From the NCBI GenBank assembly GCA_905478995.1, contig CAJQKT010000032.1, forward strand, positions 1 to 58,024: DNA of 58,024 nt, in the 5' to 3' direction. Position 1 is the first letter of the stretch; each line of letters begins with the position of its first letter. The DNA is from an uncultured Pseudomonadales bacterium. Lineage in GTDB: Bacteria; Pseudomonadota; Gammaproteobacteria; Pseudomonadales; UBA7434. Positions 1 to 58,024 of this stretch are shown piece by piece. The position numbers and the translations under genes are program-made. The notes under the pieces were generated by a model, which had not been told where the DNA came from, searched no databases, and was given only the letters and a program-made list of their open reading frames with translations.

Positions 1-45
1 CGTTTCAGGCATAGCCGTTTCAAGCATAGTCGCTTCAGTCATAGT
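1..45 (-). repeat. three 15-bp tandem repeats inside chpA
   Basis: Three adjacent 15-bp units (1-15, 16-30, 31-45) differ from their neighbours at two or three positions. Read on the coding strand they encode the pentapeptides TMTEA, TMLET and AMPET. The array touches the window edge, so the copy number is unknown. It lies about 100 residues after the HPt motif, in what should be an inter-domain linker. Confidence 0.7.
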
Positions 46-2322
46 CGCAGCAAGCTGCACAGCGCTTAATAACTGCATAGACTCGCCAATTATTACTTGG
101 GCATTCGAATCAGCAGTTAATAATTCACACCTGGCTATAAAGCTTTCTAGCGCTGGTATGAAAGGTACAAAGCGCTGAGAAAAATTCTGAATTAACACGC
201 TAAGATAGGTTGCTGCCTCTTCGACAAAAGCAATACGGTTTTCATCAAGCTTAACTTTTTTATCGATAACGGCATTAAGTAGATTTTCAACAGCCCATGC
301 CGCATCACCTAAGTGTTCTGCCATCGCCATGCGACCACTGCCTTTAAGTGTGTGATAACCACGACGTATTTCAGCTAAAGACTCGCTGTTGTTTTTCTCA
401 GGCACCAGCAGAGCCGTATGCTCAACAAGAGCCTCCATCACTTCTTCAGCTTCTTCAAGAAAAATATCTGCAATATCTTCGTCGATATCACACTCTAATG
501 ATTGTGCGCTATAAGCTGCTGGCAGCTCATTGATATCATTCGGCACCACTTCAATGATTTCAACAGGACCGACTGCCGAGTCAAGCAACTCTTCTGAGAA
601 GGTGGACGCAAGCTGCGGGCCTTCATCAATTTTAGCTTCTGCTGACGAGGCCAAGGCTTGGCCCAAAACATCACAAGCTTGAACCAAAGCCTGATCGACA
701 ATGTTATGGCAGCTCAAGCGGCATGAACCTACGTAAACCAAAATAAGGTCAACCGATTCTTTTAAGCGACGGCATCCCGCTTGCACACTCACTAAATCGC
801 CAGGATACAATGCCTTTATGAAAAGCTGCACATGCTCTAGAGCTTTTGATAATAAGTCTTCTTCTAGAAATAGTGCAACGCCCAAAACCTCAGTAATGGC
901 GCCTTCCATCTCTACAAATATTTCATTCAACGCTGGCTTGGGATTCTGACTGTCTACAACATCGAGATCAGCAACAGATTTGGCAGAATTACAGACCGCT
1001 TGCAGCGAATGGCACATCTGCTCCAAACAAACCAGTTCACTAGCCTGACGATTCGTACCCAATCGTCGCATTTCAATCAACGATTCCACTGCGAGTAATT
1101 CGGTAATAACCGACTCAAGGAGCTGGTAATCAACAGCTCTGCTTTCACAAATGGTTTTTAACCCCGACCTAATCATTTCAATGGATGTAAGGCCGACGTC
1201 TAACTGTGCCAACTGTGCTGTATAGAGCAGTGTCGATGTCATATCGAAAGCCGCGACATACTCACTAGGGCCAGCCTCAGACTCAACACGGACCTGTAAA
1301 GCCTTCTGTAGCAACTGAATGTCGTCCACGATTCCAGCCATAACCCTATCAATCGTTTCAACATCTGGGGTACCCAAACGCAGTAACTGCATGCCTGCGG
1401 GTATTGGCAGAGCGGCTGAAAGCCCATAGCGAGAAAATGAAGCCAATCTACTTACAGAGGAATCATTAATGATGGCCAAATGAAACAATATTTCATTAAA
1501 CTGCTGAAGCATCCGATCAGCAACGGGCGATGGTTTTGATTCATCTTCCGCTGTTTCTTTATAGACACTCAGTAATACGCCGATCGAGTGTTGCAGGCAG
1601 TACTTCACCCCTAAACCTAGTCGAGCGCCATTACTTACAGCAGACTCGATGAGTGCCAAATACGCTTGGCAAGTATCATGTAAAATATTTTGATGATGGA
1701 AAAATCCGCTTATAAAGTCTAACTGCTTGGTCAATTCGCATAGATTTACAAGCGCGTCTCGATGATCATGAACATCGCTATCAATAGCATTCAAGCCTTG
1801 CTGAATGGAAAGCAGCCACGGTATTAACACTGCCGAATCAGCAAGACTCGCAAGAGACTCAGCACCCTCAGCAAAGTCTTGCGGCATAACGGGCGCGAAT
1901 TGCTCGCGTGGTAATATAAGTCGCTTGCCGGAGACACTGCGCAATTCATTAACAACAGCTAGCAATATTGCCGGATGCTCAGTGTCGGAGCGTTTGGTAA
2001 ATGAGAGGAAATTCAACAGCTGGTTGAAGCCACCAATAACGGCCTCAAAACAATCAGAGATATTGACAGCACGGCCTAATTGAAGTGTTTCTAAAATCCC
2101 AACGATTTCCAGCGTAAGCTGGTGGGCCGTATGCATGCTTGCAGCTTCAAATGATTCTGCGGCAAGGCAAGTTGCTTCTAGCGAAGCAATAAGGTGGCTT
2201 GCGTTGGCGGCGTCCTCAGGATCACTTAAATAGGCCTGAAAGGATCGCCGAGCTGTATCGATTCTTTCGTCGAGGTCAAGTGATATCCATCTCAACGATA
2301 AATTTTCAGAGGGCGCATTCAT
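1..2322 (-). CDS. chpA: ChpA/PilL-type hybrid chemotaxis histidine kinase, N-terminal part (cut by window edge)
   Basis: An open frame starts at the ATG at 2322-2320 and runs without a stop to base 1, giving 774 residues of a longer protein. Residues 655-664 carry the phosphotransfer signature GYHTLKGSGR, with the phospho-accepting His at 657. This is the HPt motif of the CheA-like kinases that drive type IV pilus chemosensing. The preceding 600 or so residues are helical and only weakly HPt-like, as in the long ChpA proteins. The CheA catalytic core and receiver domains expected further on lie outside the window. The gene sits 33 bp after pilJ on the same strand and must be co-transcribed with pilGHIJ. 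By family knowledge it phosphorylates PilG and PilH to control pilus extension and retraction. The family call is secure; the choice between the names chpA and pilL is conventional. Confidence 0.85.
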   Translation of the reverse strand, partial: MNAPSENLSLRWISLDLDERIDTARRSFQAYLSDPEDAANASHLIASLEATCLAAESFEAASMHTAHQLTLEIVGILETLQLGRAVNISDCFEAVIGGFNQLLNFLSFTKRSDTEHPAILLAVVNELRSVSGKRLILPREQFAPVMPQDFAEGAESLASLADSAVLIPWLLSIQQGLNAIDSDVHDHRDALVNLCELTKQLDFISGFFHHQNILHDTCQAYLALIESAVSNGARLGLGVKYCLQHSIGVLLSVYKETAEDESKPSPVADRMLQQFNEILFHLAIINDSSVSRLASFSRYGLSAALPIPAGMQLLRLGTPDVETIDRVMAGIVDDIQLLQKALQVRVESEAGPSEYVAAFDMTSTLLYTAQLAQLDVGLTSIEMIRSGLKTICESRAVDYQLLESVITELLAVESLIEMRRLGTNRQASELVCLEQMCHSLQAVCNSAKSVADLDVVDSQNPKPALNEIFVEMEGAITEVLGVALFLEEDLLSKALEHVQLFIKALYPGDLVSVQAGCRRLKESVDLILVYVGSCRLSCHNIVDQALVQACDVLGQALASSAEAKIDEGPQLASTFSEELLDSAVGPVEIIEVVPNDINELPAAYSAQSLECDIDEDIADIFLEEAEEVMEALVEHTALLVPEKNNSESLAEIRRGYHTLKGSGRMAMAEHLGDAAWAVENLLNAVIDKKVKLDENRIAFVEEAATYLSVLIQNFSQRFVPFIPALESFIARCELLTADSNAQVIIGESMQLLSAVQLAATMTEATMLETAMPET

Positions 2323-2355
2323 AATAGCTAGTCCAGACACTGATTGATTAGCGAG

Positions 2356-4428
2356 TTAGGCCGACTGACGGGCCACATGAGAACTCGAAGAACCAATTTT
2401 CGTTTTACTTGCTGGTAATTTGAATCCGGCTACAGAATCCCTTAACTCAATAGTCATATCCGATAACGTGCCCATTTTTGTTGCCGCTTCAGTAGTGCCC
2501 GTAGCGGTCTGCTTAGTAATATTTTTTACACTGTTCATTGTGCCAGAAACGTTTCCAGCCATTTCTGCTTGATCTTTTGCAGCCGTTGAAATCGTTTCAA
2601 TAAGCTGGGAGAGGTTCGATGAAACCTTTTCGATTTCTTCCAATGCCACACCGGCATCATGAGCTAAGCCAGCGCCCGTTACGACTTCAGCCGTGGTTTG
2701 CTCCATTGAAGAAACCGCTTCATTCGTATCAGATTGAATGGTTCGCACCAACGCCTCAATCTGCTTAGTAGCACCAGAAGATCGCTCGGCAAGTCGCTGC
2801 ACTTCATCCGCCACCACGGCAAACCCTCTACCGGCCTCTCCGGCCATGGATGCTTGAATCGATGCGTTTAATGCAAGAATATTGGTTTGATCAGCAATAT
2901 CATTAATTAAAGAAACGATATCGCCAATTTCCTGCGAGCTTTCACCCAGCCGCTTAATTCTTTTAGAGGTGTCTTGTATTTGCTCTCGAATAGTATCCAT
3001 GCCATCAATCGTATTTTGCACAACGCGGGATCCCGATTTTGCAATCTCTACCGAACTTTTTGCAACAGTGGCTGAATTAAAAGCATCGACTGACATTTGG
3101 CCCATAGTTCCAGCCATTTCTTTTATAGAAGCTGAAGCGTCAGAAATCTGGCTAGCTTGTTGGTTAGATGCCTCTGCCAAAGTCATTGCTTTGTCTTGCG
3201 TATCTTTTGCAGCTGCGTTGACTTTTACCGTAGTTCCATTAATTGAAGAGACAATCTCTCGCAACTGTTCCACAGTGAAATTGATCGAGTCGGCAATTGC
3301 ACCTGTGAAATCCTCAGACACTGTCGCTTCTGCGGTAAGGTCACCGTCTGCCAAGCTGCCAATTTCAGAAAGTAAGCGCCGTATAGCTATTTGATTTCGA
3401 TTATTCGCATCGCGCTGCTCTGCAAGCCTCGCTTTCGTCTGACCAAAAAGTTGATACCCGATGATTGCCAAAGTAATAATAAGAACCAGCCCTGATAATT
3501 TTGCCGTATCCGAGCCCATGCTGCGTTGGTTACTTAAATCACGAATGCCGTCTGCTACCGTATTGGTTTGATCTAGCATTTGCGGTGTGACTTTTAAAAT
3601 TGTGCTCACAGAATCTCGAGCCTTTAAAAGGTCAGGTGATGCCGAAAAAATGTCATCGACCGAACTGGAAACGAAACCAAAAAGTCTTTCAATACGCTTC
3701 AATGAAAGCTTGGCTTGTGTGTCGTTTATTTTTGCAACGCCAAGCACGCCACTGCCATTCAGCATGGCGTCGAGGACGCCACCGAAAACACTGGCATCAA
3801 GATTAAATTGATCTGCTGCTTGCTGAGCTCCGCTATTGCCTTCAATCATTTTATCGACATTACGTGCAATTCTTTCGGCAAGTAGCATTTGCTTTTGGGC
3901 TGTAACTAACTGCTCAGCGCTCGCTTGTTTATCTAATAGAATTTCGATAACGTTTTCATACTCATGCTGCAAATCAGGAATAGACTCGCTGAGTGTTTTT
4001 GCCACGTCGTTGAGAAATAAAACGCGATCTCTATTAGCCACAATAGTAGTAGTATTGCGATTAATTTCTTGCCACACGATCGCTAGCGCCGCTAGCTGGG
4101 TCGGCATCATATCGCCAGCTCCAGGCAGAGCTCCTTCGCCGTTGGTCAAAACATCGAGAGTCCTTGAAAAACGAGTTGCTGAGTCCTTCAACGAAATGAA
4201 CGCCGCCGCATCACCATCCACGGCCTCGTGAGAGCTTGTCGATATCTGATGCGTCAGCACCCGCAACTCACCGACGTACTCGAGATATTTCGCATCGTGA
4301 GATGCATCTCTTACGAAAATAAATATACTAGCGGAAAAAAGTATTGCTGCTAGAGCAAGCAACGCGACAGAAGATAGAAACGATTTGCTTGTGCTGAGAT
4401 CACTAGTACGTGAACCTAACTGACTCAT
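2356..4428 (-). CDS. pilJ: PilJ, type IV pilus methyl-accepting chemoreceptor
   Basis: The 690-residue protein has the layout of a transmembrane chemoreceptor. A first membrane segment lies at about 17-39, a periplasmic helical region at 40-310 consistent with two PilJ-type sensor modules, and a second membrane segment at about 311-328. A HAMP-like linker and a long cytoplasmic signalling coiled coil follow. The conserved hairpin tip, including [12 protein letters not shown], is at 531-542, and the PilJ-typical [10 protein letters not shown] lies just before it. In Pseudomonas the receptor senses pilus or surface signals and feeds the ChpA kinase through CheW-like PilI. The length matches P. 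aeruginosa PilJ (about 680). The ATG at 4428 is the first start after a 60-bp gap from pilI. The usual partner methyltransferase gene pilK does not follow it. Confidence 0.95.
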
Positions 4429-4488
4429 TACCTTAGCTCCTAAAAAATTGTTATAAAAAGTTAAATCCAGATTTTGACAGTAGCAATT

Positions 4489-5082
4489 TTATGCTGCAGC
4501 CACAGTGCCGCCACCACTCTCAGCATTCGTTCTTGCGGCATTGATAAAGTTTTTATCGACGACCAACCGAGCAGGCGACAATTTATACCAAACGCCGGTT
4601 ATTTCCGTGCATGTTGCATCGACAAATTTTGTGAACGGTTGATCGATAATATTTTCAGAGCCTTCATCGGTAGGGTACGAAAATGAAGATGTATCAAAAT
4701 GTTTTAGGCCGAAGACCTTACTCACTAGTAAGCCTACATAAGTATTTTGGGTTTCTATTATTAAAACTCGATAATTTGATTTTGCAGTTCCCAACCGACC
4801 GCCAAAAAAGTTTTCAATGTCGACAATCGGTAACAATCTGCCACGAATATTGGCAACACCTAACATCCATGATTTCACAGCCGGAACCAATGTGTATCGA
4901 GGAAGCGTAATAATTTCAACCACCTCGCCCATCGGCGCAACTACGGTCTGCCCACATAAAGAAAAACCAATGCCGCTCCAAGCATTGCTTAAATCTTTTT
5001 TTACTGCTCGCTGCTCGGCAACTTCGACGCTTTTTTCTGCAAGCTGCCGCAACAATATTCCAGCGTTGACTTCGTAGCTCAT
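4489..5082 (-). CDS. pilI: PilI, CheW-like coupling protein for twitching motility
   Basis: The 197-residue cytoplasmic protein contains a CheW domain. Its middle has the typical run VKSWMLGVANIRGRLLPIVD (about residues 69-88), the interaction strand pair found in CheW and in CheA regulatory domains. It couples the receptor PilJ to the kinase ChpA. It lies 9 bp downstream of pilH and 60 bp upstream of pilJ in one minus-strand operon. The C-terminal tail, rich in Ala and Gly, goes beyond the CheW fold and is probably disordered. Identity rests on the domain plus the diagnostic gene order. Confidence 0.92.
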   Translation of the reverse strand: MSYEVNAGILLRQLAEKSVEVAEQRAVKKDLSNAWSGIGFSLCGQTVVAPMGEVVEIITLPRYTLVPAVKSWMLGVANIRGRLLPIVDIENFFGGRLGTAKSNYRVLIIETQNTYVGLLVSKVFGLKHFDTSSFSYPTDEGSENIIDQPFTKFVDATCTEITGVWYKLSPARLVVDKNFINAARTNAESGGGTVAAA

Positions 5083-5091
5083 ACCGTCGCC

Positions 5092-5460
5092 TTAGTTAAT
5101 AGCCAATACCGTTTCTATAGTATTAATTAGTTCTTTTTCTGGCACAGGCTTGACTAAATAGCCCTTAGCCCCTTGCTTGAGCGACCACTCTCGATCCGAA
5201 GCTTGATTTTTGGTGGTTACCATAATCACGGGAATAGAGCTGGTTCGAGGGTTACGATTTAATTGCCGAGTCGCTTGAAAGCCATTGATACCTGGCATAA
5301 CGATGTCCATTAATACTAGATCCGGTGATTCTTTGTCGGCTAACTCTACACCCGCCTCCCCTGTCTCAGCGAAAAAAACGTCGTAGCCATATTTTTTTAA
5401 AATACGAGAAATCTCATGCGTTTCGGTGGCACAGTCATCGACAACCAATACTTTTTTCAT
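5092..5460 (-). CDS. pilH: PilH, CheY-like response regulator
   Basis: This 122-residue single-domain receiver starts MKKVLVVDD, with the acidic pocket at 8-9, the phospho-acceptor Asp at 52 (LVLMDIVMPG), the conserved Thr in VTTKN and the Lys in GYLVKP. There is no output domain. In the pseudomonad Pil-Chp system PilH opposes or dampens PilG, acting on pilus retraction and cAMP signalling. It is placed second in the operon, 55 bp after pilG. PilG and PilH are told apart here by order (pilG first, next to gshB) and by the longer N-terminus of PilG. Confidence 0.92.
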   Translation of the reverse strand: MKKVLVVDDCATETHEISRILKKYGYDVFFAETGEAGVELADKESPDLVLMDIVMPGINGFQATRQLNRNPRTSSIPVIMVTTKNQASDREWSLKQGAKGYLVKPVPEKELINTIETVLAIN

Positions 5461-5515
5461 GCGTTACTCTCCAGACCTATACAATTTTTCCACACGATGC
5501 GAACCATGAGCATGA

Positions 5516-5932
5516 TTAAGCCGAGGCTTGGTTTTGGGAATCAAGCGTACTCGTTGGAATATAGGACTGAACTGCCTCTAAAATTTCTACCTTACTAAAA
5601 GGCTTAGTTACGTATTGGTCAGAGCCAACAATACGGCCTTTAGCTTTATCAAATAAGCCGTCTTTACTCGACAACATAATCACTGGCGTATTTTTAAACT
5701 CTGGATTGTTTTTAATAAGTGCGCAGGTTTGATACCCATCAAGCCGAGGCATCATGATGTCAACGAAAATGATATCGGGCTTGAGCGCGGCAATTTTGGC
5801 TAATGCTTCGAAACCATCTTCGGCCGTTACGACAGAAAAACCCTCTCGCTGTAACAGCGTCTCAGCCGTACGCCTGATAGTCTTGCTATCGTCCACAATC
5901 ATGATAGTTGGGCTGCTAGTCATTGAATCCAT
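5516..5932 (-). CDS. pilG: PilG, CheY-like response regulator
   Basis: This 138-residue receiver domain has an Asp pair at 14-15 (IMIVDDSK), phospho-acceptor Asp58 in IIFVDIMMPRLDG, and Lys in VTKPFSK. It is the first gene of the minus-strand chemosensory operon and faces away from gshB, exactly the arrangement of P. aeruginosa. PilG-phosphate promotes pilus extension in that system. The ATG at 5932 has AGAGGA nine bases upstream on the coding strand; a second in-frame ATG at 5923 is possible. The 570-bp space upstream must carry the operon promoter. Confidence 0.92.
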   Translation of the reverse strand: MDSMTSSPTIMIVDDSKTIRRTAETLLQREGFSVVTAEDGFEALAKIAALKPDIIFVDIMMPRLDGYQTCALIKNNPEFKNTPVIMLSSKDGLFDKAKGRIVGSDQYVTKPFSKVEILEAVQSYIPTSTLDSQNQASA

Positions 5933-6502
5933 TACGATTCATCCTCTTTAAATTTGGCTTGGTGATTAACATAGAAGCAAACAAACCCGCTGCCTCAACA
6001 AGCCCTAGCGGACTTAATGAGTGGTAACCTGCATTCACGCTCTATATAGCTATAGCTCATATACACAGGAAATACAGCAATACTACCGATTTGATCATTA
6101 GGTAATCAGGGTCTTTTGCAAAAACCGGATGGACTTAGCATTTTTGAAAATTGCCAACCAGTTCAAGCAAGCAAAAGACACCCTGACGATGGATGGCTAG
6201 TCTCAATTCATGGCGAGCGCAGAATGACTATTTGCCAACGTATAAACATCGGCGGCGCACATAGTTGCTGCGAAAGAGCATCTTGGATCTTTGGGCTATT
6301 TGAAATCAGAGGCAACCTGGTCAAATTTTTAAATCGAGTGGTCGTGCCAGAGGCGCTAGCTGCCTACCGCTTTTACATTTTTATCGGTGTAAACTGCAGC
6401 GATAGATCTTAACCGCTTGCGGTCTGTGGCTTTACCATTGAAAGATTCAATGTAAAATTAACTTACACACTCAAAGACTAACCGCAAAGGCAGCGTTATA
6501 GC
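5933..6502. other. 570-bp intergenic region between divergent pilG and gshB
   Basis: No convincing gene is present. The only open frame of note (6116-6412, plus) begins with TTG, has no internal ATG near its start and resembles no family I know. The region should hold the promoters for pilGHIJ-chpA and for gshB. A 10-bp palindrome TATAGCTATA lies at 6045-6054. TTTACC (6431-6436) and TAAAAT (6453-6458) with a 16-nt gap could be a weak gshB promoter. These assignments are tentative. Confidence 0.5.
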
Positions 6503-7456
6503 ATGGCAATAAAAATTGGTGTCGTGATGGATCCCATTGAATCTATCAACCCCAAAAAAGATAGCACACTGGCGATGCTTTTAGCCGCGCAAAAGCGTGG
6601 CTGGGAACTCTACTATTTTACGCAAAACCGCCTTTTAAAACGCGGAGACCAGGCGCTTGGGCTAGCTCAAAGCATAAGCATCACTGATGATGCTTCGCAT
6701 TGGTACGCGCTTGGCGATATGAATGAAATGGTACTGGGAGATTTAGACGTCATACTAATGCGCAAGGATCCGCCTTTTGACAGCCAATTCTTATACACCA
6801 CGTTCCTCCTCGATACAGCGGGGCAGCAGGGTACTCTCATTGTCAACAAGCCGCAGAGCTTGCGTGACTGTAATGAAAAAGTCTTTGCCACACAGTTTGC
6901 TAGCTGCTGCCCACCGGTACTTATTTCTGCTGATGCGGGTCAGATTAGGGCGTTTCATCATGAACATCGAGATATCATTGTTAAGCCGCTTGATGGCATG
7001 GGCGGAGCATCCGTATTTAGAATCAAAGCCGATGATGGGAATTTTAGCGTCATTGTAGAAACGCTTACCAAGCATGGTTCATGCAGCATTATGGCTCAGC
7101 GTTATATTCCTGAGATCAAACGCGGAGACAAACGCATTTTAATGATCAATGGCGTGCCTGTTCCTTATGCACTCGCTCGAGTGCCCGCACATGGAGAGAC
7201 ACGGGGCAATCTTGCAGCCGGCGGCTCTGGCGAGGCACGCCCGCTTACAGAGCGAGACGCTTGGATATGTGCTCAGGTAGGCCCTGTATTAAAAGAAAAG
7301 GGTATCCTATTTGCTGGGATCGATGTGATTGGCGACTATCTAACAGAAATCAACGTCACCAGCCCAACCTGCATCCGAGAGCTAGATCATCAATGCGGAC
7401 TCGATATCGGCGAGATGCTTATGGCTGAAGTTGAAAGCCAGCTTCAAGGTCAGTAA
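6503..7456 (+). CDS. gshB: glutathione synthetase
   Basis: The 317-residue ATP-grasp ligase joins gamma-glutamylcysteine to glycine, the second step of glutathione synthesis, in the cytoplasm. The N-terminus MAIKIGVVMDPIESI matches the prokaryotic family, as do IIVKPLDGMGG, the ATP-grasp loop around GETRGNLAAGG, and the metal/substrate segment LTEINVTSPT near the C-terminus. Length equals the E. coli enzyme (316). It is followed 92 bp later by the TonB-like gene, and the pair is probably one plus-strand transcript facing away from pilG. Confidence 0.97.
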   Translation: MAIKIGVVMDPIESINPKKDSTLAMLLAAQKRGWELYYFTQNRLLKRGDQALGLAQSISITDDASHWYALGDMNEMVLGDLDVILMRKDPPFDSQFLYTTFLLDTAGQQGTLIVNKPQSLRDCNEKVFATQFASCCPPVLISADAGQIRAFHHEHRDIIVKPLDGMGGASVFRIKADDGNFSVIVETLTKHGSCSIMAQRYIPEIKRGDKRILMINGVPVPYALARVPAHGETRGNLAAGGSGEARPLTERDAWICAQVGPVLKEKGILFAGIDVIGDYLTEINVTSPTCIRELDHQCGLDIGEMLMAEVESQLQGQ

Positions 7457-7548
7457 GAAGAGATGCTCCGCTGCACCAAAATAGCAGCTGCACCCAGTGC
7501 TTAAGTTCGTAAGACCTGCCAAATAAAAACCACTAGTAAAATCCACTT

Positions 7549-8430
7549 ATGAATTATATGCCCGGTCAAAATTATCAGATACGCTACACGCTGGCGATCG
7601 CGCTAGTGCTGCACGGACTGGTCATGCTAGCTACGACCTTAGCCATCATTTCAGGGGCAGTACAACTCAATCAGTCGGAGGTGACTCTAGCGGTCTCTAG
7701 CAGTGAGGAAATACCGCTTGATGCTGAATTGCTAGCGCAAAATAACCAACTGGGTAGCGGGCAAGGCGATAAGCATCAAGAGCTTACCGTCACTCAAGAA
7801 GCCCTTTTTGCCGATACCAAAATCAATCAAATCGACCCAATCTTTTTACCCAAAGAAGATCGAGGAGCAAACGAACCGATAGAACTTCGCATAATCACTA
7901 CAACCAGTGAAAGTGCGCTGTTTGCGCCTAGTCGCGACATCAGTATTGAAGAGAGTGACAACAATGGTGCTATCAATAATGAGCGTAAAACGCTCGCCGA
8001 TTTGAGTCTTGAAATAGCCAGCTTAGAGGCACGTCTGGCTGAAAAGCAACAACCCGATGGCAAAAAATCACGCGTACTTATTCTTACATCAGCATCGACT
8101 CTAGCGGCCGACAACGCTGAGTATGTCCACCAATGGCGTAATCGCGTTGAAACGGTCGGCAACATACACTATCCGCGAGAAGCTCGCGCAAATCAGCTTT
8201 ACGGTGATGTGCGGCTATTAGTTAAATTACAAGCATCAGGTATTGTTGAAGAAATCATCATCATGTCTTCATCGGGATCAACTGTATTAGACAGCGCAGC
8301 GATTGAAAGTATTCGTCTTGCGTCGCCGTTCGAACCATTCCCAAAGTCACTAGCCAACAAATATGATCGCATTGACGTGATTAGAACTTGGCAATTTCGA
8401 GAAAATCGACTGTCTGCAAAACCAACTTAA
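7549..8430 (+). CDS. tonB3: TonB-like energy-transducing protein, TonB3 type
   Basis: The 293-residue protein has a cytoplasmic start, one N-terminal membrane anchor at about 13-40, a polar periplasmic linker with a helical stretch, and a C-terminal TonB domain (about 205-285). The domain contains YPREARANQLYGDVRLLVKL, the usual start of that fold. The ordinary proline-rich spacer is missing; the linker is rich in Glu, Ser and Asn instead. In P. aeruginosa the gene in this position beside gshB and pilG is tonB3, which is needed for twitching motility, so a role in pilus assembly rather than iron uptake is inferred from context. There is no exbB/exbD nearby. Confidence 0.82.
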   Translation: MNYMPGQNYQIRYTLAIALVLHGLVMLATTLAIISGAVQLNQSEVTLAVSSSEEIPLDAELLAQNNQLGSGQGDKHQELTVTQEALFADTKINQIDPIFLPKEDRGANEPIELRIITTTSESALFAPSRDISIEESDNNGAINNERKTLADLSLEIASLEARLAEKQQPDGKKSRVLILTSASTLAADNAEYVHQWRNRVETVGNIHYPREARANQLYGDVRLLVKLQASGIVEEIIIMSSSGSTVLDSAAIESIRLASPFEPFPKSLANKYDRIDVIRTWQFRENRLSAKPT

Positions 8431-8457
8431 GCAATACCTTTTGCCTGCTAATTGTTA

Positions 8458-8841
8458 TTAAACGCCTAGCGTAGCTTCAATTTCAATCAGTGCATTTTTT
8501 GGCAACGCCGCTACCTGTACGCATGCTCTTGCAGGATAGGGTTGAGAAAAATAATCGGCCATAACGGTATTGACAACAGCAAATCCCGCTAAATCAATCA
8601 TCGATATATTTATTTTTACCGCGTCATTTAAATCGGCACCGGCCGCCTCGGCGATGGCCGCTAAATTCAAAAATACGCGACGGGTTTGCGTTTCAATATC
8701 TTGACCATCGAGCTCCATAGTATTAGGCAATAATGGAAGCTGGCCTGAAATAAATACCAAATCACCCACACAGATTGCTTGAGAGTATGTGCCAATAGCT
8801 GCTGGCGCCAAATCGGTATGTATTGCTTTTCGCTTATTCAT
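8458..8841 (-). CDS. ridA: RidA family reactive enamine/imine deaminase
   Basis: The 127-residue protein of the YjgF/RidA family hydrolyses reactive 2-aminoacrylate released by PLP enzymes. Recognisable parts are IGTYSQAICVGDLVFISGQ near the N-terminus and the C-terminal PARACVQVAALPKNALIEIE, whose Arg and Glu bind substrate. An upstream in-frame GTG at 8844 exists, but the ATG at 8841 has AGGA seven bases upstream and gives the family length. It lies 30 bp downstream of spoT on the same strand, as in pseudomonads, and converges on the TonB-like gene. Confidence 0.95.
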   Translation of the reverse strand: MNKRKAIHTDLAPAAIGTYSQAICVGDLVFISGQLPLLPNTMELDGQDIETQTRRVFLNLAAIAEAAGADLNDAVKINISMIDLAGFAVVNTVMADYFSQPYPARACVQVAALPKNALIEIEATLGV

Positions 8842-8871
8842 CACAGCATCCTATTAAGAATAAAGTATCTT

Positions 8872-11007
8872 TTATAGCTTAACTCTCGTCACGCGGGCAA
8901 CAGATTTAATCACTCTAATACGTCTTATTACACGGGCCAAATGAACGCGATCTTTTACTGCCAAAAATATATGGATGATACTGGCTTGTGAATCTCTTTC
9001 CTCTACTTTAATGGATTCTAAGCTGGCATCTAAGCTATTAATCTTACTAGCTAACAATGCAATAATACCGCGCCTTTGTTCAACCTCAACCTTAAGCTCT
9101 ACGCGATACTCTCCAACAACATCACCGTGCCAACGTAAAGACACACTTCGGCCTTCTTTGTCATTGCCAACAATCTCATTAAAGTTTCGGCAATCAGCAA
9201 CGTGAACAACAACGCCGCGACCTGCCGTAATATGACCGCCAATATCGTCGCCAGGTATAGGGTTACAGCACTTGGCAAAATTAATCATCATGCCTTCTGT
9301 ACCGGCAATTGTTAACGGCCGAGTGTGACTGCTGATTTCCAAATCGTCTTGTATAGAATCGGCTCCCAGCCCTAACAACTGCTTAGCAGTAAGATGTGCT
9401 ATTCGATCTCCTTGGCCAATCTCTTCAAGCAGCTGATTAAAGTCAGCCGCTCTCGATGAATCGAGCAACGAGTCAATTTGCGTATCGGTAAGTTGATCAA
9501 GCCCCGACCCATTACTCATCAGCGACTTATTAAGTAGTCGCTGTCCCAATTCAATTGATTCACCTCGACGTAAATGCTTCAGATAATGCCTTATTTGACT
9601 GCGTGCACGGCTGGTCATAACAATATCAAGCCAGCCCGGATTAGGCTTGGCACCCGCTGCAGTAATGATTTCTACTGTTTGCCCGCTCGCCAAAGGCTGA
9701 GAGAGTGCAGCAAGGCGACGATTGATTTTACAACCCACGCACGCATTACCAATATCTGTATGAACCGCGTAAGCAAAATCGATAGGCGTCGCGCCTAACG
9801 GTAATTCCATGATTTCGCCTTGTGGCGTAAAAACATAAACCTCTTCAGGAAATAAATCGATCTTTACGTTTTCAATAAACTCAAGCGAATTACCGGCGTT
9901 CGCTTGAAGCTCCAACAAACCCTGCACCCACTGCCTCGCCCGCATGTGACTACCCATCGAGGCATCACTGTCATTGGCTTTATAAAGCCAATGCGCTGCA
10001 ATGCCATTGTTAGCCATTTTTTCCATATCTGTCGTGCGAATTTGTATTTCGATGGGCACGCCATGCATACCAAACAACACAGTATGCAACGACTGGTAGC
10101 CATTGGCTTTCGGAATAGCAATATAATCTTTAAAATTTCCTGGCCGCGGCTTGTAAAGATTGTGTACAGAGCCCAGCGTGCGATAACAATCATCAACCGA
10201 ATCAACAATAATCCGAAAGGCAAACACATCCATGATTTCGGTAAACGAAATATTTTTACTGCGCATTTTTTGATAAATGCTATACAGATGCTTTTCACGA
10301 CCTATCACGGTGGCATGCACGCCATCTTTGAGTAAGCAATCACCAAGCTGCGTACGAATGTCGTCAATAAGCTGCTTATGATGCCCGCGCACCGATGCAA
10401 CCGCAGCTTTAATGCGGCGCGCACGCATGGGATAAAGCGTTGCAAAACCCAAGTCTTCGAATTCAATACGCACATTATTCATACCCAATCGATTCGCAAT
10501 TGGCGCATAAATTTCGAGCGTCTCTTTGGCAATACGGCGACGCTTTTCAACACTCAATACATCAAGAGTGCGCATGTTATGCAATCGATCAGCTAGCTTG
10601 ACGAGAATGACGCGCAAATCACGCGCCATCGCCATCGCCATTTTTTGAAAGTTTTCAGCTTGTTTTTCTGCATGGGTTCGAAATTCAAACTGAGTGAGTT
10701 TAGAAACACCATCAACCAATTCGGCAACAGTTGAACCAAACTGCTCTCCCAGCGCCGCCTTATCAACACCCGTATCCTCGATTACATCATGGAGCATGGC
10801 CGCCGCTAAACTTTGGTGGTCCATATGCATATCAGCCAAAATGTCAGCTACCGCTAATGGGTGCGTAACATAAGCCTCTCCCGAGCGCCGCTTCTGGCCC
10901 TCGTGCGCATCAGCCGCAAAGTAATAGGCATCGCGAACTAACTTGATCTGCTTGGTATCAAGGTAACTATCGAGCTTATCTGTAAGTGTGTCTAAACTAA
11001 CGGACAT
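8872..11007 (-). CDS. spoT: bifunctional (p)ppGpp synthetase/hydrolase SpoT
   Basis: The 711-residue RelA/SpoT homologue has an N-terminal HD hydrolase domain, with THPLAVA around 48-54 and the HD pair at 73-74 in MLHDVIEDTG. A synthetase domain follows with FKDYIAIPKANGYQSLHT, then a TGS domain starting near VYVFTPQGEIMELP, a cysteine pair motif FAKCCNPIPGD, and a C-terminal ACT domain. The intact HD residues indicate working hydrolase activity; whether synthetase activity is strong cannot be read from this. It lies between ridA and rpoZ, the normal gammaproteobacterial place. A 276-bp gap with a terminator-like hairpin separates it from rpoZ, so it may have its own promoter. Confidence 0.97.
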   Translation of the reverse strand: MSVSLDTLTDKLDSYLDTKQIKLVRDAYYFAADAHEGQKRRSGEAYVTHPLAVADILADMHMDHQSLAAAMLHDVIEDTGVDKAALGEQFGSTVAELVDGVSKLTQFEFRTHAEKQAENFQKMAMAMARDLRVILVKLADRLHNMRTLDVLSVEKRRRIAKETLEIYAPIANRLGMNNVRIEFEDLGFATLYPMRARRIKAAVASVRGHHKQLIDDIRTQLGDCLLKDGVHATVIGREKHLYSIYQKMRSKNISFTEIMDVFAFRIIVDSVDDCYRTLGSVHNLYKPRPGNFKDYIAIPKANGYQSLHTVLFGMHGVPIEIQIRTTDMEKMANNGIAAHWLYKANDSDASMGSHMRARQWVQGLLELQANAGNSLEFIENVKIDLFPEEVYVFTPQGEIMELPLGATPIDFAYAVHTDIGNACVGCKINRRLAALSQPLASGQTVEIITAAGAKPNPGWLDIVMTSRARSQIRHYLKHLRRGESIELGQRLLNKSLMSNGSGLDQLTDTQIDSLLDSSRAADFNQLLEEIGQGDRIAHLTAKQLLGLGADSIQDDLEISSHTRPLTIAGTEGMMINFAKCCNPIPGDDIGGHITAGRGVVVHVADCRNFNEIVGNDKEGRSVSLRWHGDVVGEYRVELKVEVEQRRGIIALLASKINSLDASLESIKVEERDSQASIIHIFLAVKDRVHLARVIRRIRVIKSVARVTRVKL

Positions 11008-11241
11008 GGTTAAAGTGCATCTAGGGTTAGCAGTGAAAATAGGCTTATTAAAATAGCAGAGTTTATATTAACCGACTTTACATAATAATCGACAATTAAC
11101 AGGTACGACGCCACTTTTTTGAATAGGGTCATTGCGGAATCGTACTGTTACAAAGCACAGCCGGTTGAGTTGACGTATGATCGTCTAACGGCAGTTGTTC
11201 AAATCTAAGCGAGGCGGGAGCGTACAGAATAATAAAGGAGC

Positions 11242-11263
11242 TCGGGCAGACAGTGCTGCCCGA
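11242..11263 (-). terminator. hairpin downstream of rpoZ
   Basis: TCGGGCAG (11242-11249) and CTGCCCGA (11256-11263) form a perfect 8-bp stem with a 6-nt loop, 20 bp past the rpoZ stop. On the minus strand the following bases are only moderately T-rich (CTCCTTTATTATT), so this is a weak intrinsic terminator or a transcript-stabilising stem-loop ahead of spoT. Confidence 0.55.
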
Positions 11264-11283
11264 ATATAAAATTACAAGTCTGC

Positions 11284-11535
11284 TTAAAGTCCGAACTCAG
11301 CAGCTAACTCTTCTGTTAACTCATCAAGATCTTCTTCTTTATCCAAGTTTTTCGGATTGATCAGGCCCAACTCGATTTCCTTAAGAGCAATAACTGCAGG
11401 TTTGTCATTGCTGAATTCAACCATTGGGTCCTTACCCTGAGTCGCAATTTGGCGTGCACGCTTAGTCGCCACCATCACTAGTTCAAAGCGATTCTCAACG
11501 TGCTCTAGGCAATCTTCTACAGTAATTCTAGCCAT
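11284..11535 (-). CDS. rpoZ: RNA polymerase omega subunit
   Basis: The 83-residue protein starts [20 protein letters not shown], the conserved N-terminus of omega, and continues with the TKRARQIA segment that contacts beta prime. The acidic tail ([12 protein letters not shown]-like) is usual. The frame stays open upstream to 11682, but the ATG at 11535 has AGGA a few bases before it and gives the family length. Omega aids polymerase assembly and contributes one ppGpp binding site in Proteobacteria, which fits its place between gmk and spoT. Confidence 0.97.
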
Positions 11536-11701
11536 TGTTCCTAACCCTTTAGACAATATCAGTGCACTACCGCCCCACCCTAAAACATCAGGCGGTAGCT
11601 GTAAAACCGGCCGGCTAGTATAAGCGCTGCAGCAACCAAAAACGAGCCTCGCTTTGCCAATTATTTGGCCTGAACGAGACAATAGCCTTGTTTGGCAAGA
11701 A

Positions 11702-12337
<636 letters not shown>

Positions 12338-12418
12338 TTAACAGCACCTAAATTATGCGAACATGAACTTGGCCAGACAAACGCCTCACGACCAAAAATA
12401 GAGGGGGGCAAAGTGACG

Positions 12419-13306
12419 CTATTCAATGTTTTGTACTTGTTCACGCATTTGCTCAATCAAAACTTTTAACTCAACTGCCGCCTGACTGACATCCACCACA
12501 ATCGATTTAGATCCCAGTGTATTCGCCTCGCGGTTGAGCTCCTGCATAAGAAAATCAAGCCGCCTGCCACAGGGTTCAGGCTTGCCTAAAGTGGCGCGCA
12601 CCTCTTCTACATGGGCACACAAACGGTCCAGCTCTTCGGCCACATCAACTTTTTGAGCCAACAAAACCACTTCTTGGGTGAGCCGATCAGAATCAAGATC
12701 CACTTCCAATTCAGCCAAACGAGTTTCAATACGCCGCCGATGCTCGTCGAGCACCTCCGGCATACGCTGGCGGACCCGAGCTACCAATACATCAATCTGG
12801 TCAATACGCTGCCGTAACATCTGTGCTAGTTTGCTGCCCTCACCTTCCCGGGCTAGCTGCAATGCATCAAGCGCCCGATCAAACCCAAGCAGCAAATCGG
12901 CAGCTACTGCATCATAATCAAGCTCGGCTTGCTCCAACACGCCAGGCCACTGCATTAGCTGTTGGGTCGTTAGCGTGCACTCAAGGCCGGCTAAATTGGC
13001 TATGTGCAGCGCCGCTTTTTTTAGTGCAATAACTTTGTCGGCGTTTACTCCCAGCTCCACATCCCTAGTACTGGCTTGAAAGTGCAAATGCGTATCGACT
13101 TTTCCCCGCGCCAATCGGCTGCGAATCTTTTCGCGTAACACCGGCTCAAGCGGCCGCAGCGATTCAGGTAATTTAAACTGTGTCTCTAAATAACGATGAT
13201 TAACGCTGCGCAACTCCCATGCATAATTACCGTGGGCGCCCTCATCTTGCACCCGCGCAAAAGCGGTCATGCTATGGATATTTAACTGCTGAACTTTACT
13301 GGTCAT
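12419..13306 (-). CDS. yicC: YicC family endoribonuclease-like protein
   Basis: The 295-residue protein has the YicC pattern: HSMTAFARV near the start, WELRSVNHRYLE next, and the acidic C-terminal DUF1732 part with RLDFLMQELNREANTLGSKS. The family has been linked to stationary-phase survival and RNA cleavage or sRNA decay. The first 10 or so residues before HSMTAF are longer than in E. coli; translation could start at the internal Met 13, but the ATG at 13306 is kept. It is divergent from rph, as in many Gammaproteobacteria. Confidence 0.93.
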   Translation of the reverse strand: MTSKVQQLNIHSMTAFARVQDEGAHGNYAWELRSVNHRYLETQFKLPESLRPLEPVLREKIRSRLARGKVDTHLHFQASTRDVELGVNADKVIALKKAALHIANLAGLECTLTTQQLMQWPGVLEQAELDYDAVAADLLLGFDRALDALQLAREGEGSKLAQMLRQRIDQIDVLVARVRQRMPEVLDEHRRRIETRLAELEVDLDSDRLTQEVVLLAQKVDVAEELDRLCAHVEEVRATLGKPEPCGRRLDFLMQELNREANTLGSKSIVVDVSQAAVELKVLIEQMREQVQNIE

Positions 13307-13499
13307 ACGCAGGCCTAATCAAATTGAGCGCGGCTTGTCGCCAAGCACATGCCACAATAATACTTTAGCTGACCTAACCTGTCACATAGCAATACCGCCA
13401 AAAAATCTGCAAGCAAGAATCAACACAGCAACACGTAAAATGCCTTTAACCTAAAATACAATAAAGCAAAAATACCGCCCTTTAATGGGCGCTCATCGC

Positions 13500-13505
13500 T
13501 ATAAT
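13500..13505 (+). promoter_or_regulatory. candidate -10 box for rph
   Basis: A perfect TATAAT lies 86 bp upstream of the rph ATG in the yicC-rph divergent spacer. No good -35 match is present at 16-18 bp, so the assignment rests on the -10 alone. Confidence 0.35.
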
Positions 13506-13591
13506 CAGCGAGCACAAAAAATTACGACGCTGCACCGACGATTTGAGCGCGTGATATCTAATAGCCATTCATCCATTTTTGAGGACTCTCC

Positions 13592-14314
13592 ATGCCAAGA
13601 CCTAGCGGCCGGCGCAACGACGAATTGCGCAGCACATCTTTTGCACGTCAATTTACTAAGCACGCTGAAGGCTCTGTCTTAGCAAGCTTTGGCGATACGC
13701 AAGTATTGTGCACCGCCTCAGTCACTAAAGGCGTTCCGCGCTTCCTCAAAGGCAAGGGTAGTGGCTGGATTACTGCAGAATACGGCATGTTGCCGCGGTC
13801 TACCGGTGAGCGCATGCAGCGAGAAGCCGCCCGCGGGAAACAAAGTGGTCGCACTCAAGAAATTCAGCGCCTGATTGGCCGCTCACTCCGTGCCGCAGTC
13901 AACCTAGAACGGCTTGGCGAACACACCATTACGATTGATTGTGATGTATTGCAAGCTGATGGCGGTACACGTACCACGGCAATTTCAGGTGCGTATGTCG
14001 CTCTGGCCGATGCGCTAACTGGCCTTCAAGAAAATGGCCGACTCGACGAGTCGCCGCTTAACTTTATGGTTGCTGCAGTATCGGTAGGTGTTTACAACGG
14101 CGAACCGATACTCGATCTCGATTACATTGAAGATTCAAATGCCGAAACCGACATGAACGTTGTCATGGCTGACTCTGGAAGTTTTATCGAATTACAAGGC
14201 ACTGCCGAAGGCACCCCCTTTGAGCCACATGAACTCGAGCTAATGCTCGAACTGGCCGGCAAAGGCATTGCAGAAATCAATACGTTGCAAAAAACTGCGC
14301 TGGCACTGAAATAA
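13592..14314 (+). CDS. rph: ribonuclease PH
   Basis: The 240-residue phosphorolytic 3'-5' exoribonuclease trims tRNA 3' ends. It begins [13 protein letters not shown], has [18 protein letters not shown], the [16 protein letters not shown] phosphate/RNA-binding loop, and the [20 protein letters not shown] segment with the catalytic Asp cluster. Full family length (E. coli intact form about 238). GAGGA six bases before the ATG supports the start. It stands alone on the plus strand and converges on the Crc homologue. Confidence 0.97.
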
Positions 14315-14379
14315 ATTGGGGCGCTGCGTGGCTTCACAGACACAACTCCTCGGCCGCGCGCCCGCTTACAGATAAGCCA

Positions 14380-15171
14380 TCAGTAGATAGGTAGGTTTTC
14401 GTCTGGGTTGATTTCGTAATCATAGTCAACCGTTACGGGGCCGTGACTAGAGAAAGAGCGGCTCTTGAGAATCCCAGCGTACTCTACCGACTTACGCAAG
14501 CCCTGCGAGACTATCTGATAGTCAACACGCCAGCCGTTTTCACCCATAGTGCCATCTGGCCACCATGAAAACTCATCGTCATCGCTAATTGCTGCTCTAA
14601 AGGCATCAACATAGCCTAAATCCATAAGCATTTGATCCATCCAACCACGCTCAACATCGGTAAAGCCTACAGTATTGCCGTGTTGTGCTGAATCTTGCAC
14701 ATCTCTGGCCTGATGCGCGATCTGGAAATTTCCACAAATCACAAACTCTCGGCGCTTGTGGCGAATTTTTGCTAAATGATCATGCAACTGCTGAAAAAAC
14801 TGGGTTTTTCGCGCCATGCTTTTCTCATCGCCGAGAATCGCTGGTGGCGCCAATAATGAGCCAAAACTAATGCGCTCAAAATCTGCCTGCATATAGCGGG
14901 CTTCCATATCAAACTCATTAAAGCCCAAGCCGGTCATAATAGCCTTAGGCAAATCACGGCAGTACACCGCAACCCCGTTGGTACCTTCTGGATTATCAAA
15001 AAAGTATGCGTTGAAATCAGAGGGAAAGTAGCGATCATCACGTAGCTTATACTCTTCAGTACGAATATCCTGAATACAAATAATGTCGGCCTCTTGATCA
15101 GCCATCCACTCATAAAAACCTCTATCAGCGGCTTGTTTTATTCCGTCAGCACAAAAGCTGATTACTCGCAT
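14380..15171 (-). CDS. crc: Crc-type catabolite repression protein (degenerate exonuclease III fold)
   Basis: The 263-residue protein has the endonuclease/exonuclease/phosphatase fold of exonuclease III, but key residues are changed as in Pseudomonas Crc. Asn7 is Cys, Glu34 is Asp35 (ICIQDIRT), GDMN is GNFQ (147-150), and the SDH motif is SSH (241-243). Asp217 (GWRVDYQ) and His243 remain. Segments such as MTGLGF, RKRRE-like KRREFVICG, MDLGYVDAFR and FSWWPDG match Crc closely. Placement between rph and pyrE is the crc locus of pseudomonads. Crc itself does not cleave nucleic acid and helps Hfq to repress translation of catabolic mRNAs; the same role is inferred here. A GAGAGGGA run precedes the ATG. 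Confidence 0.83.
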   Translation of the reverse strand: MRVISFCADGIKQAADRGFYEWMADQEADIICIQDIRTEEYKLRDDRYFPSDFNAYFFDNPEGTNGVAVYCRDLPKAIMTGLGFNEFDMEARYMQADFERISFGSLLAPPAILGDEKSMARKTQFFQQLHDHLAKIRHKRREFVICGNFQIAHQARDVQDSAQHGNTVGFTDVERGWMDQMLMDLGYVDAFRAAISDDDEFSWWPDGTMGENGWRVDYQIVSQGLRKSVEYAGILKSRSFSSHGPVTVDYDYEINPDENLPIY

Positions 15172-15471
15172 GGGATTCCCTCTCAGGTGAAAACGATACC
15201 GTTACGCAATCGCAACAGATTACAGTGCCTGCATACATCAATTCCATATAAATTAATTGTATTATTATCAGCCGCCAACAAGGATTCTTGGAGCTGGGAA
15301 AGATGCCTGTTTCGAACGCTTGACTGCTCCTAATATTGAAACTTGCGTTCAATGATCTTCAGTCAAGCACGCTTATTTAATTGGGTTTATAATGATTTTG
15401 CAAGGTCATATTGCCTTTTATTACTTTCTTGCTTTCACGCTACTTATCACTACGATAAAAAACCTTTAACT

Positions 15472-16143
15472 ATGCAAAATTTTCAAACAGAATTTATCAA
15501 CTTATGTATTGCCGCCAACGCGCTACGCTTTGGTGAGTTCACACTCAAATCTGGCCGCATAAGCCCCTACTTCTTTAACGCCGGAGAATTCAATCGAGGC
15601 TTACAGCTAGCGCAACTAGGTGAATGCTACGCTGCCAAAATCGTCGAATCTGGCATACAGTTCGACGGCTTATTTGGCCCTGCCTATAAAGGTATCCCAT
15701 TAGTCGCAGTGACTGCAGCAGCACTCGCCACATCGCACAATATCGATGTACCCTATACCTTCAACCGCAAAGAAGCCAAAACACATGGAGAAGGCGGCGA
15801 ATTAGTGGGCAGCGAATTACATGGGCGAGTTCTAATAGTAGACGATGTGATCACTGCTGGCACAGCCGTTCGTGAAGTAATCAGCTTACTTGACCATTAT
15901 CCAGGTGCCGAAACAGCCGGCGTATTAGTTGGACTAGACCGGCAAGAATGCAGTGCTGGCAAGTTGTCCGCCGTTGAAGCGCTGGCTCAAGATTTCGACA
16001 TCGAAGTCGCTAGTATTATTGGTGTTGAACATTTACTTGAGTATTTGTCTAAAGACGCAGAAAGTGTCGTCGACTCATCGAAAATATTAGCAACCATGCG
16101 GCAATATCGGCAGCAATATGGCACCCCCTCCTCACTGGCGTAA
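15472..16143 (+). CDS. pyrE: orotate phosphoribosyltransferase
   Basis: The 223-residue enzyme joins orotate and PRPP in pyrimidine synthesis. The N-terminal [19 protein letters not shown] is the family signature, and the PRPP loop is [16 protein letters not shown]. The flexible catalytic loop is [13 protein letters not shown]. The frame is open further upstream, but the ATG at 15472 gives the standard MQNFQTEF start and length. A TATAAT at 15388-15393 may be its -10 box, though the -35 is poor. It diverges from crc, the same pair as in Pseudomonas. Confidence 0.97.
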
Positions 16144-16149
16144 AAATCT

Positions 16150-16815
16150 ATGATAACAAGCTGCACTGCACCATGGTGGCGCCTCTGGGCATTGGCCTTA
16201 GCAATGTTAATTGCACCCGTCGTTAACTCATCGCCAACCGACGCTGACCACCATAGCAAAACTTTTTTCCGAATTACGAATGAACAGGGCGGCGTTGAAC
16301 TCAAAGCAAACATTACCCCAAAGGAGGCAAAGCGCGGTTATTCGGTAGTGACACTAGGTGGAGTCGTTGTTAAAACAGTGGCTGCGGAGCTATCCGATGA
16401 AGAGTATGCGCAACTCAGTGAAACCATAAAAACAGAGCACGACGAACGCGAACGATTGCAAAAAGAGCGGCTGTATGACGAGTCATTACTGCTTCGCTAC
16501 AGTGCGGTGATGGACCTTGAGGCTGAGCAAAAAAGAAAACTCAGTGAATTTGATTTACGCATCAGCATTTTGCGCAGCAACCTTTATAGCCTAAAAGAAA
16601 AAATGCTTACCCAGCAAGCGCTGGCAGCTAATATAGAGCGCAGAGGCATTGTCGTTCCAACCAAGCTCAACGACAATATCGCCGATATTGAAGCTGAAAT
16701 GAAAGACGCGGAAATATCGATTGCCGCACGCACTTCGGAGAAGGCGCTGGTCGATAAGCAGTACGATGAGGATGCCAAGCGTCTGGCCGCCCTACTAAAA
16801 GCAGTCTCTCGCTAG
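16150..16815 (+). CDS. exported coiled-coil protein of unknown function (DUF4124-like N-terminus)
   Basis: The 221-residue protein has a hydrophobic signal peptide at about 8-28 (WALALAMLIAPVVNSS), then a short domain beginning FFRITNEQGGVEL and ending around the GYSVVTLGG strand. This resembles the DUF4124 type of small periplasmic domain. From about residue 75 to the end it is charged and helical, with heptad-like spacing, and probably forms a coiled coil. It starts 6 bp after pyrE and is likely co-transcribed. Its stop overlaps the slmA stop by four bases on the other strand. I do not recognise a function. Confidence 0.75.
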   Translation: MITSCTAPWWRLWALALAMLIAPVVNSSPTDADHHSKTFFRITNEQGGVELKANITPKEAKRGYSVVTLGGVVVKTVAAELSDEEYAQLSETIKTEHDERERLQKERLYDESLLLRYSAVMDLEAEQKRKLSEFDLRISILRSNLYSLKEKMLTQQALAANIERRGIVVPTKLNDNIADIEAEMKDAEISIAARTSEKALVDKQYDEDAKRLAALLKAVSR

Positions 16816-17483
16816 CTGGCGCCATGCACCTTAGCGACAATTGGTGTATTTTGTCGTGATACGGAGTGGCGCGGCGCTTGCGACAGGCTTTCTCTAAAAA
16901 AGCCATCCATCAACTGCTGCCACTGCTCCGGCCAATATTGGGTAGGCGTTCGCTGAAACTTGCTGCGAACGTATTGCGTGATTTTACCTTCAACAAGCGA
17001 CATCAACATATTGCTAGCTGCGGCTGCAGTAATACAGGTGCGCAAACCTTCATTGAGTTCACCATCACGCAGCACCTGCTTAATTTGAGTCTCTAGGCGG
17101 CCATAAAATTGCGTGACTCGTCCACGCACCCTTTCAGTTTCACCGGCGAGCGCATCGCCATTCAAAATTCGCGAGATACCTGGATTTTTTTCGGAGAAGC
17201 CCAGCAATAACGCCAAAATCCTCTCTAGACGGGTATACGCATTAGCCTCCTCTTTTAAGATAATCGTCACGCGTGAAAAGATCGCTTCTTCGACAAAGTC
17301 TATCAAGCCTTCAAACATTTTTGCCTTGCTAGGAAAGTGTCTGTAGAGGGCAGCTTCAGAGACGCCAACAGTTCTCGCCAGCCCCGCAGTCGTAATGCGC
17401 TCTCCAGGAGAGGCTTCAAGCATACTGGCTAGCGCTTCAAGTATTTGTTGTCGCCGCGGCGTTTTTTGTGCAAGTCTCGGCAT
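16812..17483 (-). CDS. slmA: nucleoid occlusion factor SlmA, TetR family
   Basis: The 223-residue TetR-family DNA-binding protein has the SlmA helix-turn-helix: ITTAGLARTVGVSEAALYRHFPSKAKMFEGLI, about residues 30-61. That recognition helix is nearly invariant in SlmA. SlmA binds palindromic chromosomal sites and blocks FtsZ assembly over the nucleoid. A GTG at 17507 could extend it by eight residues; the ATG at 17483 is preferred because it gives the usual short lead before the first helix, and neither has a strong Shine-Dalgarno. The C-terminal tail is about 25 residues longer than E. coli SlmA. It is close to coaBC and argB, as in relatives. Confidence 0.9.
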   Translation of the reverse strand: MPRLAQKTPRRQQILEALASMLEASPGERITTAGLARTVGVSEAALYRHFPSKAKMFEGLIDFVEEAIFSRVTIILKEEANAYTRLERILALLLGFSEKNPGISRILNGDALAGETERVRGRVTQFYGRLETQIKQVLRDGELNEGLRTCITAAAASNMLMSLVEGKITQYVRSKFQRTPTQYWPEQWQQLMDGFFRESLSQAPRHSVSRQNTPIVAKVHGAS

Positions 17484-17507
17484 GGGATTTTTAAACTCAA
17501 TGGCCAC

Positions 17508-17913
17508 TTAGTTTTATACGGGCAAAAAATTATCGACGAAACACCTATTTTTCCAAGATTTTAATCTAACGACATCTCTATCAGCTCTGCCTAATTATTA
17601 TAAATGGTGCGCTTTCATATCTATCGCGCGCAACCATCTGGGGCTAAAGCAAATCGCTGTTTGATTAAATCATTACGTGCATCGGTGCTGTGCAATTACA
17701 GTGTGAAAGATACTCCTAATTCACCGGCAAATGAAGTGGTTTAAGGCATTTAAACTAAAATATTTAAATATTTTATATCGCACGTAAAATATCGATCAAA
17801 ATAGCTGTGCGATGGGCATATAAAACGCTACACAAATCTTAAACCCAGCGCCCAAAGTATCAAGGTGTTATGGCTTAAATAAAATCCGGATACTATCGAC
17901 CAGGTCATATCAG
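17508..17913. other. AT-rich intergenic region between argB and slmA
   Basis: This 406-bp stretch has no plausible gene. It is the leader region for slmA on the minus strand. It contains a perfect 20-bp AT palindrome at 17756-17775 and is clearly more AT-rich than its neighbours. I see no intrinsic terminator directly after argB. Confidence 0.5.
17756..17775. repeat. 20-bp perfect AT palindrome
   Basis: TAAAATATTTAAATATTTTA reads the same on both strands. It lies about 275 bp upstream of the slmA start and 140 bp after argB. It could be a protein operator, a cruciform-prone element or chance in AT-rich DNA. It does not match the known SlmA site GTGAGTACTCAC. Confidence 0.6.
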
Positions 17914-18849
<936 letters not shown>

Positions 18850-18941
18850 TCAGCGTTAATTATATATTAGGACGAGCGATTTATTGGCGCCCAAGTGCAA
18901 ACATGCGTGCCGGCCGGCAAAATTGCAATGCATTTAGCGTC

Positions 18942-21476
18942 TCAGGCTTGACCGACAAGCTTCAGCGTCGGATCAATCTCGGCGAGCGCAGCTGCAAAAG
19001 TCTGTTGGATTTTTTGAAGCTCCGCTTCGGAGTCGGCCTCAAATCTGGCCGTGAGCTTCGATGAGGTATTGGACGCGCGAACCAAACCCCAACCCTGAGC
19101 ATAATCGACCCTAAGCCCGTCTAATTGGGATACCTCACCGCCAACTAGCAGCGCACTGGCTGCTAAATCCTCAATAATGTTGAACTTCGCACCCTCTTCA
19201 ACAAGAATATCAATTTCTGGTGTGCACACACTACTGGGCAATTCGGCTAACGCAGCATCGAGCGACAGCCCCTCAAGGGTGAGTATCTCAATCAAGCGAG
19301 TACCACTGTAAAGACCATCATCAAAACCAAACCAGCGCTCTTTGAAGCAAAAATGCCCAGAAAACTCGCCGCCCAACAAAGCACCGGTTTCGAGCATTTT
19401 TTGCTTAATGCGTGAATGACCGCTTTGCCACATCACCGGTCTGCCGCCCTGTGAAGAAATAACTTGGCTCAAGTTGCGCGTGCACTTAACGTCATACACC
19501 ACGTCAGCACCAGGGTTGCGGGTCAATACGTCCTTGGCAAATAACATCAACAGTAAATCCGCATCCACGACGCGCCCACTGCCAGTGACCGCAACAACGC
19601 GATCGGCATCACCGTCAAAAGCCAAGCCAAGATCAGCCTCCTGCCGCATCACCTCAGCGACCAGCGCCTGGATATTTTCAGGCTTACAAGGATCTGGCAG
19701 ATGATTAGGGAAGTTACCGTCGACCTCGGCAAACAGGGGCACCACCTCACAGCCTAACGAGGCAAACAACATAGGGGCTATGTCACTGGCCGCACCATTT
19801 CCGCAATCCAACACCACCTTTATTTGCGATGCAAAAACCACATCATCGGCTATTTGATCAATGTAGCGATCAACTAAATCTTGCCGAGTCAGATCGCCAG
19901 CGCCCGTCGCGAACGCGCCCGACACGGCTAGCGCATACAAGTCCTGGATTTGTTTATCGGCTAATGCCTGCCCATTTAGCACGACCTTAAAGCCGTTAAC
20001 ATCTGGCGAATTGTGGCTGCCAGTAATCATCACGCCCGCCTGCGTTTGCAAATGTTCAATGGCAAAGTAGACCAGCGGTGTAGGCACTAAGCCAATATCA
20101 ACAACATCGCAGCCAGTGGCTAACAAGCTGCTAATCAGCGCCTCATGGATTCGAGCCGAAGAGAGCCTGCCGTCACGACCGACCACCAGCGTGTCGCTAC
20201 CTGCCTGCAATGCTGCAGTGCCAATGGCCTTACCAATGAGCTCAACAGTATCATCATCGAGCTCTGTCTCAGCGATGCCGCGTATATCATAAGCTCTAAA
20301 AACATGAGCGGGAATCAAGGGCATGGCAATATCGAGCCCTGCAGCCTGAGCATCGGGTTGCGCCATCTCGGCAGGCCCTGCACCTTCAGCTGCTTGAGGC
20401 CCACTAGCATGGTCGCTAGGTTCCTCAACAGCAATTGCAGCGAGCTCTGGGCCGGCTGTCTTCTTCGCCAGCGCTCGCTTGGCGCGGTAGTTTTCCAGCG
20501 CCTGCGCAAAATCTCTCGCGGCTTGTTCAATCTCTGTAAATACAAACGACGGTAATTGGCCCGCTTGATCAAAAGACTGCTTCACATAGTCTCTCAATAA
20601 GCTCGCGTCACCATCAACCATTTTACCAGTAGCCGTTATTTGTTTTCGCAAAGCCAGCAAGCCCAAAGCCACAATTAAAAGCAATGCACTGGCTATTACA
20701 GAAGAAAAGACACCCAGTATTGCAGGCGACTTAAATAGCGAATATTCCAGCGACACGCTCGGGATAATGCGAAGCGGCTGACTCGCCGTTGCCACTGCCC
20801 GCTTAGATGAAGGCCGACTAAGGTCTGATGGAATTGCCACCGGCTTTGCATTGGGTATGCTGTAAAAAAGAGTGGTGACGGTATCGCTAGAGAGTTGGTC
20901 TCGACCTTTGAGCAGATCAAATTGCGCAAAAACCCAATCTGCTTTTAGCGTCAACATAATGGCCCCAACACTGCGATTGCCCACCTTAACCGCTCGAGCC
21001 AAACTCACCACATACTCGCCATTTAGCCGGTACACATCGACCACTACATGTTGATCGCCACGCGCACGCTCAACCATATTCTTTTCGATGTTGTTGCGCA
21101 GCTTGTGTTTATAAGCACCAAGATCTGCCGTACCCAAGTCACCCAAGGGCAAAATAACTAACTGATTGAGGTGTGGAAACATGGTTGCCCAATCATCAGC
21201 CATGCTATCGAGCGCTGCCTGATCGCCCACGTTTAATGCCATGTGCAGTGAAGTCAGGCGACTCAAACCTTCCAACTGATGGCTAAGAATTTGCAGGCTA
21301 TTGTCGATAGCGCCCGCCTGTATTTTTACCGCTGTATCGGCTTTAAGCTGTGCCGCATCGCTACTAACCCAAGGGTTGAGTACAGCAAAATACAATCCGG
21401 CAACCATCACACTAGGCACCACAACCAAGAGCAAGCTAGACCAAAATTTTAATAGGCTAGGTGAATTAACCGACAA
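18942..21476 (-). CDS. algC: phosphomannomutase/phosphoglucomutase AlgC with membrane-anchored sensor-like N-terminus
   Basis: The 844-residue protein combines two parts. The N-terminal half has membrane segments at about 11-33 and 255-277 flanking a periplasmic region that resembles a sensor domain. An Ala/Pro-rich linker (340-385) follows. From about 392 it is an alpha-D-phosphohexomutase: VVGRDGRLSS, the catalytic Ser487 in TGSHNS, metal-binding DGDADR (621-626) and sugar-binding GEFSGH (703-708). It makes mannose-1-P and glucose-1-P for exopolysaccharide and LPS. The start is TTG at 21476, supported by GGGAGG eight bases upstream; the next ATG would remove most of the first membrane helix. 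Pseudomonas AlgC has a similar long form. No dut lies between it and coaBC. Confidence 0.93.
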   Translation of the reverse strand: MSVNSPSLLKFWSSLLLVVVPSVMVAGLYFAVLNPWVSSDAAQLKADTAVKIQAGAIDNSLQILSHQLEGLSRLTSLHMALNVGDQAALDSMADDWATMFPHLNQLVILPLGDLGTADLGAYKHKLRNNIEKNMVERARGDQHVVVDVYRLNGEYVVSLARAVKVGNRSVGAIMLTLKADWVFAQFDLLKGRDQLSSDTVTTLFYSIPNAKPVAIPSDLSRPSSKRAVATASQPLRIIPSVSLEYSLFKSPAILGVFSSVIASALLLIVALGLLALRKQITATGKMVDGDASLLRDYVKQSFDQAGQLPSFVFTEIEQAARDFAQALENYRAKRALAKKTAGPELAAIAVEEPSDHASGPQAAEGAGPAEMAQPDAQAAGLDIAMPLIPAHVFRAYDIRGIAETELDDDTVELIGKAIGTAALQAGSDTLVVGRDGRLSSARIHEALISSLLATGCDVVDIGLVPTPLVYFAIEHLQTQAGVMITGSHNSPDVNGFKVVLNGQALADKQIQDLYALAVSGAFATGAGDLTRQDLVDRYIDQIADDVVFASQIKVVLDCGNGAASDIAPMLFASLGCEVVPLFAEVDGNFPNHLPDPCKPENIQALVAEVMRQEADLGLAFDGDADRVVAVTGSGRVVDADLLLMLFAKDVLTRNPGADVVYDVKCTRNLSQVISSQGGRPVMWQSGHSRIKQKMLETGALLGGEFSGHFCFKERWFGFDDGLYSGTRLIEILTLEGLSLDAALAELPSSVCTPEIDILVEEGAKFNIIEDLAASALLVGGEVSQLDGLRVDYAQGWGLVRASNTSSKLTARFEADSEAELQKIQQTFAAALAEIDPTLKLVGQA

Positions 21477-21731
21477 TGAAGATACCTCCCTCTACTTCAA
21501 TTGATGTTCGAATCGATACTGCAATCAACGGCTCAACCGGCGCCTGCGTCAACACTACAAACACACTAAACCCAAAGCCAATGAGCATCAACAAGCCTAA
21601 TCAGAATGGCTATTTGAGATTATAGTGACGCCCAACGGACCGAGCAGATAAAATAATACCAATTGCCCAAAAAACGCTGCGCTTCTAGTAATTTTGCTGC
21701 CCCTTATTTATCGGCGTATAAACAATAATGC

Positions 21732-22928
21732 CTAGACCTGCTGGGCAATTAATTTAATCAGCTCACGCGCGAGTTGATCTTTGCTCATCTTAGGCATTTC
21801 AACTTGCTCGCTTCGGGTTAACACGATCACCTCATTGCTGTCGGAGCTAAATCCAATGTCATCACGCGACACATCATTGGCCACAATCATCTGTAAATTT
21901 TTGCGCTGCATCTTGGCATTGGCATGCTCTAACAGATCATGCGTCTCAGCGGCAAAACCCACCACCACGGGCGGGCTAATCAAACTACTGACAGCGGCGA
22001 TAATATCGGGAGTCTTTTCCAACTCCAGCGTTAAGGTTTGTACTGCAGCGGTTTTTTTTATTTTTTGCGACTCACTTGTTACCGGACGAAAATCAGCCAC
22101 TGCCGCCGCGCCAACAAAAATATCTGCTCCATCAATAACGCCCATCACCGCCTCCAGCATATCCTGTGCCGAAACTACATCTACACGCTGCGCACGGGCG
22201 TCAGCCTGTAAGTGAACCGGCCCAGCAATGAGCGTTACTTTTGCGCCAGCCTCAATGGCAGCAGTTGCCAGCGCAAAACCCATTTTGCCTGAGGAGTAAT
22301 TACTGAGATAACGAACTGGGTCGAGTGCTTCGAGACTTGGCCCGGCAGTAATAACGACATGCCGGCCATCGAGGATGCCGCTAGCGAAGCAATCAGCTAC
22401 CGCCTGCGCAATCTCTGCAGCCTCGCTCATTCGCCCTGCGCCTGTATCGCCGCAAGCCTGCGCGCCTTCGCCGGGGCCTACCGTGCGGTAGCCACGCTCA
22501 GCTAAACGCTGCAAATTAGTTTGATTAGCCTGATCCCGCCACATTGCCTGATTCATAGCAGGAGCTAATAATACCGGCGCATCGCTGGCGCACAGTACAG
22601 TCGCCAACAGATCGTCTGCTCGACCCACTGCAAAACGCGCTAAAGCATCGGCTGTGGCTGGCGCTACCACAATGGCGTCGCCCCAACGAGCCAGCTCAAT
22701 GTGGCCCATCGCCGCTTCAGCCTCGGCATCGAGTAGCTCGGTATGCACGCGGTTGCCAGATACGGCTTGAAGCGTAAGTGGCGTTATAAACTCACAGGCA
22801 CCACGCGTCATAATCACCTTAACTTCTGCACCAAGGTCGCGCAGCCGCCTAACAACATCAGGTGCCTTGTAAGCAGCAATACCACCGGTAACGCCAACGA
22901 GTATTCTTTTGTTTTGAAGTGACTGCAT
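21732..22928 (-). CDS. coaBC: bifunctional phosphopantothenoylcysteine decarboxylase/synthetase
   Basis: The 398-residue coenzyme A biosynthesis enzyme has an N-terminal flavin decarboxylase domain (ILVGVTGGIAAYKAPDVVRRL at 10-30, PAMNQAMW, and the ACGDTGAGRM loop with the active Cys). The C-terminal synthetase domain begins near VVITAGPSLEALDPVRYLSNYSSG. It uses CTP and cysteine, then decarboxylates. Both halves look intact. It is divergent from radC, the common arrangement. Confidence 0.97.
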   Translation of the reverse strand: MQSLQNKRILVGVTGGIAAYKAPDVVRRLRDLGAEVKVIMTRGACEFITPLTLQAVSGNRVHTELLDAEAEAAMGHIELARWGDAIVVAPATADALARFAVGRADDLLATVLCASDAPVLLAPAMNQAMWRDQANQTNLQRLAERGYRTVGPGEGAQACGDTGAGRMSEAAEIAQAVADCFASGILDGRHVVITAGPSLEALDPVRYLSNYSSGKMGFALATAAIEAGAKVTLIAGPVHLQADARAQRVDVVSAQDMLEAVMGVIDGADIFVGAAAVADFRPVTSESQKIKKTAAVQTLTLELEKTPDIIAAVSSLISPPVVVGFAAETHDLLEHANAKMQRKNLQMIVANDVSRDDIGFSSDSNEVIVLTRSEQVEMPKMSKDQLARELIKLIAQQV

Positions 22929-23038
22929 ACTTTTATGTACTTAAATAGACGGTTTATTAAAAATGGTGCCTGATCAACCTTAGCCGTTCTTGGATACCAC
23001 CGCTCAACATCTCAAGCCTATCGGGCAGGCAAGTGACA

Positions 23039-23068
23039 TTGTGCTGGTATCTTAGGCAAGAGTACAAT
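23039..23068 (+). promoter_or_regulatory. candidate sigma-70 promoter for radC
   Basis: TTGTGC (23039-23044) and TACAAT (23063-23068) are 18 bp apart, placed about 77 bp before the radC ATG in the coaBC-radC divergent spacer. The -35 is only a partial match. Confidence 0.35.
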
Positions 23069-23144
23069 ATTCCCCAAGAGACAACATCGGTAACCAAGGA
23101 TTGACCGATGTCTATTGCAAATAGCGCACATCATGGAGGATTTT

Positions 23145-23819
23145 ATGTCTATTGCAGCCTGGCCGACAACCGAACGGCCTCGAGAAAAACTCATTGCACG
23201 CGGCCCCCAAGCATTAAGCGACGCCGAATTACTGGCTATTTTTTTACGCACAGGCAGCCCCAAACACTCCGCCATAGAAATCGCAGGTCAACTTCTCACC
23301 CAGTTTGGTGGTCTCGCGCCATTACTGCATGCCTCACGCCGCGATTTTGTTTCGCTTCATGGGCTGGGAGACGCCAAATACGCCATGTTACAAGCGATTC
23401 AGGAGATATCACGGCGCAGCATGCTCGAGGCCCTGCAACGCAGCTCAGCACTCACTAGCCCAGAAAAAACGCGCGGCTATTTAAAAAACATCCTCGCTCA
23501 CCAACCACGCGAAATTTTTTGGGCGCTTTTTTTAGACAGTCAGCATCAAGTCATCGCCAGCGAAGCCCTAGCTCACGGCACCATTGACAGCGCGAGTATT
23601 TATCCTCGTGAAGTGCTTAAAGCCAGCCTCTCGCACAACGCTGCGGCGCTAATCTTTGCCCACAACCACCCCTCTGGCTCACTGACACCCAGCCAGGCCG
23701 ACCAAGACATCACGCGAAAACTGCAAGAGGTGCTGGCAATGGTCGACATACGCGTGCTCGACCATATTATTGTCGGTGGTAACCGTACCGTTTCGATGGC
23801 AGAACTTGGCCTCATTTAA
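23145..23819 (+). CDS. radC: RadC family JAMM/MPN protein
   Basis: The 224-residue protein opens MSIAAWPTTERPREKLIARG, has a helix-hairpin-helix-like part around LHGLGDAKYAMLQA, and carries the metalloprotease-like JAMM motif HNHPSGSLTPSQAD. Its cellular role is unclear despite the historic link to DNA repair. The frame stays open to an ATG at 23115, but the ATG at 23145 matches the family start and has GGAGGA four bases upstream. The first 12 bases of the gene are repeated exactly 37 bp upstream. Confidence 0.94.
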   Translation: MSIAAWPTTERPREKLIARGPQALSDAELLAIFLRTGSPKHSAIEIAGQLLTQFGGLAPLLHASRRDFVSLHGLGDAKYAMLQAIQEISRRSMLEALQRSSALTSPEKTRGYLKNILAHQPREIFWALFLDSQHQVIASEALAHGTIDSASIYPREVLKASLSHNAAALIFAHNHPSGSLTPSQADQDITRKLQEVLAMVDIRVLDHIIVGGNRTVSMAELGLI

Positions 23820-23848
23820 TTCTATAGTGGCTCTTTCGCCGCTTAGAC

Positions 23849-23877
23849 TTGTACTTGGGGCGCTGTTTTGGTATAAA
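23849..23877 (+). promoter_or_regulatory. sigma-70 promoter for rpmB-rpmG
   Basis: TTGTAC (23849-23854), 17-bp spacer, TATAAA (23872-23877), followed by a GC-rich discriminator GCGCG. Such discriminators are usual for stringently controlled ribosomal genes. The transcript would have a leader of about 175 nt. Confidence 0.6.
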
Positions 23878-24059
23878 GCGCGTCCTTTTTGCAGAGCATC
23901 TCACCCTGATGGGCCACTCATACGCAAAAGGCCGGCGAATGTGGTCGGGGATGTTGAGCGCCACTTTGGGTGTTATCAACAGTTCAAGATCAACTATTTG
24001 AGTAGCTGGCGCGCCAACTAAGGCGGCTTAGTTCGAACCAAGAATTGCGGAGAGATACC

Positions 24060-24296
24060 ATGTCAAAAGTTTGCCAAGTTACCGGTAAGCGCCCGATTAC
24101 CGGGAACAACGTTTCCCACGCCAAGAATCGCACCAAACGTCGATTCTTGCCTAATCTGCATCGCCATCGTTTTTGGTTAGAAGCTGAGAAACGTTTTGTA
24201 ACGCTGCGAGTTTCATCAAAAGGCATGCGCATTATCGACAAAAAAGGTATAGATACCATTGTAGCCGAGCTGCGCAATCGCGGTGAAGCGGTTTAG
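24060..24296 (+). CDS. rpmB: large ribosomal subunit protein bL28
   Basis: The 78-residue protein starts [20 protein letters not shown], the signature N-terminus of bL28, and has the same length as in E. coli. GGAGAG six bases before the ATG supports the start over an upstream in-frame ATG at 24045. Only one Cys is present, so this is the zinc-free form. It is followed after 62 bp by rpmG in the standard two-gene operon. Confidence 0.98.
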
Positions 24297-24358
24297 CTGA
24301 AAGTTAATCTACATCACTAGAAAACAATTACTGAAAAAATCCCAAGAGATCTAAGGTT

Positions 24359-24514
24359 ATGAGAGAAAAAATTCGACTTAATTCTTCTGCCGGTACTGGC
24401 CATTTTTATACAACAGATAAAAACAAACGTACCATGCCTGAAAAAATGGAGATCAAAAAGTTTGATCCGGTGGTTCGTAAGCACGTGACGTATAAAGAAG
24501 CTAAAATTAAGTAA
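24359..24514 (+). CDS. rpmG: large ribosomal subunit protein bL33
   Basis: The 51-residue protein [20 protein letters not shown]... has the bL33 sequence, including [16 protein letters not shown]. It contains no cysteine, so it is the zinc-independent (C-) type. TAAGG a few bases upstream serves as ribosome-binding site. A strong terminator follows directly. Confidence 0.98.
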
Positions 24515-24538
24515 TTGTCTTTCGGCTAAAGACAATCG

Positions 24539-24565
24539 AAACCCGCTCTCTAGGCGGGTTTTTTT
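24539..24565 (+). terminator. intrinsic terminator of rpmB-rpmG
   Basis: AAACCCGC (24539-24546), a 7-nt loop and GCGGGTTT (24554-24561) form an 8-bp stem that runs into TTTTTTT (24559-24565). A second stem, ATTGTCTTT/AAAGACAAT at 24514-24536, lies immediately before it and starts at the last base of the rpmG stop codon. Confidence 0.9.
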
Positions 24566-24657
24566 GTATGGGTTCTTTTTTTAACTCGCAGCCATTGTTA
24601 TGCAATTATGAATAACGAAAATGGCGCCTTAACTAATACACTCGCGTAATCCATCAA

Positions 24658-25473
24658 ATGCCAGAGCTACCCGAAGTAGAAACCACCAAGCGGGGCATTG
24701 CACCTCACGTCGTTAACAAAACCATTACACGTGTTGAAGTGCGCAACAAAAACTTACGCTGGCCGGTCACCGCTGCATTCAGCAAAAATATTGCCGGCCA
24801 TAAAGTACAAGACGTTTCTCGCCGAGCAAAATATTTGCTGTTTAAACTGCAGAGCGGTTACTTCATGCTGCACTTGGGCATGTCCGGCAGCTTGCGCTTA
24901 GCCAGCAGCAGCGAACCTTTACTCAAACACGACCACTTAGTTTTTCATTTGTCGAGCAATCTAACTCTGCGCCTGAATGACCCTCGACGCTTTGGTTCTG
25001 CACTATGGCTTGGTCACAATCCTGAAGACCATTCGCTGCTAAGCTCTTTAGGCCCCGAACCTTTTGATTCAAGCTGCACCGCCCAGCGCTTATTTAAACT
25101 CTCACGCAAGCGTAAAGTTGCCGTGAAAAATTTTGTCATGGACAATAAAGTTATTGTGGGCGTTGGAAATATTTATGCCAGCGAAGCCTTGTTCGCCAGC
25201 GGCATTAGACCACGCCGAGCAGCGGGGAGAGTCACACAAGCACAATACAGTGAACTACTAGAAAACATTCAAACTATATTGCAAGCCTCAATCACAATGG
25301 GCGGAACCACGCTGCGCGATTTTGTTGGTGGCGACGGCAAGCCGGGCTATTTCCAACAAACACTGAGTGTCTATGGCCGTGAAGGCTTGGCTTGTAACAC
25401 ATGCAACTCGACCATCAAGCAAATCACTATAGGTCAGCGCAGCAGCTTTTACTGCCCGCAATGCCAGCAATAG
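24658..25473 (+). CDS. mutM: formamidopyrimidine-DNA glycosylase
   Basis: The 271-residue base-excision repair enzyme removes 8-oxoguanine. After Met removal Pro2 is the nucleophile and Glu3 the partner, as in MPELPEVETTKRGI. The helix-two-turn-helix segment VGVGNIYASEALFASGI and a C-terminal zinc finger with four cysteines (CNTCNS ... YCPQCQ) are present. Length matches E. coli (269). It converges on ggt with 17 bp between stops. Confidence 0.97.
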   Translation: MPELPEVETTKRGIAPHVVNKTITRVEVRNKNLRWPVTAAFSKNIAGHKVQDVSRRAKYLLFKLQSGYFMLHLGMSGSLRLASSSEPLLKHDHLVFHLSSNLTLRLNDPRRFGSALWLGHNPEDHSLLSSLGPEPFDSSCTAQRLFKLSRKRKVAVKNFVMDNKVIVGVGNIYASEALFASGIRPRRAAGRVTQAQYSELLENIQTILQASITMGGTTLRDFVGGDGKPGYFQQTLSVYGREGLACNTCNSTIKQITIGQRSSFYCPQCQQ

Positions 25474-25490
25474 TCGCTGACGGCTAACGC

Positions 25491-27341
25491 TCACTGCCCC
25501 GAAGCCGTGCCCTCTCGGCGCGGATCTGCCACACCCTGCCAGCCTAGTGATGTTTTATAAATAGCATGAATACCGCTGGTCTGCTCACGCACATCGAGCA
25601 CGTGCCCCATCTCACCTAACGTTTTTACTGTGTCCTCGCTAACTGCGCTCTCAACCCGAACCTTATTACCCGCCTCAACCACATGACTCGCTGCTACAGA
25701 CTGGGGCAACGACTGACCGAGCACTAACACCTCATACAACACTCGAGCCACATAACTAATAATACTTCTACCACCTGGTGAGCCCAACGCGAGAACAGGC
25801 TGATTCTTTGTATCAAATACAATCATAGGTGACATCGAGCTTAGCGGGCGCTTACCGCCTTGCACGCGGTTCGCTATCTTCTGACTGCTTGCATCGATTG
25901 GTGCAAAAGAAAAATCGGTAAGTTGATTATTTAAAATAAAACCACCTGACATAAGTCGCGAGCCAAAAGCCGTTTCGATACTATTGGTCATGCTAACGAT
26001 ATTGCCCGAAGCGTCCATAATCGTCAGGTGCGTGGTAGAGGGTAATTCTAGAGAAAGTCCTGTCATAAAAGCGTCAGCATCAACTGCAGATGGACTGCCA
26101 GGCGGCGTCAATTTACTGCGTCGGGCCAAGTCAATCATGGATGCGCGCTGTGACAAATAATCAGCCTCAAGCAAACCCACAACAGGCACGCTGACAAAAT
26201 CAGGATCAGCTAAATATTTGTTTCTATCGGCAAATGCCAATCTCGAGGCCTCAATAAAAGCGTGGGCAAGGACGGCATCGCCAGCCACGCCGGCGCTAAC
26301 CAAGCTTGGATTGTGACGCGCCTCAATTTCCAGAGACTCCAACATGGCCAATATACTCAGCACAGTAGTCGCCCCCGAAGACGGTGGCCCCATGCCACAA
26401 AAACGGTATGCAAAAATTATTTTACAAACCGGCTTACGCAACACTGACTGATACTGCGAAAAATCGCGCATCGACAATTGCCCAGGGTTAGCGTCATCAC
26501 CAACCACAGCCACCATCGCCTCAACCATAGCGCCATAATAAAAAGCATTAGGCCCACCCGCGGCCAAAGTCTTTAATGAAAGGGCGTAGTCTTTGTTTTT
26601 TAGCAAGCCACCTTGTAACAAGCCCTGCCCATCAGGATAAAGATAGCGCGCCATTTGCGGCCTGGCCCGCAAGGCGGGTACTTTTTTTATTAGCGTACTG
26701 AGACGTTCAGAAACGGTAAAGCCATTTTCCGCAAGCTCAATAGCATCATCAAATAACAGCGGCCATTCAATAATTCCATGCTGATCATGTGCACGACCTA
26801 ACATATGAACCATGCCGGGCACGCCAACACTGCGGCCGCCTATTAGCGCCTCAACAAACCCCACGGGCTGCCCATCACCGGCCTTTAAAAACAAATTCTC
26901 ATCGGCGCCGAGCGGCGCTGTTTCGCGGCCATCATAGCTACTTAACTGCTGATTTTTTGCGTCCCAAAACAATAAAAATCCGCCGCCACCTAGGCCCGAA
27001 GATTGAGGCTCAACCAAACCCAGTACCATTTGTGCAGCAATGGCAGCATCAATCGCAGAACCGCCTTCGGCGAGTATTTTTGTGGCTGCAGCCGTCGCAT
27101 AAGGATTCGCGGTGACTGCTAGGTAGTCTTGCGCCAACTTGACCTTCTGCGCCGATGCTGTGATTTGGCTGGCAGGCTCAGGGGCGAGTTGCTCATTGAC
27201 ATAAATGAAGTCGCTGGCCGCTTTTACCTGTGTTGCGTCTAACGAGCAGCAACCACCCGTGAGCAATAACAATATGACTAGTGCAGTACGCGCGCCTAAA
27301 TAAGTACTACCAGTAATGCTTTTTAAGCGCCAGCTCCGCAC
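25491..27341 (-). CDS. ggt: gamma-glutamyltransferase (glutathione hydrolase)
   Basis: The 616-residue exported Ntn-hydrolase cleaves the gamma-glutamyl bond of glutathione. A hydrophobic signal at about 18-30 ends in GGCC, suggesting a lipoprotein or ordinary export signal with an imperfect lipobox. The autocleavage site is TTHL, with the catalytic Thr at about 436, followed by NSIETAFGSRLM and GKRPLSSMSPMI for substrate binding. The start is GTG at 27341, two bases past the coaD stop, with no usable ATG nearby. Translation is therefore likely coupled to coaD. In Pseudomonas a ferredoxin gene sits between the two; it is absent here. Confidence 0.94.
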   Translation of the reverse strand: MRSWRLKSITGSTYLGARTALVILLLLTGGCCSLDATQVKAASDFIYVNEQLAPEPASQITASAQKVKLAQDYLAVTANPYATAAATKILAEGGSAIDAAIAAQMVLGLVEPQSSGLGGGGFLLFWDAKNQQLSSYDGRETAPLGADENLFLKAGDGQPVGFVEALIGGRSVGVPGMVHMLGRAHDQHGIIEWPLLFDDAIELAENGFTVSERLSTLIKKVPALRARPQMARYLYPDGQGLLQGGLLKNKDYALSLKTLAAGGPNAFYYGAMVEAMVAVVGDDANPGQLSMRDFSQYQSVLRKPVCKIIFAYRFCGMGPPSSGATTVLSILAMLESLEIEARHNPSLVSAGVAGDAVLAHAFIEASRLAFADRNKYLADPDFVSVPVVGLLEADYLSQRASMIDLARRSKLTPPGSPSAVDADAFMTGLSLELPSTTHLTIMDASGNIVSMTNSIETAFGSRLMSGGFILNNQLTDFSFAPIDASSQKIANRVQGGKRPLSSMSPMIVFDTKNQPVLALGSPGGRSIISYVARVLYEVLVLGQSLPQSVAASHVVEAGNKVRVESAVSEDTVKTLGEMGHVLDVREQTSGIHAIYKTSLGWQGVADPRREGTASGQ

Positions 27342-27343
27342 GC

Positions 27344-27898
<555 letters not shown>

Positions 27899-27927
27899 CT
27901 AACTGTGCGATAGTAAACCGATTTTGA

Positions 27928-28563
27928 TTAAGCCTCAAGACTCCCCACGGGCTGGCTGCCGGACTGCTCAACAACAAACAAGAGGTATTGAACATTGCCC
28001 GCGCGGCGCTGCTTGAGTAATTGCCAATGAGCGGGCATTGCAGGTAAATCTGCTTCGCTAGGCAACTCGATATAAATGCGGGCATCCACGGCCAGCAGGC
28101 CACTCTGTTCAAGCGTAACAACCACTTCAGGTAAAAAATCACTGGCAAAGGGCGGGTCTAGAAACACAATATTAAAGCGTGATTCGCCATGGGCTAAGGG
28201 CTGACTAGCTAACCAGCGCAGCGCATCCGCAGAACAAACGCTCAACTGATGAGCGCCCAGCCGACGGGCCTCTGATTGCATAATAGCCACTGCCTGTCGA
28301 TTCGTGTCAATTGCATACGCGGTGGCGGCACCACGAGAAAGCGCCTCAAAAGCCAATGCACCAGAGCCTGCAAATAAATCAAGGCAGTGCGCTCCCTTCA
28401 TATGAGGCGCTAACCAATTAAACAGGGTCTCTCTCACCCGCTCCGATGTTGGCCGAAGGCCATCACCATCAGCAAAATTAAGCTTAGAGCCACGCCAAAC
28501 GCCCGCTATCAAACGCAGTTGATTCGTTAAGGGCTTTTTACGCGGATTTTTTTTCGAACTCAT
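27928..28563 (-). CDS. rsmD: 16S rRNA m2G966 methyltransferase
   Basis: The 211-residue SAM-dependent methyltransferase shows RLIAGVWRGSKLNF, LRPTSERVRETLFNWL, the SAM motif CLDLFAGSGALAFEALSRGA and the catalytic FLDPPF. It has a basic N-terminal tail. It is divergent from ftsY, the widespread arrangement, and lies 107 bp upstream of coaD. Confidence 0.96.
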   Translation of the reverse strand: MSSKKNPRKKPLTNQLRLIAGVWRGSKLNFADGDGLRPTSERVRETLFNWLAPHMKGAHCLDLFAGSGALAFEALSRGAATAYAIDTNRQAVAIMQSEARRLGAHQLSVCSADALRWLASQPLAHGESRFNIVFLDPPFASDFLPEVVVTLEQSGLLAVDARIYIELPSEADLPAMPAHWQLLKQRRAGNVQYLLFVVEQSGSQPVGSLEA

Positions 28564-28638
28564 AGCTAGCTAGCTTAAAGACTTTTTTTGGCCTGACAAG
28601 TTAATAGTATTTGCGCGCACAATGTTTGTCGGTCAGCG

Positions 28639-28644
28639 TATAAT
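28639..28644 (+). promoter_or_regulatory. candidate -10 box for ftsY
   Basis: TATAAT, 84 bp before the ftsY start in the rsmD-ftsY divergent spacer. No clear -35 is seen (GCACAA at a 16-bp spacing is weak). Confidence 0.3.
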
Positions 28645-28727
28645 TTGTCAGCTGTCTGCCTGCAAGCACTCGAAAACACTCGGGCAAGCCGCGCAGCCTT
28701 GTTAATTTTTTAAAATAAGTGAACAAC

Positions 28728-29837
28728 ATGTTGAAATTTATTAAGCGTCGCAAGTCGCAGTCCGTCGCCCCCTCTTCCGATAAAGGCAATCACAAGCCAG
28801 CCACATCTAGCGAGCCTGACGAGATTATACAGCCTGGCGTGGACGATGCTGCAAATGACCTTGGCGCCACCAATATTGGCCAAGAAGAGCCCGCCTCAGC
28901 AGAGCCTAATAGAAAGAGCTTTATTAAGCGGCTAGCCAGCAAAATCAGCAAAACCAGCAGCAATCTGGGCGACGGGCTCGGACAAGTACTGCTGGGTAAA
29001 AAGGAAATCGATGACGAGCTACTTGAAGATATTGAAACACAGCTGCTCTTGGCCGACGTAGGCATCGATACCACTCGCAAAATCATTGATGCGCTTACCA
29101 CGGCTATCGAGCGAGATGCATTAACGGACTCGCGGGCGCTATACAAAAAGCTTAAAGCAGAACTCAAAAGCACACTGGGCGGCAGTGAAAATGACTTTGT
29201 GATTGATGCTAACCAGGCGCCCTATGTCATATTGGTGGTGGGCGTTAACGGGGCTGGCAAAACAACGACCATAGGCAAGCTGGCTAAGCGACTCCAAAAT
29301 AACTCATTTCGTGTAGCTTTAGCCGCTGGCGATACTTTCCGCGCCGCTGCGGTAGAGCAATTACAAGTATGGGGCGACCGCAATGATATCCCCGTTATTG
29401 CTCAGCACACGGGTGCAGATAGCGCCTCGGTAATATTTGATGGGTTAGAAGCAAGCAAGGCGCGCGATATTGATGTGCTGATCGCCGACACTGCCGGTCG
29501 ACTGCACAACAAAGAAAATCTCATGGAAGAATTGAAAAAAATCGTTCGCGTTATGGGAAAAATCGATGCGTCTGCACCCCATGAAGTTCTGCTGGTTCTC
29601 GATGCGACCACAGGCCAAAACGCAATCGCCCAAGCACAAAAGTTTCAACAAGCCGTTGGGGTTACTGGCATTGCCATAACCAAACTCGATGGCACTGCCA
29701 AAGGGGGTGTGGTCTTTGCAATCAAAGATCAACTCAAACTCCCCATCCGCTTTATTGGCGTGGGTGAGAGTATTGAAGATCTGCGCCCTTTTGAGCCCGA
29801 CGACTTTGTCGAAGCACTGTTTTCTGGTATTGATTAG
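28728..29837 (+). CDS. ftsY: signal recognition particle receptor FtsY
   Basis: The 369-residue SRP GTPase receptor has an acidic/polar A region (1-75), a helical N domain (about 80-155) and the G domain with GVNGAGKTTTIGKLA, DTFRAAA, DTAGR and TKLDG. It delivers ribosomes translating membrane proteins to SecYEG. A GTG at 28719 is an alternative start three codons upstream; the ATG at 28728 is preferred. It is followed 2 bp later by ftsE. Confidence 0.96.
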   Translation: MLKFIKRRKSQSVAPSSDKGNHKPATSSEPDEIIQPGVDDAANDLGATNIGQEEPASAEPNRKSFIKRLASKISKTSSNLGDGLGQVLLGKKEIDDELLEDIETQLLLADVGIDTTRKIIDALTTAIERDALTDSRALYKKLKAELKSTLGGSENDFVIDANQAPYVILVVGVNGAGKTTTIGKLAKRLQNNSFRVALAAGDTFRAAAVEQLQVWGDRNDIPVIAQHTGADSASVIFDGLEASKARDIDVLIADTAGRLHNKENLMEELKKIVRVMGKIDASAPHEVLLVLDATTGQNAIAQAQKFQQAVGVTGIAITKLDGTAKGGVVFAIKDQLKLPIRFIGVGESIEDLRPFEPDDFVEALFSGID

Positions 29838-29839
29838 CC

Positions 29840-30556
29840 ATGATTGAATTCAACTCAGTGAGCAAGGTTTACCGCGGGCAGCGAGCGTTGGCGGACCTTA
29901 ACTTTTTGCTTGATCGCGGAGAGATGGCTTTTTTAACGGGGCATTCTGGCGCAGGTAAAAGCACCCTACTCAAGCTCATAATGCTTATAGAAAAGCCAAG
30001 CAATGGCGAGGTTTTAATTGATGGCCAGACGCTTACTAAAGTACGCGGGTCCAATATTGCTAAGCTAAGACGCAATATTGGCTTCGTCTATCAAAGCCAT
30101 CACCTATTATCCGATAGGAATGTCTTTGATAATGTAGCGCTACCGCTGATGGTGGCAGGCTTTCACCATCGCGATATTGCTCGGCGCGTTCGGGCTGCAC
30201 TTGATAAAGTTGGCCTGCTAAGTAAAGAAAAACAAAATCCAGCAACGCTTTCAGGTGGCGAACAACAGCGTGTTGGCATTGCTCGGGCGGTCGTCAACAA
30301 ACCGCCTATTTTGCTGGCAGATGAGCCAACCGGTAACCTTGACCCCCAACTCAGCGCCGAAATCATGCAGCTATTACATGATTTCAATAACGCCGGAGTG
30401 ACGCTACTCATTGCAACCCACGATTTAGCACTTATTGCAAAAATGCCTCACCGATCGCTCATTTTGCGCCAAGGCCAATTAATTGGAGGCGGCCACCTTA
30501 GCGATAACGCCGCCATTGAGCGAAATGCGCCTGCCGACTTGGGTGGTCATTCATAA
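29840..30556 (+). CDS. ftsE: cell division ATP-binding protein FtsE
   Basis: The 238-residue ABC ATPase has Walker A GHSGAGKST, signature LSGGEQQRVGIARAV and Walker B ILLADEPTGNLD. Its start MIEFNSVSKVYRG is typical. With FtsX it controls amidase activation and divisome function at the septum. Its C-terminal tail is about 15 residues longer than in E. coli. It sits 2 bp after ftsY, and the ftsX ATG follows its stop directly. Confidence 0.97.
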   Translation: MIEFNSVSKVYRGQRALADLNFLLDRGEMAFLTGHSGAGKSTLLKLIMLIEKPSNGEVLIDGQTLTKVRGSNIAKLRRNIGFVYQSHHLLSDRNVFDNVALPLMVAGFHHRDIARRVRAALDKVGLLSKEKQNPATLSGGEQQRVGIARAVVNKPPILLADEPTGNLDPQLSAEIMQLLHDFNNAGVTLLIATHDLALIAKMPHRSLILRQGQLIGGGHLSDNAAIERNAPADLGGHS

Positions 30557-31561
30557 ATGCGCGACACGCCACTCAAGCAAGGTGCAACCTCCCCCATGCT
30601 CAGCTGGCGTGACCAACTGCGTGTTTGGCGAGATTCGCATCGACTGTTCGCTAAGCAGAGCTTCGATCGCCTATGGGAAAAGCCGCTCGCCACACTGGTG
30701 ACGCTGACGATGCTTGCCATCGCCATCGCCCTGCCCACGCTGTTACATCTAGGGGTGAAAAATGTTTCCAGCTGGGTCAGTTATTCAGACAGCGGCTTAG
30801 AGATGACTGCTTACTTACACATGCCCACCGTTCCGGGCCAATCGATCACTGACTTCAATAGCGAGGGGCAAGCGTTAGCGCTGCGTGTCGCGCAACTAAG
30901 CGGCGTTAAACAAGTTGAATTTATTTCGGCTGAAGACGCGCTCCTCCGGCTCGAGGCTATTGCCGGAGCTGGGAGCATCGATATTATCGACAGCCTGCCC
31001 GCCAACCCATTGCCAGCCGCCATCAGAGTGGTGGTTGGGCAAGGGCCAGAGTTGGCTTCCATAGCCAATGCGCTTGCCCAACAAATAGAAGTATTGCCCG
31101 AAGTCGAGTCTGTGCGCTTTAATCTTGAGTGGTTTCAAAAGGCGCAAGCCATTGTGCAACTGGTGCTAAGAATCAATCTGGCCGCATCGGTGTTGCTCGG
31201 CATGGGCGTCGTGCTGGTCATCGGGAACACCGTGCGCGTATCCATCGCTAGCCGGCGCGAAGAAATATTGGTAGCCAAGTTAGTGGGTGCCACCAATGCC
31301 TATGCAAGAAGACCTTTTTTATACTTAGGGGTCTGGCTTGGCGCGACAGGCGCAGCGATGGCATTGATCATATCGTTCGCATGTATGTATGCACTCACAT
31401 ACTACATAAAGCCCTTAGAAGCAGCCTACAGTACCAATATCAGCATACAGCGCTTAAGCGCCGATACCGCACTAGTCATTTTTTTGGCCAGCGCAGGCCT
31501 TGGCTGGGTTGGATCTTGGGTGATTTGCAGTAATCAAATCAGTAAACTTGAGCCCGAATAA
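30557..31561 (+). CDS. ftsX: cell division protein FtsX
   Basis: The 334-residue membrane partner of FtsE has an N-terminal cytoplasmic part, a first membrane helix around 53-71, a periplasmic loop of about 110 residues (the part that contacts amidase activators), then three more helices after about 200. The segment NTVRVSIASRREEILVAKLVGAT is the conserved FtsX/MacB coupling region. The start codon abuts the ftsE stop. Confidence 0.96.
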   Translation: MRDTPLKQGATSPMLSWRDQLRVWRDSHRLFAKQSFDRLWEKPLATLVTLTMLAIAIALPTLLHLGVKNVSSWVSYSDSGLEMTAYLHMPTVPGQSITDFNSEGQALALRVAQLSGVKQVEFISAEDALLRLEAIAGAGSIDIIDSLPANPLPAAIRVVVGQGPELASIANALAQQIEVLPEVESVRFNLEWFQKAQAIVQLVLRINLAASVLLGMGVVLVIGNTVRVSIASRREEILVAKLVGATNAYARRPFLYLGVWLGATGAAMALIISFACMYALTYYIKPLEAAYSTNISIQRLSADTALVIFLASAGLGWVGSWVICSNQISKLEPE

Positions 31562-31695
31562 CAGCCCCGCAACTCTTTTAAGATTTTTGACTCTTTTCGG
31601 AGCATTTGGCAACTTTTAAGCACCTTTGCCAATATCTAGATGAATTTTTAAATCTATGCCGATGACGGCTAAGGCGGCAATCCTGGCACCCCGCA

Positions 31696-31724
31696 TTGAA
31701 CTATTTCAACATTAGCACTCTAAT
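31696..31724 (+). promoter_or_regulatory. sigma-70 promoter of rpoH overlapped by CIRCE
   Basis: TTGAAC (31696-31701), 17-bp spacer, TCTAAT (31719-31724, five of six consensus bases). The -10 lies across the left arm and spacer of the CIRCE element, so a bound repressor would block RNA polymerase. Predicted start is near 31731, leaving a leader of about 120 nt before rpoH. Confidence 0.6.
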
Positions 31725-31738
31725 GCAGAGAGTGCTAA
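31712..31738 (+). promoter_or_regulatory. CIRCE element (HrcA operator) upstream of rpoH
   Basis: TTAGCACTC (31712-31720), nine-base spacer, GAGTGCTAA (31730-31738). Both arms and the spacer length equal the CIRCE consensus exactly. CIRCE is the operator of HrcA, the repressor of groESL and dnaK operons in many bacteria. Here it stands 115 bp before the rpoH ATG. Confidence 0.9.
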
Positions 31739-31852
31739 AATTGCTGTAACGAGGCAGCGCATCCCACCCAATCTTTCCACCTGCGCTCCCAATGATTACC
31801 TATCGCCAACACCGAGCAAATGCTCAGGCGCGAGAAGAAGGACAATGCAGAC

Positions 31853-32716
31853 ATGAATACACAACTACAAGCGATACCGGTGCTGACACCCGGCAGTAAT
31901 ATCAATGCCTATATGGCCTCGGTCAATAGCTTTGAAGTACTGAGCAAAGACCGAGAACAAGAACTTGGCCGCCGACTAGTCGAACAAGGTGACCTGGAAG
32001 CCGCCCGCGAGCTGATACTTTCGCACCTTCGCTTCGTTGTCCGCGTGGCAAAATCTTACAACGGCTATGGGCTTGGTTTAGGCGATTTAATTCAAGAGGG
32101 AAACATTGGTTTAATGAAAGCGGTTAAGCGCTTCAACCCTGAAAAAGGTGTCCGGCTAGTATCATTTGCCGTGCACTGGATCAAAGCCGAGATCCATGAG
32201 TTTATCTTGCGTAACTGGCGTATCGTTAAAATCGCCACTACCAAAGCGCAGCGCAAATTATTTTTCAATTTGCGCGGCAAGAAAAAAGATTTGGCTTGGC
32301 TGAGCAGCGAAGAGGCACAGGTCATCGCCGAAGATTTAGGTGTGGCAGTCTCAGATGTCCAGCAAATGGAAGGTCGGCTTTCATCCTATGACATGGGCTT
32401 CGATGCACCGGCAGATGCCAGCGAAGAAAAAGCGGCTCAATCTCCTGCCTATTTTTTACAAGACCAGTCAGCCGATCCAGCATTAGCGAGTGAAGATTCT
32501 CAGTGGGCACAGCAACAAAGCACTGAGTTGCGACAAGCGCTACTTTCTCTAGATGATCGCAGCCGCCATATTCTTCAAGCACGCTGGCTCAATGAGTCTT
32601 CGAAAGTTACCTTGCACGATCTAGCTGCTGAATATGGCGTGTCCGCTGAGCGCATACGCCAGCTTGAAAAAGAAGCTATGAAGAAGCTCAAAACCGCTAT
32701 GCAAGCGGCCGCTTGA
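31853..32716 (+). CDS. rpoH: heat-shock sigma factor RpoH (sigma-32)
   Basis: The 287-residue sigma-70 family protein has region 2 with LRFVVRVAKSYNGYGLGLGDLIQEGNIGLMKAVKRF-type sequence, the RpoH box (QRKLFFNLR) at about 130-140, and a C-terminal region 4 helix-turn-helix, LHDLAAEYGVSAERIRQLEK. It directs transcription of chaperone and protease genes on heat stress. The frame extends to 31820, but the ATG at 31853 gives the family start and has AAGGA about ten bases upstream. The CIRCE operator upstream indicates control by HrcA. Confidence 0.96.
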   Translation: MNTQLQAIPVLTPGSNINAYMASVNSFEVLSKDREQELGRRLVEQGDLEAARELILSHLRFVVRVAKSYNGYGLGLGDLIQEGNIGLMKAVKRFNPEKGVRLVSFAVHWIKAEIHEFILRNWRIVKIATTKAQRKLFFNLRGKKKDLAWLSSEEAQVIAEDLGVAVSDVQQMEGRLSSYDMGFDAPADASEEKAAQSPAYFLQDQSADPALASEDSQWAQQQSTELRQALLSLDDRSRHILQARWLNESSKVTLHDLAAEYGVSAERIRQLEKEAMKKLKTAMQAAA

Positions 32717-32936
32717 AACGGCCAGCAAGTCAATAGCAACACGGTAAGCGCTGCCAAAATCATTTTCGACCGGCAATATCCCGCGCTATAATGTGCAAGC
32801 AGAGCAGGGCGCTCATAGATAGTAAGCGCCAACATTGCATGGCCTGCTATGATTAATAATGAGCACGCTTGCCAACACACTTGTACTAACACCTCCACTT
32901 TATCGCCCACCACCATCAACTATTTACTGGCTTACT

Positions 32937-33326
32937 ATGACCCACGCATTCCTTTTAATGGGCGCTATTTTTGGCATGCTCGCGGTAGCTTTCGGTGCCT
33001 TTGGCGCTCATGCATTAAAATCACGACTGACCGTCGAGCTCTTGAATAGCTATCAGACTGCTGTACAGTACCAATTTTGGCATGCATTAGCGTTGTTGGC
33101 CGTTGGCCTATTAGTGCTTCAGCTCAATCCATCTCGGCTGCTACAAAGCAGCGGCTGGATGTTTTTTTTCGGAACACTGTTATTTAGCGGATCAATTTAT
33201 GTGCTAACACTGACCAATGTTCGCCAAATTGGTTTTTTAAATATTGGCGTGCTGACTCCAGTGGGCGGCTTGAGCCTAATGCTAGGCTGGCTGCTACTGA
33301 TACTGGCTCTTTGGCGCAACCAATAA
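32937..33326 (+). CDS. DUF423 family small membrane protein
   Basis: The 129-residue integral membrane protein has four hydrophobic segments and the DUF423 signature near its start: GMLAVAFGAFGAHALK, followed by YQTAVQYQFWHALALL and FSGSIYVLTL. The function of the family is not known. The frame is open to an ATG at 32859, but the added 26 residues are polar, rich in Pro and outside the family; the ATG at 32937 is chosen. Neither start has a clear Shine-Dalgarno. It lies 220 bp after rpoH and 74 bp before trmB. Confidence 0.8.
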   Translation: MTHAFLLMGAIFGMLAVAFGAFGAHALKSRLTVELLNSYQTAVQYQFWHALALLAVGLLVLQLNPSRLLQSSGWMFFFGTLLFSGSIYVLTLTNVRQIGFLNIGVLTPVGGLSLMLGWLLLILALWRNQ

Positions 33327-33400
33327 ATTTTTCATAGCCGTCAGCTTATCATCGGTGCGCTGACAGGCCATTCAACAAACCTTCCACGACCTAGCCATCA

Positions 33401-34132
33401 ATGCCTGAATCTCCCAAAGCTAACGCCGACAGCCGCGCCCGCAACCGACCCATTCGTAGTTTTGTTATTCGCAGCGGCCGCATGACCGAGGCGCAGCGCA
33501 AAGCACTCGACACCCATATGCGTCGATGGGCGCTGCCGCAAGATCGGCAGCCAGAGAATTATGAAACGGTGTTTGGCAACCCAAATCCTCTAACACTGGA
33601 AATCGGTTTTGGCATGGGCGACTCACTGGCAACCATGGCGCTGGAAAGCCCCCAGAGAAACTTTATAGGCGTTGAAGTGCATCAAGCAGGAGTAGGGCGG
33701 CTACTCGCCCTAGCCGATGAATTTCAGTTAAGCAACCTGCGCGTCTACTGCCACGATGCGGTTGAGGTGCTACAACAAAACATTAGCCATCACAGCCTTG
33801 AGCGCGTCAATATTTACTTCCCTGACCCCTGGCACAAAACTAAACATCATAAACGCCGTTTGATCCAGCCAGAATTTCTAACACTACTGCATAGCCGCCT
33901 AAAAAATAAAGGCTTATTGCACATTGCTACCGACTGGGAGCCCTATGCCAAGCATGTCATTACGGTTGTCAACCAACATGCAGGATTTAACAACATTGCC
34001 GGCTCAAAAATTTACACGGATCCTGCTGAGCTAGGCAGACCGGAAACAAAATTCGAGCGTCGCGGCGTCAAGCTGGGCCATGGCGTATGGGACATGGCTT
34101 TCAAAACCTGCCATAACACTGAAGAGAGATGA
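33401..34132 (+). CDS. trmB: tRNA (guanine-N7-)-methyltransferase
   Basis: The 243-residue class I methyltransferase makes m7G46 in tRNA. It shows LTLEIGFGMGDSLATMA (SAM motif), FIGVEVHQAGVGRLL and the catalytic INIYFPDPWHKTKHHKRRL-like run. The basic N-terminal extension is typical. It lies downstream of rpoH as in Pseudomonas. A 13-codon reading frame overlaps its stop. Confidence 0.96.
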   Translation: MPESPKANADSRARNRPIRSFVIRSGRMTEAQRKALDTHMRRWALPQDRQPENYETVFGNPNPLTLEIGFGMGDSLATMALESPQRNFIGVEVHQAGVGRLLALADEFQLSNLRVYCHDAVEVLQQNISHHSLERVNIYFPDPWHKTKHHKRRLIQPEFLTLLHSRLKNKGLLHIATDWEPYAKHVITVVNQHAGFNNIAGSKIYTDPAELGRPETKFERRGVKLGHGVWDMAFKTCHNTEER

Positions 34133-34217
34133 TTATGATTAAACTTGTGAAACAACCTGCCTGCGTGTAAGGTTTGGTTTATTACTTACAGTCGCAAGGA
34201 CAATTAAGGGAGCGAAA

Positions 34218-34601
34218 ATGCAAACGAAACGCGTGCGTGATTTCATGGCCAAGCATTATGCAACAGTGACGCCTGATCAATCGATTGCAACGGCCGTACG
34301 TATTATTCTTGAATACCATCAATCAGCTGCGCCAGTAATAAACGAACAGCAACACCTTGTTGGCTTACTTTCGGAGGCCGACTGCATGCGCTCAACGTTA
34401 GTTGAGGGCTATTTTAATGAGGGTGTAACGCTAGTGCGCGAACAAATGAGCGTTGACCTAGAATCGGTTTCACCTGACCTAGAGCTCAGCGCGGTATCAG
34501 AAAAGTTTTTACAAAATAACCGTCGCTTAATGCCCGTAGTAGAAGCCGGCACGCTGGTAGGTATTTTATCAAGACAAGATATATTAAAAGCGCTGATTTA
34601 A
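34218..34601 (+). CDS. CBS-domain pair protein
   Basis: The 127-residue cytoplasmic protein consists of two CBS motifs and little else. The first is around VRDFMAKHYATVTPDQSI, with PVINEQQHLVGLLSEADC closing it. The second is MSVDLESVSPDLEL ... LMPVVEAGTLVGILSRQD. Such stand-alone pairs bind adenosine nucleotides and act as regulators of unknown partners. Good ribosome-binding site (AAGGGAG). No neighbour points to a specific partner. Confidence 0.85.
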   Translation: MQTKRVRDFMAKHYATVTPDQSIATAVRIILEYHQSAAPVINEQQHLVGLLSEADCMRSTLVEGYFNEGVTLVREQMSVDLESVSPDLELSAVSEKFLQNNRRLMPVVEAGTLVGILSRQDILKALI

Positions 34602-34648
34602 CGCGCTTCAATTGTAGTATGCGCTCTTATCAAGCTAGCCAGTTCTAG

Positions 34649-35818
34649 CTAGCTGAACTCTGCAATAAGATCATTAAGAAATAGCCAGCCATGCCCACTA
34701 GCGGCGATCCGGTGGTCATCTTGTATTAGTAAATGGCGCTCGACTAAAGAATCAATTTTTCCAGCCACGACGTTTAAATCAAGGCCAGTTCTGGCAGCGA
34801 AAAGCTCCTTAGCAAAGCCTTTTTTTAAGCGCAGCGCATTGAGCATAAATTCAAGTGGCAGCTCTACCGCATCAATAGCTTGCTCGCCAGCGAGCTTATT
34901 ACTATTAGCCAAATAATGATTTGGCATACGCGTTTTCCAACGGCGGGTTACTTTGCCTTGGTAACTCAATTTGCCATGTGCCCCTGCGCCAATGCCTAAA
35001 TAGTCACCGAACATCCAATAGTTGAGATTGTGCATCGACGCTCGACCGGCTCGAGAAAATGCCGACACCTCATACTGCTCATAACTATTTTTTGCCAATA
35101 GCGCAAAACCTGCATCTTGGATCGCGCCGAGAGTATTTTCATTGGGCAAGGTCGGCGGAAAATTATAAAAGGCGGTGTTTTGCTCGATAGTTAATTGATA
35201 CCAAGAGATATGTTCTGGCTGCAAATCGATAGCTTGTTGTAAATCAGCTTCAGCATCACTCACAAGCTGCATAGGTAGCCCGTGCATTAAATCAAGATTA
35301 ATGTTGTCAAAACCCGCATCTCGAGCTTTCACATAAGCTCGCACCGCATCATCACCGTTATGTATACGCCCTAACTTTTGTAATGCATCATTCGAAAAAC
35401 TTTGTACACCTATAGACAATCGATTGATGCCAGCTCTGCGAAAACCAGCAAAATTAGCTTGATCGACTGTACCAGGATTAGCTTCAAGCGTAATCTCAAT
35501 ATCACTGGCAAAAGTTATTTGCTCGCGTAGCGCATCGATGAGAAGCGCATAAAAATTTGCAGATAATAAAGAGGGCGTGCCGCCGCCTATAAAAATCGAC
35601 TGTAGGGGGCGAGGCTCTTCGAGCAATTGACGGTCTTGCTTAAAATCTTGCAGCAGAGCCTGCAAATAGTCCATTTCGGGTAACGGCGCAGGAGACGATA
35701 TCAATTCATCGCCCTTCAACGGCTCGACTGCTGCATGCACATGCGAATTAAAATCGCAGTAGGGACACTTTTTAATGCACCAAGGTACATGTATATAAAG
35801 CGATAGTGGTAAGGGCAT
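34649..35818 (-). CDS. hemW: HemW, radical SAM heme chaperone
   Basis: The 389-residue radical SAM protein has the cluster motif CIKKCPYC (Cys14, 18, 21) and FIGGGTPSLL. Also present are GVQSF and the coproporphyrinogen oxidase-like C-terminus ending in HGWLFLNDLIAEF. HemW proteins bind heme and lack coproporphyrinogen oxidase activity; the family was formerly annotated HemN. Last gene of the metX-metW-DUF4426-rdgB-hemW operon, 4 bp after rdgB, and convergent with the CBS gene. Confidence 0.94.
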   Translation of the reverse strand: MPLPLSLYIHVPWCIKKCPYCDFNSHVHAAVEPLKGDELISSPAPLPEMDYLQALLQDFKQDRQLLEEPRPLQSIFIGGGTPSLLSANFYALLIDALREQITFASDIEITLEANPGTVDQANFAGFRRAGINRLSIGVQSFSNDALQKLGRIHNGDDAVRAYVKARDAGFDNINLDLMHGLPMQLVSDAEADLQQAIDLQPEHISWYQLTIEQNTAFYNFPPTLPNENTLGAIQDAGFALLAKNSYEQYEVSAFSRAGRASMHNLNYWMFGDYLGIGAGAHGKLSYQGKVTRRWKTRMPNHYLANSNKLAGEQAIDAVELPLEFMLNALRLKKGFAKELFAARTGLDLNVVAGKIDSLVERHLLIQDDHRIAASGHGWLFLNDLIAEFS

Positions 35819-35822
35819 TATG

Positions 35823-36449
35823 TTAGGCCAAGCTACCCTGTGATTTTAATAGCGCAAGTAATTGCCGCATGGCAATACCTCGATGACTATGCGCATTTTT
35901 GATAGCCGGGCTCAAACTAGCCGAACTCACATTAAATTCGGGAACAAAAAATAACGGATCATAGCCAAAGCCTGCATCACCTTGCGGCGCGTCAAGGATT
36001 CGGCCATGCCATTGCCCCACACAGACGACTGGCGTAGGATCTTTTTGATGCGTTAAAAAAGCCAATGCACAAATAAATCTAGCACCGCGATTTTCTGGGG
36101 CGACGTCGCGCAGCGCTCGCAGAAGCTTTTCATTATTGGCGCCATCGCTAGCCCCATCGCCATGCTGATCTTGACTATAACGAGCGGAATAAATACCCGG
36201 CGCACCATCAAGCCAATCTACAGCCAAACCCGAATCGTCAGCAATAGCAGGTAGGCCCGTATGCTGGGAAGCATTGCGCGCTTTAATAATTGCGTTTTCA
36301 ATAAAGCTCAAACCACATTCATCAGCCTCTGGCACATCATAGTCACTTTGCGCAACAACATCGCACGCATAGTCTTCTAACAGTGCACGAAACTCGCGTA
36401 ACTTACCTTGGTTGCCACTTGCGAGAACCACTTTATTCAGTATTGTCAT
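35823..36449 (-). CDS. rdgB: dITP/XTP pyrophosphatase
   Basis: The 208-residue Ham1/RdgB hydrolase removes non-canonical purine nucleotides such as dITP and XTP. It begins KVVLASGNQGKLREF, has LPAIADDSGLAVDWLDGAPGIYSARY and GFGYDPLFFVPE. It sits 11 bp after the DUF4426 gene and 4 bp before hemW, within one operon. Confidence 0.97.
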   Translation of the reverse strand: MTILNKVVLASGNQGKLREFRALLEDYACDVVAQSDYDVPEADECGLSFIENAIIKARNASQHTGLPAIADDSGLAVDWLDGAPGIYSARYSQDQHGDGASDGANNEKLLRALRDVAPENRGARFICALAFLTHQKDPTPVVCVGQWHGRILDAPQGDAGFGYDPLFFVPEFNVSSASLSPAIKNAHSHRGIAMRQLLALLKSQGSLA

Positions 36450-36460
36450 TACTTGCCTAA

Positions 36461-36940
36461 CTAATTGTGAAAAAAGCGACGTTCTAGCTTGATAGCAATA
36501 CTTTTATCGCTTGTAACGGGAGTGACATCAACCTGAATAATAATCATTTCATTGTCATTGGTTATTTTGAACGGCGCTAAATAGTAGCGAGCATCGGTCT
36601 CAACCACCTCTTGAAAATTTAAAGACCGTCGATGCAATAAATCATAAGAGCTACCGCTTATAGTTTTAGCGGCGATGGGGTGACTACTGCCGTCAGGAAA
36701 ATGCTCAAGCACCGAGACATTTAGCAAGCCTCGATCGTCACCGCGCACAATGCCCAATGAGCTTGCAACCTTAGGAGTTAAGAAGCTGGTATTAAATGCG
36801 CTATAAAAAACTTCGTAGCTCCCTTCACGCACAGAAATATTTTCTTGTGCCGGCAGCGTGAATGGCCAAAGAAAAATACTGGCCAAGACAATACGCAAGG
36901 CGATCTTCGGAAAAATTAAAAAGCAACTAGTTTGTAACAT
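36461..36940 (-). CDS. DUF4426 family exported protein
   Basis: The 159-residue protein has a hydrophobic export signal at about 4-28 ending near LPAQ, then a beta-rich domain with the family features YEVFYSAFNTSFLTP and FQEVVETDARYYLAPF. The ATG at 36940 lies inside the last codons of metW (14-bp overlap), so translation is coupled. The frame is also open upstream to 36982, but that would overlap metW much more. Function unknown; it is a constant neighbour of metW and rdgB in pseudomonads. Confidence 0.85.
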   Translation of the reverse strand: MLQTSCFLIFPKIALRIVLASIFLWPFTLPAQENISVREGSYEVFYSAFNTSFLTPKVASSLGIVRGDDRGLLNVSVLEHFPDGSSHPIAAKTISGSSYDLLHRRSLNFQEVVETDARYYLAPFKITNDNEMIIIQVDVTPVTSDKSIAIKLERRFFHN

Positions 36941-37544
36941 GATAAACCGCCTGTGCTGCGAATAGATTGGGCCAACGATCAACTATTGGCGAAAAAACCG
37001 AAGGACCGCTCGCTGTTGCGTCACGATAGTTAGCGGCCTGAAAGTTTCGGTGCAGTACGCTAATATCACGTTGTTCACACAGCACTTCGAAATCGTTAAC
37101 CGTGCAAAAATGGATATTGGGCGTGTTATACCACTCATGCGGCATAAACTTGCTCACTGGCATTTTTCCGCGGGTGAGTAAGTATCTTCGAGCTTGCCAA
37201 TGTCCAAAGTTAGGGAAAGTGATAATACACTCCTTACCGACGCGCAACATTTCTTGCAAAACAAAGTCGGGCCGATGCACCGCTTGCAAAGTTTGGGTTA
37301 GCAGTACCGTATCAAAACTATTATCTGCAAAATTGGCCAAGCCCTGATCGAGGTCTTGCTCAATAACATCAATGCCATTGCTAATACAGGCCGCAATATT
37401 GTTCGCATTAATTTCAACACCGAGCGAGCGCACCTGCTTTTTTTGTTGCAAAAATTTTAAAAGGGCGCCATCGCCGCAACCTAAATCTAAAATTCGAGAA
37501 TGCGGCGTGACCCACTGTTCGATGGTTAAAAAATCAGGACGCAT
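36927..37544 (-). CDS. metW: methionine biosynthesis protein MetW
   Basis: The 205-residue SAM-methyltransferase fold protein has [17 protein letters not shown] at 16-32, [13 protein letters not shown], and [19 protein letters not shown]. MetW pairs with MetX and is needed for full homoserine acyltransferase activity in several Proteobacteria. Its start overlaps the metX end by 11 bp, and its stop lies within the DUF4426 gene start. Confidence 0.96.
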
Positions 37545-38760
37545 TTAATTCGCCTCCTTTAATTTCGCACTCTTCAGACATTTTATGCATGTAGGCAGAA
37601 AAAACTGTTTGGTAGCGTTGCACGGGAAGTAAAAATGAATCGTGGCCAAGGCTAGATTCTATCTCAACATAACTAACTGGTTTTTCTGCCGCAATGAGTG
37701 CATCTACCATCTCTCTGGATCTAGCGGGCGAAAAACGCCAATCGCTGGTAAAGGACGCAACAAAAAATTTGCATTGCGCTTCGCGAAAGGCAGCCACAGG
37801 ATCGTCACCGTATTCACGAGCTAGGTCAAAATAATCCAGTGCACGGAGCATAAGCAGGTAGGTATTTGCATCAAAACTGGCAGCAAATTTGTCACCTTGA
37901 TGACGTAAGTAACTTTCAACTTGAAACTCAAGGTTGCTCTCAACGCCTTGAGTAAAACTTCCGGCGCGCAGCTCACGACCAAATCGTTCACCCATCAAAT
38001 CGCCCGACAAATAAGTAATGTGCCCGATCATGCGTGCAATGGCCAGACCGTTTTTTGGTCTAGTCTGATGGTCGTAGTAACGGCCATCATGAAAATCAGG
38101 ATCATTCGTGATGGCCGTGCGGGCCGTGTTATTAAAGCCAATATTTTGCGCGCTCAGTTTCATGGCCGATGCCAGCACCACGCAATGCCGGAGCAGCGCA
38201 GGATATTCGAGCGCCCAACGCAAGGCCTGCATACCGCCTAAACTGCCGCCAATCACGGCGGCCCATTGTTCAATGCCCAGATGCCCCATTAAAAGATGCT
38301 GACTGGCGACCCAGTCTCTCACCCGCAATGTAGGAAAATCAGGACCCCAAGGTGTCTGAGTATTAGGGTTGATTGAGCTAGGCCCAGTACTTCCACTGCA
38401 GCCGCCAAGGTTATTAACGCTCACCACGTAAAACAGATCGGTATCGATGGCTTTACCTGGGCCGATATAGTGATTCCACCAACCGGGCTTTTTATCGTCG
38501 CTATGATGATAGCCAGCCGCGTGATGATCGCCAGATAAAGCGTGGCAAACGAGTACCGCATTGCGGCCATCACTATTGAGCGTGCCATAAGTTTCAAAAG
38601 CCAGCTCAATAGAGGGAAGATCACGACCTGATGAGGTGCGAAAAGGCTGGTCGTAAATGAAATGCTGGGTTTCTACCAAACCAATCGAGTTTTTATCGGC
38701 AGCATCATATTGACCGCCGGCGACAGCTTCACTATTATTTTTAATTGTATCCGCCTTCAC
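37534..38760 (-). CDS. metX: homoserine O-acyltransferase MetX
   Basis: The 408-residue alpha/beta-hydrolase has the nucleophile elbow [13 protein letters not shown] (Ser at about 173) and [27 protein letters not shown] near the C-terminus carries the catalytic His. It acylates homoserine for methionine synthesis. Whether it uses acetyl-CoA or succinyl-CoA is not settled by the motifs, though gammaproteobacterial MetX often succinylates. The start chosen is GTG at 38760, with GGAG eight bases upstream; a TTG at 38787 is possible but has no such support. First gene of a five-gene operon. Confidence 0.93.
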
Positions 38761-38937
38761 TGACAAAGCTCCGCATACCCAAGTCAAATGTGTAATCGTT
38801 CATTGAATCCAATACACCCGCACAGGCGCCTTAAACAATTTAGATCGTAGTTTACCGTAATAAGCTCGTCCGTCTGCACGGCGCCACCACGACAATTCAC
38901 CGAAATAGTAACTCTCTGCAAAGATTAAACGCAGCCA

Positions 38938-39810
38938 TTACGAGGCAAAGCCGTGACGAAAATTGGCAAACAGCGGGGTAAACCCTTCATTGCACAACCG
39001 TGTAGCACGGCAACGCTTATTACCTCCGCGTGTAGGCCGATAATCGTCAATCAGGCCCGGTAGCGCAATCCCTCTATCTTCAGCAAGCCACTCCATCACC
39101 TCGCGCAGTGGTGCTGGGTGACCATCCGATGCCAAATACACCGACTCAAGTGGCTCACCCCGTGCATAGCGATCAATTAGATGAACCAACACAGCAACGC
39201 AGTCGTCTACATGTATACGATTACTATATTTTTCAGGTCTAACCGGGCATATGCGACCCTGCTCAAGCACCTGCAACAAATGATTATGCCGCTGGGGGCC
39301 ATAAATGCCACTAAAGCGAATAGCACAACTAGGTAAGTTGGCCGCCGCTAATATAGCTTCGGCAGCCAGCATGGTCAGTCCTGAATAGCCGGTTGGCTGC
39401 GTATGGCTAAGTTCATCAACCCAGCAACCGTCGTTGTGTGCATAAACACTGGTCGACGACGCAAACAGCACCAATGGTTGCCTGCCCCGGCTTTGGATAA
39501 CGCTTAGCACATTCTTCAGGCCATCCACATAAATAGCCTGATAAGACGAAGCGCCAGGAGGCGCAGTCAGCGTAATAATAACGATATCCCAATTCCCCAA
39601 AGCCAATGGGCTTAGTGACTCGAGCTGCGTTACATCAACGGTCAATTGGGCCATGTCACTGGGTAAATCAACGGCCGAACGCTGGGCAGCCGTCACTTGG
39701 TGACCTTGAGCAAACAACACCGGACTCGCCGCTTTACCCAGTCCGCCACAACCCACCCACAAAATGCGTTGCGGCTCAGTCTTGCTGTCAGAAGTATCTT
39801 GATGCGACAT
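38938..39810 (-). CDS. NAD(P)-dependent epimerase/dehydratase-like protein (YeeZ type)
   Basis: The 290-residue Rossmann protein has the dinucleotide loop ILWVGCGGLGKAASPVLFAQGH at about 15-36, then LFASSTSVYA, with YSGLTMLAAEAIL where other family members have the YxxxK motif; here the Lys is not at its usual place. The C-terminal half contains SNRIHVDDCVAVLVHL, typical of extended SDR sugar epimerases. The nearest family I recognise is the atypical YeeZ group. Its substrate is unknown. It stands alone between metX and recG. Confidence 0.75.
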   Translation of the reverse strand: MSHQDTSDSKTEPQRILWVGCGGLGKAASPVLFAQGHQVTAAQRSAVDLPSDMAQLTVDVTQLESLSPLALGNWDIVIITLTAPPGASSYQAIYVDGLKNVLSVIQSRGRQPLVLFASSTSVYAHNDGCWVDELSHTQPTGYSGLTMLAAEAILAAANLPSCAIRFSGIYGPQRHNHLLQVLEQGRICPVRPEKYSNRIHVDDCVAVLVHLIDRYARGEPLESVYLASDGHPAPLREVMEWLAEDRGIALPGLIDDYRPTRGGNKRCRATRLCNEGFTPLFANFRHGFAS

Positions 39811-40038
39811 TTTTTAGTTCTTTACGAATAAATGAAATTTTAGTGAGCTGCTTTCTTCTTACCCAGTGCCTGTTTTGCTTGACGACAATCTACCACTGTA
39901 AAAATATTCAGTAATCATTCTATAATGCCTGCATTCGGTTATATAGTGCTATCTAACACTGCCTGCTGCCGCTTCAATCTCAGGACCATAAGCAGCTATT
40001 TAACCAGTGAATAAATAACTCGCCATGTAAGCCTTGTG

Positions 40039-42177
40039 ATGAAAAAAGCCAACTCGGCAAGTACACAAATTGCTAACAAGCCCGCAGGTCCTGCGGGCTT
40101 ACATATCACCCGCATCAAGGGTATTGGACCTGCCATAGCCGAAAAGCTTCAGCGCTTAGGCATCTTTTCGGCCCTCGACTTATTATTCCATTTACCGTTA
40201 CGCTACGAAGACCGTACTCATGTACAAACCATTCAAGAACTGCGTAATGGGCATAGTGCCGTAATAGAGGGCGAAATCACTAGCAACGGTGTGCAATTTG
40301 GCAAGCGTCGCTCATTAGTGTGCCGGTTAAAAGATAGCAGCGGAGTTATTGATTTACGTTTTTTTTATTTTTCTGCAGCACAACAGAAAAATCTTGCGGT
40401 TGGCACGCAGCTTAGGTGCTTCGGAGAAGTCAGCTTAGGCCGTAACGGGCTGACGATCATTCACCCTGAATACACCACGTTCGATGAGCTAGCTGAGCAA
40501 CACCCAGCGACGCCGGATGACCAACACCTAACCGCTATTTACCCCAGCTCAGACGGCCTACATCAAGCAAGATGGCGAGCTTATATGCAGGCTGCATTCA
40601 CTCTTATAAAGCCTGATGATTTAATTGACTTGGTAGATGTTAAACAACTCAATCATGCCGGACTCACCACCCACCATAGCCTCTATGACGCGCTAAAAAC
40701 ACTGCATTTTCCACCTAACACAATCGATACGCATTTATTGTATGAAGGCCTGCATCCGGATCAACGCCGCTTAGCGTTTGAAGAATTAATTGCGCAGAGA
40801 CTATCGCATATGGCAGTGAAGAATCGGCAGCATGCTATCAGTGCGCACCCCATTCGGGCAGAGTCTCAATACGCCCAAAGAATGATGCAGCAGCTGCCTT
40901 TTTCGCTCACCCGCGCACAAGACAAAGTGCGCCATGAAATCGCCAATGACTTGCAGAAACCCGTTGCAATGCTTCGACTGCTGCAAGGTGATGTAGGCTC
41001 AGGTAAAACTGTGATTGCTGCCTTTGCCGCACTGCAAGCCATCGCCAACGGTATGCAAGCCGCTATTATGGCACCCACCGAAATATTAGCCGAACAACAT
41101 GCGTTAGCCATGACCGCGTGGTTTGAACCTCTGCAGATTAGTGTTGCTCTGCTAGTGAGTAAAATGCCGGCGCCGGCCAAAGCCTCGGTGATACAGCGCG
41201 CTGCAAATGGTGATGTTCAGCTACTGATCGGCACGCATGCACTTATCCAAGAGGAGGTTCATTTTAATAATTTGGGCCTTGCTATCATTGATGAGCAGCA
41301 TCGCTTTGGGGTCGAGCAACGACGCCTGCTCAGTATGAAACGCGACGATGGTTATGCCGTGCATCAGCTCGTGATGACTGCCACGCCCATTCCTCGCACG
41401 CTAGCAATGACTTTTTATGCTGACCTTGAATATTCGGTGATTGACGAATTGCCACCTGGTCGAACGCCGGTGCAGACGGTCGCCATAGCCAACAACAAAC
41501 GCGAGGAGGTTATTAAACGCGTCGAGCAAGCCTGCACCGATGGACGGCAAGTGTATTGGGTTTGCACACTGGTTGAAGAATCTGAGGTGCTTCAATGCCA
41601 AGCCGCCGAGACCACGGCCGATGAATTAGCTCTCTGCTTGCCCAATGTTAAAATTGGCTTGGTGCATGGACGGCTTAAGGCTGAGCAAAAGCAGCAAGTC
41701 ATGCGCGCATTCAAGGGAGCTGATCTGCAATTATTAGTAGCCACAACGGTGATTGAGGTGGGGGTTGATGTGCCCAATGCCAGCCTTATGATCATTGAGA
41801 ATCCAGAGCGACTAGGGCTTGCCCAACTCCACCAATTGCGCGGCAGAGTAGGGCGCGGCAGCGTCGCTAGCCACTGTGTAATGCTCTACCAAAGACCGCT
41901 GTCTAAGCGTGGCCAGCAACGACTCGATATCATGCGCCAAACCAATGATGGTTTTGTTCTGGCCGAACAGGATTTAAAAATGCGCGGCCCAGGTGAAGTG
42001 TTAGGCACGCGGCAGTCAGGCGCAATGTCTTTGCGACTGGCTGATTTAGAGCGCGACAGCGACTTAATCACTCCAGTTGTTGAATTAGCTGACGAAATAA
42101 GTCGACAAAACCCCGCAAAGGCGGCAGCTTTAGTACAACGTTGGTGCCCAGATGCCGAAAAATTCAGCCGAGCTTAG
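40039..42177 (+). CDS. recG: ATP-dependent DNA helicase RecG
   Basis: The 712-residue branched-DNA helicase has an N-terminal wedge/OB domain (to about 270). Helicase motifs follow: GDVGSGKTVIA (Walker A), TEILAEQH, DEQHRFGV (motif II), MTATPIPRTLAMT, and the C-terminal TTVIEVGVDVPNA and HQLRGRVGRG. The TRG motif region lies near ADLERDSDL. It reverses stalled forks and processes Holliday junctions. An in-frame GTG at 40036 precedes the ATG at 40039. In Pseudomonas recG sits nearer to ridA; here it has moved. Confidence 0.96.
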   Translation: MKKANSASTQIANKPAGPAGLHITRIKGIGPAIAEKLQRLGIFSALDLLFHLPLRYEDRTHVQTIQELRNGHSAVIEGEITSNGVQFGKRRSLVCRLKDSSGVIDLRFFYFSAAQQKNLAVGTQLRCFGEVSLGRNGLTIIHPEYTTFDELAEQHPATPDDQHLTAIYPSSDGLHQARWRAYMQAAFTLIKPDDLIDLVDVKQLNHAGLTTHHSLYDALKTLHFPPNTIDTHLLYEGLHPDQRRLAFEELIAQRLSHMAVKNRQHAISAHPIRAESQYAQRMMQQLPFSLTRAQDKVRHEIANDLQKPVAMLRLLQGDVGSGKTVIAAFAALQAIANGMQAAIMAPTEILAEQHALAMTAWFEPLQISVALLVSKMPAPAKASVIQRAANGDVQLLIGTHALIQEEVHFNNLGLAIIDEQHRFGVEQRRLLSMKRDDGYAVHQLVMTATPIPRTLAMTFYADLEYSVIDELPPGRTPVQTVAIANNKREEVIKRVEQACTDGRQVYWVCTLVEESEVLQCQAAETTADELALCLPNVKIGLVHGRLKAEQKQQVMRAFKGADLQLLVATTVIEVGVDVPNASLMIIENPERLGLAQLHQLRGRVGRGSVASHCVMLYQRPLSKRGQQRLDIMRQTNDGFVLAEQDLKMRGPGEVLGTRQSGAMSLRLADLERDSDLITPVVELADEISRQNPAKAAALVQRWCPDAEKFSRA

Positions 42178-42212
42178 TTAAGCTAAGTTGCGTTAAGCGC
42201 TTTTCAAGCGAG

Positions 42213-43676
42213 TTAACTGGCGCGCTTTTTTACTCGTTCATCGGCGTGATCTAATACTTCTTCTTCATATTCACGCAAGATATCGCCCAGTGCAGCGCCA
42301 ATCTTAGTTTGCGTACGAATCATTTCAAGCTTAGGCCAAGTCGATCGCTCACCCATAGTAAGCAACCGCTGCACATCATCGGGTGCTCGAATACGCAACA
42401 GCTTCAACGGATTCATAAAGCGCTGATTGGGCAAAATAGTAATATCGCCCTGATATTCTTGATTAATCACTGACAAGGCCACACTCGACAAACGACTGAG
42501 CGTTTGACTTCGCGCGATGGGCTTTCTGGCAATTTCTGCGCTCGCGTTCAGCCACGTCCGCACGGTTTCCATACTCGCGCGAGCCATCTGCATAAACGGG
42601 CCCGAATCGTCGCGATCACCGGCTAAAAACGGCAATACATGGGGATTGGTTTGACTGACAATATAGTGGTTGGCACCGTATAAGCGCGCTAAACGCTTGG
42701 CGGGCAAATCATCACTCACAGAACCGTCGACCCACTGCCGCGAGGGCAAATACGCTTGGCGCTCGCCATGATCATTTTTCGCCATTAATGTAACCGGCGG
42801 ATAAATACCGGGAATCGCACATGAAGCCATAACAGCTTCACGAATATAGACATTCGGTGAGGTAATTGCATTAAGCAAGCGCGAAGTTTGCATGGTTTCC
42901 AAAGGAGCAACCGATACGTTTAGCTGGCGGCCCGTTTGCTCAAAAGCCTCTTCGAAAGTGAGGTCGGGTAATATTGCTACCAAGCTTTCGAGCAACTCTT
43001 CAGAGGTGATGTTTTGATCCGGGTGGCGGGTGGCATCATCGCCAGCGAATACGGACGCTATTTTCTCAGGCGCAAACATCGCCTCATAGTCTGCGCCCGT
43101 TTGGGTTGCGATGTAAGCGCCCACCAAAGAGCCGCCACTCGAGCCTGAAATAATATCGGGCAACAAATCATGCTCGAGCAGAGTTTTCACAACACCCATA
43201 TGAAAATAAGCCAAACTACCCGAACCGCTCAACATTAATGCTGAACAGCCAAAGCAATGTTGAGCGCGGCGAAAAAATTCTATTTTTTCTTCAAAGCGAA
43301 TATTATCCACTTGAGGGCTAGCAAGGTAATGCAGTGCATCAACAATTTCTTCGACATAATCGATAATCAGGTTTTTAGTGCCTGACTTAGCTTTATTGTA
43401 TAGGCGAGAATTGCCCATACCGCCCATATTGCCATGAATGCCTTCGTTAAGCGTGAACAGCAAGCCGCGGGCATCATGCCGCGCACGCATCGCACGCAAC
43501 CTATCCAGGCGGATGCGAATGGAAACATAGTCATAGCGACGCGACTGATCCATTAAACGCCAGCGATAATCGCCCGCCGCTTTATCGTAGTCGGTGGCCG
43601 CTTCAAGCCACGCTTCATAACTATGCGCTTGGGCCATCGCTTTTTCAAATTTTTTACTGCTCAACACACCCATCAT
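42213..43676 (-). CDS. patatin-like phospholipase with DUF3336-type N-terminus
   Basis: The 487-residue protein has a helical N-terminal region of about 135 residues resembling DUF3336. A patatin domain follows: oxyanion loop GSGSLAYFHMGVV (151-163), nucleophile Ser180 in GSSGG, and catalytic Asp317 in VDGSVSDD. The Ser-Asp dyad is complete, so lipase activity is likely. The same domain pair occurs in fungal triacylglycerol lipases and in bacterial proteins of uncertain role. No signal peptide is seen. Two adjacent ATGs at the start are equivalent choices. It converges on recG. Confidence 0.88.
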   Translation of the reverse strand: MMGVLSSKKFEKAMAQAHSYEAWLEAATDYDKAAGDYRWRLMDQSRRYDYVSIRIRLDRLRAMRARHDARGLLFTLNEGIHGNMGGMGNSRLYNKAKSGTKNLIIDYVEEIVDALHYLASPQVDNIRFEEKIEFFRRAQHCFGCSALMLSGSGSLAYFHMGVVKTLLEHDLLPDIISGSSGGSLVGAYIATQTGADYEAMFAPEKIASVFAGDDATRHPDQNITSEELLESLVAILPDLTFEEAFEQTGRQLNVSVAPLETMQTSRLLNAITSPNVYIREAVMASCAIPGIYPPVTLMAKNDHGERQAYLPSRQWVDGSVSDDLPAKRLARLYGANHYIVSQTNPHVLPFLAGDRDDSGPFMQMARASMETVRTWLNASAEIARKPIARSQTLSRLSSVALSVINQEYQGDITILPNQRFMNPLKLLRIRAPDDVQRLLTMGERSTWPKLEMIRTQTKIGAALGDILREYEEEVLDHADERVKKRAS

Positions 43677-43862
43677 CTCTCACCGTTTTAAATCAACTTA
43701 CACAGTATCTTATACCGAGCAACCTCTGGGTAGAATAGTACCTATGCAGATGTTTGTCACTGTAAACCCACCGTCATTGAAGGCGGCCTGAAACCCATAA
43801 AATCAATACGGCTCGGGCACATTAGCGCATTGAATAATATAACTTTTAAATGGGCAATGCTT

Positions 43863-44327
43863 TCATAGCCAGCGGCGAACACGGCTGCAATAGTCGCGAT
43901 AAGCCTCACCAAATAACAGCTGCATGGCGCGCTCTTCGGGATAAATTTGGAAACATTGAATGTAGAGCACGAAAACGGCCAGCCACAATAATCCCAGCCA
44001 ACTGCCAAGAAAAAACATCAGTCCTATTAAGATTGTGGTGAGTGATAAATACATTGGATTGCGCGTAACACAAAAGATGCCGCTGATGACTAGTTGGCTG
44101 GCTTGACTGGGGCGCAGCGGGTTAACCGTGGTTTGATGCTGCTTAAACTGCCGAATACTCATTACGATAAGGATTAACGAAAGACACAACCAAGCCAGGC
44201 CAAGCCCATATTGCGAGGCAAACACTAAAGTCGATTCGCCAGCAGCCCGAGCGGTAAAATACATACCTACCCCACAAGCTAAGCAAACCAGCGGTGGCGG
44301 CACGCGGTTATCCAATATCGCGGTCAA
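43863..44327 (-). CDS. isoprenylcysteine methyltransferase-like small membrane protein
   Basis: The 154-residue protein has four to five hydrophobic segments and the C-terminal pattern RNPMYLSLTTILIGL ... IYPEERAMQLLFGEAYRDYCSRVRRWL of the ICMT/PEMT family (NPMY, then EE with a downstream Y-x-x-Y/R tail). The family methylates membrane-associated substrates; the bacterial substrate is unknown. The best start is TTG at 44327: its last two bases plus the next A form the TGA stop of polA, and GGAGG lies seven bases upstream within polA. A longer TTG start at 44342 would omit that ribosome-binding site. Confidence 0.78.
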   Translation of the reverse strand: MTAILDNRVPPPLVCLACGVGMYFTARAAGESTLVFASQYGLGLAWLCLSLILIVMSIRQFKQHQTTVNPLRPSQASQLVISGIFCVTRNPMYLSLTTILIGLMFFLGSWLGLLWLAVFVLYIQCFQIYPEERAMQLLFGEAYRDYCSRVRRWL

Positions 44328-47125
44328 TGCGCCTCCTCCCAATTATCGCCCACACCGGCGTCAACAATTAATGGCACTGATAGCGTGGCAGCGCCCGACA
44401 TTAAATCGCATACTTTTTTCCGAACGCCCTCAACCAATATTTTCGGCACTTCAAAGACCAGTTCATCGTGCACTTGCATAATCATTTTTATATTTGGATC
44501 TTGCGTCAACAACCACTGGTCGATGTGCAGCATCGCTATTTTTATAATATCGGCCGCAGTACCTTGCATAGGCGCATTAATTGCCGTGCGCTCCGCTGCT
44601 TGCCGACGCATGCCATTACTGGCATTAATTTCAGGCAGATACAAACGTCGACCAAAGAGAGTTTCGACGTAGCCATTTTTAGCCGCAGCAGCCCGAGTAT
44701 TTTCCATATAACTTAATACACCCGGATAGCGCTCAAAGTAACGGTCAATATACTGCTGAGCGTCGTTGCGACCAATATCTAACTGCCGAGCTAAGCCAAA
44801 CGCCGACATACCATAAATCAACCCAAAATTAATTGCTTTAGCTCGCCGACGCTGCTCAACACTTACCTCTGCAATACCGATATTAAATACCTCAGCTGCA
44901 GTCGCTTTATGAACATCCTGACCGTGATTAAACGCGTCCAACAATCCTTTGTCTTGCGAAAGATGCGCCATAATACGCAGTTCAATTTGCGAATAATCAG
45001 CCGCGAGAACACAAGCATCGGGCGGCGCTATAAAAGCCTTCCGAACACGGCGACCCTCCTCAGTGCGAATAGGTATATTTTGTAAATTGGGGTCAGACGA
45101 CGACAAACGTCCAGTGGCTGTGACTGCTTGATGATAAGAGGTATGCACTCGACCAGTATTGGCATTGACCTGCTCAGGCAAGCGGTCTGTATAAGTCGAT
45201 TTGAGCTTACTCAAACCGCGGTATTCCATAATAACTTTAGGTAAAGGGTAATCAAGTGCCAACTCTTGAAGAACCGGCTCAGCGGTTGAAGGCTGCCCTT
45301 TTGGCGTTTTTTTAAGAACCGGCAAACCCAGCTTTTCAAATAAAACAGCTTGCAACTGCTTGGGCGAACCCAAATTGAATTCGCCCCCAGCTAATTCGTG
45401 GGCTTGCCCTTCAAGCTCCAATAAACGGCTACCTAATTCTTTACTTTGCGCCAGTAATAATTTGCTATCAACTAGCGCTCCATTTTTTTCAATTGAACAA
45501 ATAACTTCAAGCAACGGCAGTTCAATTTCGCGATAAAGCTTTTCAAGCACTGGTAGCTGATTAATTTTTTTGCGCAACACACTCTGCAAACGTAGCGTAA
45601 TATCAGCATCTTCAGCAGCATAGGGGCCGGCTGTTTCTAGCGGAACTTGATTAAATGTCAGTTGTTTCGCGCCCTTACCAGCAACCTCTTCAAAATGAGT
45701 GGTGGTATACGAAAGATGCGACAGTGCTAGCGAATCCATATCATGGCGAGACGCAGTTGAATTGAGCACGTAGGACAGCAGCATAGTGTCGTCACCAATA
45801 CCTCGAAGTTCTATGCCGTGATTTGCAATCACATGCTTATCATATTTAAGATTCTGACCTACTTTTTTAATCGCTGGATTTTCCAGCAAGGGTTTCAACC
45901 CTCCTAACACGACCGTCTCGCTAAGCTGACTAGGCGCGTCCAAATAATCATGCGCAAAAGGAATATAAACCGCCAAGCCACATTCAATGGCTAATGATAC
46001 GCCAACAACACGAGCAACATTGTAATCAAGGCTCGTCGTCTCGGTATCAAATGCAAACGCTTGGCACTGCTCAAGCTTAACTAACCAATCATCAAAGTCT
46101 TCTTGCTCGGTAATTATTTGATATTGACCGGGCTTATTGTCATGTGGTTCGGCATGTTGTTCGGAATTTTCCTGGGGCAAAGTATCAGCAGGTTTTTCTA
46201 ACGATTTACTTGTGGGTGATTTGCTTGCCTTAGCCTGGCCGGCCCCCAACTCTTCCACCCACGATTTAAATTCCATCTCGGCAAAGAGCTCGCGTAAACG
46301 TTCATTGTTCGGCGGTTCAGCTCCCTCACCGGCGAACAACGCAGAAGCATGATAATCCAACTCAACATCACATTTAATGGTTGCCAGTGTGTACGACAAT
46401 CTGGCGTCGGCCTCGGCTGCTGCCAGCTTAGCGCCAAGTTTTTTAGCACCGCGGACCTCTATGTCACAAACCTTGTCAAGATTATTATAAATATCCTCGA
46501 CGCCACCTAAGTTTTTCACCAGCGCCAATGCTGTTTTTTCGCCCACGCCAGCCACACCCGGGATGTTGTCGACTTTGTCGCCCATCAAGGCTAAAAAATC
46601 GATAATATATTTAGGCTCAATACCAAATTTTTCTACCACACCGGCAGGGTCGAGAATAGTGTTACTCATGGTATTCACTAAAGTAACCGACTCGTTAACC
46701 AGTTGCGCCATATCCTTATCGCCAGTAGAAACGACTACTGGTATAGAAATCTCGCTCGCCTCACGCGTGAGTGTACCAATGACGTCGTCAGCCTCGACAC
46801 CCGTCACCGATAGAAGCGGCAAACCCATTGCGTGGATGATGTTATGTATCGGTTCAATTTGCAGCCGCAATTCATCCGGCATAGGAGGGCGCTGCGCCTT
46901 ATACTGAGAAAATATCTCATCGCGAAAAGTTTTCCCTTTAGCGTCGAACACCACAACGAGCGGACTTTGCGGAAAATCCTTTTGCAAACGGCGCAACATA
47001 CTAATAACGCCTTTTACTGCGCCAGTAGGTTGGCCTTTAGAATTGTTCAGCGGTGGTAGTGCATGAAATGCACGGTACAAATAGGATGATCCGTCAATCA
47101 AAACCAAGGGGGCAAGAGTTGTCAT
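44324..47125 (-). CDS. polA: DNA polymerase I
   Basis: The 933-residue enzyme has three domains: a 5'-3' exonuclease (LIDGSSYLYRAFHALPPL at the start, VSTGDKDMAQLV, DNIPGVAGVGEKTA), a 3'-5' proofreading domain and the polymerase. The proofreading domain keeps its metal ligands (FAFDTETTSL), so it should be active. The polymerase has ADYSQIELRIMAHLS, the O-helix RRAKAINFGLIYGMS and QVHDELVFEV. An acidic, Pro- and Gln-rich linker around 300-335 separates the first two domains. The last codons carry the ribosome-binding site of the membrane methyltransferase. Confidence 0.98.
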   Translation of the reverse strand: MTTLAPLVLIDGSSYLYRAFHALPPLNNSKGQPTGAVKGVISMLRRLQKDFPQSPLVVVFDAKGKTFRDEIFSQYKAQRPPMPDELRLQIEPIHNIIHAMGLPLLSVTGVEADDVIGTLTREASEISIPVVVSTGDKDMAQLVNESVTLVNTMSNTILDPAGVVEKFGIEPKYIIDFLALMGDKVDNIPGVAGVGEKTALALVKNLGGVEDIYNNLDKVCDIEVRGAKKLGAKLAAAEADARLSYTLATIKCDVELDYHASALFAGEGAEPPNNERLRELFAEMEFKSWVEELGAGQAKASKSPTSKSLEKPADTLPQENSEQHAEPHDNKPGQYQIITEQEDFDDWLVKLEQCQAFAFDTETTSLDYNVARVVGVSLAIECGLAVYIPFAHDYLDAPSQLSETVVLGGLKPLLENPAIKKVGQNLKYDKHVIANHGIELRGIGDDTMLLSYVLNSTASRHDMDSLALSHLSYTTTHFEEVAGKGAKQLTFNQVPLETAGPYAAEDADITLRLQSVLRKKINQLPVLEKLYREIELPLLEVICSIEKNGALVDSKLLLAQSKELGSRLLELEGQAHELAGGEFNLGSPKQLQAVLFEKLGLPVLKKTPKGQPSTAEPVLQELALDYPLPKVIMEYRGLSKLKSTYTDRLPEQVNANTGRVHTSYHQAVTATGRLSSSDPNLQNIPIRTEEGRRVRKAFIAPPDACVLAADYSQIELRIMAHLSQDKGLLDAFNHGQDVHKATAAEVFNIGIAEVSVEQRRRAKAINFGLIYGMSAFGLARQLDIGRNDAQQYIDRYFERYPGVLSYMENTRAAAAKNGYVETLFGRRLYLPEINASNGMRRQAAERTAINAPMQGTAADIIKIAMLHIDQWLLTQDPNIKMIMQVHDELVFEVPKILVEGVRKKVCDLMSGAATLSVPLIVDAGVGDNWEEAH

Positions 47126-47275
47126 GAATAATAATCTGCTCGTCGAATAACAAGAGGGGAAACCGTGTTGATTCTAACGCAAGCACACGCTGATTTCTTC
47201 ATTGGCGGGCATTACAATGACGTATATCAGGAGCATCGCTCATAAGCCTAAGTGAATGGAGCACACAGCCTCTTT

Positions 47276-47761
47276 TTATTGGCAGTGGCCGTAAAAACCC
47301 TTAGAAAACCAACAGTATTCTTGGGCAACACCCTCATCAATAAGAGCCCTATTGATCTCGTTGGCGGCAATATCGCCGGCATCAGTAGTCGGTGTTTGAA
47401 CTAAAAAACAGCGGGCCACCCAGCGCCCATATTTATCCACATCTTTCATCTTACAATGGAGGATCTGCTTTTGGGCTAACTGCTCCAGGGCGCTTTTAGC
47501 TGCGCCATAGCCTTGCTGCTTACGCTCGGGAGCATCTACGCCCCAAAGCCGCACCTGCGGCTTGAAGCCCTTCAAATAAAGACTGTCGCCATCAACTACG
47601 TGGGTGCACAGAGCAGTAATGTCAGATGGGTAGGCCGTAGGAGTAAGACGATCGGTGCTCGCGTGCGCAGCGCCCATTGTAGACACGACAAAGAAACCGA
47701 TAAACAAAAGCAGTGACCGATGCAAAAAGTGCTTACTGGTTGAGGGCAGCATTATAAACAT
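47276..47761 (-). CDS. exported thermonuclease-family (SNase) protein
   Basis: The 161-residue protein has a signal peptide (about 1-34, ending AHAS) and an SNase-like domain. VVDGDSLYLKG, QVRLWGVDAPE (with the catalytic Arg and Glu) and DKYGRWVARCFL (second Arg) preserve the known active-site residues. It may therefore cut DNA or RNA in the periplasm or outside the cell. A cysteine pair in the C-terminal part (EYCWFSKGFYGHC) could form a disulfide. It follows the SCO gene by 16 bp on the same strand. ATGs at 47761 and 47752 are both usable. Confidence 0.88.
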   Translation of the reverse strand: MFIMLPSTSKHFLHRSLLLFIGFFVVSTMGAAHASTDRLTPTAYPSDITALCTHVVDGDSLYLKGFKPQVRLWGVDAPERKQQGYGAAKSALEQLAQKQILHCKMKDVDKYGRWVARCFLVQTPTTDAGDIAANEINRALIDEGVAQEYCWFSKGFYGHCQ

Positions 47762-47777
47762 CGTTTCTTTGACTCGT

Positions 47778-48449
47778 TTAACGGTTGCTCATACGCACCG
47801 ATTTATAGGTCAGTGCCATTTTGTTAGCATCCAAAGGCGGCTTATAAAAACCATGATAGTGGCCTTGTGGATTAATCAGCGCCACGTTGCCCCCGTGGTC
47901 GATCGTGTAATCACCGGTTTCATGATTAGTCACTACCTTTTGAAAAGCTACGTTTAGCTGCGTCGCCATTTTTCGCAACGGCAAAAAATCACCGGTGACA
48001 CCAACAAAGGCCGGGTTAAAGTATTGAATGTATGTTTTCAGCGCCTCGGGCGTATCTCTGGCTGGGTCAAGCGAGACCAACAAAAACTGAGTATCGGCAA
48101 AAAAATCGGTGTCTTGAAGTTTATCTGAAAGGCTATTAAATAATGCAAGTGTGGTCGGGCAAATATCTGGACAGTGAGTAAAACCAAAAAATACAAATGT
48201 CCATTTATCTTGCAAACGCTCTAGCGTAAAAGGCTCGCTGTACTGATCAAGTAAATTAAAAGCCGATAGCTCGCGCGGTGTGGAAAAAATCACCGCGCCA
48301 TTGTTGACCATTTCAACAGGGCTCAAAATACGAGGCGTAAAGGCCCGATTAAAAAACAAGCCAACCAAAACAGCTATGATTGCGACTAATATCAGTACCG
48401 TTTTACGAATACCATTTTTTCGATCGGCGTGGGTAAATTCAGCAGTCAA
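47778..48449 (-). CDS. SCO1/SenC-type copper chaperone for cytochrome oxidase
   Basis: The 223-residue protein has one N-terminal membrane anchor (about 16-34) and a periplasmic thioredoxin-like domain with the copper-binding CPDIC pair (Cys93, Cys97) and His185 in TIDHGGNVAL. SCO proteins deliver copper to the CuA site of subunit II. The start is TTG at 48449; no ATG lies near the anchor. It is the last assembly gene of the oxidase cluster, 30 bp after cyoE. Confidence 0.93.
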   Translation of the reverse strand: MTAEFTHADRKNGIRKTVLILVAIIAVLVGLFFNRAFTPRILSPVEMVNNGAVIFSTPRELSAFNLLDQYSEPFTLERLQDKWTFVFFGFTHCPDICPTTLALFNSLSDKLQDTDFFADTQFLLVSLDPARDTPEALKTYIQYFNPAFVGVTGDFLPLRKMATQLNVAFQKVVTNHETGDYTIDHGGNVALINPQGHYHGFYKPPLDANKMALTYKSVRMSNR

Positions 48450-48479
48450 AGCACAATACTCTTTTTAGGGCAGCTCAGC

Positions 48480-49445
48480 TTAGCTATCATTTTTAAGAAT
48501 GAGCTGCTGGCCTGCCGGTGGGTTGTACCAACTCTGCTCACCATATTGCGGATAAATATAGTGATCGGCGAGCATAATAATGAACAATGCAAACAGGTAA
48601 ATGATCGAGTATCTGAATGTCTCCATCGGGGCATTAGGATTCTTTTCACGCACCGTTTCAATCGACCAATAGAGAAAACCAGCGCCAAGAACCAACGCAC
48701 CCAATAAATACAGGGGGCCAAACATATGCGTGGCGAAAGGCAGTAGCGTGACCGCAATCATAACTAGGGTATACAACAGAATATGTAATCGGGTGTAGCG
48801 ATCGCCGTGCGTGACTGGCAGCATTGGAATTTCGGCCTTAGCGTAATCTTCATGACGCGCCACCGCCAGCGCCCAAAAGTGCGGCGGTGTCCATGCAAAT
48901 ATAATTAAAACTAGTAGCAGCGCATGACCATGGATTTCACCGGTCACAGCTGTCCACCCTAATAGTGGGGGTGCAGCGCCAGCCAAACCGCCAATCACAA
49001 TATTTTGCGGCGTAGCGCGCTTGAGTACGCACGTATAAATAATTGCATAGCCGATTAACGCACCGAAGGTCAGCCAAGCGGTTATTGCATTAACAAAGGC
49101 AAACAAAACCCCCATGCCAACCACACCAAGTATTGTGCTAAACAGTAAGGCCTGGACATCGCTGATACGACCCTGAGCAACAGGTCTATTTTTAGTTCGC
49201 TGCATAAGCGTGTCAATACGCTTATCAACCACATGATTAATGACCGCAGCGGAGCCGGCACATAACGCGATACCAAGATTTCCTGCGACAATAATGATGG
49301 GAGGCACCATGCCATCAATAGCGAGAAACATACCCACTAACGTAGTTAAAATCATTAACGCTACAACATTCGGCTTACACAGCTCCAAATAGTCGCGCCA
49401 TAACGGGCGAGTTAGTGTGCTTGATACTGTAGGTGGTGTACTCAT
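48480..49445 (-). CDS. cyoE: protoheme IX farnesyltransferase (heme O synthase)
   Basis: The 321-residue UbiA-family prenyltransferase has eight or nine membrane helices, the first Asp-rich site NHVVDKRIDTLMQRTKNRP and the second DYAKAEIPMLPV. It converts heme B to heme O, the precursor used by CtaA. The frame extends to a TTG at 49481, but the ATG at 49445 gives the family start (polar tail, then YLELCKPNVV). Also called ctaB in aa3-oxidase clusters such as this. Confidence 0.95.
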   Translation of the reverse strand: MSTPPTVSSTLTRPLWRDYLELCKPNVVALMILTTLVGMFLAIDGMVPPIIIVAGNLGIALCAGSAAVINHVVDKRIDTLMQRTKNRPVAQGRISDVQALLFSTILGVVGMGVLFAFVNAITAWLTFGALIGYAIIYTCVLKRATPQNIVIGGLAGAAPPLLGWTAVTGEIHGHALLLVLIIFAWTPPHFWALAVARHEDYAKAEIPMLPVTHGDRYTRLHILLYTLVMIAVTLLPFATHMFGPLYLLGALVLGAGFLYWSIETVREKNPNAPMETFRYSIIYLFALFIIMLADHYIYPQYGEQSWYNPPAGQQLILKNDS

Positions 49446-49548
49446 CGCATTAATAATCAGAAGAATAGAGGCCGCCAGCAACCGTTTAACACAACGGTTT
49501 TTTAGGCTTTACAGGTCGGTTAGTACGAGCCCAACTGGTTGACAGCTA

Positions 49549-50604
49549 TCAAGTTAATAGGTTATTTGTTCGAACCGAAAATAATCGGTGGCATAGCCCA
49601 ACCAATGTTATGAGCAGCAGCGCGCCGCACACATTGTGCGCTACCGCTACGTAAAGTGGAAGCGCAAAAACTACATTGCTGATGCCTAAACTCACCTGTA
49701 AAGCAAGTAATACCAGCAGTGCTAATGCCCAGCGACGTGCCGCTGGCACCTGGAGGCGCAATAACTTTACGATGAGCACCAGCAGCGCCGCACTGACAAT
49801 CAATGCGCCGATGCGATGGCTATAGTGAATCGCTGTACGAGCCGCACTGTCCATCACGCCGCCTAAATAATTAGGCCCAATATCTTGGAAAAAATTGAAG
49901 CCCTGGGCAAAGTCCATCACGGGCCACCAGGTCGTTTGACAATGCGGGAAGTCCGGGCAAGCTAGGGCCGCATAGTTCGAACTGGTCCATCCACCTAGGG
50001 CGATTTGTAAAACTAACAAACACAAGCACAAGACTACCCAGCGCCGAATACGCAAGGCTGCCATCATAGAATCTTGGTCAAACTGCCACTGGGCTCCTTG
50101 CAGACGCAGGGTCAACAGTGCAAGCAATGATACCGTTGCAAAGCCCCCCAACAAATGAGCAGTGACCACCTGAGGCCAGAGTTTAAGTGTGACCGTCCAC
50201 ATGCCAAACATACCCTGTAAAATAACCATGCCCAGTAACAGCAACGGTAACTTCAGCGGGTAGTTGTGCTGTTTTTTAGCAAAGCGCTGCCAACAAGCAA
50301 TACTCAACAGCACAATACAAAAGAAGCCCAGGCTGGCAGCAAGTAAACGATGCACTTGCTCGGGCCATGTTTTATCCATTTCTACTGGGGTATCAGGAAA
50401 CAGTGCATTAGCCTGCGCAATTTCGTGCGCCTCCATCGGCCACAACACGTGCCCATAGCACACCGGCCAGTCAGGACAGCCAAGGCCGGCATCAACCAAC
50501 CGGGTGAACGCGCCCAACACAACCACGCACAGGGCAAAAGCCGTAGCGCTGGCAGCAAATAAAAAGCCGGACTTACGAGTCGTTTTAAGTTGATGCTCTA
50601 ACAT
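49549..50604 (-). CDS. ctaA: heme A synthase (CtaA/COX15)
   Basis: The 351-residue membrane protein has eight hydrophobic helices and the COX15 patterns: GAFTRLVDAGLGCPDWPVCYG near the start, WPEQVHRLLAA and a second histidine set in HYSHRIGALI. It oxidises the C8 methyl of heme O to a formyl group, giving heme A. Its start overlaps the preceding gene's stop by one base, so the two are translationally linked. Confidence 0.95.
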   Translation of the reverse strand: MLEHQLKTTRKSGFLFAASATAFALCVVVLGAFTRLVDAGLGCPDWPVCYGHVLWPMEAHEIAQANALFPDTPVEMDKTWPEQVHRLLAASLGFFCIVLLSIACWQRFAKKQHNYPLKLPLLLLGMVILQGMFGMWTVTLKLWPQVVTAHLLGGFATVSLLALLTLRLQGAQWQFDQDSMMAALRIRRWVVLCLCLLVLQIALGGWTSSNYAALACPDFPHCQTTWWPVMDFAQGFNFFQDIGPNYLGGVMDSAARTAIHYSHRIGALIVSAALLVLIVKLLRLQVPAARRWALALLVLLALQVSLGISNVVFALPLYVAVAHNVCGALLLITLVGLCHRLFSVRTNNLLT

Positions 50605-51263
50605 TAGCGCTCTCTTGAATATTTTAATAAATGCTTAAGATCTTTTAACTTGCCGTTGCCCGTATGTTCCGAGCTGTAGAACATCATGGCCCATCCCGCA
50701 GGGTCTACTAAGAAAAAGCTGGCCGCTTCACCCGAAGGCGTTCGCAGGGCGCTATCTAGCGATGCAAGGCTCGCTTGATCAGCCACGTAGAATTTAGTGA
50801 GGCGATGCTCCTCTTGTAAAAATGCAGAAAAATCGGCATCAGCTTTAGGGTTGTGCGTTAAATAAACGCGCTGCACTCGGTTAGCGTTTTTGTCTAAGCG
50901 GATATGCAATTGGCGCGTGGCATATAAGTTATCTCGACAGCTCTGACTGCATTGTTCTGCGCCGTCAACATCGCCGCGAACTACCATGGTCCACTTGCCC
51001 TGCCATGGGTTGTCAAGGTCTAAAGGCTGCCCACTCGAATCGCTGTGTTGGATGTTCCCTAGTAGTTCATTGAGTTGCAATGGCGGCTGGATAAGGCTGC
51101 CATGATTTTTACTACTCACAGTCATTTGACCAGACTGGACGAGGTAATAACAAAACATAGCAATCGCCATCAGACCAAATGGAATTAGCCACAAAACCAT
51201 TAACTTAATGCGATTAGCGCGGCGCTGTGAGGCAGGGGATGGTGTAGGGCTATTTTTAGTCAT
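50604..51263 (-). CDS. membrane-anchored CxxxC protein of the oxidase assembly cluster
   Basis: The 219-residue protein has a short basic cytoplasmic tail, one membrane helix at about 20-42 and a periplasmic domain. WTMVVRGDVDGAEQCSQSCRD places a Cys pair (105, 109) in a CxxxC spacing after a beta strand, as in SCO copper chaperones. The later SCO histidine is not obvious. Uncharacterised proteins of this kind occur between SURF1 and ctaA in pseudomonads. A thioredoxin-like or copper-handling role is an inference. It lies 47 bp after SURF1. Confidence 0.75.
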   Translation of the reverse strand: MTKNSPTPSPASQRRANRIKLMVLWLIPFGLMAIAMFCYYLVQSGQMTVSSKNHGSLIQPPLQLNELLGNIQHSDSSGQPLDLDNPWQGKWTMVVRGDVDGAEQCSQSCRDNLYATRQLHIRLDKNANRVQRVYLTHNPKADADFSAFLQEEHRLTKFYVADQASLASLDSALRTPSGEAASFFLVDPAGWAMMFYSSEHTGNGKLKDLKHLLKYSRER

Positions 51264-51310
51264 AAATCATAGGTCCGGCGTAAGTTGTAAAATTTAGTGC
51301 CGCAAAGCAA

Positions 51311-52051
51311 TCACTTGTCTTCTTGCGTAGTGATTTTCTCAATCGAAGAGTACAACCAAAGAATCAGCAGCACGGCCGCCATCACAAACCATTGCACCGC
51401 ATAACCGGTGTGCTTCTCTGGACGCGTATTTATTGCAGGCCAGCTGACCTGCTGACTGCCGGGGTAGCCTGATTGGATACGTAATTCATAGTCGAAGAGA
51501 TCAACACCGAGCGCTTGCGCGGCACGCTCAACATCAACGCTTTGCACCACCACCGGCCAGGTAACAGACCACTCATCTTGACCCAACACAACCGATTCGC
51601 CTTGAGGAACGTAGATACTTGCAACGATTTCTACTGCACCGCGCTGCGTCGGCAACGAGGGGATGCGACGATCAGCATGGCCGCCAATCCAACCACGATT
51701 AACCAGTACGCTCGAACCCGACTCTAGCGTTAATGGCGTTAGTAGGTGATAGCCAACGGCACCATTTAAAATTTGATTATCAAGCAAAAAATGATGGTCG
51801 TTATCGAAGGTCCCGCGCAATACGACATGACGAAACGCCAACGCCGGTAACTCAGCCTCAGGGATCGTTTGCAACTCAATAGGTAAAAGTTGTGGCTGTG
51901 CCGCGCGACTCGAGTAGAGCTGTTGTAGTTGACGTTTTTCATCGGCTCTATCGAGCTGCCAAAAACCTAACTTCAACAGTAGCGGTAACAACAACACGAC
52001 TAGTGCAATGACTTTCCAGTTGGCATCAATACGATAAGCTGATTTAATCAC
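51311..52051 (-). CDS. SURF1 family cytochrome oxidase assembly protein
   Basis: The 246-residue protein has membrane helices near each end (about 12-30 and 218-238) enclosing a periplasmic domain. The family segments are LGFWQLDRADEKR, LVNRGWIGGHADRR and a C-terminal HTGYAVQWF. SURF1 helps heme A insertion into subunit I. The frame is open to a GTG at 52105, but the GTG at 52051 has AGG at the right distance and leaves space for a divergent promoter before the DUF2909 gene. Confidence 0.88.
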   Translation of the reverse strand: MIKSAYRIDANWKVIALVVLLLPLLLKLGFWQLDRADEKRQLQQLYSSRAAQPQLLPIELQTIPEAELPALAFRHVVLRGTFDNDHHFLLDNQILNGAVGYHLLTPLTLESGSSVLVNRGWIGGHADRRIPSLPTQRGAVEIVASIYVPQGESVVLGQDEWSVTWPVVVQSVDVERAAQALGVDLFDYELRIQSGYPGSQQVSWPAINTRPEKHTGYAVQWFVMAAVLLILWLYSSIEKITTQEDK

Positions 52052-52107
52052 CGAAGAACCTACGAAAATCACAAGTAACTTTCCAGCCACGCAATAGGCA
52101 GACACTT

Positions 52108-52404
52108 ATGCTTTTAAAAACCATCATCGTTATTTTATTAATTGGTCTCGTGATTAGCTTAGCCAGCGGTTTAGCCTTTTTGTTTAAAGATGTAGGCTCA
52201 ACAAGACGAACGTTGCATTCGCTGGGCGTTCGTATCACGCTGGCAGCCGCTCTTATGGCCACCACCGTATACGGATTTTTTTCAGGTCAACTTGAAGTCG
52301 GCGCACCTTGGGACGAGCGCAAATTTTCTAATTTGCAAGCTCCACCCCAAGAGCAAACGATCAATAAAAACCCTAATTTAGATAATGTAAACAAAGAAGA
52401 ATAA
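52108..52404 (+). CDS. DUF2909 family twin-transmembrane protein
   Basis: The 98-residue protein has two membrane helices (about 3-24 and 44-63) with a short basic loop FKDVGSTRRTLHSLGVRI between them, the DUF2909 pattern, then a polar tail. It is the only plus-strand gene inside the oxidase cluster, and its 3' end overlaps the ctaE 3' end by 27 bp. Small membrane proteins of this type regularly accompany aa3-oxidase genes, suggesting a link to oxidase assembly; no function is established. Confidence 0.8.
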   Translation: MLLKTIIVILLIGLVISLASGLAFLFKDVGSTRRTLHSLGVRITLAAALMATTVYGFFSGQLEVGAPWDERKFSNLQAPPQEQTINKNPNLDNVNKEE

Positions 52405-53328
52405 ACACACCCATACGACATCGACAAAGTGCCAATACCATGATGCCGCCTCAAAACCAAAGGCCTCCTCATGCGAAAAGTGCCCTTTGCGAGCACGTAG
52501 CCACATGATGGCTAACATGGTCATACCTAAAAATACATGAAAACCGTGAAAACCGGTAAGCATGAAGAAGGTAGTTCCGTATATCCCGCTCTCCAATGTC
52601 AGCCCAAGATCAACATAGGCCTCATGGTACTCGGCATACTGAAGATACAAAAAGCCCACTGCCAGCAAAACGGTAATACCCAGCCATCGAGTAAATTTCT
52701 TGCGGTTGTCGTCTTTTAATCCTACGTGCGCGATATGCACTGTAACCGACGATGACAGAAGAATAATAGTATTCCACATGGGAAGCCATTTAAGTAAACC
52801 ACCATGTGCATCGACCGGGTACATACTGTGGCCTTCACCAGCGCCTACAAATACTGCCTTTGCGCCGTTAACTACCTGATCGGGCGTTTCCATCATCGGC
52901 CATGCGTAACGATAGTTTTCCCAAAGTAAATGGATAAACTTACCCTTGTCGCCTTCGCCGCCAAGCCAAGGACCGGCGAGGTTGCGCACGTAAAACAAAG
53001 CGCCAAAAAAGGCCACAAAAAACATCACTTCAGAAAAAATGAACCATCCCATGCCCCAAACATAGCTACGCTTCATTTGAGCGCTGTTGAGGCCCTGCAT
53101 GTTTTCAGTAATAGCCTGCCTAAACCAATAAAACAGCGTAGTAAACAAAATACCTAGGCCCGCCAAACTCAAGTAACCGCCGATACCGCTGTCGCCTGAC
53201 TGAATCTCATTAAAAAATGTAGCCGCTCCAAACACAGTAAAAAATAATCCGACCGTTGCCAAAATGGGGAAGGCCGACTGTTCGGGCACATAATAATGTT
53301 CGTAACCGTCTGCAGACTTTGTTGCCAT
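52378..53328 (-). CDS. ctaE: cytochrome c oxidase subunit III
   Basis: The 316-residue membrane protein has the subunit III signature EVMFFVAFFGALFY, FMLTGFHGFHVFLGM and the C-terminal ASWYWHFVDVVWVCLFFFVYI. A TTG at 53343 would add five residues; the ATG at 53328 has GGAG nine bases upstream. An insertion of about 50 residues (around 130-180, near WENYRYAWPMMETPDQ) is longer than in short forms but common in pseudomonads. Fourth gene of ctaC-ctaD-ctaG-ctaE. Confidence 0.97.
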   Translation of the reverse strand: MATKSADGYEHYYVPEQSAFPILATVGLFFTVFGAATFFNEIQSGDSGIGGYLSLAGLGILFTTLFYWFRQAITENMQGLNSAQMKRSYVWGMGWFIFSEVMFFVAFFGALFYVRNLAGPWLGGEGDKGKFIHLLWENYRYAWPMMETPDQVVNGAKAVFVGAGEGHSMYPVDAHGGLLKWLPMWNTIILLSSSVTVHIAHVGLKDDNRKKFTRWLGITVLLAVGFLYLQYAEYHEAYVDLGLTLESGIYGTTFFMLTGFHGFHVFLGMTMLAIMWLRARKGHFSHEEAFGFEAASWYWHFVDVVWVCLFFFVYII

Positions 53329-53427
53329 TACTCTTTTCTCCAAAAAAAATCTGATTGAGCTTAATTCACTTACACTGTTATTTGTATCTATACAACCGAC
53401 ACAAACTAACTATACATTCGATACTAC

Positions 53428-54048
53428 CTACAGCGTGGCTGTATTCACAGAACTTGCCATGCTGACGCTAGCGGCGCTGAGCACTTGCTCAGACTGATCA
53501 GCTGTCACGTCAAACAAGGTATAAGACAACGTGATGGTATTCACACTGGCCGGCAAATCCCGATCAACAATAAAGCGCAGTGGCATATCAACCGTTCCGC
53601 CAGCTTCGAGCACTTGTTGGTTAAAGCAAAAACACTCGGTTTTATGAAAATAAGCAGCCGCTCGGCCTGGCGACACACTCGGAATTGCTTGTGCGACCAT
53701 AGTCATGCGCTGCGGGTTCCTGGCAAAGAACGTCGTTTCTATTTCTTCACCGGGATGAACCGACAACTTAAAAATTTCGGGACGGAACTCCCAAGGCATT
53801 CCTTCATTGTTCGTTGCTACAAACTGCACAGTAACGTTACGCGAAGTATCAACCAATTCAGTGGCAGGAATAAATGCCGTTGAATTGGTTTTACCATTAA
53901 GCCCTGTCACATCACAAAACAAGTCATACAAAGGCACTAAAGCAAATCCAAAAAAGAACATAGCCACCACAACCGCAACTAACCGCATAATGAGGCGACG
54001 CAGATCAAGTTTGGTGCTCAGTGGCCCTGTTGGCTGCTCATGCTGCAT
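53428..54048 (-). CDS. ctaG: cytochrome c oxidase assembly protein CtaG/Cox11
   Basis: The 206-residue protein has one N-terminal membrane helix (about 20-42, with FALVPLYDLFCDVTGLNG directly after it) and a periplasmic immunoglobulin-like domain. The copper-binding CFCF motif is in KTECFCFNQQ. Cox11 delivers copper to the CuB centre of subunit I. It sits between ctaD and ctaE, as usual. Confidence 0.96.
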   Translation of the reverse strand: MQHEQPTGPLSTKLDLRRLIMRLVAVVVAMFFFGFALVPLYDLFCDVTGLNGKTNSTAFIPATELVDTSRNVTVQFVATNNEGMPWEFRPEIFKLSVHPGEEIETTFFARNPQRMTMVAQAIPSVSPGRAAAYFHKTECFCFNQQVLEAGGTVDMPLRFIVDRDLPASVNTITLSYTLFDVTADQSEQVLSAASVSMASSVNTATL

Positions 54049-54094
54049 AAATCTCTCTCTATTCCCCTAACGGTACGAATAAGGCTGCTCAACA

Positions 54095-55648
54095 TTACTT
54101 AATGGCCGGAGGCGTAGTAAACGTGTGGTAAGGAGCAGGTGAGGCTATTGTCCACTCCAAACCTTCCGGGTTGTCCCATACTTCGTCAGTTGCCTGAGCG
54201 CCGCCGCGAATCGTTTTAATCACGATAAACAAGAAGAACACTTGGCTGAAGCCAAACAAAAAGGCTCCCATCGATGCAATCTGGTTGAAGTCGGCAAACT
54301 GCAATGCGTAATCGGGAATACGTCGGGGCATGCCGGCTAATCCTACAAAGTGCATAGGGAAGAACGTCACGTTCAAGCCAATAAAAGACAACCAAAAATG
54401 TGCTTTGCCCAAGCGCTCGTCGTACATGTTGCCGCACCATTTAGGCAGCCAATAGTACACAGCCGCCATAATCGAGAAGATCGCTCCAGGCACCAATACA
54501 TAGTGGAAATGCGCTACTACAAAGTAGGTGTCGTGGTATTGAAAATCGGCCGGTGCAATAGCCAACATCAAACCCGAGAAACCGCCAATTGAAAACAAAA
54601 TAACAAAGGCAATGGCGAACAGCATCGGCGTTTCAAACGTCATCGAACCGCGGAACATGGTAGTAACCCAGTTGAAGACCTTCACCCCGGTAGGCACCGC
54701 GATAAGCATCGTTGCATACATAAAGAACAGCTCGCCCGCAATGGGCATGCCCACTGTAAACATGTGGTGAGCCCAAACAATAAAGGATAAAAATGCAATC
54801 GAAGCGGTTGCATACACCATCGACGCATAGCCAAACAACGGCTTGCGCGCGAAGGTTGGGATGATAGCCGACACGATGCCGAAGGCCGGCAAGATCATGA
54901 TATAAACTTCAGGGTGCCCGAAAAACCAGAATACATGCTGGAATAAAATGGGGTCACCACCACCGGCGGCACTGAAGAAGCTCGTGCCAAAGTGAATGTC
55001 CATCAGCATCATTGTTACACAGCCTGCCAAAACTGGCATAACCGCAATCAACAAGTACGCTGTAATCAACCAAGTCCAAACGAACAATGGCATTTTCATC
55101 AACGTCATACCTGGTGCGCGCATATTGAGAATGGTGGCAATAATATTAATTGACCCCATAATCGATGAGGCACCCATAATATGCACTGCAAAAATAAAGT
55201 AAGTAACGCTAGGTGGCGCATAGGTTGTAGACAAGGGCGCATAGAACGTCCAACCGAAGTTAGGTCCGCCGCCTTCCATGAATAATGTTGAAGTGAGCAT
55301 GGCGAAGGCAAAAGGCAATATCCAAAAGCTCCAGTTATTCATGCGTGGCAGCGCCATATCAGGGGCGCCAATCATCATCGGGATCAGCCAGTTAGCTAGC
55401 CCAACGAACGCAGGCATAACCGCACCAAAAACCATCACTAAGCCATGCATAGTGGTCATTTGATTAAAAAACTCAGGTTCCACCAACTGTAAACCCGGCT
55501 GAAATAATTCAGCCCGGATAACCAGCGCAAATACGCCGCCCATCAAGAACATTGCAAAGCTGAACCATAAATACATCGTGCCGATATCTTTATGATTGGT
55601 GGTATATAACCAGCGCCCAAAACCTTTTGCAGGACCGTGATCACCCAT
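54095..55648 (-). CDS. ctaD: cytochrome c oxidase subunit I
   Basis: The 517-residue heme-copper oxidase core has twelve membrane helices. MHGLVMVF carries a heme ligand, HPEVYIMILPAFG the CuB His and the D-channel Glu, WAHHMFTVG the other CuB histidines, and HFHYVLVPG the heme a and a3 ligands. The D-channel entry Asp is in GAPDMALPRMNN. It is an A-type aa3 oxidase by these residues. It lies 70 bp downstream of ctaC. Confidence 0.98.
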   Translation of the reverse strand: MGDHGPAKGFGRWLYTTNHKDIGTMYLWFSFAMFLMGGVFALVIRAELFQPGLQLVEPEFFNQMTTMHGLVMVFGAVMPAFVGLANWLIPMMIGAPDMALPRMNNWSFWILPFAFAMLTSTLFMEGGGPNFGWTFYAPLSTTYAPPSVTYFIFAVHIMGASSIMGSINIIATILNMRAPGMTLMKMPLFVWTWLITAYLLIAVMPVLAGCVTMMLMDIHFGTSFFSAAGGGDPILFQHVFWFFGHPEVYIMILPAFGIVSAIIPTFARKPLFGYASMVYATASIAFLSFIVWAHHMFTVGMPIAGELFFMYATMLIAVPTGVKVFNWVTTMFRGSMTFETPMLFAIAFVILFSIGGFSGLMLAIAPADFQYHDTYFVVAHFHYVLVPGAIFSIMAAVYYWLPKWCGNMYDERLGKAHFWLSFIGLNVTFFPMHFVGLAGMPRRIPDYALQFADFNQIASMGAFLFGFSQVFFLFIVIKTIRGGAQATDEVWDNPEGLEWTIASPAPYHTFTTPPAIK

Positions 55649-55718
55649 TGTGTTTGCCTCTACTTTTAAATCGAATTCAATAAAAAATGTTTAACATCTA
55701 CTGCGCAAAAGAATCGTC

Positions 55719-56903
55719 TTACTGATTCTTTTTATAATTGAGCACGTCAACCGCTTGTACCATGTCACCCATGTTGTTGCCCCAAGCGTTGCGCTCATAA
55801 GTGACCACCGCGGCCAAATCAAGCTCACTGAGTTGGTTACCAAAAGCCTGCATAGCAGAGCCTTGCACACCGTTAACCAACACATCGACATGTCCTTGCA
55901 TCGGCCCAGTGGTTATTGCTGTACCTACCATCGATGGACCTACGCCGCCTTTACCGTCAACACCGTGACAAGCGGCGCAACTTTGAAGGTACACCTCTTC
56001 ACCGCGTGCATACATTTCATCAAGCGGCAAAATCAATTCATTCATCTTGGCAATCTCTACCGCCTCTTTTTTCTTCTCAACTAACCAGTCGTTGTAATCC
56101 TGCTCTTCCATAGCGTGAACAACGATTGGCATAAAGCCGTGGGCCTTGCCACATAACTCAGCACATTGGCCGCGATAGATTCCTGGCTCCTCAACAATTG
56201 TCCAAGCATCATTGATATAACCCGGAATAGCATCTCGCTTAACCGCTAGCGCAGGAACCCACCAGGCATGCAAGACATCATTGGCAGTAATTAAGAAGCG
56301 TACTTTCTTGTTGATGGGAATCACTAGTGGCTCATCGACCTCTAGAAGGTAGTGCTCGCCACGAGGTGCGCGGCCATATATTTCGTCTTGCGAGGTTGTT
56401 AGATTACTAAAAAAGCTAACGTCTTCACCAAGATACTCGTACTGCCACTTCCACTGGTAGCCAACAATTTTTATATCAATATCAGCTTCGCTAGTATCGT
56501 AAATTTTAATCAGCGACGAGGTAGCAGGTATAGCCATCAACACCAAAATCACAAAGGGCAGTACCGTCCAAGCGATCTCAACCATCGTACTCTCATGAAA
56601 TGATGCAGCTTTAGCACCAACTGACTTGCGATGCATTAACATCGACCAGAACATAACGCCAAATACGACGACTGCAATACCTACACAAATCCAAAAAATC
56701 AACATATGCAGGTCAAAGATTTCACGACTAACCGCCGTAACGCCTTCGGTCATATTCACGACCCAGCGCTTCGCTTCATCAACGACCGCATCGCCAGGAG
56801 CGGCCCACGTAGCAGCACTAGTTGCCAATAAAGCGGGGAAAGCCGCTGCTCGGCTTAATACCAACAGGCCCTTGCGAGCTAGCTGTGTGGTTATTAAACG
56901 CAT
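55719..56903 (-). CDS. ctaC: cytochrome c oxidase subunit II with fused cytochrome c domain
   Basis: The 394-residue protein has a signal peptide (about 1-35), two membrane helices (about 65-88 and 112-132), the cupredoxin CuA domain and a C-terminal cytochrome c domain. CuA ligands are His212, Cys247, Cys251, His255 and Met258 (QCAELCGKAHGFM). The heme c site is CAACH (309-313). The fusion makes the complex a caa3-like oxidase. GGAGATCAGGA precedes the ATG. First gene of the oxidase operon; its promoter must lie in the 507-bp region upstream. Confidence 0.97.
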   Translation of the reverse strand: MRLITTQLARKGLLVLSRAAAFPALLATSAATWAAPGDAVVDEAKRWVVNMTEGVTAVSREIFDLHMLIFWICVGIAVVVFGVMFWSMLMHRKSVGAKAASFHESTMVEIAWTVLPFVILVLMAIPATSSLIKIYDTSEADIDIKIVGYQWKWQYEYLGEDVSFFSNLTTSQDEIYGRAPRGEHYLLEVDEPLVIPINKKVRFLITANDVLHAWWVPALAVKRDAIPGYINDAWTIVEEPGIYRGQCAELCGKAHGFMPIVVHAMEEQDYNDWLVEKKKEAVEIAKMNELILPLDEMYARGEEVYLQSCAACHGVDGKGGVGPSMVGTAITTGPMQGHVDVLVNGVQGSAMQAFGNQLSELDLAAVVTYERNAWGNNMGDMVQAVDVLNYKKNQ

Positions 56904-57410
56904 AAGTCCTGATCTCCAAAAATTGATACAACTGATTCTTTACATTGCGCCGACTGCGCTATTTTAAACTGCCGCGCCTTACACCTATAACGAACCATTT
57001 CCAATCTAATGGTTAAAACATTACTGTGCCGCATTCAATGCCTAGGCAATCGAATTTGAGCTAGCTGGGTAATGAGCAAAAAGCCGCTGCGTGCGCACTT
57101 GCTTAGTGGCATGCCGTTTACTCATACGCATACACACTAAAATTGGGCCATCGTGAAGGTTTTGGGCGATTTCGAGCAGTAGCCTTCGAAATCGCGGCGA
57201 AGTATACCAAAGGATTGCGAGCGCTCCAATCGTGCAAATGAATATAGTTTATGATTGGTGCCGATCTCTGGCGAAATACCAATATGTAGTAGGGAGGCGA
57301 GAACGATTGAGCTTTTTTGCAAACAATTTACGCTTACACACAGGTATTTCGGCGCGCCTGCGAAGGCTATTTAAATGGCCAGACTCCTCAACCATTACAG
57401 TTAACTCATT
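56904..57410. other. 507-bp divergent spacer between ctaC and the MATE gene
   Basis: No credible gene is present. It contains two inverted repeats. AACCATT/AATGGTT with an 8-nt gap is at 56993-57014, about 90 bp upstream of ctaC. GCGATTTCGA/TCGAAATCGC with a 10-nt loop is at 57166-57195. The region should hold both divergent promoters; no clear -35/-10 pair stands out. Open frames at 57137-57322 and 57232-57468 look random. Confidence 0.5.
57166..57195. repeat. 10-bp perfect inverted repeat
   Basis: GCGATTTCGA (57166-57175) and TCGAAATCGC (57186-57195) can form a 10-bp stem with a 10-nt loop. No T-run follows on either strand, so it is not a normal intrinsic terminator. Confidence 0.6.
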
Positions 57411-58024
57411 ATGCGCACCACAATTCGTGGCCACAATCAAAAAATATGGGCCATTGCCTGGCCGATGATGCTATCCAGTGTCTCCGTGCCATTACTTGGG
57501 CTCGTTGATACCGCCTTACTTGGCCATCTTGGCAGCGCGCAGTTTTTAGGTGCGGTGGCTATTGGTGCCAATATTATTGGTCTTATGTACTGGAGCTTTG
57601 GCTTTTTACGCATGGGCACCACTAGCTTGGCCGCAAGACAACATGGTGCAGAGATGCATTTGCAAGGAGAAAACGGCCCAAGCCAAGCCAAAGACGCCCG
57701 CAGTGCCGATGGTATTTTGTTCCGCGCCTTAGTTCTGGCGGCCATCCTTGGTTCGTCTGTCTGCTTAACGGTTCCACTACTTGTCGATGCCGTTTTGCTG
57801 TGGATGCATTCCAGCGCAAAGGTCACCCCGCTGGCCTACGAATATATTGATATTCGACGCCTCTCCGCGCCGGCAGTTTTCATGACTTTTGCCATTTCAG
57901 GCTGGCTCATCGGCACGCAGCGCACGCGCAGCGCACTGGCATTAGTACTGACCACCAATAGCGTCAATATCGTTCTGGACATCATCTTCATCAAGGTTCT
58001 AGGCCTAGAAAGCGCCGGGGCTGC
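57411..58024 (+). CDS. MATE family efflux transporter (DinF-like), N-terminal part
   Basis: The frame from the ATG at 57411 runs open to the window end, giving 204 residues. It begins with a short polar tail, then IWAIAWPMMLSSVSVPLLGLVDTALLGHLG, the first helix of MATE transporters, followed by GANIIGLMYWSFGFLRMGTTSLAAR. About six membrane helices are visible of an expected twelve. The sequence is nearest the DinF branch. Substrate unknown; such pumps use sodium or proton gradients. It is divergent from ctaC. Confidence 0.88.
   Translation, partial: MRTTIRGHNQKIWAIAWPMMLSSVSVPLLGLVDTALLGHLGSAQFLGAVAIGANIIGLMYWSFGFLRMGTTSLAARQHGAEMHLQGENGPSQAKDARSADGILFRALVLAAILGSSVCLTVPLLVDAVLLWMHSSAKVTPLAYEYIDIRRLSAPAVFMTFAISGWLIGTQRTRSALALVLTTNSVNIVLDIIFIKVLGLESAGA

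Follow-up and report, generated by a model that had tools for sequence, protein, structure and literature searches.

Introduction

In Escherichia coli, the heat-shock sigma factor σ32 is regulated mostly after transcription. To our knowledge, E. coli rpoH is not under the control of HrcA, and no HrcA match was obtained for E. coli in the control set. Its rpoH promoter P3 depends on σE and reads GGAACTT-N16-TCTGA. In general, σE (RpoE/AlgU, ECF02) promoters combine a -35 element GGAACTT with a -10 element TCTNA at 15-16 nt, and extended -10 promoters follow a TGNTATAAT-like consensus. In other HrcA systems, the repressor is controlled by GroEL.

P3 has served as a σE reporter in a study in which the SigE of Bordetella bronchiseptica transcribed the rpoH (fam) promoter of that species in vitro (PMC3490749). 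The text of that paper mentions neither HrcA nor CIRCE. Control of rpoH by HrcA was predicted in Geobacter sulfurreducens, where an exact CIRCE precedes the rpoH translation start by 51 nt (Rodionov et al. 2004, PMC545781). Priority for the plain observation of a CIRCE at rpoH cannot be claimed. A literature search on HrcA, CIRCE and rpoH yielded, among the matches listed, no title on a σE promoter overlapped by CIRCE. HrcA is not mentioned in the accessible parts of the main texts of two further papers (PMC9866376, PMC6085468), nor is AlgU driving rpoH in that part of the former.

Here, a CIRCE in front of the rpoH gene of an uncultured Pseudomonadales bacterium is described. The window, i.e., the whole stretch of DNA that was analysed, comprises 58,024 nucleotides and belongs to a genome assembly of 2.55 Mb in 102 contigs, which is 99% complete.

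The rpoH locus and its predicted operator

The gene at 31853-32716 (+ strand) is rpoH, as the earlier note had proposed. Its product, the heat-shock sigma factor σ32, matches the NCBIfam equivalog TIGR02392 with 392.8 bits (cut-off 323.1). The upstream neighbour on the same strand is ftsX (30557-31561, TIGR00439 above cut-off), and the gene order is ftsY-ftsE-ftsX-rpoH. A 27-nt element at 31712-31738 (+ strand) lies in the ftsX-rpoH intergenic region, 114 bp upstream of rpoH. It reads TTAGCACTC-N9-GAGTGCTAA with 0 mismatches and consists of a left arm (31712-31720), a spacer (31721-31729) and a right arm (31730-31738). The perfect CIRCE claimed for this site is thus present. It is unique in the window at up to 3 mismatches, and none was obtained in 100 shuffles; the exact match and the shuffles rule out a chance palindrome. 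We give a probability of about 75% to the reading that this element serves HrcA as its operator at rpoH and that HrcA would gate both promoters described below; the operator itself is predicted from the exact match and from the co-occurrence with hrcA in relatives.

The repressor gene was looked for in the rest of the genome and found. The single hrcA match lies in the order hrcA-grpE-dnaK-dnaJ and adjoins recN. Its product scores 308.5 bits with the HrcA equivalog (cut-off 197.2), and its residues 4-319 align with a solved HrcA structure of the T. maritima type (1stz). A genome-wide search at up to 3 mismatches returned only two CIRCE-like sites, the one before rpoH and one further copy before groESL, and the reversed control pattern gave 0 matches in this genome. 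The hrcA-grpE-dnaK cluster has no CIRCE at this threshold. In particular, none precedes hrcA in the genome-wide search, and inspection by eye showed none in front of hrcA or grpE either. A σ32-like CTTGAA...CCCCCA was noticed by eye before grpE (L004:5700-5740, minus strand). As CIRCE is found at groESL and rpoH only, HrcA would reach DnaK solely via RpoH, provided that it acts here as elsewhere.

Predicted promoter elements beneath the operator

The earlier note had placed a σ70 promoter under the operator, with TTGAAC (31696-31701) and TCTAAT (31719-31724) separated by 17 bp. Both hexamers and their spacing are as it described them. As for the sigma factor, the σ70 type is probably not correct: it was demoted after the rpoH CIRCEs of relatives had been aligned, since the comparison gives a σE-type element. 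A simple σ70 scan of 31500-31900 gave TTAGCA-N18-TAAAAT with a TG extension, overlapping CIRCE, as the sole site on the + strand, and the TTGAAC/TCTAAT pair is absent among the sites that it printed.

The predicted σE (RpoE/AlgU) type promoter has its -35, TGAACTA, at 31697-31703 (+ strand; 5/7 to GGAACTT). Its -10, TCTAA, follows at 31719-31723 (+ strand), 15 nt past GAACTA, and straddles the border between the CIRCE left arm, which contributes two bases, and the spacer, which contributes three. A further predicted element, TGCTAAAAT at 31733-31741 (+ strand), would be the extended -10 of a housekeeping promoter. It was matched by the scan with its TG extension, conforms to the extended -10 consensus and combines bases of the CIRCE right arm with the 3 nt that follow. 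The genome contains rpoE and anti-sigma genes in an rpoE-rseA-rseB-rseC operon. Because the -35 of the window is weak, the σE assignment rests on comparison. In the window, GAACT-N14..18-TCTNA was found once against 1.31 expected, i.e., no more rarely than by chance. A search of the 5 kb surrounding rpoE gave no GAACTT-N14..17-TCNNA. Regarding autoregulation by σ32, the sequence upstream of rpoH, inspected by eye, showed no CTTGAA/CCCCAT-like pair.

The comparison included 59 rpoH CIRCEs, 24 from relatives and 35 from named loci, and 17 groESL CIRCEs. For the latter, 25 groES places from 28 genomes were read, and the sites with up to 3 mismatches were taken. The -35 was searched at offsets -19 to -11 from CIRCE. 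Aligned on CIRCE, most relatives show (G/T)GAACTT about 8 bases upstream, then TCTAA. GGAACTT at 6/7 or better was found at 39 of the 59 rpoH CIRCEs, always at -15 to -17, whereas none of the 17 groESL CIRCEs has it; when the 45 nt upstream were base-shuffled, 1.3-1.5% of the shuffles attained 6/7. Likewise, TCTNA occurs in 33/59 rpoH CIRCEs and in 0/17 groESL CIRCEs. The T three bases past CIRCE, which completes TGCTAAAAT, is present in 57/59 and in just 3/17, respectively. Operator and repressor are shared with groESL, this genome's other CIRCE, but the operator there mostly lies after a σ70-like promoter (by eye). We consider the promoter under the rpoH CIRCE as most likely of the σE type, (G)GAACTT-N15/16-TCTNA, rather than σ70, and as the most likely counterpart of E. 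coli rpoH P3.

A -35 at 5/7 or better is present in 23/24 genomes with an rpoE match (searched at E up to 1e-30) vs 1/4 without (28 checked; Fisher p 0.005, which ignores relatedness); three of the latter four genomes are 70-75% complete, and the fourth is G049 (99%). In G049 (rpoH locus L051), there is no rpoE match, the CIRCE at rpoH is kept and the σE-type -35 is absent. The pairing is not strict. Indeed, 20/59 rpoH CIRCEs, including that of the window, lack a 6/7 -35, and G008 has rpoE without this -35, so HrcA control would not require σE. Among 28 selected named loci, 27 of them without CIRCE, 14 have a GGAACTT-like -35 (at least 6/7) and a TC-type -10 at 14-17 nt, a count made with no chance control. 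Examples are Kluyvera, Halomonas, Idiomarina and Aliidiomarina. Among the same 28 loci, the combination is absent from all four of Pseudomonas and from Vibrio, Acinetobacter and others.

Co-occurrence of the operator with hrcA

The spread of CIRCE at rpoH was studied in 57 genomes, i.e., the window's own, 11 congeners and 45 from the order. Related genomes are not independent, and the p values ignore relatedness. The counts in relatives were confined to sites that precede rpoH or groES, and rpoH loci were placed by tblastn. Genome-wide counts at 3 mismatches were left unused because the reversed control also matches in 30/57 genomes.

An rpoH match at E 1e-80 or better was obtained in 56/57 genomes, an hrcA match in 19/57 and a CIRCE with up to 3 mismatches upstream of rpoH in 24/57. 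All 18 genomes in which both hrcA and rpoH were found have CIRCE at rpoH vs 6/38 without an hrcA match (G002, G003, G004, G011, G013 and G026). The nineteenth hrcA genome, G032, gave no rpoH match. Among the genomes that are at least 90% complete, the figures are 16/16 vs 3/32 (Fisher p 4e-10, which again ignores relatedness). CIRCE at rpoH is thus nothing exceptional but common in relatives that keep HrcA. Conservation in close relatives, which the earlier note had made a test of its proposal, is seen in seven of the 11 congeners, which carry the element with up to 3 mismatches; it has decayed in the other four, all of them without an hrcA match.

The operator was also looked for in named rpoH loci. 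The 80 loci used are the best-ranked 80 of a longer list, mostly from beta- and gammaproteobacteria. CIRCE with up to 3 mismatches was found at 35 of these best-ranked 80, for instance, in Alcanivorax, Dyella, Methylocaldum, Pseudoalteromonas, Nitrosomonas, Pandoraea and Trinickia. The named rpoH loci of Pseudomonas, Halomonas, Vibrio and the enterics have none (best 6-8 mismatches). In the Lysobacteraceae locus L122, the rpoH palindrome reads TTAGCAGTC...GACTGCTAA, with both arms altered together. Similar but less perfect palindromes occur in L099 and L105 (L122, L099 and L105 are the rpoH loci of Lysobacteraceae, Luteimonas and Xanthomonas). The joint change of the arms in L122 may indicate that the specificity of HrcA has shifted in Xanthomonadales.

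The arrangement had also been regarded as unusual for Gammaproteobacteria. The class sample does not bear this out. An hrcA match was found in 130/185 genomes, and TTRGCACTC-N9-GAGTGCYAR with up to 1 mismatch occurs in 139/185, the reversed control pattern in 3. For 34 listed CIRCE-bearing genomes, 31 could be judged; two had no rpoH, and for one the place of rpoH was not listed. For 27 of the 31 judged genomes, the matches listed include a CIRCE that precedes the rpoH match by 68-233 bp. In the remaining four (G081, G206, G226 and G231), CIRCE is present, but none lies before rpoH among the matches listed. G149 (C127:858), which is 99% complete, has a CIRCE before rpoH and is not one of the 130 for which an hrcA match is listed.

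Loss of hrcA and fate of the operator

Several genomes offer a view of what happens to the operator without its repressor. In the congeners G001, G002, G004, G006, G008 and G011 and in G026, which belongs to another family, recN adjoins grpE with a gap of about 0.2-0.4 kb and no hrcA match in between. In the clade G001, G005, G006 and G008, none of which has an hrcA match, decay has left the operator at rpoH with 4-5 mismatches. This clade was taken from an RpoH tree of 15 rows (support 100/100), and grpE was not found in G005. On the other hand, G002, G004, G011 and G026 keep an rpoH CIRCE with 0-1 mismatch without an hrcA match (rpoH loci L055, L053, L054 and L041). Their grpE loci are L070, L072, L073 and L065. 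G002, G004 and G026 are at least 95% complete, yet they retain the operator.

The groES sites were read as well. In G004, G011 and G026, no CIRCE with up to 3 mismatches was found before groES; the site of G002 there is a variant, with 2 mismatches. In the hrcA-bearing G010 and G055, no CIRCE with up to 3 mismatches precedes the groES match obtained. The retention of CIRCE without hrcA could reflect a recent loss, an undetected regulator or a dual use of the bases as promoter elements. The loss of hrcA in congeners, with and without operator decay, provides natural experiments on the dismantling of such a switch.

Alternative explanations

Three other readings of the locus were weighed against an HrcA operator that gates both promoters. 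CIRCE might repress a σ70 promoter alone, be it TTGAAC-N17-TCTAAT or the extended -10 TGCTAAAAT, the likeness to σE being unused here. The weak TGAACTA, the chance-level frequency of GAACT-N14..18-TCTNA in the window, the near-constant T of the extended -10 (57/59) and the 20/59 rpoH CIRCEs without a 6/7 GGAACTT, among them G049, are all consistent with it. Nevertheless, we regard it as unlikely. TCTAA is constant in the window and the 7 CIRCE-bearing congeners, whereas the sixth base is T, G or C, which fits σE better. Moreover, TGAACTA stands at the same position in the near relative G007, GGAACTT recurs at a fixed offset in other rpoH CIRCEs, and the rpoE operon is present in the genome.

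The remaining two readings deny HrcA a substantial role. In the first, the palindrome would be a relic: it would persist mainly through the second use of its bases in the promoters, and rpoH would be controlled by HrcA weakly or no longer at all. The near-intact palindromes of G002, G004, G011 and G026, where recN adjoins grpE and no hrcA match was obtained, speak in its favour, but the genome of the window does have hrcA. In addition, the needs of the promoters would leave the TTAGCA bases unexplained, and these bases have changed in another clade without an hrcA match. This reading is considered very improbable. Least probable is a role of the palindrome as RNA, i.e., as a hairpin or terminator between ftsX and rpoH, instead of an HrcA site. 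The segment 31702-31800 does fold better than 200/200 shuffles (z -4.04), a fold that would be relevant only to read-through transcripts from ftsX. However, the element follows the exact CIRCE consensus, its arms are kept while the spacer varies, and it co-occurs with hrcA. Since transcription is predicted to start within the palindrome or beyond it, rpoH mRNA made from these starts would not contain the whole of it. The terminator version was rejected, as no terminator-like site was found in 31500-31900.

Proposed mechanism and comparison with known systems

If CIRCE serves HrcA as its operator at rpoH, the bound repressor would cover the -10 and the start region of the σE-type promoter TGAACTA-N15-TCTAA, whose predicted start is near 31730. 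It would also cover the spacer and the -10 of the overlapping extended -10 housekeeping promoter (TGCTAAAAT). By analogy with other HrcA systems, we infer that GroEL controls HrcA here. Free GroEL would keep HrcA active and rpoH repressed; unfolded protein would titrate GroEL, HrcA would be released and rpoH would become transcribable. The released gene would then be read by the σE holoenzyme under envelope stress and by the housekeeping holoenzyme otherwise. Direct control by HrcA would be limited to groESL and rpoH, with the DnaK arm following via RpoH. What the sequence itself shows is the CIRCE, hrcA, the rpoE-rseA-rseB-rseC genes, the presence of just two CIRCE sites and the return of the composite in relatives; HrcA binding, repression and the sigma factor used at each element are inferred. 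The part of this mechanism that is most likely new is the gate that HrcA would place on σE.

A broader proposal can be made, tentatively and at slightly less than even odds. The position of the σE -10 physically within the HrcA operator could go back a long way in the rpoH genes of beta- and gammaproteobacteria and would mean that rpoH is turned on only under envelope stress combined with GroEL overload. E. coli P3 would then be the same promoter after HrcA was lost and the operator eroded. If many beta- and gammaproteobacteria put HrcA on the σE promoter of rpoH, two stress sensors, GroEL load for the cytoplasm and σE for the envelope, would meet within about 45 bp.

Among the described systems, that of G. 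sulfurreducens is similar in having CIRCE upstream of rpoH. It differs in that its hrcA-grpE-dnaK-dnaJ cluster also has CIRCE, and no σE promoter beneath the operator is described in the accessible part of that work (PMC545781). The likeness to E. coli rpoH P3 lies in the promoter: GGAACTT-N16-TCTGA stands upstream of rpoH in the Kluyvera and Lelliottia loci too. In contrast to the window, these two loci have no CIRCE, and the spacing is 16 there vs 15 here. If HrcA does act on the σE promoter of rpoH in many beta- and gammaproteobacteria, the wiring of E. coli may be a derived, simplified form.
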